A program made the translations under genes and the position numbers. Of a stretch of DNA of 64,000 nt, positions 1-64,000 are shown in pieces (position 1 is the first letter of the stretch; every line of letters begins with the position of its first letter). Source of the DNA: Marisa cornuarietis (lineage: Eukaryota > Mollusca > Gastropoda > Architaenioglossa > Ampullariidae). The stretch lies in NCBI GenBank assembly GCA_004794655.1, contig SMMW01000606.1:372501-436500 (forward strand), in the 5' to 3' direction. The notes beneath the pieces are model-generated. The model was not told where the DNA came from. It worked only from the letters and a program-made list of their open reading frames with translations, and made no database searches.

Positions 1-782
1 TTAATAATGTACAAAAGATGTGTAGAAAACAGTGACATCAGGTAAATAACAGACTGGGCAACGTTTCTGAGAATAATGAATCGGTTGAAGGGAATTCAAT
101 ACGGCAACACAGTCTGCTCAATTAAATGAACCTGTCTGCCCTCATCAACATCACTGCTGGTGCGAACAATAAAATGAACGGTAAAAAAATTAGAGAAATA
201 ATGATGTTTACAAGCCAAACATAAAGAAAATAATGCTGTAAGATGTCTAAAAGTTTTAACTATAGTCAGTCATTAAAAATAAGATAAAAAGTAAAATATA
301 TGGTGAGACGATACCCCATAAAACAAGAAACAAAAGAAACGTGTGAAACATGCGTTACAACGTGTCATTAACTAGATGATAAATGTTGTACTGAGCAAGA
401 CTATCTGCTTCTTATATATTCATATGAGATAGTACCAGTTACTTACTGCAAACATTCGCTACTTTTTTCTTTCTGTTGAATATTAATGTTAGGATGAATA
501 TATATATATATATACAGTAGGTATATACATATATACATAGACCAACATAGAATTATGGTTGCTGTTACCTTTAAGTATTTTGATATTCTACTTAATGTTC
601 TTCTAACGGACGTATTATAAAAAGCATGGGCTCATCTTTCTGTATTCTTTAAACCAACGGAATGAGGTATCTTTTGTTATATTGTTGTTTGCAGTTTTAG
701 TATCAGTTATTGTCTTAAAACAAGGTGTTAATTTCGAACACTGGAGAACAAGATTTGGAACAAGTCATGTTCTTTTTTGTAG
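1..782. other. AT-rich intergenic stretch downstream of the first deaminase-like gene
   Basis: No recognisable coding sequence or RNA gene. A short TA dinucleotide tract lies at about 499-514. The region is the 3' flank of the minus-strand gene ending at 783; I saw no canonical AATAAA on the minus strand in the first 100 bases after its stop. Confidence 0.6.
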
Positions 783-1493
783 TTATTGTAAAGTAATGTG
801 TTTAGTTCCATTAACACGTACGACATGTATGCCGTTATCCTCAAACTTTTTAGTATTGTTCCTAGTATTCTCCACATTGATGTATTTCATACGATTGCTC
901 TTTTCTAATCTGTATGCAACAAACCAGAGTGGGGAGGTGTTCTCGCTAACAGAGCGGCTTATGTTTTCAAAATTATTTATTATTCTATCGGTGCACACAT
1001 CACAAGGCATATAGTACGAGTACAAAAGAATGAAATCTGGCAGATGACCGTGCTTTTCTGTGTACTTGCTGATAAGTGCGGGATACAGTTCTGCTAGGAG
1101 AATATCCTCAGAATGTACATCTTTACCACGTGACCGCTTTGCGTCTTTATGTGTCTTTATACTTTCGTACGGGCGGGCTGCCAGAAAGTTATCGTACAGA
1201 CTGTGGTCGATTGCTTGATCAGGTTTTGAGATCAGCAGTGATCTGAGCTCAGCAGGCAATTTGAAATTTTGAAAATATGTGCGACTGTCGTCGCCAAGCA
1301 GCAAAAATGCAAACTGACTGGAAGCGTTGATCAGTTTTTCCTGAAGCAGGTCTCTCTTTATATGAATCGCCTGCCATACTAATTCATTTTCAAGATTATA
1401 ACGTTGAGTTTTCCTCACTTGCTTCTTTGTGGTAGACCCGCCATGATAGTGCAGCAAGACTGCCAAAAGTACCGAGAAGACAAGAACTTTCAT
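783..1493 (-). CDS. Secreted AID/APOBEC-like (SNAD-type) zinc deaminase, copy 1
   Basis: A 236-residue protein read from one uninterrupted exon. Residues 1-20 form a hydrophobic signal peptide ending near HYHGGS. The zinc-deaminase signature is present: H127-S-E129, where His would bind zinc and Glu act as proton shuttle, then P163-C164-D-V-C167 supplying two cysteine ligands, 33 residues after the Glu. A hydrophobic strand (FILLYSYY, 154-161) runs into the PCxxC, a helix follows, then a strand at LWFVAY (189-194), as expected of the deaminase fold. Conserved FAFLLLGDD lies at 61-69. The two zinc-ligand cysteines are the only cysteines in the protein. Five N-glycosylation sequons (N56, N177, N185, N212, N228) fit export. 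Its paralogue is 3.8 kb upstream (4627-5316) and a broken third copy lies at 1707-1796. A lysine/arginine-rich insert of about 12 residues precedes HSE, absent from the paralogue. Family role, by analogy only: extracellular nucleic-acid or nucleotide deamination, perhaps in immunity. Substrate unknown. Confidence 0.82.
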   Translation of the reverse strand: MKVLVFSVLLAVLLHYHGGSTTKKQVRKTQRYNLENELVWQAIHIKRDLLQEKLINASSQFAFLLLGDDSRTYFQNFKLPAELRSLLISKPDQAIDHSLYDNFLAARPYESIKTHKDAKRSRGKDVHSEDILLAELYPALISKYTEKHGHLPDFILLYSYYMPCDVCTDRIINNFENISRSVSENTSPLWFVAYRLEKSNRMKYINVENTRNNTKKFEDNGIHVVRVNGTKHITLQ

Positions 1494-1618
1494 CTTCGTT
1501 GAGTCTAATGAAAATAGCTGAAAACAAAATGATCAATGTTGTCGTCATTTTCTTCTGTTGAGCCAATAGTATGTGAACTGACTTTTTTAGAAGATGCCTT
1601 CTAAACATTATTATATAA
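1494..1618 (-). promoter_or_regulatory. Probable promoter / 5' leader of deaminase copy 1
   Basis: On the minus strand a TATA-like TTATATAA lies at 1611-1618. A pyrimidine-rich TTTTGTTTTCAG, resembling a splice acceptor, ends at 1518, 24 nt before the ATG. The paralogue has the same arrangement (TATA-like at 5491-5499, TTTTCAG 30 nt before its ATG), which argues that it matters. Without splicing, an out-of-frame upstream ATG at 1548 would sit in the leader, so a 5'-UTR intron is plausible. No donor can be fixed from sequence alone. Confidence 0.4.
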
Positions 1619-1706
1619 GCTCAGCGAAGTGCTCAGAATACTACGGTTTCTCGTCATCGTCTTTTTTTTTAAATAGAATAAAACGTTCCAAATATGGATA
1701 ATTACC

Positions 1707-1796
1707 TCATTTAGTCGTCAGGCGAAAACCGCCGTACGACTCTCCATGGAAGTGCAGAAAGACAACCAAACAGATCGATAGTACAAGAAATTTTGT
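1707..1796 (-). pseudogene. Relic of a third deaminase copy (signal-peptide portion)
   Basis: The minus strand reads T-KFLVLSICLVVFLHFHGES and about ten more residues before a TGA at 1707-1709. It aligns without gaps to the signal peptides of the two intact genes (MKVLVFSVLLAVLLHYHGGS in copy 1), sharing the leading Lys, the LV pair, and the LHxHG motif. The start codon is replaced by ACA (1794-1796), and similarity stops shortly after the signal peptide. No HxE or PCxxC follows. It lies about 215 bp upstream of copy 1 on the same strand. A donor-like GAG|GTAATT at 1704-1705 follows the stop, so it could be retained as a noncoding 5' exon of copy 1. I prefer a plain relic. Confidence 0.6.
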
Positions 1797-1809
1797 TTTG
1801 CATATTTCC

Positions 1810-4626
1810 AACCAAATAATGTGGAAAGCAGGTGAAAACTGAATAGGACTAGGTGATAAACCTTATGCAAATTACACAGACTGTTCAAATAATTCTGATA
1901 TCAGTATTATCCTTCCTACCCTCCCTCCTTCCACTCTTGCTACTTTTCTACCCATCTTTCTCTGCAGAATCACTATATTCTCTGTTTCTTTTACTTGGTG
2001 CCTTTTTGTGTTTTCTATCTTTGTTTTCTGTTTGTTGTCAGTACTGTCGTTTATTCTTCCGTCCCATGTGTTCTATCCATTTAGTCCATGTCTCTTCCTT
2101 GTTTTAAGCGCTAAGCGTATGCTATCTATGAGTGTGAATATGCGCTATAAAAATCTTCATTTATTATTATTAGTAGTATTTATTATTACCTCACTTTCTT
2201 TTTATTGACTTCATTGTAAGTCTGGGAAAATTAATTCACTAACCTTGAAAGCGTGTTTTTCACGAAAACTTCTGCCGGGACGAGTTTCGAGTCACTAATA
2301 CAAGTTTCGTTACGGGTGATGCAGGCAGCAGTTGTCATCATCGACTGGCGGCGAGGTTCATGCACTCTTGGATTCTTATAAATGTTGCTTGTTGTTCCTG
2401 GAGTGCTCATTAACTGATTAAAGGTGGCTTAGAAAGAATTTTTATTAATTTCCTGTCTTCAACAGTCTTGACCCTTGAAATTTTGTGTAGGCATTGAGAT
2501 TTTACACTTTTTACACCTTTACATTTAATTTAGACTTCTGGGAATTTATTAAGCAACAATATTATAGCTTTTGTAAAAAAATCTCGTGCTTTTTTCATAA
2601 AAAACATAATATTTAAACTTTAAAGCATTGTTTTTGTGTGTTTTCTGTTTTCCATTTCCGATCACCACCTCCTGCAATGAATCTGTTTGCTGTGGCCTTG
2701 GTCATATATTCTGAAACACTTTTTTGTGACATTCTTTAGGTTTCACTTATTTATAAGAACAAGCTTTACTTAGTTTATTTTGGAATTTGATATAGTACAG
2801 TGTTTTATCGCTTATTTGGGATGTACATAAAGAAACTGAAAGTAAGTGATCCATCTTAACATAATTCGTAGCAAATCTGATTCGAAACAAAGCTAATAAG
2901 GCTTAAGGATCATAAGTAGTGTCAGGTGGCTAATTTGCAGAACTTATGTCCTAGTTAAAAACCACGCATGCTTTTGCTTCTTCCTGCAAAATCCCTACAT
3001 GACCTGTTTCTGATGAGAGGTCTGCGAGATGTCTGTTGCACATCTTTTGTCGATTGGTGTGCCCTTAACTCTATACAGTTCATCATAGTGTGCAATGTCC
3101 TAAAATTATATTTACTTGCTGGTTGAGCAAGAAATTGAGAACTTTAAAGAATTAAGTGTGGCAGCAGACAGCATTGATGGCTGTGCTTTGGTTTCTAGTC
3201 CTACACTTCTGTCTTCTTGTCTCAGTGCTCTATATTCTTTCCTCGAATTAGCAAAAGATCTTTTTCTGTGGTCATGTTAATATTTTAAAAAATATATTTT
3301 GGTCACATCTTTATGCTTCAATTTTTTAAAAGAATAAGCTTTGGGTTGCTTTAAAATTTAAAAAGTGTACATTGTGTATTGCTTTTGTTGGATTTATGAA
3401 AAAAAAACTGAGATATGAAAGAAAGTGTTGGTGTACTGGCCTATCAAAGTCAGCATTTTATTCACTTTCAGTTTTTAATGCACATTTACCAGGAAATTAC
3501 AAATATTAAAACATTCATAACTTCAAAACTCTTGAGCTATAGAAAACGAAACTGAAAGCAATCTACATTATTATTATTATTATTTATTCATAAATCAGCT
3601 TGGCGTAGCTAAAGATAGTGACATTGATTGGTTGATAGACAAACAGTCCCCACAACAATTTTATACAACGTAGTGAGCTTACTAGTAATTTCTGTTGTAA
3701 TCTTTAGACAGTGAACTTATAATTCGTCACCTTCACAATCCATGAGAAAAAAATTGCATACAATTTAAAATAATGTGAGGCAAAGCTATTATATCCACAA
3801 CATGAAATACTACACAAAAAATTTGTAAAAGCATAAATAATAACAATTTCAGTCCAAGAGAGTGCTAGAATATACATTTCAGGACCTAGCAGGTCAGCAT
3901 GGTAGAGTTTCTACATAATATATGGGTAATTCTCAATACAAAATACATTGATGTATAGAGTCTCTTAGCATATGATAAAGAAAAGCAAAGAAACGAAATT
4001 GCGCTAGGATAGGGTAGGCTAGATGATGTCAGTGTAGTCGTGTCTACTGTCTCAGTAGAAACCGTGTAGACCTTTAAAACAAATCTTAGAAAGCTTTGAT
4101 ACAATACTGACACTGAGCTGTGGGAAACAGTAGCACATGGCCGTGAACAAATGGGATTTAACCAAAGCATATGTTATTAAAACTTAAAAACTACTCAAGA
4201 AATTGATAGCACTAAAAAATAAACAATATGTTAAGAACCCCAAAACCGTGTCTATAGGCCACATAAGTAGCAGTGCTTAATATTTCATGATTTGTGTCTA
4301 TAGTGTATAAAATCAGTTTACTATTGCGAGAGAAATGGAAGGGAGTAACTTTGTGTCATTAAAGTATGAAAATGTTATATCAAACAAAGCAAAAATATAA
4401 TTATATACAACCATGAGGCAGACAATAGCAATTTCATTCTGGGAATTTTAGAGAGAAAAGTAAAGATAGGGGAAGAGGGGTGGGAGTGAAATCTTGTTTC
4501 TACCCTTGACAGAAAATGCACGGAAACAAAGAAATAAAACTGAAAGATAAAATCAGTGCATAGCTCTTATTTACTTTTTCTGTCGTCAAACATTTTAACA
4601 AGTCAAGGAAAAGACTTCAAGCTTGT
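1810..4626. other. Intergenic region between the two deaminase-like genes
   Basis: AT-rich, with no convincing coding sequence. Open frames here are short and unlike known domains. It contains the first copy of a duplicated block (2901-3235) and a short TTA repeat near 3569-3585. Confidence 0.55.
2901..3235. repeat. Duplicated upstream block, copy 1
   Basis: Shares long diverged similarity with 6587-6925. Shared landmarks in the same order are GGCTTAAGGATCAT, ACTTATGTCCTAGT, GACCTGTTT..GATGAGAGGTCTG, AACTCTATACAGTTCATC, ACTTGCTGGTTGAGCAAGAA and TTTCGGTTTCTAG-like ends. The block lies about 1.4 kb upstream of deaminase copy 1, and its partner about 1.3 kb upstream of copy 2. The roughly 3.7-kb offset matches the gene-to-gene offset (about 3.8 kb), so it is most simply part of one tandem duplication unit. 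An unrecognised dispersed repeat is the alternative. Confidence 0.65.
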
Positions 4627-5316
4627 TTACTGCAGATGTTCTCTCTTTCTTTGCTCTATTTCGCTGAACAGTGATGGCTTCTTGGCGAAGTCGACTTTAA
4701 ATACGCGGATACCATTTGCTTTCAACCGAGCAACATTCCCTTTAGTTGTCTGCTCATTAACGTAAGGAACATTCTCACTTTCTCCTACATGATATCCAAC
4801 AAACCACTTCACAGCAGACATTTCCATAGTATGATTATATTTAAATTTTATTATTGCAGTGGTACAATCGCCACACGGCATTAGGTTAGAGTACAAGAGA
4901 ATAAACTGGGGCTTGTGATTATACCTTGTCTTATAAGCGTTATAAAGACCTGGAAACAGTTCCCTGAGAAGGAGGGTCTCAGAGTGAATCCTTTTGTTGT
5001 CCGACGGTACAGCTACCAATAAATTATCGTAGCTACTTGGATCCGGGTTTTGTCCTGCCAAGATCAGAGTAGGGTTAGGATTGAAAGACCCGACAGAGTT
5101 CAACAAAGTGTCGTCGCCCAGCAACACAAAAGCAAACTGTCGTCCTTTTTGGATCATTGTTTTATCCAGTAGATAACGCCTAATTTTGTTAACCAGCATG
5201 TGCAAGTTGGAATATCGTTGATTCTCTTGGTTTGCATGCTGTCTACTCTTCATTGAAAGGCCTCCATGACAGTGGAGAATGACTATCAGAAGCACTGACG
5301 GGAGGAGAACCTTCAT
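4627..5316 (-). CDS. Secreted AID/APOBEC-like (SNAD-type) zinc deaminase, copy 2
   Basis: A 229-residue single-coding-exon protein alignable to copy 1 along its whole length. Residues 1-20 are a signal peptide ending near HCHGGL. The catalytic signature is H111-S-E113, then P147-C148-G-D-C151, again with 33 residues between Glu and Pro. FAFVLLGDD (61-69), the FILLYS strand (138-143) and the KWFVGYHVG strand (170-178) match copy 1. The mature protein contains only the two zinc-ligand cysteines, and there is one N-glycosylation sequon (N161). The segment before HSE is shorter than in copy 1. A charged C-terminal extension (residues 213-229, rich in Glu, Lys and Arg) is unique to this copy. All metal-binding and catalytic residues are intact, so both genes look functional. 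The deaminase assignment rests on motif and fold pattern; nucleic-acid activity is inference. Confidence 0.82.
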   Translation of the reverse strand: MKVLLPSVLLIVILHCHGGLSMKSRQHANQENQRYSNLHMLVNKIRRYLLDKTMIQKGRQFAFVLLGDDTLLNSVGSFNPNPTLILAGQNPDPSSYDNLLVAVPSDNKRIHSETLLLRELFPGLYNAYKTRYNHKPQFILLYSNLMPCGDCTTAIIKFKYNHTMEMSAVKWFVGYHVGESENVPYVNEQTTKGNVARLKANGIRVFKVDFAKKPSLFSEIEQRKREHLQ

Positions 5317-5499
5317 TTTTGTTCTAGCCAGTTGAACAGAATAAAACTGAAAACATAAAAATACGAACTGTGACGATTTTCGTTTCTAATTTTTCCTACA
5401 TGACATTCATAGGCGCATGTCAGTGATCAAAGTAGACTGTATTTTTTAAACAAGCGCAAAAGCTATCCTTGAATGACCAGCATGACTTCTCTTTATATG
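5317..5499 (-). promoter_or_regulatory. Probable promoter / 5' leader of deaminase copy 2
   Basis: On the minus strand CATATAAAG lies at 5491-5499 and a TTTTCAG acceptor-like motif ends at 5347, 30 nt before the ATG. Both elements have counterparts in copy 1. A transcription start near 5465 would be expected from the TATA position. Donor not identifiable with confidence. Confidence 0.4.
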
Positions 5500-6586
5500 A
5501 TTTTAGCTTCTGTTTCCCCTAAGATCATTGGGTAGACTCATCTTTTGAATTAACTTCGTTATGCTGATGATTAGTTTCGAAAGAAATCCATTGTCATAAA
5601 GAGAAAAAAAGCTGCTTACATAAACAAGAAACAAGCGAGGGTGCGAACACCTTGTGTTAGACCAGGTGCAGGCTGATCCGAAGACTGCAGATTGCCAATG
5701 ATGTTCTCCAAAAAGGCGGCCTCAGTTTTTAGTAGCAGATAAAATATGGCGTAGATGGATTTTCGCTCTCAAATATGGTTGGGTGTTATCATGTTGGTTA
5801 ATTTCTTCCTTTCTTAGAATCGTCTGAAAGTTAATAAGCTCTTCCGAACGTTTGTGTTCCTTCTATATTTGAGAAATTCTATTAATAAAAGATAAAGAGT
5901 TTTGAGAGAATTGATAATGACTTTAAACACTTTCGATTGACAACAAAATGAATGGTTATCGTCATCATTATCATCGTCGTCATCGTCATCATCACCACAC
6001 TACACCACACCACCACCACCTGTCATGAAGGTCAGCGCATCTTGGGGTTGAAGAGAAGCGAAATTTTTTTTTAGTAAAAGTAACGAGTAACAACGAGAAA
6101 GTAATTAGCCAGGTCTTTTACAAATAGTTTAGAATGCTCCAGAAGGGGATAGTGAGATAGTATAACAAGTCGTCATCGGCCAGCGCTTCATTTCCCACAG
6201 GAACACGGCAGGTGCCAAGACAATACGTGCTTCTGTTGGTACTTCATGCAGAGTTGTGAGAAGTTCCCATTGGTACTATCAGCAGTGTCCTGTAACTTTT
6301 ATGAATAGCCCTTTGATGTAAGTGAGTGTAATTTGTTGTTTCTTTTTCAATTTCGTGTATTTTAAGCAACAAGTGTGGTGACATTCCTTTTCTAGTTAAA
6401 ACAGACAGGGACTGCACCAGAGAGGTAAAGTTTGTCTTTGCTCAGGACCCCAAGAACATGCAAATGTAACGATGATTTCGCGAGTGTTGGGCCCGGATGT
6501 GAGTGTCCTTCACAACGACTTTCCTGAAAACATAGTGCAGGAATACACAGTTCGTAGGAAGTCTAATTAAGACCAAACCTAGCTCG

Positions 6587-6925
6587 GCTTAAGGATCATG
6601 TTAAGTGGTGTCCAGTGACTAATCTATGTTACTTATGTCCTAGTCAAATAGCCTGCCTGCTTTTGCATCCTGCTGAAGAAATACCTCTAACCCTGTCATG
6701 ACCTGTTTGTGATGAGAGGTCTGCTAGATGTTGGTTTCACATCTTCTGCCAGTGACGGTTTACTATTAACTCTATACAGTTCATCCCCATGTTTAATGTC
6801 CTACAATCCTATTCACTTGCTGGTTGAGCAAGAAATTGAGAACTGTAAAGAGTTAAGTCAGCGGCAGACAGTACTGATGTCCGTGTTTCGGTTTCTAGCC
6901 CTATACTCAGGTCTCGGTTTTCTTG
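6587..6925. repeat. Duplicated upstream block, copy 2
   Basis: Diverged partner of 2901-3235 in the same orientation, lying upstream of deaminase copy 2. Small indels and substitutions are scattered along the whole length, so the duplication is not recent. Confidence 0.65.
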
Positions 6926-7012
6926 TCACATTGCTTTCTTTTGTATGTGCGTTTCCCTACCCAACCCTATTCGTGTCTGTTTGCGTGCCATTATGAGTAT
7001 GCAGTTGTGTGA

Positions 7013-7018
<6 letters not shown>

Positions 7019-7050
<32 letters not shown>
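7019..7050. repeat. GT dinucleotide microsatellite
   Basis: About 16 uninterrupted GT units. Confidence 0.9.
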
Positions 7051-7052
<2 letters not shown>

Positions 7053-7317
7053 GACGCTATTCCTTTTCCTGACTCACTAATTCCCCACGATTGTAGTAAC
7101 GGTACAGTGAAGGCGAAAATAGATTTAAAAAAAGCTCAAAACTTTCTTAAGTTTTATTCTATTAATAATCCATACATACATCACCGTGTAAACGTTTCTC
7201 ATATCTGCAGGAAAAGCAAGGCGTGGAATAATTCATGAGCAAAGAGCGTTCATACACGATGTTAACATATAAAAGCGGGCCTCTATTGACTGACAGTCTC
7301 ACACTCCTCTCCTTCCA

Positions 7318-7436
<119 letters not shown>

Positions 7437-8714
7437 GAAATAGATGTAGTAGATTAATTTCCTGAAAAAGAGGTTAGCGTTAAAGTGGCAAGAACTGTGT
7501 CAAGTAAAAGCATATCTTACTTATTTTGTTAACTAAATAAGTTTATCTCATGATATTCTGAACACAGCAGAGACTCACCTGTCTCGTTCCTGTGTTGTCT
7601 GTAGAAGGGGTAAGAGGGGAAGTGAGAGATAAAGACAGAGAAAAGGGGGTGAACACAATTGCTGCTTAATAACTTCTCTCAAGTACATGATAATCAACGA
7701 CTTCTCCTTAATAATAGTTTGTCTAACACTTATGATTATTTACACTATGATCGGGGTATATTTCATCAAGTGACAAAACTTATATATGCTAATTGCACTG
7801 ATGTTATTAGGGTGCTTGGATTGCTTTTGTTGCCCTCCAAGAAACTCTTATTAGATAATAACACGTTCATTTGTTTGTTTATTTCTGCCTTTTTCTTTTC
7901 TATGTGTCAGTTCAGGTGTTGGGTCCTCAGCTCCTAAAAACTTTCCGGTACCTTAAAGTATGTACACTGGTGTACAGTCCACACGGTATATCGTTTCTAA
8001 AGGTCCAAACATAATTTAATCTTTTAATTAACATACATTAGTTCAATACTATCAGAAATAGTATATTTAGTTCTCACAGTCATGCCTTTGTCAAAATCTG
8101 GCCTTCAGAGAGTAGGAAAACTTTTACAGTATGACTAAACTGTCAGCCTCAATCTGTTAGTACTGAATATCAATGTAAATATTTGAGCGAGTTTCTCCCA
8201 AGAGGAAAATACAGCAGACGGAGGTTTCTTCCTGATGCTTAAGCAAACCACTTTTCAAAGATTTTGCAATTTCTGAGGAAGACACTGCTTTAAACGTAGG
8301 CAATTAAGCATTTAATTATATTTCGAATAATTAATAAAGTAAGTGGTAGTTAAATGTATTTCCGACGAAATCTTCTTTGTGAGGTACGAATTTAAAATAC
8401 ACTAAGCTTGCAGTTTCGTACAAGCTTATGCATTGTGGTAGGAATTAGAAGCGTTTTCAATAGGAGTGATCTGTCTGCTACAGTCTTATTAACGTGATGT
8501 ACACAACTTTAATAACTTAATATTGCTCGTGGTAAGCATTTCCCTTGTACTCTGTGTGCTCAGTAACAGACTGAACAACTTTCTGGAGATAATGAGTTCC
8601 TCGGAAATGACTAAGATGAGTTGAGAAACATGTCTCTTAGTGCTTGACCACATTCGCGATGCATTGTCTTGTTGACATCTATTTACTCGATGCAAACTGA
8701 GGAGAGCTCTTCCT

Positions 8715-9290
8715 GTTAAAGACCAACCTGAATGGTTTGCGTTTTTTGCAGATATCGGTAGATATAGGCGATATAAACCTAACCTGTAAATTGCAGCCTC
8801 CAAAACGCATTCGTTAATTAATTATCCGCTAGCAAAGTACGCGATTCGCACCTGCGATCAACGAGCGCCGTTAACAGTGTACTACGTCACAGTAGTGCAC
8901 CATTCACAACATTGACAGCAGTCAACACCAAACAGAGAAAGAGAGAAAATGAGCGACAGTTCGGATTATTCGGACGTTAAAGTCTGCATTTCTCGTGCTA
9001 AAGTAGCAGTTTTTCAGAACCACGGGAAATACAGACTTTCAACGTCCGAATAACCCGAACTGTCACTCATTCTCTCTCTCTGATTGGTGTTGACTGCTGT
9101 CAGTGTTGTGAATGGTGCACGAGTGTGACGTAGTACACTGTTAGCGTCGCTTGTTGATCCTAAGTACGAATCGTAGCGGATAATTAATTAACGGATGGGT
9201 TTTGGAGGCTAAAATTTACAAGTTAGGTTTATATCGCCTGTATTTACCGATATATGAAAACTTCGAAAACCATTCAGGTAGGCCTTTAAG
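8715..9290. mobile_element. Foldback (long inverted repeat) element
   Basis: A 576-bp imperfect palindrome. The left arm (about 8715-8997) and right arm (about 9021-9290) are reverse complements with scattered mismatches and small indels. Matching landmarks include GTTAAAG..CCTGAATGGTTT at the outer ends, GGCGATATAAACCTAA, AATTAATTATCCG, GTGTACTACGTCAC and TTATTCGGACGTT near the centre. The loop is about 25 bases. No transposase and no certain target-site duplication, so this is a nonautonomous foldback/MITE-like element of unknown superfamily. Confidence 0.75.
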
Positions 9291-10918
9291 GGTTCTAGAA
9301 TCAAAATACTCTTTTCGACCAGTATAAATTATAAAAAGGATTTTGATAAGGTATATAGACATTTACAAAGGAAAATAACAAACTAAATATTAATAACAAC
9401 TGTTATCAAAGATTGTTAGTAAATGCTAAATATTTTAAAACACTTTAGTAATTGCTTCAGTAATGTCGAAGGAAAAAAAACTACTAAATTAGAGATACGT
9501 TTTTCCTGTTTTGAAACGACTTGTACATTTTCTGCACAATTTATTCCTTGTCCTCCGATGACAGGAAGAATGGCCTGATATGTGTGGAGCCAAGAAAAAA
9601 AGGACGATGTGATTGAACGTGTCATTACACAAAAATAAGGTTTAAAATTTACCGTGTCAGAGAATTTCTCACGCAAGATTTAAAAATATCAACAAGCAAA
9701 TCTAAATTTGACACAATTGAATATAATGTAAGAAAAATCATTAACAGAAATGCTTAAGTATACAAGAAACACATAACAGTACCCCCTTCTCTTCGCAGTA
9801 AGAGTCTTTGATCAAAAGTTCTCGTGACAAGTCCGCGTCTGAAGCTTCCCCCATCAGAAACACGATACACAGTCTTTTGCTGTTGCCGCTACTATTGAAG
9901 TTACATTCAGCCTACCAGCGCACGTCGAACACAGTAGATAGAATAAAAGAAAAAAAAAACAAAAACAAAATCCTGGACAGAAAACCACACACCTTCAAAA
10001 ATCTAACAATCAATTTAATACATTATATTACTATTCCCAAAAATTTAAAAAAAACACTTAGAAACTTGCCTAAGAAAATTCAAAAATAAAAAAACCGAGG
10101 CAGACTCATCACAACAGGTTCTACATAAATAAAGGAAACTGTTTATCAGTCTGGTCAGGACTTCACAACTTTATCGGGTCAGGACTTCAATACCATGCTG
10201 GAGAAAACGGTCAGGTATTCCTCCCGTCATATTAAAGGACACGCCCGCAGTAAAAAATCCCCCTCCTTTCTCTCCCTTTTACGCATCAAACTTTAAACTA
10301 GTGGAACCCTTAAACGACCCCGTTACATCAAAGAAGGAGCGGCTGTCATGAGATGCTCACACCTGTGCTCGCACCCCCGCAAAACACTCTCCACCCGTAC
10401 ACGCTTTCCGTTCTCATTCAAATTTGTGTTAATATATACAGCAGGTTAAATAATGACGGAATCTGGAAACGAAGATATGCAGGTGCAGTTTATAAGTTGG
10501 GTCTATAAAGGTCATACAAACATAGCCTTGGTATTTGTCACGAAAGAACAATAGAATAAAGATTTATCTTTAACAATGCTCTTAGACTTATTCTCTGGGT
10601 TATTAGTCGTGTATGTCTTTATGAAACTGAAACTAGATGCTTTGGATCTTTGGAGAGGTACGATGAGGTTTTGGACGAGATTCTGAGTGTGGGAACATTC
10701 GTCAGCATTTGCATATACGGTACTGTGTGAGCTGTGCAATGTTCTTCCTCAGTTCTCTTTGCAAAAACATTGTAGAGATTTAGCCTAACCTTGACAAATG
10801 TAATCAGAAGAAAAGGTAGTTCCGATCTTTTACTGTTGAAGGGGGAATGATGAATCAGACACCTTATAAGTCCAGCATTCTGTGTGGGCGGTCTCTATCT
10901 CCTTTCCCTGGTTGTCTT

Positions 10919-11075
10919 ATTTTATTTTTATTTTTTTTTTTAGCCCTTAACGGAGTCAGGTATTCACCCCGGGTCAGCTGGGTCAACTAATACACTGCGT
11001 GACTGGACCGAACTCACTAGTCTGTACGGCAGTGTACGCCGTTGAGTTCAGGCGCCGATGTTCTAACGACGACGT
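10919..11075 (-). mobile_element. Possible SINE with poly-A tail
   Basis: Read on the minus strand, a segment with a B-box-like GAGTTCGGTCC leads to GGTGAATACCTGACTCCGTTAAGGGCT and then an A-rich tail at 10919-10942. The order of RNA-polymerase-III-like internal sequence, a body ending in TTAAGGGCT, and oligo-A fits a retroposed SINE or a LINE 3' end. Only one copy is visible in the window. Confidence 0.4.
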
Positions 11076-11597
11076 CCTCCCCTCCCGTACTCATTTATGT
11101 AGTTACCGTGTTTTCTCTTCTGCAAACTCAGTGCATGGAGTAGCTTTCTTTTAAATTCACTTGATGTTTGATGACGTTGATCTTTCTTTATATTCGGTTG
11201 CTGCTGCACAAAATCAACAACAGTTTAAAATAATATTTATGAAACGCGTGAATAATGATTCTTTCGGAACCTTATGAGGTCAGCTGTGTATGAAGACAAG
11301 GTAGGTGTTATCGAGAATAGTCGGATTGAGAAGAAAATACTACGACAGCAAAGATCACAACGCCGCTTATGATCTGGAGTTCTAAAGTGTGTATACAGAC
11401 AAGAAAGAACTTCCTTTTTTGAGTCAGCAATATACCTTCTGCTCAATCATTCTAGGGTGCTAAATGTTGCAGAAAAAAATCTCTTAAGCAGATAAGCCCG
11501 TCATTTTCTTAAGTTATGGTTGGATAGTCGAGCGTTGCCAGAGAGGATAAAGATTTACTTGTGAATACATTTTGTAATTGTGATGGATGAGATATCT

Positions 11598-12641
11598 CTA
11601 GTGTCGGGATAATTTATTCTTCGTAGCTGAAGCGTTTTGAAAGCCACACACCAGTCTATGAAATTCCTTTCTAAAAGTTTTACCGCTTAAACAATAAAGA
11701 TAGAAATCAATGGAATAGTTAACATGAGTAAAAAGTACTGTAACTGAAAGAACAAAATTAAGGACGGCATATTTTTCAGGGCTGAGATGAGCGTCCATGA
11801 AAAAGAACTGGTACATTAGTGAATACATAGCAAAAGGCGAAGTAAAGAAAATGAACGACAGGGAAGTAACGATCAATGTTACAGTCATCGATGCCGCTCT
11901 TTTTTCCCGAGAGCTGATTTGCTGGGAGGTCAGTCCTGTACCGGTAGAAAAATTACCCTGAATGGAAACTGCCACTGTCTTGATCAACACTAAGTTAGAA
12001 CCTATGAGAACTAGAAACGGAATCAGGGAACACGCGAACAGGTTTTCAATCACGTACCAATACTTGAGGTAGAAAATGTAATAAGACTGGTCAGTAAAAC
12101 TTACTGAACACCATCTGAAAGTCGTGATGTTTCCCACGCTCACTGTGACCACATGAAATCCGTAGAGTATGTGAGACTGTAGTAGCAAGGAGAAGCAAGT
12201 GAGAAGAAGAACAAAGATTCGAACTCTTCTTTTCGTACACACAGAGTTGACTCTATGAGGCCAAATCACCGATGCGGATCGTTGCACCGCCATGGCAGCG
12301 AGAAGCCAGGACGAGAAAAGGGCACTGGACAGAGACAACCAACGGTCTATTTTACAGACGGCATCGTCGAGGGCAGAAAAGTCGATTCCGAATTGATACA
12401 TTATGTATCTTCGCAGTCCGTCGGTGTACAAGACTATGAGGTCTGATAAGGCTAACACTGATAGATAAAATGGTAGACTGGCATGTGGTTCGTTCACTTT
12501 GGAAAAAACCCACACGGTCATTATATTTCCAAATGTTCCCAGGCAGAGAATAAAGGGAGCTACAGTTTTCCAGATAAGTTTTTCCATAACTTCTAAAGTG
12601 TTTTCAGCCATTTCGAGTTTCCGTGCCAATATTTCTCTCAT
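11598..12641 (-). CDS. Orphan rhodopsin-class (class A) peptide-type GPCR
   Basis: A complete intronless gene for a 347-residue seven-helix receptor. Helix 1 carries G38-N39, helix 2 the LALSD motif with D67, helix 3 begins near C96 (partner C178 in extracellular loop 2), and helix 6 contains TSPF with P269. The helix-3 DRY motif is replaced by Q120-R121-S122, keeping only the arginine. The helix-7 NPxxY is replaced by D312-F-Y-L-Y316, followed by CLSGKTFRKEF as helix 8, a pattern common in invertebrate peptide or orphan receptors. The first ATG is used; M11 and M19 are other possible starts. N-terminal N14 is not in a sequon, while N171 (NIT) is in extracellular loop 2. Ligand and cell type cannot be told from sequence. 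I saw no second receptor or receptor relic nearby. Confidence 0.88.
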   Translation of the reverse strand: MREILARKLEMAENTLEVMEKLIWKTVAPFILCLGTFGNIMTVWVFSKVNEPHASLPFYLSVLALSDLIVLYTDGLRRYIMYQFGIDFSALDDAVCKIDRWLSLSSALFSSWLLAAMAVQRSASVIWPHRVNSVCTKRRVRIFVLLLTCFSLLLQSHILYGFHVVTVSVGNITTFRWCSVSFTDQSYYIFYLKYWYVIENLFACSLIPFLVLIGSNLVLIKTVAVSIQGNFSTGTGLTSQQISSREKRAASMTVTLIVTSLSFIFFTSPFAMYSLMYQFFFMDAHLSPEKYAVLNFVLSVTVLFTHVNYSIDFYLYCLSGKTFRKEFHRLVCGFQNASATKNKLSRH

Positions 12642-15405
12642 TTAGACCGAGTTCTTAGCTAGTGGTGACTTCTAAACACATTTCTTCTTTTCGACAGACT
12701 AGAGAAATAAATCTCTCTGCTTCAGTAGCAGAGTTAAATACAGACTAATCAATCAGTTCTTTCTTCGTAAAACTGAAATAAGTACTAGGCTACTCGTAAA
12801 AAACCAATTCATAATGTCTTTACTAAAACCTGATAAAAAATATCTGAGAATTTAAGAATTAACAAAGGTAATCAATGGCAAAACATCAGCAATGCTTTTT
12901 TAAGTTTTTATTTTTTCATGGACCGTTAGTAGATTGGAGCAATGTTTGGAGATATACGTTCCTGGCACGCATTGACTTCGTGTCATCAAACACAGTCATT
13001 AAAATTCTTCTTGAGTACAGGCAACATACAAAAACTTTTACCACCACTTTTTCTTGCAAACGAAAGACATGGATCTGATATTTCTAAAATATATAAAAAC
13101 ATAAAAAATAAAAACATTTAACATTTGAAAATGAGCGTCTGATTTTGTTCAGGGCATATATGTTATGGATATTGATCTTAATGATTGCTTATGCATATAC
13201 ATTGTAATTTTTCTTCAAGTATTTAGTTTAGCAACATTATTTTTAAAAGCTTCAATAGATAGAAGTCTCTTTTGTGGTATGCGTGTGCAATATATGAATG
13301 TGCTTTGTGTACGTCATAAAACTTTTAAATACTCAAAATAAACTATGTTTAAAAAATAGTAAATGAAAACAATCATTTATTAAGCTGAAGAAAAGCTCGT
13401 CTGATTAAAGCAACATGTAAAGCTTGCTTCTGTTCTCCCATACAATAAACTTCTGTTTTGTTGTTGATCAATCCATCAGTGGACTTCGTCGTATGCTTCA
13501 GTATGGAGGAGGAAAAAGAACCTGGCGAAATCGACAAACCGTGGGTTTTAGAGTTACAAAATTTTATTCCGACAAGAAGATGATGCTGAGTTTGCCACAA
13601 ACGTTTCCGACAAACGAAAAGGAGGGCGTGGAGAACTGGTGTTTTACGCCATGCCAGCATCTAAGGCTATAATATCACGGCAAGGCAGCCAGCTCTGTAA
13701 ACAGATGCCACATGCAGAAAAAGAACAGCGTGCCCGAGACAAGAGCTGAACCCAGGACAGCCAACCTTCACTGTATTGGTGACAGGCGCTAACAGTTGCG
13801 CCACCGGACCGCCCTGTGTTTACTGAAGAGCTGCGATATCTCCGTCGCAAGAAGATAATCGTGCATGTGTTGGCCGTGGGAAGGAAAGAAGCCTTCTTGA
13901 CAGCTCTTGTCTGCATAACAAACGAACAGTCTCGCAGATTCTTTGAAGTAAACTTCTATGACTGCATCGATTTGTCCCTTCCATCGCCATTTTTACTAGC
14001 AATGCATACAATCCTTGATAGGTTTTTTTTTTACATTTTCTTGCGTTGAAACAATTTTCTATTTAAACTATCTACTATTCTCTCGTTTACAGGGACTTTA
14101 AATTGTTTTATTTCCTCCAAAGGTAGGGCTACAGGGTAAATAATATCTAAAAAGCGTATTGTGGACTAAGGGCGACCATTAACGCAAAAAGTTTAACCAA
14201 AATGTAACAACATAAAAACCGTTTAATCCGATGATAGAGCCCTATCGGCTAGAGACAAAACTCAGCATTTTTTCACTCAGCGTGTGTACATATATACATA
14301 CAGAGAAGAAAGAAGCAGCACTTGAATGTTTCTTAATACTTTCATGCCAGTGAGCCCGTCTGAACTGAACCCTTAACAGGAAGAGCTTTCCTGAGGTTTC
14401 ATCTAGTTTTACGTGTCTGCCTGACACCAAGTGTACTTGTATCCATCACGGACCTTCATTCACTGGATAAGTGTGTCTCATTCGTTGCCTCTTTGCTCTA
14501 TCATAGGAGTGACCAATCGTTACAAACCCTAAAAACGAGGGCTTTCGCTTCCGTTTTCTGTCAAAATGGTGGATCTTCCTAACGTATAAGAAATTTTAGA
14601 AGTGAGTAATTAAGCTTTTCTGTCATCAGAATCTTGTTAAACACATCGTCACAACGGATGCTATTGACTTGTTTTACCACTAACAATTAAAAAACCATTG
14701 TTTTTGATTTTTGGAAGCAATTGTATAGATTGTCCTGTCACGAAAACAAAATATCTACTTTAAGAATTCATTTAAGGTATGCAAACAAAGAACCGGAAAC
14801 ACGAAGCCTGTCTAAATGAAGGCCGAGACTTACACCGGACATGAACCTGAGTCGCTCCTCCAGTAATGAAGATCCGTGGTATCCACATATACAAAGAGAG
14901 AGAGACCATTTCCGTAGAACTTACATTTGACATCATTGCATGCCAAAATATTTGTCTCATAGCAGAGTTAGGCCGATGGAGGTGATAATGGGGATGAACA
15001 CGACGACGACGACGACAAGCAGAAGGAGGGTGGCTATGATAATGTCGTTGCTGCTAATGATAATCCAACAACGATCCAAATCAGTTAGTCCTATATCAAA
15101 CACTGCAATAAGACTCTCTAGTGACATTTCATATCTTACCGCGTGTGAGCGGAAAGTACAATAGATCACAAACAATTGACAGTCTCAGCCATCTCCTATT
15201 CCTTCTTGTTAAGGATATAGAGACAGTCCTGACTGACAATGCACACGCAAATAGCCACAACCAAATCTTAGAGGAGACTGAAAACAATAATCATGTACAG
15301 GCGAGCATATCAAAATATCACAAATGATTTTCATCTCAGTACTGTCGCAGCTGCCTCAAATGTCACTCTCAATCGTTTCTGCCGATTGTCTTCTGTTTCT
15401 TACTG
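12642..15405. other. Intergenic region between the GPCR and the first GH13 gene
   Basis: AT-rich. Contains a tRNA-derived SINE (13640-13816) and a short CGA/GAC triplet tract near 15000-15016. Open frames overlap on both strands without domain content. I see no gene. Confidence 0.5.
13640..13816 (-). mobile_element. tRNA-derived SINE, copy 1
   Basis: Read on the minus strand it starts GGGCGGTCCGGTGGCGCAAC, containing an A-box-like TGGCGCAACTGTTAGCGCC. About 60 bases later comes a B-box-like GGTTCAGCTC, then a body ending GGCGTAAAACACC. A second member of the same family lies at 51603-51776 in the same orientation, which supports a dispersed SINE rather than a tRNA gene. Confidence 0.7.
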
Positions 15406-21730
<6,325 letters not shown>

Positions 21731-22024
21731 CTTTCAAATCACCGTTTCCATCATTCCGAGAGTCTTCGAAAGACCTGTGGTGGGTCTGATGTATATAATA
21801 GCAGTCTTCAACCACTCCAGTAGAATACCATCAACACTGTTAATACTTTCTCTTTTTTCGTTCAACAGAGCTGGCAAGCTGAGTAGGAGAACAACTAGTA
21901 TTCCCACAATCAGATGAAGTGTCCACGGCAGTCTAAGGTCAGCTTTTGGGTCGACGTGATTTTTGGTCAGGGCTTCATCTTGTGTTTGGTCGTGCAGCAG
22001 TTCCCAGTAATCTTCTGTCGCCAT
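21731..22024 (-). pseudogene. Orphaned, frameshifted first exon of a third GH13 gene
   Basis: The minus strand opens with an ATG (22022-22024), a charged tail, a membrane helix (LHLIVGILVVLLLSLPALL) and WLKTAIIY, matching exon 1 of the two intact genes. Straight after IIY the frame breaks. The expected [19 protein letters not shown] stretch continues in another frame as QTHHRSFEDSRNDGNGDLK, up to a donor AAAG|GTTAGT in the same relative place as in the intact genes. The exon is 294 nt, a multiple of three, whereas the intact exons leave one extra base, consistent with a net +2 (or -1) change. No further exons follow before gene A. An alternative first exon for gene A is possible but would be out of frame. 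Confidence 0.7.
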
Positions 22025-23170
22025 GTTGGTTGTTAAAGACACGCTGAACGCGGATATGGGATAAATATGACTGGTAAACAGTCACGAGCGCCGACTGGTC
22101 GTTACCTGGCACGTAAATAAGGCCAGAGAGTGTGTGCGTGTGTTGATTTAGAAGGCCGGTGAGGTAGTACAAGAATAAGTGATTGGCGGGGAATGATCCT
22201 CCTTGCTTACCAAGTGGTTGAGATGGCCTCGTGCAGACCCGTGTTTCTCATATACAGCAAATCAAATATACCAAGCTCTCCAATGAGCTTGTTTGTTTGT
22301 CTTTTCTTGGCGTGAACTGCGTGTGCTGCTCAGTAAGCTACAACATTATATAAATATATAAATCAGTATTTGCAAGTGTCGGAATTCTCGTCTACTCACA
22401 GATATTAACAGCTCGCACACGCATAAAGTGCACGCGTACGGCGTAGGAATACGGATGTTTGGTTGGCTTGGTTTGCCGTACCAGCAACGGAGGCTATAAA
22501 TCACGACGAGAAAAGAGACACACTTCATCACAACGGTAGGATGTTTATTTGAATCCTTTTAACTTCTGCTGAAAGAACAGGTACTTATCGGCTTAGTTAT
22601 AGCATGGCTACATTAAACACCCCGCAAGAGAGTTATATGTTGTTTTGTAAATGTAAGAAAGTTAAAACACTAGAGATTCCACGTAGTTATTATCTTACAT
22701 TATTAGACATTACTGGCTACTTAGCTACATGTGAAAGTATAAAACATTTTTGTACTTATTTACGAATTAGTCGCATCAAATGATTTCAAACATTGCGTAA
22801 GTATTTGATACATCACACTTCTCTTATATAAGTCATAAGACCTGTACAAGGAAGCATTGTCACCAATAAACAAGACAGGCATTTCTTAACCCTAGACAAG
22901 GTAATTCATCTTGTTTGCAGGATGTGAGAACAGAAAAAAATGCATCAAAAACATTAGAACTGTGCTGTTAAAACCAAGACTTTATCAAAAGGTAACAAGA
23001 AAGTTATGCATTTTACAATAATTATAAATAGAGTTCATAAATATATTTAGCTGTAAATATTTTCACACATGCACACTGAATATGTTGGTAGGTAGCTTGG
23101 TTACTGTTATGTATAGATGATGACACAGATAGTATTTATCTGAGTGTATGTGAGCACTCGCACTCGCACG

Positions 23171-23224
<54 letters not shown>

Positions 23225-23521
23225 ATGACTAAGGTGGAGAAGGAAGATGAGAGTAATAGAAATTGAGAGAGGTTAAGGATTTCTCATAGTGAATAGAATG
23301 AATGCATCATGATGAACTACATAATTATTTCGAGAAACAGGTATTCTTTCAACCTGCTTTTGCTTAAAGCTAAGACGATCCTATTGAAACACCCTTCCAT
23401 TGTCTCCCCGGCTTGAGTCACCAATCGCCAAAATATTGTGGACTATAACTTCTGCGTACTTGTTACAAACACAATTGTCATAAAACCCTTGAATCATCGT
23501 TGTACATTTGAGTATAAACGC
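22025..23521. other. Intergenic gap between the orphan exon and GH13 gene C
   Basis: AT-rich with a long GT microsatellite (23175-23223). No coding exon recognised. Confidence 0.5.
23175..23223. repeat. GT dinucleotide microsatellite
   Basis: About 24 uninterrupted GT units downstream of GH13 gene C. Confidence 0.9.
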
Positions 23522-23527
23522 TTTATT
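23522..23527 (-). terminator. Candidate polyadenylation signal of GH13 gene C
   Basis: AATAAA on the minus strand, about 70 nt past the stop codon at 23598. Position fits a poly-A signal. Confidence 0.45.
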
Positions 23528-23597
23528 TTAGACATAAAAATGTATTGAAATTTTAGAAAAATGTTGTAAATAAAAGGTCGTGAACAACGCTGCTCGA

Positions 23598-31022
<7,425 letters not shown>

Positions 31023-31825
31023 TCAAAGTATGTGAAGGATGCGGACACGTATGTCGCTCGGCTTGCTGTGTACTTAGACCAGACCCCGGACCTTCAACCA
31101 AAGCTAAGGTAGTGGCCAGGTATAAATGTGTGTGTGTGTGTGTGTGCCACAAACTTATCTCGACCTTTGCCAACGCTGGTATTCGCAGATAACATACTTC
31201 GTGTGTGCAAGGCAAATCTAGGCTGCTCGCACTTTTTCCAGATAAGACTTTATTTGAGAAAAAAGATAAAAATAAGAAAAGCAATCTAGAGCAATCGTGA
31301 TCTTTCGTTCAACATAACAACATAACAAGAAAGACCAGCAGTGTCACGATTCGAACTGTAGGTTGAAAACGTGTCAAATAATAATTGAAACCAAGAATCT
31401 ATACATTATGAAAATGTTTTTAAGGTTCGTGTAAGTGTCACCCACAATTACACGTTTCAAAAGAATATTTGGCGGAACCTGTTTCAGGTACACTAAGCAT
31501 GCATGACACATGGGAGATAACAAACACTTGTGGAAATTGAGTGTGGTTCTTTCCCTTTGATTGGAAACTTTTGTCTCTCTCGTGCATTCTCGATCAGTGT
31601 GAAGCTGTCAGAAGTCACTTGCAGCATGCATCAGTATTTTTGAATTTTAGTTTTGAGTTGGTTGCTTTGAAATGTTCGGAAACATACTTAAACTATGCGA
31701 CCGTCCGTTCATGTGTTTCATCGTAACCCGTGATGAATAAAACATGTTCAGTCTCTCATTCATTCCTCCCTTTACCGGCACCTGTCGTTGGGGGGAAACA
31801 TGGATAGAGGCGTCACCTGACAAGG

Positions 31826-32074
31826 TCAGAGACTGTTTTTGGCGAAAATAAGCAGGTCTTGCAAATGACGACCAGTCCATTCTTTGACGTTTGTAAGCCA
31901 GTTCTTTCTCTGGCCGTTGCGGCGTCGACCGCCCTCCAAGAAGCCTTGAAGGACAGTCTTCGATAAAGTGTCATGCCTGGTAAAGCTTGTTGCGAGAGAG
32001 AGAGAGAAAGAAAAACACACAGGTGGAGATAAAGATTTGTTCAATGTTATTATACCAGTAATGCGGAACCACAT
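31826..32074 (-). mobile_element. LINE reverse-transcriptase C-terminal relic
   Basis: The minus strand reads RHDTLSKTVLQGFLEGGRRR followed by NGQRKNWLTNVKEWTG. This matches the typical C-terminal tail of non-LTR (RTE/BovB-like and relatives) polyproteins, in which a KTxLQGxxxGGRRRxxQRKxWxxNxKEWT pattern follows the RT domain. No RT catalytic box or endonuclease is present, so it is a short, dead fragment. The adjoining segment up to about 32200 may be part of the same insertion. Confidence 0.55.
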
Positions 32075-32723
32075 GGGCCCAACTGATTGGGCTGCCCAAA
32101 ACGGGTCCGCTGGCGAGGTGTTGTTGCGGCCCTATGGTCCTCGAGGAGTAGCAAGGAATGATGATGATGATTACGCCAGTAGAAATTGCTTATATAAAAA
32201 CTAAAGCTTTTAGTATTTACTCGTTGCCGTGTGAAAAGCAAGCTTATTACCACTTTCGATTCCCCAAAGATAGTTTTTTCTGTTAAGTTCTCGTTATAGA
32301 GAATCACCAGATGAAAAGGCCCCAGTAATGGAACCTACTTTAAGTTTGTTTGTTTGTTTTTCTTTTGAGAAAGAAACAAGACGGAAGATGCTTTATAAGT
32401 GGCAAGTAAAGTCGTTACTGCTCTTTAAAAAGTAGTTTTTCTTATGTGCGACTAACAAATAAATAGCTACAGTCACGCCTGTAAGATGCTCCAACAATAA
32501 ACTTTCAATTTTATCTCTTTTTTTAGTTTTAGTCACTATTTTAAAATGACCTTTGCTCTATCCCTCCATTGCTCCTATCCTCTTTATCTTTCTTTCTCGT
32601 TTTCTTGTCTTTCCTTTACCCTCACGTATCTGTCATTCTCCACCTAATAATCCCGGTAGACCTCGAAAATGCGGCTGACAGTCTCATTAAGATTAATCAC
32701 ACATCCAGCAAAGGATTTGACTA

Positions 32724-32755
<32 letters not shown>

Positions 32756-32786
32756 GCACGCACGCAAACACGCACGCACGCACGCG
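32724..32786. repeat. Compound (CA)n-(CGCA)n microsatellite
   Basis: A CA tract passing into imperfect CGCA repeats, like the one at 7322-7436. Confidence 0.85.
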
Positions 32787-33036
32787 CGCCTTCGCTCACT
32801 ATTCAGTCTCGCCTTGTCTCGCCTTCCGTCTGTTCATCCTAACGTGTGCAAACCAAAAAACTATCTTCTCTCTCTCATTCTCATTTAAGCACGGCATGTG
32901 TAGTGTCAAGCATCAGTTATGCTCATCAGCAGGGATAGGTATCAGTATGGGGTAATCATCTGTTGTTTCTGATCTCAAAGCACTTTATTATTCCCAAATA
33001 CACAGAATGCACATAAGCACACAAACAGATGGATGA

Positions 33037-33037
<1 letters not shown>

Positions 33038-33076
<39 letters not shown>

Positions 33077-33089
33077 ACGCGCGCGCGCC
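33038..33089. repeat. GT/GC dinucleotide microsatellite
   Basis: GT units followed by a short alternating GC run. Alternating purine-pyrimidine sequence can adopt left-handed helix. Confidence 0.85.
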
Positions 33090-34265
33090 CAAATATATGA
33101 AATTATATGTACATACTCCATAACAGAAATGCACACTTCCACGGATGGACACACACAAATACACACATAAGTACAACGACGTTTGTCGATATAATATACA
33201 AATGTTTATTTTATTTATATATCGATATATACACACGCACAAAACTACTCATACACACACGTCTATACACAGACACATGCCCGCCCAAACACCCTCTCCC
33301 CCCCCCCCAACACACACACACACACACGCGCTCACACAGAAAGAGCTCGTAACCGGGAAAGATATTGCGCTGACGATTCCGGCAACTTTGGCAGGAGCAG
33401 GATGCTGTCCTTGGACTTCCACGTGTGACTCGATCGATGGTGGGCTGCCGGCGGTAAGATGGTGTGCAGCGCAAACGTTTGATGAAAGAGAACGGCTCTA
33501 GCCGGAAGCAAAGGTTCCTCCACTTCACAGCACTCGCTGCTTGCGGCCACCACACAAGGTGGTGCATCGTGATGCCGCCAGGCGCCCAGCCCTAGTTGTA
33601 TAAGCTCTAGGGAGGCTTACAGAGCACGTGCGGTCCCTGGCCTCTCTTTGGCGTCGTTAGCCTTAACCAGCGAGTAGCCGCTGAGATGACCAGATGGTGT
33701 CCAGAGAACGCGGTGAACGGTAATACCGGGTGGGCATGTTAATGGGGTACCATGTTGCTCGTGTCCTAGCATTGCCTATCTGGGCCTCAGAAATTATGTT
33801 CAGCTAAACGATAAGGTTGACGGGCAAAATCCTGCTGTAAGCTCATACTAGTGTTGCTGAAAGCTTTGTTTTCTTTTGCAAATAAGAGTGAGGTTTAACT
33901 ACTCAGTCTCTCACAATTTCCTATTTGATTTCTCGCTTATCGGTAATCTAATATTTATTCCTTTCGCTTCACTTATGTTCCAAGGCTTCTTTTTTGTCAT
34001 AGGTTCCCGTTCATTTCTTTTTTTTCTGAAAAAACGATTAAAATATTAAGTTAATAATATATGTTTATCATGTATATTTATGATGTGTGTTACGCAAACA
34101 TATTTGTCATCCTTGTCATTTGGCTAGAAATTGTTAAATTTTATATTTTCGTTCCTTTACCAAGAGTGTGCACATCCTCCCTCTTTATTCGTCTCTCTCT
34201 CTCTTTGTTCTTTCGTCCGTCCACCTATCCTTCTGTGTATGTTATCTCTCTCTTTCTCTCTTACG

Positions 34266-34266
34266 T

Positions 34267-34299
<33 letters not shown>
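34266..34299. repeat. CA dinucleotide microsatellite
   Basis: About 17 CA units. Confidence 0.9.
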
Positions 34300-34303
<4 letters not shown>

Positions 34304-35000
34304 CAGGCAACTTTGTTGTCTCTATTGAAAAGCCTTATCTCTCTCTCTCTCTGTGACATGTTTTGAAATCAGTTATAATTTAGCTTAAGCCATTGCAAAT
34401 TTTGCAATTTTTTCATAGTTTTAACTTCGTTATCTGCAGCGGAACTTTCTTTTATTGTGGGGCACGTATTAGTTGTACGGACAGATATTTAAGTTCGTGC
34501 TTGGATGCCTGCAAACAGTAACGCTCATTGAAAACTACTCATTAAAAACTACTCATGTTCAATCAAACTACACAATCCATATAAAAGAAACAAACAAAAA
34601 GAAAATACGAAATCTATAATTTATTTTTTATTTTCTTCTTTTCTTATTGTTCTTCTCTCTCCTCTTTGTTTTTCGTTACCTTTTTCATTCTTTCTCGTTT
34701 CTTTGATTCATTTACTATGCTTTTGGGTTTTTTTTTCTTCTTTTTTTATATTCTTGTTTCTTCTGTCTCAAGGGAAGGAACTATAGCATGTGTCATTCTA
34801 ACCGTATCCAACATAAACGTTAAAATTATGTGTGTAGACTGGTGTACATGGCAGTGGAATAGACACAGCTTTCTAGGACCTGAAATATTACAAAAAAGCG
34901 CTAACACATAGTAAAGTAATTACTAGTTATATTCTTATGTAACAGGTCATCCTTCGCGTGTAAATACCTTATGAATAAAGTTGAAATACGTAAGTGAGCG

Positions 35001-35002
<2 letters not shown>

Positions 35003-35054
<52 letters not shown>

Positions 35055-35068
35055 AGAGAGAGAGAGAG
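35003..35068. repeat. GT microsatellite followed by a GA tract
   Basis: About 24 GT units, then a short GA run. Confidence 0.9.
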
Positions 35069-36342
35069 GTTTGGTGTGAAAAATGTGCAAATCCATATTG
35101 ATTATTTGAGCCTCAGCCCCTTTGGTAGGAAGTCTCTTTGTCTATGGGAATGTTGCCGGCTGTGTTTGGTTGGTGTCTGTTGCTCGGGAGAAAATTTACT
35201 TTTAATGTTTATTTTTCCAGATTTAAGATTATGCCTGGCTCTTTAAATGAACATAATCTACTGCAAATGACTGCCATGAACCTTGCTACTCAGAGAACTG
35301 TTGAGAAACGTCGCACTGCGAAATCAGTGTCATCAAGTCTCATCGTCGCATTACTGTGACAGTCTAATTTTCTTAATGCACTAAAAGATGAGATAACTCT
35401 GATTGAGAACTCAGCAAAGGGAAAGCAATCGATAGCTTGGTTTAGTCTAATGCATGCATCACCGTCGAACGAAAATGGGGTGCAGAGGCAGAAGTTTCGT
35501 TAGGTCGACATAACTCACGAGTAATCAATGTCTTGGTCTTCCTACCCATGAAAGAAAAATTGCAGAGGTACAAACTATGTGAAATGATTGATGGCGAAAC
35601 ATACTGGCTTCAGTAAAACGACCCAAGACACACGATGATGTAGTACATTCATGACAACTGCACACTAGATAATCACTCATATAAGGCCTTCTTCATTTTC
35701 TACTTTTGGTCATGGAAATTTTCGTTTCGTATCAGGTAATACTAATTTTATCTGTTTTGTCCTTTAATATCCATTAAGAAACCCGTAAAGGCAGAATTTT
35801 CATATTATAGGGGGTCTGACTAGGTCACGACGGGCTATGCTATTTTGTGAGAGGGGAGAGCGGGTAGGATCGATATTTGAGAGGGGTGTGAGGTTGGGCC
35901 TTGGTTGGTGTTGTGTGTGATTTATGAAGTAGGGTTAGGGTTTGGGTTAGGGTGAGAGTTAAGGTTATGTAATTTTGTAGTGAATTGAGCAGAGGACAAA
36001 TGTTTAGGACTGGTCGAGTGACGTTATGGTGACTGACATGGAGTTGTTTTAAATTATTGGCTGGTTTTAGTCATGTGATATTTGGTGCGGGGAAAGTTTG
36101 TTGATTTCATTTCATGTTAGCAGACGAGAGAAAGTCGAGAGGATTGAAGATGGCGAGTGTTCATGGAAATTTGGGGAAAATTTGTGGTGCAGTTGTGGAT
36201 TTCAAAGAAAAGTTGAGAGATGCAGAGCCTGGAAAGTACAGCAGAAAGAAGTTTAGAATGGATGGAGAAGTGACAAGGTTGTTTGTTTTGAGTTTAGTGG
36301 AAGACTTAGTGATGTGATAGATTTACGCAATTTTCGGGGGAG

Positions 36343-36507
36343 GACAAATTTTGTTTAGTTTTCGATATTATTTCTCGGAAAAATTGGAGTAAGGATTCGA
36401 AGAAGATGGAGCAGACGACATCAGGAAAAATTTTGTTCATTCCTGGATATTATTTCTCGGAATAATTCGAGGAAGGATTCGAAGAAGATGGAGCAGACGA
36501 TATCAGG
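36343..36507. repeat. Two-copy tandem duplication of an 82-bp unit
   Basis: Units begin near 36343 and 36426. Shared landmarks are GATATTATTTCTCGG, AAGGATTCGAAGAAGATGGA and GCAGACGAxATCAGG, with a constant offset of 82-83. A 67-residue open frame (36114-36317) starts just upstream but matches nothing I know. Confidence 0.7.
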
Positions 36508-36551
36508 GTAGTTTAGCGAGGAGAGAGAGCAGAAGATAAGTGACGTAATAG

Positions 36552-36559
36552 TGACGTCA
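36552..36559. promoter_or_regulatory. Palindromic CRE-type site
   Basis: A perfect TGACGTCA, preceded 11 bases earlier by a TGACGTAA half-site variant. CREB/ATF-type factors bind this sequence in animals. No adjacent gene is certain, so function is inference. Confidence 0.3.
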
Positions 36560-37523
36560 CTATTTTGCACAGCTCCGCCTACAGGTAAGCCATTTTTGTT
36601 ATGGCGTCGCGTTACCCCCCTATAAGAAAGCTGTTCACATGTAAAATGTTTGTTTTGCTTTTATCGGTTTGTCGTGCTTGTGTGTGTACGTGCGTGCGTG
36701 AAGGATAGAGAGGGGTGAGATCATTACAGAGACACAAAGCCTTCAAACAAGAAACACGCTTGCACGCAGGTACGCATGCAGACAAATAAACATTTCCTTT
36801 CTCTTGATTAGAGTTTTCTCAATCCCTCTTGCCGTGTCCATGTGTGAACCACAAACAGCGCAACGTTTAGGTTGAAAGACTCGCACAGCAGAAAATCTTT
36901 TATTTTTAATTTCTTATCTATTCCATTCACTATTTCAGTCATCGTTATCCATATCTATGATTTAAATCCGACTTCTTCTCAGGTTTGTATTTTTCTATTT
37001 TACAATTTGGTGATGTGAAGGCATGCTTAGCTATGTACATTCGGAATGTAAAAAAATTCTTCATCCGAATGCCACGGACACCTGTGTTTCAACAACAGCG
37101 GCTTTCACACCCCAACTATATTTTTTGTTGTGAATGAAACGTAGTCTCTGATTTTCCTGAACTGCGTGATGGGATATGTTTAATTTCACGGATGACGGTG
37201 CAAGAATGTAAGCGAGTGCACGGTAAATGTGTGCTAATCGTCTGACAAGTTTTATCTACTGTTTGTCTTTCACAGAAAACCGTTTTCAGCCGAGAACCAG
37301 GGATCAGATCAAGAACAAAGCGTCCCATAGCGCAAGAATTTCGTTTTATCCTTTTTACCCTGTTTATTTCTTTTGTTGTTTGCTTAAACTTATCCCCGTT
37401 TTAGCCTCGGCGCCGCCTATCTATTCTGCACGTGCAAGTTGTCTGGCGTCAGACGAGCTGAAAGCGCGATGGCGTGCACCCGGGCGCTTGTTCCGCTCGT
37501 GCGCGCACATATTGATGTCGACA

Positions 37524-37671
37524 GCGTGGCATCATGCGATGGATATCGCACCGCCGACAGCGCGGCAACCTCCGATAGTCATCGCTTCCCCCTTAGTGGC
37601 GTGGTAACCTGCGATACGTATCGTCCGCTCGTAACGCGGTAGCCTGCGATATGTATCGCTGCACCACTGGT
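37524..37671. repeat. Four-copy degenerate repeat with a dyad core
   Basis: Units start at about 37524, 37560, 37599 and 37636, with spacing of 36, 39 and 37. Each reads roughly GCGYGGYAACCTGCGATA followed by GTATCGC. The core GCGATAYGTATCGC is a near-perfect dyad repeated in every unit. Confidence 0.65.
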
Positions 37672-37821
37672 CCCCAATGTACGCTTGCCCTCGCTGTCCA
37701 CACTCTAAGTGCAGTCGCTGGGTGCACAGGAAATGTAAATCAGCACAGTATGTCGATGCGCAGTGACAAAACGCCGTCGTTACTTCCGGCTCCTAGAAAT
37801 CCTTATCTGCTGCTGCTTAAA

Positions 37822-38129
37822 ACAGTTACCTCCCTGTCTGCAATGTGCATCTGTGGACGAAAGTCGTTTCCAGACTGATTAAAAGGCAAAGAAACATTAA
37901 GGGCTTCGCCCACGAGCAGCAACGCCACTGGATCTGGGGCGCCAAGAGGGGAATTTTCTCTACTTTCTCTCTCTAGCTACAGAACGCGCTCTGAAAATTC
38001 CCCTCTTAGCGCCCCAGATCCAGTGGCGTTGCTGCTCGTGGGCGAAGCCCTTAATGTTTCTTTGCCTTTTAATCAGTCTGGAAACGACTTTCGTCCACAG
38101 ATGCACATTGCAGACAGGGAGGTAACTGT
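37822..38129. mobile_element. Near-perfect 308-bp palindrome (foldback/MITE-like)
   Basis: Two 137-bp arms (37822-37958 and 37993-38129) are reverse complements with a single mismatch that I could find, separated by a 34-base loop. Outer ends read ACAGTTACCTCCCTGTCTGC. No coding capacity and no clear target-site duplication. Confidence 0.85.
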
Positions 38130-38864
38130 AGCAAGATACCGAAATAGCACTGACACATTGAATTGCGTCTTACATCATTGTTTTTTTTCTGTCTGGGAAA
38201 AAAGCCAAAAAGCATATTTTGTGGGGGAGAAAGCAATAACATTGTAGGTGGCGGAAGACCAAAGGGAGGAATATAGTAAGCACACAGCGGTTTATTGGCA
38301 AGGGGGATATTTTTTTTCCTGAGTAATTAATACAAGCATTGGAGCTGAACCAAAATAACTCAGCGGCAACGATTCAGTGTTCCTTGGTCTCTAGTGATGC
38401 TCGACATCTTAACTTGACGTCCCCAAGTGGTAAAATCAGTTCAGTAGATGCCACAATGCTTCTAGTAGATAACGGTCAATTGCACAAAACGCCATTTACA
38501 GAAAGGATAGATTTCATATTGTCATTGATAGATTAAGGTCAGATTACAACGATTCTGAAAGAAAAAATGACCACTTTCAGCGTGACACTGACAGACAAAT
38601 CGCCGCTCCAAGACTGCAGACATTAAAGCAGTTGTTTTTATGACTGCTGGGGCTAACAATATTAAAATTGCATTTTTTGACGCTGCTATTTTTAGTGCCG
38701 CTTAAAAAGGAGGGAGAAACAGGGAGGAGACCTTGCGTGTAGTGAAAGATAGACAAGGAAAGAAAAAAGGAGAGAGAGAATGAGTAGTAAGGGTGCTTCA
38801 TTCCACATGAAAAGAGGAAACTGATAAAAGCCCCGGATGCAGGAAAATGGAGTTACTGTTGACT

Positions 38865-38973
38865 GCACAAATATGGACGAACATTTTTATCGGTTATGGA
38901 ACATTTTCATACAGAGTTGCTGTATTAAAACTTTGTTAGTGGTAGCATAAAATAAAAGTCGTCCATATTTTGC
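38865..38973. repeat. Short inverted repeat
   Basis: Arms of about 15 bases (GCACAAATATGGACGA and its near reverse complement TCGTCCATATTTTGC) enclose about 78 bases. Possibly a tiny MITE. Confidence 0.35.
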
Positions 38974-41391
38974 AGGTAAAGAAAAGCCTTTAGCATACAT
39001 CGTCGAGCAAAATGGGCTAATCAAAGTGTTGAGTTCAAGAGAAGCAATACTACTGATCCAAAAGAGTATGTGCGTTCTTAGAGCCAGGGCGCTATTTATC
39101 CAATTTAATTCACAACAAATAAGTTTTTTTTCTTGTTACTTTATCTTTACTTATTTATCCCAGTAGTAGAGTTCTCGGAAGTGAAGGCACAGTGACTATT
39201 TATTTTCTTTATATGAAGTCTTGAAAACTGCATCAGTCTGTCTTCGGACATCAAAGCACATGTTCGGTTACGCTTACAATACACTATTCTCTGTAGAAAG
39301 ACTATCAGTGACTTTCGCCAGAGTTAATTATTCATGAAGAAGGATTATCGGCAAAAGGTATTTTGTCTACAAGGCTCTATTTTGTGTCAGAGATTAGAAG
39401 GCAAGGTGATTGGTCATTTTAGAATTGTTTATCAATGCTTTGACGTTTATGAGCAGTAACTTCATGATCTGATAACAGCTCTCACTGAGCAGAGAAAACA
39501 AAATCCAGGCACACTCTGCATTGTTGATGTCTTTCTCGAGTGGAAGGCGTCCTTAACCGACAGCAGCTTGACCAACGGTTAGTGTCGTTGGGACAAGTTT
39601 GGTGTGGTTTAGCACGTTTGACGGACTACATTTCTGTCCAGTGACTAAACATTACGGACGACATCATATTGCGACTGTGATACTGTACTCGATAAGCCGA
39701 TGTTTGGAACAGCGGAAATGTTTAACTGTGACCTGATAAAAGGTCATTTTAGCCAATGGTGAATATTTTACTGAGTCCTTTGGCATTGATCAGTATAAAC
39801 ATCTGTAATATTACACATATGTGTGTGCGTGTGCGTGTGCGCCCTTGTGTGTGTGTCCATCCGTACAAGAATGCATGTCTTCGTATTTCTTGTCTTATGA
39901 GCAACTAATGAATACGTGTTGCGGCAAATGGTGTAAACATTATAGTAGCACGAATTAAGACCTATTTTCCCTATAGGAAGAAACTGTAACAGAAACTATC
40001 ATAGGAAACAGTGGAAAATAAACGAGCTTCTGTGGAAAAGTTTTCTACATAATGAAAACCATAGTGTGGGAAAGAAGGAAGGAAGACTATTTTACACCGC
40101 ATTCATGATTAAGACAAAATGTAGCGATAGCCACCGACTTCCCCTACCGCAGTCCTTGGCATGCATATATTTAATTTATGTAAAGGACAACACGAGTGCA
40201 ACATTTTTTCTTCATGATCGGGTTAAGTATATTGTAAAATAATCATTTCCAAAATATGAGTACATAATTATGCTTAATTTTCAAAGTATAAGCCTTCAAA
40301 CATCGGCATCCTTACCTGCCAATAGGAAAGTAGACGAAAATTACTCTCCTATACTGGAGAGCTCAGCTGCGTGCAAGTAGTAACAGCGAGTGGGGCTCAG
40401 TTCAACAAATGCAACATTGCTCAGGTTGTCGTGTTCAAGAAGCGCTTTTCGGCCCAGAATTGAAACAGCTGGTTTTGGAATACAGCCCTAAAGATTTAAG
40501 CTTTATTTAGAAGCTTCGACTGAAGTCAAACAAACAAAAAGATTCAAGCCAAACTCATTCGACAGACTGGTAAGTAAATCTTCTTCAGATAAAAATTGTG
40601 CTCGATAAAGATACGACTGATGATGTGTTTGTGACTGTGTCACGATGTTATTCGTAGGCCAGGATGGTAGAGAAAGCGTAGATGTTGCATATTTGGTGCT
40701 TGATCCTTAATCTTTTTACCAGCAGTCGTAGTTGGTATTGGAAAAAGATCTCTTCGTTATATACAAAGTCGAAAAATTGGTTGTAGTGTAAAAGTGAGTG
40801 GATAAAAATTGCTTTTGAAATGTTTTGACCAAATTCTTGAGTACGGTGTGTGGACGAAGTTCGCATGGCACGTTTGAACAAAGCAGTGATCCACTGGTGT
40901 TTGTAAACAGTATCTTTAGGAAATGACAATGAGTACAAACTAACTCTTGAGTGTCGAAGAGAATATTCAGCACGTTGTGTCCTGATGTGTTTTCTTTCAC
41001 CGAGGTTGTCATCTTTCCTATTTAAATTCAGCTGATGATGCAGACGACACTATTTTTAGAAATGCTATACCCTTTTGTTAGTTCCTGTTTTCTCGACAAA
41101 TAAAGGGGGGATTAAGAGAAAAGCAATAATGTTATATTTCTCATGCCTCTTCGTCTTAAAATACCTCCGGAATATGTTTTTGTGATACTCTATGCTTTAT
41201 TTCTAGCGATTTTCGCTGAGCGCTCGTGCTGCTCTTTATAAATCTTCACTAAAACTATTGTGTTACTATCTTATTAAGAGTTATACATTTGCCCGAATTA
41301 CCCTCTTGGATAAATAACCTTATCTTTTTCTATCTTATCTTATACATAATTGTACTAGTCATAAACAATCCATGTTTTGTTCGTTATTTCT

Positions 41392-41657
41392 GGGGTCAGT
41401 TGCACAACACATTTCTAAACCTTAAAACTGTTCTAAAGAATCAAAATCTCTTCTTAGCCATTTTGATGCACTGCTAAAAACCATAAAAAAAATTGTACTG
41501 ACAGGACGGAAAGTCAGATTTAAACAACTTTATCTTACTTAAAACAGTTTTAGTTTCAAAAATTCTAAAATTGTGGTGTGCACTTTAAACTGATTATCTA
41601 AATAGAGTTAAGGCCTAAAAGTGTTTAAAATTAGAAATGTGTTGTGCAACTGGCCCC
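41392..41657. mobile_element. 266-bp MITE
   Basis: Terminal inverted repeats of about 27 bp: the left starts GGGGTCAGTTGCACAACACA, and the right, reverse-complemented, starts GGGGCCAGTTGCACAACACA. They differ at one position. GGG-CAGTTGCACAA-type ends occur in PIF/Harbinger-related nonautonomous elements. The flanks show no certain duplication and no transposase is present. Confidence 0.75.
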
Positions 41658-41981
41658 TGGCCCACAGAGAGACTTGTGCTGAGCCGCAGGTGACTGAGAG
41701 CATGAAGGAGCCAGTAGAGGTTTTTTTCATAAAAACTGGACGAAAATAGAGGAATGTTTGAGCAAGTCTGAGAAAGTTTTTACATGAAGGTTATACCAAA
41801 ACTGACAGACTGTCGCTTTATTGTGCATGACGTCACACACCAGTTTCTGAGTGGCATGAAGACCATACAATTTTGACGTCAACACGGCGAAGACGGCTTA
41901 TTTGTGAACACTTCGACTTGGCCCGCGATCAAGTCCTCGACATCAAAAGTCGACGGAGAATGAGAGAGCATCTCCTGTATG

Positions 41982-41984
<3 letters not shown>

Positions 41985-42032
<48 letters not shown>

Positions 42033-42092
42033 ATGTGTGTGTGTGTGTGAATGTTTGCTCGTGTGCGTGCGCGCGCTCGTGTGTGTGTGTGT
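41985..42092. repeat. GT-rich microsatellite
   Basis: A long GT tract with interruptions and a short GC-alternating section. Confidence 0.85.
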
Positions 42093-44656
42093 GTTGTTTT
42101 AAGTCACAAGCAGCCTGCTACTCCTGTTTGTCAGATCACTGGCGATCTAAGGGCACACAGCTCGATAAGAGTGTTGCTCTAGTGTCTTTGTAGATATTTT
42201 TTTCTCAAAGACATTATTGGTGACGTTTTCTTTGATGCCAGCCCCAACACACCCAATCCCATTCAGAAAATATTTTCCCCTGTTTGGCTCTGCACAACAG
42301 CAATTTCTAAATTTACGTCACTTCAAATTTAAATTCTCAGTTCGTTTGCTTGTTTATCCTAATTAGTTGACAATAATAAGCAATAACAATAAGTGGCATC
42401 GTAAGCAAAGACTACCACAGGATGAGTTTGAGAATATCTTGAAGACCGACATCGGAGAAACGAATTGCAAAGGGGGAAAACACCCAGTTTGTTTTTTTCT
42501 CTCTTTGACAACGTGTTAGTGGATCGCTGACTGGCGACTGAAGCGACAATGAACTTTTGCAGAAGACTGCGACCTTTCCACAGGAAGAGGTTTGTCTATT
42601 TTGTAAACTAAGTCCGTGTTTTAATGGCGCGACCGCTGTCAGGAAAAACAGCAATGCCCTTCTTTCTATTCCACTCACGTCGGCGAACAACAGACGGAGT
42701 GGGAGGTGAGCATTCCGGAGCCATCGATCGTCCTAGTCCCAATCACATACCCTCACCCCTCCCCTAGAGGACGCAGTATCAGAGTTGCACGTGCACATAG
42801 AACGAGCCCAGATGGCGCCAGCGTGGTCCTGTGACCTGCGACAATTTCTCTTGTAAAGGAGAGAATCACTGAGACTCGTGTGCGTGCACACGCTCAGGTG
42901 GGACAAATGAGGACGCAGGCATGCAGACATACGAGAACCTTTGTTTACGTGGAACCCACTGTGGGCAGGTCAACATCTGGGGAATTCGATATTTTTTCTC
43001 TCTATTGGCTCGAATGTTCGCTGCAGGGAAAATAAAAGAAGTTATTTTTACCACATACTAGCCGCCCAGTGAGGTAGGTAGATAGGTAGATAGAAAGCCT
43101 TTATTGTTTTCTGACCAAAGGTTTCCGATCGTATAGTGACAAAGCAGGCAGCAGCGGAAAGATTTCAAACCATAAAATCCTCCATCCGGCAGTTATGCAA
43201 ACCCACAGGAATGCAGGAAGACTTTGCAGAACCACTTGATCACTCTTGCGGATATTCTCATGCACGTCCTATAGGTCATGTATGCTATCGGCACTGTCTT
43301 TCATAGTGCTATGTGGATTTGTTAAAAGCAAAAATAGCTAGCAATTTTTCCCCCTTTATGCGCATTATTTTGTTAATGAAACTTCTACTCTAATTTCTAA
43401 TAAAAGTTTAGAAGGTATCTGAGAGTAACATAAGGCAAATTCCAGAAAGACCTCCTGGTAAATCGGTTGTGACTGGTCCTTAACGGTATGCAGAAGAGAT
43501 ATAGCGATATACTGCATTTATAAATATACTGCAAAAACAAAAATAAAAAGAAATTGTTGCAAGATTTATATAATCAAGTGTTAGTTTTATCTTTACCGTT
43601 CTGTGTTTGGTACTGCTTTGCCACAATGAACTTAAGCATGGAATGTACTGACACAGGGAAAAGAGTTCATCGTCAGTGCCTCCTGGTTAGAAAAGAGGAG
43701 AGAAGCGTGCACCGAGTCGGAACAGTGCCCTCTTTTTTTTGAGCAGGTCTTTGATCGGAGAAAACATAAGAGATCGGCGACTCTGCATAAAGATAACATT
43801 TGATAAACTTTAGTTACTGGCTACTCAATGTGTAAACAGATATATCTTGGTGAAATTAGTAAACGGTTTAGCACACGTCACCAAATTAAAAAAAATTATT
43901 TTACTTTTGTTATGGCCTCTCTTTACTTTACCTATCAATCACCTGTATTTTCTTGTCGTCAGATTTTTAAATCAATCAGCCAATCAATCAATCAATCCCC
44001 AAATCAGTTATATCATTTAAATCAATCGTTTAATTTTCATGATGCTTGCCTTCATTTTTATCCCTCACGTGTAGCCTCTCCTACCTCTTATCCTCAACCC
44101 CCACCCGTTAGTTGTGTCTGCACTTCCGTCTTGTCCTTTGAAGTTCGTGCCATCAGGTTACGTTCCACCGTCCGACAAGACGTGCACCTTGACCTACTTT
44201 CCGGAGAGTAAAACAGGAGACCATCAATCTCAGCGACTCCGGGCTCCCACTAGGCTGACTAGGGGAATCATACAGTCAAGAGAGCCCATGAAAAGGTAGG
44301 ATAAGGAGCCGGGAAGGTGAACAAGGAGAGGGGGTTCTCCAGTTTTTCGACCTTCACCTTGTCGGAACAAACGACTCACCGGTTGGCCACAGCCCGAATC
44401 CAGAGGAAAGTGGGCGAGGGTACACGGGGAGAGGCGTTTGCCGTTAATTACATCATGTCTGCCAACGCTCCCCTACTAATCTCAGTCGGGCTATTCAGAC
44501 TCTTGGACGCATGGCCGGTGTTTGATCTTCCACCACCGTTGAGCCGATCGAATCTCTGCTCCAAGCGGCCGGCTTGTCTTCGGGACTTCCAAGCTCTCTT
44601 GTGGTGATGTTTAAAGGTTCTTCGATCCTGAAAGAGCGTGAGAAAAAAAATTCCTG

Positions 44657-44729
44657 TAGTAGTAGTAGTGGCGGTGGCGACGACGACAACGATGATGATG
44701 ATGATGATGATGATGACGACGACGACGAT
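44657..44729. repeat. GTA/GAC/GAT triplet microsatellite
   Basis: GTA, GGC, GAC and GAT trinucleotides in series. On the plus strand one frame reads serine, glycine and then a long aspartate run, but the frame has no supporting context and I do not call it a gene. Confidence 0.8.
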
Positions 44730-45921
44730 TTTAATAGTATCTACTTAATGCAAAAGAAACAGACATGAAACTCCGATTCAATACGTCATTTAGTTCCAAG
44801 ACCTCATGATTCTTGTTTAATTGCTCGATCGACTCTCAGATAACTCATTTTAAGACCTTAACAGCCTGAGATCATTCCAGGCCCCAGGACATTTCTTTCC
44901 CATGTGTGGGCTTGAAATAGAAGTTGAACAACAAAATCTACGGTTTCCAAATCAATGAGCCTTTCATGGCTAAGCTCCGTTCGTGCATTCCCCGGGGGAC
45001 AGTCTCTGTTACATGAGTTTGGCTAAAAGTCTTTGCCCGCAGCTTCTGGGCTTCTCTCAGCGCCGAGATTTTGCGAATTTCGCTAATGCGTTTGTCTCGG
45101 AAGTAATTTTAGACTTACATTTTGCTAATTGTCTTTGGGTTTTTTTTCCTTATTTTTTTTCCTTGCTTTTAAATTGCTGGACATAATCTCGTGCTTCCTA
45201 CATAACTGCAGTTCACACCCGCCGTCCACAGATTTGCTAATTTTGCTCTTTCTTTCTTCTTTCTTTCTTTCTTTCTTTAAATAGTTTTTTCCTAGATTTT
45301 ATCGAAAGGTGAACAATATTTGTCTTAGGCTGATGCCTGCTTCACAAATACCTGGAAGTCTGCAATGTGTACTCTTCACATTCACAACAAGACAGTGCCT
45401 GCAATAAGAAAGTCCTCGGCATGTCTGAAACTGCAGCAAGACGATTTTAAAAATATGTGTTAGTGTAAATATTGTGCTGCTGTAGATATATGAGCAAAGT
45501 AGAAGAGGAAAAGCGGAAGTGTGTAACCTGTGACGCGTGTTATCATCAGGTGTTCTAATACACAATGGCCAGAAAAAGCACGTTTGCTGAAGTTAAAACA
45601 GTCGTTTATCTGATAATAAAAAACAATAACCGTAATACCAAATAATAAGAAAGACAAGCACCATAAACTCATGTTTCGTTTATTGGTAAGCAAACGTCTA
45701 CGGAGACCGGCACTTTCCGTGGTGTCTTGCTTTCTTTTCTACAGATATTCCAGAGGATTATGTTGTCAGGAACTTAGTATAGATAACGGATCTAAATTTC
45801 GTGTAGATATATGGTCCAATCTCTGTTTACGCACTTGTTTAGTCTGCACACACCCGTGCGCACGCACGCACCCACGCACACGCACGCAACAAGCAGATCG
45901 TCCCAGTAATCATCCAATAAT

Positions 45922-46284
45922 TTTGGTCCCGTCTTCGCCTGGATCTTTGCTCCTCTAGCCTCCACATAAATGTTTGCTCCAGTCTCCATAGAAACCTTTC
46001 CCGCAGTCCTTGCATAAATATTTACTCCAGTCTTTGAGTGAATATTTGCTCCAGTCTCTCTACAAATATCTGCTCTAGTCATCGCATATTTTGACCCAGT
46101 CGTTTTGGTGATCTTTGGTCTAACGTTCGCATTGATGCTTTCTCCAGTCTCCGTACAGATCTTTGGTTCAATATCCGCACAGGTAATCGCTCAATTCTCT
46201 GTAAAGATCTTTGCCATAGATATCTACTCCAATCCCCGCATAAATGTTCGCTCCAGTCTCCTTGTAGACGTCTGGTGCAGACCC
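45922..46284. repeat. Degenerate 24-bp minisatellite
   Basis: About 15 units related to TTTGCTCCAGTCTCCATANA, with many substitutions and a few indels. Because 24 is a multiple of three, one minus-strand frame stays open across part of the array and reads repeating TGANIY-like octapeptides. Confidence 0.75.
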
Positions 46285-47014
46285 CCGCACACTACACTCC
46301 TCTAGACACCGCAACACTAATGAAATAATTTTGAAAGGTTAACAGGACATCTGTTAGACATATCACTCAAGTTTTACTACGGTTTGCGGTGGGTCCTGTT
46401 AAATTTAATTTATAAACTTCGTCAAACTCTGCATTTATTCCTTCCTCACACGTCCAGCACTTGAGGCAAATTACCAGGTAGGTGGGATACCTTGAGCTGG
46501 AAAATGGAGAGTATCAATGTCTGCTTTATTCTCTTCCCCGACCAATGCACCCCACCATCCTCTGTTGTGAGCGAGGATTCGGGAAGGGGAGGGTGCAAGT
46601 GTAGATCACTGCAGGCTATTTTCTTCCGTTTCTTCCCTTAAGCAGTTTGTAACAGACAGTAACCAAACATGCCAAGGCAGTAAGCAGAATAAAAGTAAAT
46701 ACGGAGGAAAATTGTTTTTCCTTGAATTGCTTAATTTAAACACGTGTTCTATTCCATTTTGTACACAAACAAAAGAGAAGGAGAGGATTTCATTACCACT
46801 TTTGTCATTCGTTACTTTCACTAAGGGAGACGTACTTTATTGTGCGATGTGCCTACACAAGGTTGGAACACACGCGTTCTGAACCACAAGCTCACGGTGA
46901 CAGGCAAATTTGAGATTTGGATTATTTTTGTTGCTGTTAACATTGTGTACAGTCTCAAAGTTAAGGCGCGAAGTGCGAAGGCGTGTGAACAGAAAAAAAC
47001 CACGAATCACAGAA

Positions 47015-47018
<4 letters not shown>

Positions 47019-47095
<77 letters not shown>

Positions 47096-47101
47096 GCGCA
47101 T
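47019..47101. repeat. Compound (CA)n-(CGCA)n microsatellite
   Basis: CA tract running into CGCA, the third clear example of this order in the window. Confidence 0.9.
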
Positions 47102-47216
47102 GCATGCACACACATACAGTCACCATACATAAACATATACAGAGACATGTATACACATAGACTTGTTAACATAAAGGCATATAGAAAAAACCTGACTTTT
47201 TTCTATCTCACAATCT

Positions 47217-47219
47217 CTT

Positions 47220-47263
<44 letters not shown>

Positions 47264-47266
47264 ACG
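47217..47266. repeat. (CT)n-(CA)n microsatellite
   Basis: A CT run joined to a CA run. Confidence 0.88.
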
Positions 47267-48502
47267 GACGCACTTAAGCATACCTTTTCGGGTGACCTAC
47301 GACGCTAAAGTGAAGAAAAGGAAGCATCAGGTGCGATAACTGACAAATCAAGGAAAACATTAGGGAAGGAATTACGGCGATTCGCCGGTCCATACCAATC
47401 GTTTATTTGCCTTCGATTCGCAGCCTGATTATCAAGCATTTGCCGCACGGTAACAACGCCTTGGCAAATCAATGCAGCAAGTGTGCTGGTTCTTCCGATC
47501 GCTGGCTTTCCCTTGTGCCACTCCGCCCTCTACGTCCCTGTCACTCAGGGCTCAACGATAGTGTTTTGAGTTTTCCTGTTCTTTTTCGATTTTTTTCCTT
47601 TTTATATTTTTGTATTTATATTATTAAAGTTTATTAGATCTGTGAAGGGCTGGTAGTCAGAAGTCATGGGATTGACCAGGTTACAGGGATGACAATCATG
47701 TACTATTAAGGTGTTTAAAACCAGTGATTGTCTTCGTGTTCACTTAAAGGACACGTGCATCTCGAAATACTTTACTCGTGCACTGAAAAAAACTTAGCTC
47801 AGATTATTAGTTTTCATTAAATATTGACATACATGAAGGAAATACATAAAAAAACTAGCCCGTGCTAGTACAGCAAAAAGTATACGGACGAAATTCGATC
47901 GTGTTTGGAAGGAGCTTTGAGAATGATGCTTTTGGCATTTTTGACATTCAACCTAATTTTTACTAATGGCAAACACTCAGCAAAATTACCTTTTCTGTTT
48001 GCAAAGAGCCTTTGTGAGTGGACGAGATCGGGAAGGGAAAGGGCAATCACCACTCCGCAAATATCGACACCTGTTTAGACATTCGAAGCGCAGTTGGGGT
48101 TTTTCCTGAGAAAGGTAGTTCATTGGTTGTCTTTGGAAAAGTAATGATCTTCAGAAGATCGTTAAAATGTAGAAATGGAGAAAGAGAGAATTGTTCCTGG
48201 CAGCATCACGGGGTGCATTTTTGTGATTCACGTCAGACTAACAGGGAATGGAAGAGCCTCCATGTCGACAAGAGGAAAAGCAGGGAAAAAAACCCAGCAA
48301 CAATGAAAAGAAACTTGTCTGGTTTATGGTCTTAGGGTTGCATGGCCATGGCATTCAGATTGCTTAATAAGCCTTGATGAAGATCTCTAAACACGACGTA
48401 GCATTTTTTGTAAAGGTTAATTAATCAAGATATTGATTTTTCTAAATGGGAAAAATGATAACAAAATTTTAAAGGCATGGAAACTTGGGGGGAAAAGACG
48501 CG

Positions 48503-48503
48503 G

Positions 48504-48584
<81 letters not shown>
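48503..48584. repeat. GACA tetranucleotide microsatellite
   Basis: About 20 uninterrupted GACA units. Confidence 0.95.
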
Positions 48585-48936
48585 TTCCACTAAACTTTTG
48601 AAACTGTTCCTGTAAACCAACCAACTTTTTTGCACATTTTAAATGAAAGTATAATTGTTTTCTCGAACAAGTTCTTTACAGAAATCAAGACAGTCCACAT
48701 GTAAGTACATAAAGAAACAAGTAAATAAGAAAACGAAAACAAACAAATAATCTGATGGCAAGGTCTAACCACGAAAATATATATATATATATATGCAAAA
48801 TAATCATATGTCTCATTGTCTTATTAATATCTTAGAAAATGTGAGACTATGCTGTTTGTGTCTACAACCAATCGTTTGTCCAACGAGTTCCTAGTGATGG
48901 AGAATAGTTTCAATACAGTGCACTCCACGCATATCC

Positions 48937-48940
48937 GTGT

Positions 48941-49004
<64 letters not shown>
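48937..49004. repeat. GT dinucleotide microsatellite
   Basis: About 30 GT units with one interruption near the start. Confidence 0.93.
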
Positions 49005-49007
<3 letters not shown>

Positions 49008-50445
49008 GTAGGCACCATCCTTGTTTCCTCCTCGATTAGCAGGATAAAGACTAGTAGAAGGAAGAGCTGCTTCTAACAGCATTTCCCTCCTCTCTTAGTA
49101 CCTTCACAATAAAGTTGCTTTGACTTAATTACTAATTACTAAATTACCAAAAATCAAAGAAACGAAACAGATAAAATGCACACTATTATAAAAGTAATGT
49201 ATCAGAAGATGTGAAAATAATAGGATAGTTACCTTCTTTATACGCTGCAATTTTAGAATTAAATGGGGCAGCAACAGTTTTCAGCGCCATCTATGTTAGA
49301 CATTGTTGTATCGCTGACAAGTACATAGAACAGCATCAGTGAAAAATCTCTCATGCTTGAGTTTTCATAGTTCAGTTTTTTAAACCCATCAATATAGCAT
49401 GTGTTATGTTCTTACCTAGTTTGTCATCTAAACACTCCCATAAATCGATCTTAAAACGCTTTCAGCTTGAACTGCGATTGTATGAGAGGTCTCCTTCAAT
49501 GGGTTAGACGAACGGAATGGCCGATGCTTAGTATTTGTTTAACACATTTAAAATACCGGACTCTGGTCGCTCAGCACGTGCCTCCGCAAATGGCCGACCG
49601 CAAATCCATTCATTCACGCACCCACGTGCACGATCGCCACTTGATGTTGTCAAGAAAGTCAACTCATGCATTTGAATTCTTGTGACACAGATTGTTCCAA
49701 AGTGCCAACGACTATTTATCCTGGCTTTGAAATCTGCAGAGCGTAAGGGCGAACTATTAGGGCTGCCACTAATTTTTGTCTCCCAGAAAGCTACTTTGTC
49801 CAGATCTGTTTTTTTTTTTTTTTGTCGGGGACCAGTGTGTTTAGCCGCAAAAGTCATCTTTATTGATTGTAGAGCCTTTCACCGGTGTTTTTATTATTTC
49901 GTGTGGGGGTCGAAATCCTCTTTTATTCCGTAGCTTAAAAGTTTTCATCGACAGTAAATACCCGAGAACAGTGAAATGTAAGGGCCTGTTTGTAAATCTG
50001 CTTCGTATGAAGTTTCAGTTTGGTCTGCGGTCTTTGCATAAGTGAAGCCTGTTGTTTACTGGGTTCTGCTGTTAAAAGCACTTTGCGTACGAAGACAATG
50101 CTTTCCACGCTGAGCCCATTGATCGGAACACACACACACACACACACACACAGAGAGATGACACATTAAAAAGCAGGATTAAATAAGATCTGAGAAACAA
50201 ATTCGACCGACCCTCGATTTCTCACCCGCCCCCCACCACTGCCGGTCTTTCTATCGATCTTGTAAAGCTGCTTGCTTTTCGTTTTGTTGTGATATGTGAT
50301 GATTCCTAGGCAATTATTGATAAGGTGAAGTCTGCTTTATATAAAAAGAGGCCCATATGACTTACTTTGCGAAATCGACCTCAAACCACAAGCATCTCTT
50401 TCTGTGTCATCTAATGTGACTGTCAGATTGACCTCGGCACACGGG

Positions 50446-50446
<1 letters not shown>

Positions 50447-50498
<52 letters not shown>
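50447..50498. repeat. GT dinucleotide microsatellite
   Basis: About 26 GT units. A shorter CA tract lies at 50129-50152. Confidence 0.92.
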
Positions 50499-50499
<1 letters not shown>

Positions 50500-51602
50500 T
50501 TTGACGTTACCTTGTAAAAACAGGCCACAGAGTTCACTTTTTAAAAGTAAGTCAAAAGAAAACTCATGCGATGCTTCCTTTGCTTCAAACGTTACTAGCT
50601 TATAATTAAAAGCAGTCTTGATTAATTCGTATATAAAGTGACTTAGTTACAGCTGTAATTTTTTGTAGAACGTAGATTTAAAACTTGCTTTGTTTTTATG
50701 TGATATTTATATTTTGTGTACTGTTACATTTTGGGATGTTATGTGCGATAAAAAAAGCGGTGGGCGTAACAAAACCCCTGAATCGTACACAGAACCTTAA
50801 TTAAGGCCCTCCAGTGTCAAAACGTCAAACCCCGAGCTACCCAGAGTATTGTCAGCTGTATTGACAAACAATTAGTTTCAGCTTAGCACAGAATGTTGAC
50901 CAAAGTTTACCGTTGGTTTCCTGTGACTTTCACACAACTTTGTAAAACTTGCTCACATGTTTGACGAAATTTGCCCTGTTAAGAAGAGGTATTAGGATGC
51001 TACTGCTTATATCCGCTGTTTTCATCTCATTGCTTGAAAGTACTTTTTTTGGGGGGAGTGGGGGTTAAAGACTTCGTGCTGACACGAGCGTTAATGCACA
51101 TTAACGCTATGTGCAAACTTGAAAATGATACTGATACATCGTAGGTCAACTTGAAATAATTATAATAAAGCGCATTGATGTTTCGTCTTTCTCCAGCATC
51201 AGCCGGACTGAAAGCGGCTTAAATACATTTAAGCGCACGAGTACACAGGGCAGGCATCAAATGCATCTTCATGAACACGAATGCACACAGTAGGAAACAA
51301 TGCGCACACACACACACACAGCACCATCGTCTCCCCCTTGTCCACACACACACACACACAAGTGCGGGGGTGATAAAGGGAGAAGACGGAGCAGGGAACA
51401 CGGGGTCTGTACATTTTGAGAACTTCCTCTCTTCTTTGACTTGTTACCTCCCTGTAAACGCTGCTCCCACAAATTGCCGCTTAGCGAGCGAAAGCCGTCT
51501 CACCGCGGTACGAATCCGAAACAAGCTCGGCTAGTCAATATGGCGGTGTGCACTAGCCGTTATCTTGCCACGCATGGGAGTGGAAGGAGGGATGGTTAAT
51601 TA

Positions 51603-51776
51603 GTATTTTATGCCGTGTCAGGAGGTAAGGCTATATCAGGGCAAAGCAGCCAGCCCTGTAAACAGATTCCACAATGCGAAAAAGAACAAAATGCCCGAGA
51701 CGAGATCTGAACACAGGACAGGAAATTCTCATTGTGTTGGGGACATGCGCAATCCGTTGCGCCACCGGGAACGCCC
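51603..51776 (-). mobile_element. tRNA-derived SINE, copy 2
   Basis: Same family and strand as 13640-13816. It shares the CCGGTGGCGCAAC A-box region, a GTTCAGATCTCGTCTCGGGC B-box region, the CTGTTTACAG..GCTGGCTGC body and the GGCATAAAATAC end. Confidence 0.7.
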
Positions 51777-52979
51777 CCGCCGCGAGCCTCCCTTTTTCGT
51801 TCCGCCTCCACCCCCACCCCCACCCCCATTCTCTCCACCCCCACTCCGGCTTCTGTGGATCTTCATTCTACCTTTTCCTTTTCTATACTTTCTCTCTGTG
51901 TGTCTTTTCTTCATCCATTTCTTCTTTCGCGCACTATATCACATAGTTTTAAAGATTCAGAGTCTGTTCGCGCTCGAGTTTTGTAGCTGTGCGCGACGAG
52001 AGCTGAATTTTCAGACGAGCTGTGCACACGTTTTTCACTCTGGAGCACCTCGCTGCCTGGCGACAACATTTTCGTTCAAGTGTGAACCTTTGCGATCCCG
52101 TTGTCAACAGCCGATCGAGACTCCGGCTTCTTGCATGGTTGCTGATCTGACCTCCTGACCCCGCGAGGTGCTTCTTTATACATTTGATACGTGCTCACTA
52201 TTGTTGACGTGTTCACTTTGGCGATTTAAATTAGTTAACGCTTGTGTCTGTGCGGCTTTCCCTATTAGTGATACGTGATAACTCCTCACATACTTCCCTT
52301 TCATTGTTTAGTGGCCCAGGCTTTCACGCTGGTTATCACGCGCAGAGGACGGTAGCTCCATTCCCCACCCCTCCGTCAAAAAACGGTTTTTCGTTTTTCT
52401 TATTCGGCGTTGACGTCTTTTTGTTCCCGTTTTCCATTCTCACTGCTAGACAGTTAGACTCACGGAGCTCCCTTTTCAAGGCTGCCTTCCATGAATTGAA
52501 ATCGCTCCGCACAAGATTAAACAACTGTACGAGCAGTCTTTTCGTTCAAGCGGAACTGTTTTGAGCTCTGGCCTGCACGCTTGTTCGGCCCCTTACCTTC
52601 GATCTCACCAGGACTGAACACTTTGGAAAGGGACTGTCGAGCAAACGACGTCTAGTGCAAAGCCAACTTCTTAGAAAGGAGGGTTCGACGGACTACAATT
52701 GAAACACAGCGTGACAGCAGTCTGAGGTTGAGTCCCGCAGCGGAGCTCACCTACCTTCCACATTCCTCTACCTGACAAACCAGCCATCGATTCGCAGACG
52801 CAGACTTGTGAGAAGTCAGGCGCTGGGTGGAACTAACTAGACGACAAAAAGAGAGGAGTAAGAAAACCAACAACCAAATAGGCAGAAAGGAACCTCCGTT
52901 CTCAAAATCTTTTTTTCGCCAGCCAGTAGGTGTCGTCGTGGTGGATTTTCTTGTCTTGATTGATCGCGATTTGTTTTTG
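51777..52979. other. GC-richer, pyrimidine-rich stretch upstream of the candidate first exon
   Basis: More CpG than the surroundings, with a C-rich CCACCCCCACCC tract near 51808-51842. Overlapping open frames on both strands look compositional. Possibly promoter or 5' leader of a plus-strand gene. Confidence 0.3.
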
Positions 52980-53199
52980 CGATCGGTCGGGCCGCTGGGT
53001 GGACAGGTAGGCGGCTGGCAAAGAGGCGGGGTGGAGCCGGGTGGTGTGCTCTGTCTGCGGCCTGCACCGCCAGCGTCTCTCTCGTCTCCTTGCGAGCTGT
53101 GCTGGTGGTGGGAGATCCTGCAGACCAAAAGAGGAGGCCAGACCAGAGAAGCGGAGGCGACTGAGGCAATTTACTGGCGGGAGGCGGCGGTACAGCATG
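52980..53199 (+). other. Candidate CpG-rich first exon ending at ATG|GTGAGT
   Basis: A locally CpG-rich segment ends with GGTACAGCATG followed at once by a strong splice donor GTGAGTCGAGG at 53200. Many animal genes have a first exon that ends right after the start codon. Upstream sequence looks like a GC-rich leader, and a second donor-like CAG|GTAGGC lies near 53004. No second exon is recognised in the remaining 10.8 kb, so intron 1 would be long. Open frames on both strands here are probably shadows of base composition. Speculative. Confidence 0.33.
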
Positions 53200-54786
53200 G
53201 TGAGTCGAGGCTGGGTGTGCGTGCGCGCGGAGCGAAAGAGGCTTGCGTGGTGCGTGCGACGCGCCGTGACCTGCCCCCCATATCTCTCTCTCTCTCTCTC
53301 CACCTGTGAGTGTGTGTGTGTGTGTGCGTTCATGTGTGAATATATCTGCACATGTGTGCTTATGTGGATATATGCCAATATATAGATAATTATTATCTTT
53401 TCTCTCTCTATGTAATGCCAAAAAAGCGAAATGCGTGTGGTTGTATGTCAAGACCTCGGATTTACCATTGCGCATGCGTGGCAAACTTTCTTAATTAATG
53501 CACGCATACGGGACGTGCGTGCATGCACAAGGTGAGGAGCAGTATAGGTGGAAGAGTGTTGGGGGAGATGTTAGGGCTTGGGGAGGAGTACAATCAAACA
53601 TGAATTATAGATCTTTACGCACTACATTCACAAGGACAACAAACTTCGCCCACTCGTTCGCCTCACAGCGTCGATCCCTCGCAAACACGCACGCACGCAC
53701 GCACGCACACGACCTTCTTTATTGCTGCATTAGAACTCCTCTCATTGAATCCACTATCGTAACTCAATGGTGCCAGCAGTTGTGAAACTAAACAACCCAC
53801 CCACCCCACCCCTTGACTGCTTCAGTCCGCAATCAAAGGAAGACGTTAAGCCTGAAGCCAAATCCGCCGGTTTTATGTTGACTTTCGCACAATGCTCGGT
53901 GTTTGGACTGTGCGGAGACTCTTCGGGGGGAAAACTAACTTGAGTTGTTTGCTAGCTGTCACTAGTCAACTTTTTTTTCAGATGTATGCGCGCGATAAGA
54001 TTACAGATTTGCATTTTACCCCTAAATAGAACATAGGCTGCCGCAGTCTCACAAAAACCGCAACAGTCATTACTGGTAGCTTTCTTCACCCACCTCTGTC
54101 ACTATGTGGTGCTAGTTCTCTACACACAAATATCTGTTTGATATAAGTTTCGATTTTAGGTCAGTTGTGTTCGTTTTCCAAAAAAAAAGTACTCGAAGCT
54201 GTGTCTTTAAGTTTAAAAATTTTCGTGACTCTAATGTTTGATGCTCCAAGACACTCGTGTGCCTGTTGGCACAATCATGACAACAGGAAACTCCACACAA
54301 ACATCCTCAAATGCGTGGTTGATGAAGGGTATTTGAGGGATTTGTTTGATTGTATTAAGTTACAGCATTTGTTTGTAATCCGACTCCAGGGAATCGCAGC
54401 TGAGTTCTAATTTATCTCTGTTGTACTTCTATTGTTACCGGCTATTCGATACGCCATGAGTAGAACCTAAATCGGGCGAAACAACTTAAATAACTGTTGT
54501 GAGGTATAATACAGGAGGGAACAGATTGAACATGGTACAGCTGAGATTGACAAAACATGATTGATGTGTATAAAGCATGTCAGCCCAGAAAAAGACTTGT
54601 CCCACTGATTCTGGCAACCTTCACATAATCACATTCTTATATAAGAATCGTCAAATGGTCTAATTATACTCATTACATTATGCAGATCACGTGTACTTAA
54701 CTAGGTGGGAGCTAATCGATCACAAATGTATGTGCACTCAACCGAGCATATAGATGTTTTAATCTCTGTACCTTATTTCATATATA

Positions 54787-54787
<1 letters not shown>

Positions 54788-54849
<62 letters not shown>
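54788..54849. repeat. GT dinucleotide microsatellite
   Basis: About 30 GT units. Confidence 0.93.
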
Positions 54850-54851
<2 letters not shown>

Positions 54852-55037
54852 GCCGCAATGATCCTTACTGCTATAGATTTATCCATTTCTCCTAGTGATA
54901 AGACCAAAAAATCTCTTTGACGGTGACATTTTTAATGCGAATGTTTACCTCTGGGAGACATGTATACCTCAAGATTAAGCGCAGACTTACGTCTTGTTAA
55001 GAATGAAAGACAATATTCACTGAACTCCTCTTCTCAT

Positions 55038-55299
55038 ATACACACACACACACAGACAGACAGACAGACCTTCTCTGGCCATGAACAGATATCAAGGAAG
55101 GTAACAGCAAGGAAATGTCTTTGAACCGGGATGAGATTAATGAAGTGATTCTTTCTTTCGCAGTGAGACGCGCAAATGCACACACACACACACACACACA
55201 CACGCACGTATATATATATACACACACACACACACAAACACACCTATAAGCACACACCTCTATCCACAAGCGCGCGCGCACACACACACACACACACAC
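55038..55299. repeat. Cluster of CA, GACA and TA tracts
   Basis: Four CA tracts, a short GACA run and a TA run are interleaved with unique sequence within 260 bases. Confidence 0.85.
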
Positions 55300-55393
55300 T
55301 GATTGTTGTTTTGAATTAATAGAATCTGACGGTTCACTTTTTATTTCGTCTCTCTCCTGTTTCCTGTTACCGCTGTTACTTCTGCCACGTCTG

Positions 55394-55533
55394 GCCAGCT
55401 GTGTGATTTAATCACGTCACCGCCAGCTGTGCAACTCAAGCATGTCACGGCCATGCGATTGACTAAAGCACGTGCCGGCCAACCGTGCCCTTCACGCACG
55501 TCACAGAAGCTTGTATTCAAGCACGTCACTCCC
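55394..55533. repeat. Five-unit 28-bp minisatellite with CACGTCAC core
   Basis: Units start at 55394, 55422, 55450, 55478 and 55506, exactly 28 bases apart. Each begins GCCA-like (GAAG in the last) and four of the five end in a CACGTCAC/CATGTCAC core; the third has CACGTGCC. Substitutions but no indels separate units. Confidence 0.75.
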
Positions 55534-56745
55534 AGCCAGAAGGGACCTAACGAGCTGTCTGGCGGCTGGCTAGTTGGACCCTACCCTCACCAGTCCCTCC
55601 CTAATGTCGGCCCGAATTCCGTGATCTTGACAGCACGTAGAATTGTGAGCTCTTTTCAGAAAAAGTTAAAACCAGGAGAAGACTTATGTTCTGAGCAACT
55701 TAAAACAAACATTAGTACCCACTGGCCACTGCGGGAAAAAAAACGGTGATTTTACATGAACGAGGGAAGAAAAAAGGTGAAAAATGCGTACGTTTTGGGC
55801 AGCCTCCTGACTTTTCAGCTGTAAGGAGTCAATGCATTAAACATACTTATCTCCGGAACATATAATTTTTTCTCTCCCTTGGTGCGTTTAATTCCCTCTG
55901 TAGGGTCACGTACTGGGGGTAGCAGGGTATGGTAACGGTTAAAGTGCACCACTCTGGGCTAAAAGGCCGGTGCTTAAACTGCTTGGCAAGTCATTTTGTT
56001 TGTCGTGTAGAGGTAGAACGGATGAAAGGATAGGAGGAGAAATATAATTTATGTACAAGTATTTGTAGAGAAGGGGAGAGGTAAGAATCCTCACCCCCTA
56101 GCCATTTTCGTTTTATTTAATCGTATTTTTTTTAAACTTTCCCTTTTCTCCCTGCCATTTAAGAAAAATGGAGATGATTGTTTTTCTGCTGCTGCAAGGC
56201 AAGATCAGCAGCGAACAGTACTTCCAAAATTTACCTGCGCCCTAACAAAGAGCATGTTTCCTGCCATCCACAACATCTTCCGAGCCCCTGAAACGCTGGT
56301 GCGGTGCCATTTTGCCGCTGGCCGTGGTTTCAAAACTGAGGCCACAGAGAAGTGTTTTAAAAATATGGGCCTGATATATGTCTGTGCTGAAGTAAACAAA
56401 AGAGGAGAACAGGGTGTTGTTCGCGTGATTTTTTGTATACTGTAGCTGCAAGGGTTTGCTAAATTTAGGTAGACCTTAGGGAGATCCGTTTGATTCTTTC
56501 ATTTCCTGCAGTCTTTACATCTATTTTTATTGAAACAAACATTCGCATACACACATACACGTAAGCACAGGTCGCACACACACACACACACACAGGAGGG
56601 CGTGCGTACAGACAGTCATTAGGAGCACATCTGCGTAAACAATATTAAGATTGATTGAACCTTCGTACATTAACATCTCACAGAAAGCCCTCGATGTTCA
56701 GCGAACCAGTCTTTCATCATTAGCACATCGGACGTCACATGCTTT

Positions 56746-56748
<3 letters not shown>

Positions 56749-56794
<46 letters not shown>
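56749..56794. repeat. GT dinucleotide microsatellite
   Basis: About 22 GT units. Confidence 0.92.
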
Positions 56795-56796
<2 letters not shown>

Positions 56797-58804
56797 GTGT
56801 GTTGTCATTGCCAGGTCAATAACTCATGACTTGTTATCACGATTTTACGGACGGTTTCACACAGTTTATGCCTCCGCCCCAGTCAAACTAGTCAGCCAAA
56901 GATTATGAATGTCGATCATTCCGTTTGATTAAATGTAATTAAAACATACTATGGTTGTCTGTATCGCCATAAAACGGCGGAATCGTTGTGTTTCTACCCG
57001 ATGAATATCCTGTCGTTCATTAGACTATAATAGGAATTCTAATGTCAAAGTTTTGTTGCTTTCGCCTACTATTTATGCTTAAACTCTTTGAAATTTTTGT
57101 AGAGTCATGTAACAGAAGTCATATTCTTTAGTCTTCCAGTCAAATCCACTAACGAAAGATATAAGCTTTGTATGCTGTTATATAGTATTGGGGTTAATTA
57201 ATTATACATGACGTTTGCCATAGTGTCAGAGTAGTGGTTAAACGGAAAGAAAAGATCCGAAAGGTTAGGTGGTGCTGGTGGTAAAGAAATGTTTTTACTC
57301 AAAATACTGTTTATGTCCATGCAGTTTAGCAACCGACTAGATCCGCGAAAAAGGACAGCTATGAACATTATAATCCTGCATCATCCACGCAATGTATCAG
57401 CTTGTAGTTGTTAGCCTCACCATTATGGAGGACTAAGTAACATGAGCGCTTATTACTTAGCAGTGAGAAGCGATAGACTTTCAGAAAGAGTCGAAATGTT
57501 CATCACATTAACACGTCCCAGAAAAAATATGGTAATTATCTTACTTTTAATAAGATTGAAAGTGCGTAAGGGATTTTTCAGGGCATGTGATTTAAGAGAT
57601 TGTGCAGGTGTTGTCAGGCAAGCAAGGGATCGTTAGTTTGGAAAGCTGGGTTGCTGATTGTAGGGGGTGTGGGTGGTGGTGTATTGTGGCTAGAAGGAAC
57701 GAAAGTAACTTTGTCTTTAGAGGTATCTTCAGTCAAAAATGAAATAAAACTCAACGTTGCCAGCAAATTATTAAAGCATACAACTTTTATCATTTTTTAT
57801 TTTTGCAAAAATGCATGGGTTTTTGTATTTATTTTAAAAAATAATATATTGACCTAAATTTGTACCACCGAAATCTACAGCCAATCCAAGAACTTATACC
57901 AATGAAAAATAGTCGAAACAACTATTTGTGATGTAGTAAAAAGTGTGGTCTTGTCTTCTTTCCAAAACCCAAGTAAGAAAAGCATGCAATGTTCACTTGC
58001 TTATATCTTCGATACATTTTTACTAAGAATATGGGAATTAGTATTTTGTCCCGAAGTAAGCTCATGCAACTAACAAAAAAATAGTTTTACTCGCGGGTCG
58101 GCCTTTAACTTCCATGTCCTTTCACGTGACGACCTCCAGCGGTGTACTGTAGTACGCATGCGCCGAGTTGTTCCACCTCCCTGATGGTTTGATCGTTGGG
58201 TTCCGTACTGAATCGGCCGACTGTGTTTGATCATTGTGGCGACCTCTAGGTCAACCTGCTTGTTTGTCCGGACGAGTGTTGTGTGCTCTGCTGACCTGCC
58301 ACCTGTAGGGTAAACAGCACTACGACTACAGCCCACCCCACACCCCAGGGACGGTTGGGTAGTGGCCACTGTGTCATCACCCCTATTTCTCAACAATTAA
58401 CGCACGAAACATATAAGGGTAGCGAATTCTTTAACAAGAAATGGCTGATTCATCGATCCCGCGACCGATTTGCTGGCTGATTTTAAAGAGGACGTAGGTA
58501 ATGAGCAGGAGGAGAAGAGAGCACTTAGTGTACCGCATGAAAATATAATCTACAGTCAAGGAGGAGAAGCGTGAGTCCTCATTCATCCTGTAATCTGCAT
58601 TGTTGAATTCAGCTGGTGTTCATATCCAGGGATTGACATGCTTAAAAGACTGGCTATCGTATCAAGTGGCTTTCTAAATTAGAAAAAAAGGTTTTGAGTA
58701 GGATGACAAACATTCAACGGGTTGAATGAGGTGACACCATCTTTTCGGCTGTTCACTCTCACCAGTCTTTGTGCCACATTGCGAAGTTTTCTCTTTCTCA
58801 ATCG

Positions 58805-58820
58805 CACACACGCACGCACG

Positions 58821-58851
<31 letters not shown>
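58805..58851. repeat. (CGCA)n-(CA)n microsatellite
   Basis: CGCA units followed by a CA tract, the reverse order to the other compound arrays. Confidence 0.9.
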
Positions 58852-58860
<9 letters not shown>

Positions 58861-60451
58861 CTCTCTCGCTGTTACATTTCCATTTCCTACTCTTCCTATT
58901 CGAAAACCAAAAAAGATAACCCGAAGAAAAAAAAATACTGTGTGAGATTCTGATCGGGACGTCGAGCGCAGTTCGGAGGGCGAGTAGGGAATGGAACGCT
59001 GTGATGAGCTATTTTTTAGGGTACATTAAAGGAAACCACCCTAAAAAAAAATGCTTGCGTTATCTGTTATGTTTTTGCTAGCGTCGGGATAAGATAACCT
59101 GTTACTAAGTTTGTAAATAATGAATGATCCCCCCTGTTCTCCTTGCTGCACTGCGAGTTTTTGCCCCACAAGGGAACTATTTGAGGCGCGAAATAGCACA
59201 TTCCGGCAGCTGATTTCGCCCTCATGATTTCATGCTGCAGTCATGAGCTCGGGTGTAGGTTTGTTGAAAGACTTGCGCTGATACAACCGCATGAGTTTTT
59301 TAGAATTTGCGAGGTTTGTTGTTACGTTGGAAGGGACCAAGAGTATATCATTGACTGGCATCAGCTGTGGGCGCTTGCAAGACTTTGCATTTCTGGAAGC
59401 TTGAAGAAACAAAAAACTGTAAAGGTTCGAACAGTGACAATAGGCATATGACTACCTTTCTTTTACCGAGTTTTAATTTTTTTTTTTAGTACCATTACGC
59501 TAAAATATTGGCTTGTAGTGAAAGATTTTGCAGAAAGAACTTCCGAGATCTTTCTGTACTTTTTAAAGATAATTTTGACATAATAGTAGAAGGGTTTTGG
59601 CTACATGTTGTTATTTAAGTAGGCCTTTTGTCTTGTTGGATAGCTGCACACTTCATTGTCTTGTTGTTGCAATTCTTTATCGTCTTGTAGACTGTAAAGA
59701 CATTTTGTCATCTTGATGCCTCTATCGACGCATTATCATTTTGTACATTTTACAGACACGAAATTGTCGTGAAAGCTTGTCCAATCACTTCAAGTCCTTT
59801 GATGGCTGAGTAAACTCTTCAACAGATGTAGATTTAATGACACATTTCTGGTCTTGTTGACAATGTGAGCACTTTTAATCTCTTAAGTTGTAGACTTTAA
59901 TTTATTAGCTTGGTAGCGTAGCTTACAATGCTTCGCGCCTTAAACAAATTACCATTGTTGTCTTTCCACTTTATTGAGTTATTTGTTCAGACCTACGTCA
60001 AGACATAACAAGGTTTCTGGCTTTTGTTGGCTGCTTGTGTTGAGGGGTTTTGTTGGTACACCACAGTATTGCCTGTTAGCATTGGCTCGTACTGGTGTTG
60101 ATCTGCCAACTGCTGGAGTTTTCCTTGATACACAGCGCTGCTCACACGCAATCGAGTTCACTAACTCTAAGGGAATAATGTCAAAACACAAAGCAATGCA
60201 TCTTCATTAAATTTTTTCTGCACGTTGTTTTCGCGCTGAATGATAGATCGCGGTTGCAGAGTGCATGAGGAAGGTCTCGTTCGCATGCTAATATTAAAGC
60301 CAGTTACCACCTGATGCGTTTCATGCAAACAATGCAAGCAACCGTCCGTGCTTTTTCCGTTTGTGCCTCCGTCAAGTTTCACATAAAATAAATATAAAAA
60401 TAAAACAGATTAATGTTTAATTAATGGTAAATGCACACCATGATAGAACTA

Positions 60452-60897
60452 ATGGGAAACCTAAATCTAAAAAGACTATTTAAGAGTTCACAAGAAATTG
60501 AGGTGTAAGAAGGTACTTGCAGCCTGAGGCTCATGTAGTCAGCCTGCTCCAGAGAACTTAGTTAGCCTTGAAACCTTGCTAGCTGAAGAGACTATTGTAA
60601 GTTTTGGTAATGCATGAACCACTATTGTCTTCAATAAGGTGGGAGGTTTAAAAGTATACAAAACAACTATAATGGAAACCTAAATCTATAAAGAAGATAG
60701 ACTATTTAAGAGTTCACAAATATAGAGATGTAAGAAGGTATCTGTAGCCTGAGGCACATGTAGTCAGCCTGCTCCAGAGAACTTAGTGAGTTTTGAATCC
60801 TTATTAGCTGAAGAGACTGTTGTATGTCTGGGTTATGAATGTATCACTATTGTCTTGAATAATGTGGGATGTGCAAAAGTATACAAAATAATTACAA
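60452..60897. repeat. Two-copy tandem duplication, 220-bp unit
   Basis: Copies at about 60452-60671 and 60672-60897. Shared landmarks in order are GAAACCTAAATCTA, GACTATTTAAGAGTTCACAA, GTAGTCAGCCTGCTCCAGAG, TAGCTGAAGAGACT, CACTATTGTCTT and AAAAGTATACAAAA. Moderately diverged. No coding frame. Confidence 0.8.
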
Positions 60898-63800
60898 TGG
60901 ATGGACAATAACATTTACATTAGATGAATTGGCTGCCACAAACGACTGCAACAGCTGAACTAATAGTCGGTTGAGCGCAAGCAAGGTAGATAAGGCTCAA
61001 CACAAGAATAACTATTGGAATTTGAGCAACAGTCATAGCAGGCCGCCTTACCGCATTGTGAATTTGCATAGGTACTCTTATACCATGTTAAAGTCTGTTC
61101 TCAATTATATAGAATGGGTGTATGTGTGTGGATGTGTATGCATGTTGTTGGTTTATTCTTTGTTTTTCGCTCTTTCCAAATTTTCAATTTGTACCAGATT
61201 GTGTACCATACTTCTTGCCGTCACTTTGTGAAAGAGAAATAAACAGTCTGAAAAAAAATTCCATTTTAGTCATATTCATCCATAATATAAAGCAAAAGAT
61301 AAACAGAAAAATGAAGAAAATAAAAAAAGGGGGAGAAAGGGAGAGAACCGGATTTCTCTACGTATACGGGGACAAGATTGTCTCAAAGCATAAGTTTCTG
61401 CATAGTGTTTTCTGCACATTTAAAGAGTCCAATCTTTTTTTTAGTGACAATTGTATCCTTTTTTCCTCTCATGAATCTGCATTAATGACCTCCATTAAAA
61501 ACTGTCTATTCAAGTAATAGACCTGCATTTATAAATAAAGTTATTTGGGAACAGTAAATTGTTCAAGAAAACTGTATTAATGCATTAGGCATATAGTTAC
61601 AGAGCTTTTCTTAGGTTTATAGTCAAGTAATGTAGAGTTAGTGCCTCTTGTATGAAATCACCCACCTTAAAAATGTTTTAATCGATTTTTATACCTGTCA
61701 TGCACTCATGCCGTCATAATGATGACACTGATGTCATAAAGTGCAAGAAGACTAGATGAAAAATCGATCCAGCATGGTTCTCTTATTCCTCCATCTTCTT
61801 CTCCCCCTATAAAGCAGCGAGGAACAAATCTTTGTTCCTTACAAAGCTACTGACAAGTAAATGTCAGATGAAGAAATGAATCAATGCCTACCATAGCACA
61901 TCTTTAAGTCCCCTCCCCCCCCCCACATACCTGTTTAGGTCCATGTAATCGGCAATTTTTTGTTTCATTTTTAAAGAGGATGGAGCTTTTCCATAAGATT
62001 TAAGGTTTTATGTCGTGTTAGATTTTGGTTTAAGGTTCTGGCTGGTTGGTGGCTTTTTAGGCCACAACACTTCCTTTTACGTATTACCAACCCTTTTCTA
62101 ATATTTTGTACTTGCTATCATATAATGTATAACATTACCTTCTCTCGTCGTGATATACCCTTATTTGCTGGCATGGCAAACCCCCATATAACTGTGACAT
62201 TAATCAGTTGTCATAGGCCAAGATCAAACAGCGTTTCCTAAAATAACTTTGTTTGTCAGATACTAGGTACGTGTTGGCTCTTGCTTTTATTTTAGCCTCG
62301 GGTTAACAGAGCCGAGTTGAGAGAAGTAAGCTGAGGTTAAAGTACACTTGTGACGCAGTCGTTACAGGGTCGTCGAACAAGAGATGACTTGTTTATTGTT
62401 CATTCGAGTGACAGGCAAACAAGTCAGTAACTCTAAGTCCAAGCTCTCGAAGGGAAATTACAGGTCTGGGAATGATCAGATGTGAGACGAACTTGGTTAG
62501 GAGGAGATGTGGGGGTGTTGCTGACGCTCACAGAAGTTTGGCACTATATAACAGGTACCTTAAAGCTACCTATGCTCTCTATGATCCAGGTAACTTAAAC
62601 TTACCTGTGCCTCTATGGTCCATTATGTCAGATCTTTTGAGATGGACATTTTCAAGGAGATTGAAACTAACCTCTAGAAGTCAAACTATGGGGCTGAAGC
62701 TATTTTTCTACGCTTACACAACCATCTGTCAGCACAATAGCAGCAATAAAAGCTGCGTTTATCTGAAACGATTCACCTGGCCTATGGAGATTATTGAGTG
62801 AACTCTTTTAGGCTCAGGACCCAAGGCAGTACCTGCCTGGTTGACCACAGGAAGTTCACCACATCTTCTGGCCATTGTTGTTAGTGCAAACGTGTTTGCT
62901 TCTTTCTACTGGGGTTCACATTCTGTCTTCAAGACAACTTTTTACAAAAATGTCTCATGGGTTGTCTTTCTCAGAGACTGGATATTGCCAACGACTTCTC
63001 TAATATCTGGTCCACGCCATGTAGTCCTCTCAGCGTTTCAGCCCCGCCTTCATTATGTGATGAAGTATCAATGAGTACATTTTCATTAGATCTTTATGAG
63101 CTGGCCATCATGAAAATTCACACCTGCACGCTATAGTTTTATACCTGCCTCTCCTGCGAGCAATCACATGCATTGCTCTCCTCTACCCTTGTTATTCCCT
63201 CTGCTCATAGCATCCCGCCCCGGCTTTTCACACTTCTTTGTTGCAGTAACTTAGATTCTGGAGATTAGGAAACACCTGTGGAAGATCGAAAGGCAGTTTG
63301 TACCGCTGAACGCATGGCAAGAAACAGCGAGGTAGAACATCATTAACCCATCCACACAAAATTGGAAATACAAATAAAAACAGTGGCACGTACAGGCAGA
63401 CTATAATCAATAAGCGATCTACGGAAAGTGCTTTATTTATTCTCCAGGTAGGCTTAGTTTCCCCATTTTCCTTGCTCGGCCATCTTGCAAAGAACGCACA
63501 GAGTATGCTATTTTCCATACTGAAACATTTAATTAATTTTTCTATCGTAAAAGGAAAAACATTGGACGAGGGATGAATCGTTCCGGTGATAAAACTTGTT
63601 ACATCGTTTGCGTTTGCTTATCCTTCATCTTCAGCCATTAAGTTTTTTTCTCCTATGAATTCAAGAGTCAAGTAATTTACTCTTTCATTTAAATGAAAGT
63701 GTTTGTGCCTATTTCTCTACTTGAGCATAGCAAAATTATCAAAAGACAAAAGTTTTATCCATATCTTCATAACACTGGTCGTGGATTGCCGGATCGCTTC

Positions 63801-64000
63801 AGTTTTTATGTTTTTAATTTTGTTTTGAACAGTTTTATACGGACAAGCCTGGTCCTGTCGGTATTATTTAAAACAAAAAGTTCATAAGCGCAAGGCACAC
63901 TTGGTCGAGTATAGAACGTGTTTTAAAAGTTTAAAATGAGAAAGCAGGAGAACTCATTACATTTAACAACATCTAATGAAATTGAATAGGACGATAAATA

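Follow-up and report, generated by a model that had tools for sequence, protein, structure and literature searches.

Secreted AID/APOBEC-like deaminases have been reported from fishes, other vertebrates and sponges, with activity and substrate given as not known in the reports drawn on here (PMC11004436, PMC8201067). These proteins, the SNADs, comprise SNAD1 in vertebrates, SNAD2 and SNAD3 in ray-finned fishes, and SNAD4 in sponges, and the carp carries 13 SNAD1 genes. AID-like deaminases are also found in invertebrates, namely sea urchins and brachiopods, where their transcripts are enriched in digestive tissue; the words "secreted" and "signal peptide" are absent from the main text of that study (PMC5956068). 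None of the literature matches listed describes a molluscan AID/APOBEC-like deaminase that is secreted. The founding survey, by Krishnan et al. in PNAS in 2018, is said to name lophotrochozoan members in its abstract. The locus described here, from the snail Marisa cornuarietis, shares with the SNADs small size and the presence of several paralogs, and by hydropathy and predicted fold its proteins would resemble them in a leading signal peptide and an AID/APOBEC-like domain.

A search of the snail's own genome places five related genes (A–E) at C481:354,338-377,816. Two of them, A and B (Table 1), lie in the window, the whole 64,000-nucleotide stretch of DNA analysed. Genes C, D and E adjoin this pair; E is readable in part only, and D, a close sister of B (82%), lies beyond the window. 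A sequence-only reading had described A and B as intact minus-strand genes with signal-peptide-like starts and an HSE...PCxxC signature, which open reading frames and hydropathy confirm, and the two sequences do share the identical Glu-to-Pro spacing that it noted (HSE-x33-PCxxC) and the ILLYS stretch before PC, as part of FILLYS directly ahead of the motif. The proteins are 38% identical (E 3e-42). Each has a single N-terminal hydrophobic core, whose best 11-residue mean is 3.25 for A and 3.13 for B, and hydropathy showed no further membrane-type segment (best 19-residue mean past residue 20, 0.87 and 1.26). Both are predicted to be secreted, a call made by hydropathy and not by a trained signal-peptide predictor, and the mature proteins are basic (calculated pI 9.2 and 9.6). 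A comparable candidate 3' splice site, identified by eye, stands 16-35 nt upstream of the start in all five genes. NCBIfam returned no match for A or B, and Rfam none within the window; the sole PADLOC match for three proteins is a weak restriction-enzyme one at the N-terminus of A (E 0.01).

Table 1. Positions, in the window, of genes A and B and of associated features.
Feature	Position	Strand	Basis and remarks
Gene A, 236 aa, predicted secreted deaminase-like	783..1493	minus	ORF, relatives, AlphaFold2 model; one coding exon; Met at 1493, stop ends at 783
Gene A signal-peptide-like N-terminus, ~residues 1-19	1437..1493	minus	hydropathy; inferred
Gene A HSE, residues 127-129	1107..1115	minus	zinc-binding His127 and proton-shuttling Glu129 by homology
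Gene A PCDVC, residues 163-167	993..1007	minus	zinc-binding Cys164 and Cys167 by homology
Candidate 3' splice site (5'-UTR intron), 24 nt ahead of gene A start codon	1518..1532	minus	sequence, by eye
Putative relic, open frame matching gene A signal peptide only	1710..1799	minus	translation and shuffle test
Segment upstream of gene A, shared with 6545-6935	2859..3229		blastn, 75% over 392 columns
Gene B, 229 aa, predicted secreted deaminase-like	4627..5316	minus	ORF, relatives, AlphaFold2 model; one coding exon; Met at 5316, stop ends at 4627
Gene B PCGDC, residues 147-151	4864..4878	minus	Cys148 and Cys151; by sequence
Gene B HSE, residues 111-113	4978..4986	minus	His111 and Glu113; by sequence
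Gene B signal-peptide-like N-terminus, ~residues 1-19	5260..5316	minus	hydropathy; inferred
Candidate 3' splice site (5'-UTR intron), 30 nt ahead of gene B start codon	5347..5361	minus	sequence, by eye
Matching segment upstream of gene B	6545..6935		blastn; 77.5% over 325 in another run

The family was examined in a set of 12 sequences, consisting of A, B, three more from the same genome and seven from a protein database, one of these from the apple snail Pomacea canaliculata. The His, Glu, Pro and both Cys residues are invariant in all 12, and every sequence has the CxxC spacing and a Glu-Pro gap of 32-33 residues. The signal segment is missing from the predicted form of P0001 and P0002, and the P0007 gene model begins 55 residues ahead of it. 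Strands and active site are conserved and loops vary. The loop ahead of the catalytic helix, called loop 3 in APOBEC naming, has a length of 6 to 20 residues, and in gene A it holds many Lys/Arg. Loop 6 (2.38 bits) is more variable than loop 3, and strand 5 reaches 1.16; loop 6 is not known as a substrate loop. Among A–E, dN/dS is below 1 in nine of ten pairs, the nine for which it could be computed, with most pairs near saturation at synonymous sites and B-D as the clean pair (0.56). Because the five motif residues are kept in every sequence and dN/dS is below 1 in these pairs, A and B are not chance reading frames. The suggestion that the family evolves fast is borne out in part: it holds for the loops but not for the strands and active site, and B-D, the only well-measured recent pair, has the value of 0.56 given above.

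The sequence-only reading had counted two tandem copies and a relic. The intact copies and a signal-peptide relic stand, but the count was too low for a cluster of five, in which A and B are probably paralogs of long standing. The putative relic contains a 19-residue ungapped match to the gene A signal peptide whose score of 57 was reached by none of 500 shuffles, giving some support to this assignment. Its frame begins without Met, no enzyme-domain trace was seen there, and it is absent from the tblastn results for both genes at E<=10. The matching segments upstream of the two genes occur in the same order and are oriented alike with respect to A and B. This points to duplication of a block, with a dispersed repeat as the alternative reading.

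AlphaFold2 models of A and B (pLDDT 81.9 and 82.7; pTM 0.78) both show the alpha/beta sandwich of deaminases, and in each the two motifs stand where helices begin, HxE at one and PCxxC at another. A helix lies between strands 4 and 5 in each (residues 207-219 in A, 188-200 in B), a mark of classical AID/APOBEC proteins. In Foldseek searches of the PDB, APOBEC3 domains rank first for both models with dCMP deaminase close behind, at modest TM-scores by query length (at most 0.38 for B and 0.36 for A), and structural alignments to APOBEC3 and AID show 5-16% identity. Two chains titled 3-dehydroquinate dehydratase also appear for gene B, at ranks 16 and 18 among the best 50 VIA rows. Predicted fold, invariant residues and profile matches together uphold the earlier placement in the cytidine-deaminase superfamily, and the APOBEC3 neighbours its AID/APOBEC-like character. 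Of the outcomes named in advance as refuting it, neither a predicted fold other than the deaminase sandwich nor a set of profile matches mainly to another family was seen. A and B are predicted to be AID/APOBEC-like zinc deaminases in which His and the two Cys would hold zinc and Glu would act as proton shuttle.

Resemblance to classical AID/APOBEC enzymes lies in the predicted fold, the zinc motif and the nearest solved structures. The family differs in its signal-like N-terminus and in the absence of the C-terminal helix from C, P0005, P0006 and P0007, which stop at or just past strand 5. The classical motif, given as HxE-x25-30-PC-x2-4-C in PMC11004436, accommodates the Cys spacing of the snail family but not its Glu-Pro gap. 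All 12 sequences stay below every Pfam cut-off, including those for AID/APOBEC; apart from one weak match to an unrelated family, considered below, the sub-threshold matches are mainly to deaminases. SNAD4 comes closest to its 27-bit cut-off with P0006 (25.4 bits; gene B, 20.0), and SNAD1 reaches at best 14.1 of 25 bits (best E 0.044). The CVxxC of SNAD1, as described in PMC11004436, contrasts with the snail CxxC, and no SNAD-specific feature emerged, so that the proposed membership of the SNADs is not supported. An hhalign probability of 69% was counted against the AID/APOBEC-like reading.

The same genome contains a 28-match cluster of AID/APOBEC-like genes on C514 without evident signal peptides, together with an array of very similar ones; one C514 gene exceeds the APOBEC_N and NAD1 cut-offs. 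Like A–E, these genes belong to the superfamily, carry HxE...PCxxC, encode the domain in one open frame and are clustered. Unlike A–E, the C514 frames inspected by eye show no signal-peptide-like start, and most have SPCxxC. A SNAD4 search of the genome returned 66 matches, A and B not among them; in 14 control genomes it gave matches in two, none over the cut-off. The frames inspected among the 66 resemble a separate branch without signal peptides and are therefore not counted as copies of the A–E family.

The reading that we favour, at about even odds, is that A and B are predicted-secreted AID/APOBEC-like zinc deaminases and serve as immune effectors that change C to U in DNA or RNA of foreign origin. 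Both proteins would probably leave the cell and, once outside, might deaminate cytosine to uracil in foreign single strands, different paralogs perhaps preferring different targets. A polynucleotide substrate is suggested by the APOBEC3 domains as nearest solved folds, the basic pI values, and the length range of loop 3 with its Lys/Arg content in A. A role in defence would be consistent with gene clustering, the variable substrate-side loop and the likeness to fish SNAD1. Points against the favoured reading are the sub-threshold Pfam scores, the modest TM-scores, the Glu-Pro gap, the forms and gene model of P0001, P0002 and P0007 at the N-terminus, and the variability of loop 6 and strand 5.

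The preference for polynucleotides is weakened by the matches of gene B to small-molecule deaminases: yeast cytosine deaminase, TadA, RibD and viral dCMP deaminase lie only 0.9-1.2 Z units below the top, and dCMP deaminase (2w4l) falls just above E 0.001 (1.1e-3), this enzyme and yeast cytosine deaminase following directly after APOBEC3. With dCMP deaminase at rank 9 for gene A and dCMP_cyt_deam_1 as the top Pfam match of gene B by E-value (7.2e-4), it is conceivable, if rather unlikely, that the proteins act outside the cell on small molecules (cytosine as the free base, cytidine, CMP or some other nucleotide) in digestion, salvage or signalling, as secreted ADGF enzymes do on adenosine or AMP. 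The ADGF fold differs from that predicted for A and B. A secreted ADGF-family deaminase of a mollusc acting on AMP is described in PMC10358891. Against a small-molecule role, a housekeeping enzyme would not usually show such rapid variation in loop 3 or occur as several diverged copies. Profiles of AID/APOBEC type also outnumber nucleotide-deaminase profiles among the matches, a weak argument because Pfam holds more models of the former type.

Predicted secretion and basic charge would also suit toxin-like deaminases of mucus, gut, salivary or egg fluid directed against other animals or microbes, as in bacterial deaminase toxins, and the bacterial model XOO_2897-deam weakly matches 8 of the 12 members (best 2.1e-4) and is the only Pfam match of gene A by itself (0.15). 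Such a function seems improbable, since the proteins have no delivery domain and searches of bacterial, viral and phage collections, at the sensitivity that they had, confirmed no relative. A scan of genome_contigs for a bacterial origin gave six pattern matches, none confirmed, and was insensitive enough to be compatible with an old transfer; likewise insensitive searches confirmed none of 93 matches in viral_contigs and found no tblastn match of gene B in phages.

Some APOBEC relatives, such as APOBEC2 and APOBEC4, are inactive according to PMC8201067, and the snail proteins might likewise be dead deaminase folds serving as binding proteins. This is slightly less probable still, since all 12 sequences retain H, E, P and both C residues while loops vary freely. 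ERV/ALR-type sulfhydryl oxidases with CxxC as a redox disulphide, suggested by ALR (ALR/Erv2 type) as the best PDB match of the 12-row profile (E 0.0064, before cytosine deaminase at 0.84), by the same order with nine rows and by Pfam Evr1_Alr in 3 of 12 sequences (best 0.0092), are ruled out on predicted fold to a negligible likelihood, since the match spans just 36-44 positions around FILLYS-PCxxC and leaves the invariant HxE unexplained, and the alpha/beta models match deaminases whereas the ERV/ALR fold is all-helical and FAD-binding.

Secreted AID/APOBEC-like enzymes are a puzzle, and the compact snail cluster, with domains that are small, soluble-looking and free of extra cysteines, would offer simple proteins for testing the action of an extracellular DNA or RNA deaminase. 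It could also reveal whether secretion of such deaminases arose or survived in protostomes. A bolder reading, less likely than not, is that apple snails evolved a secreted AID/APOBEC-like arm of their own, distinct both from SNAD4 of sponges and from SNAD1-3 of vertebrates. Run alongside a large intracellular set of such enzymes, it would make up a two-tier mutagenic immunity, with paralogs that differ in their substrate loops editing foreign nucleic acids both extracellularly and within cells. Should a polynucleotide prove to be the substrate, editing-based defence would extend to the invertebrate extracellular space.

Genes A and B stand as the intact tandem pair that the sequence-only reading described: both are uninterrupted single-exon frames, and the HSE, the 33-residue gap and the PCxxC are present in A as in B, the two proteins being 38% identical. 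The relic proposed beside them has some support, as a match to the gene A signal peptide only. Candidate 3' splice sites, read by eye, lie 24 nt (A) and 30 nt (B) upstream of the start codons; because comparable candidates precede the start by 16-35 nt in all five genes of the surrounding cluster, a 5'-UTR intron common to these genes is likely from the sequence. Two segments upstream of A and B keep their order and orientation, as would a duplicated block, and a dispersed repeat is possible.

Features of the window and of the neighbouring cluster on contig C481 (bare positions are those of the window)
Feature	Position	Strand	Description
Gene A	783-1493	minus	single exon, 236 aa
Relic	1710-1799		19 residues, score 57, 0 of 500 shuffles
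Gene B	4627-5316	minus	single exon, 229 aa
Segments upstream of A and B	2859-3229; 6545-6935		75% match to each other
Gene C	C481	minus	HVE replaces HSE
Gene D	C481	minus	match in genome search with gene A
Gene E	C481	plus	match in genome search with gene A; sequence readable in part
Self-complementary segments	8716-9289; 37822-38129		82% (593 columns) and 93% (310 columns); fold-back-element-like
GPCR frame	11598-12641	minus	intact single-exon rhodopsin type (7tm_1, 1.1e-17); adjoins deaminase cluster
Exon-like frames	15406-25621	minus	alpha-amylase domain matches in three; together with the C-terminal exons below, perhaps duplicated SLC3A-like or maltase genes
C-terminal exons	15406-15768; 23598-23969	minus	similar to each other
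Direct repeats	60450-60901		tandem pair, 84% over 234 columns

The predicted structures point to a deaminase. AlphaFold2 models of gene A (12 alignment rows, pLDDT 81.9, pTM 0.78) and gene B (9 rows, pLDDT 82.7, pTM 0.78) share one core topology. Strands 1 and 2 come first, then a helix that begins with HxE; strand 3 (FILLYS) leads into the helix at whose start PCxxC stands, and strand 4 (WFVxY), a further helix and strand 5 complete the order. This is the deaminase topology that the initial proposal implied for both proteins. A Foldseek search of 350,542 PDB chains with the gene B model returned 15 matches at E<=0.001, every one an APOBEC3 chain, with dCMP deaminase, APOBEC1, yeast cytosine deaminase and AID below them amid further APOBEC3 entries; TM-scores were modest (0.28-0.38 by query length). 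For gene A the single match at this threshold was APOBEC3G, ranks 1-25 held deaminases only, and unrelated folds started at rank 26, with another APOBEC3G at 27. The 50 best VIA-align entries were all APOBEC3/AID for gene A. For gene B, 39 were APOBEC3/AID and 2 bore the title 3-dehydroquinate dehydratase; the other 9, lying 0.9-1.2 Z units under the top, were TadA, RibD-type, yeast cytosine deaminase or viral dCMP deaminase entries. No substitution occurs at the His, the Glu, the Pro or either Cys in the 12 sequences (five cluster genes and seven database relatives, P0001-P0007), whose Glu-Pro gap is 32 or 33. A and B very probably have the deaminase fold.

In profile comparisons, no family member reaches a Pfam cut-off; the best scores are those of P0006 (SNAD4 25.4 of 27 bits, NAD1 24.1 of 27), with gene B at 20.0 for SNAD4, 19.9 for dCMP_cyt_deam_1 and 19.6 for NAD1, and gene A at 12.6 for XOO_2897-deam. 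Against PDB sequences, the family profile places ERV/ALR oxidases first (E 0.0064; cytosine deaminase 0.84), a match confined to the FILLYS-PCxxC stretch. By hhalign, the family matches six AID/APOBEC-like proteins encoded elsewhere in the genome (five on contig C514, one in an array) over 48 columns around the motif (probability 69%, E 4.4e-5).

With gene A as query, a search of the 534-Mb assembly that contains the window (572 contigs; the window is C481:372,501-436,500) gave five matches, genes A-E, out of 6 candidates, all five at C481:354,338-377,816; distant copies may lie elsewhere. About 5 kb past gene C lies a broken P0005-type fragment of the putatively secreted family, matched in two frames (L031:6283-6512); tblastn over the 10 kb that follow in this direction found nothing at E<=0.01. 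In the protein database, gene B found 2 proteins at E<=0.01 and a four-sequence profile 7 at E<=0.1, among them LOC112560755 of Pomacea canaliculata; a twelve-sequence profile at E<=1 (4,581 candidates) recovered 5 of the 7, missing P0003 and P0004. The Pomacea record points to an ampullariid snail as the likely host. Because this search depends on shared 5-residue words, distant kin in other molluscs may escape it. The 12-row tree, midpoint-rooted and carrying a program warning that two long branches meet, groups B, D, P0001 and P0002 (support 100/99), pairs E with P0004 (100/98) and unites that pair with A and P0003 (96/96); A is closest to P0003 (75% identity), though this pairing sits in an open fork. 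By these groupings the A/B separation is likely older than that of the species behind the database records, if those are different ones. B and D are 82% identical (dS 0.17, dN/dS 0.56), and the remaining gene pairs are nearer synonymous-site saturation.

The genome also holds other AID/APOBEC-like genes. A SNAD4 search gave 66 matches: 28 on C514, 34 array units and 4 elsewhere. The first form a diverged, all-minus-strand cluster at C514:4,227,377-4,415,229 (L001-L008, L010-L025). The array units (L009), on C25, C26, C206 and C467 (there at 1,720,333-1,780,061), score almost uniformly, three apparently being partial; their spacing, mostly ~2.1 kb and in some cases ~15.23 kb, fits a tandem array that includes a larger repeat, and two adjacent units compared are identical for ~1.5 kb or more. 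Two representatives exceed AID/APOBEC cut-offs, one of them, from the C514 cluster, at 53.7 bits for APOBEC_N. By eye, no signal-like start was found in the ORFs of 27 of the 28 C514 matches, two array units and two of the four others. These genes are taken as a branch apart from the A/B family, likely an intracellular one.

Among known deaminases, two papers (PMC11004436, PMC8201067) report SNAD1 throughout cold-blooded vertebrates, SNAD2-3 in ray-finned fishes and SNAD4 from sponges only, their authors knowing of no activity for any SNAD. Invertebrate AID-like enzymes are published for sea urchin and brachiopod (PMC5956068), and no mollusc member of the secreted AID/APOBEC-like deaminases appeared among the literature matches listed. 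In schistosome-infected Biomphalaria pfeifferi, 'cytidine deaminase' transcripts, which may or may not be of this family, decrease (PMC5685644). The A/B family likely functions like a SNAD and may or may not belong to that group.

Signal peptide removal would yield a basic mature protein of ~24-25 kDa (calculated pI 9.2 and 9.6 for the two window proteins). By analogy with the superfamily, zinc would be held by the His and two Cys and the Glu would donate a proton, the mechanism given in PMC11004436 and PMC8201067. Mature A-D contain no Cys beyond those two, so disulphides would have no role. Entropy is 0.46 to 0.81 in strands 1-4, 1.16 in strand 5 and 2.01 bits in loop 3, which precedes the catalytic helix and runs from 6 to 20 residues; loop 6 lies higher, at 2.38. 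Loops 1, 3 and 7 of APOBEC enzymes influence which substrates they act on. That the A/B family is a secreted polynucleotide cytosine deaminase acting in defence would be, in our judgement, an even chance.
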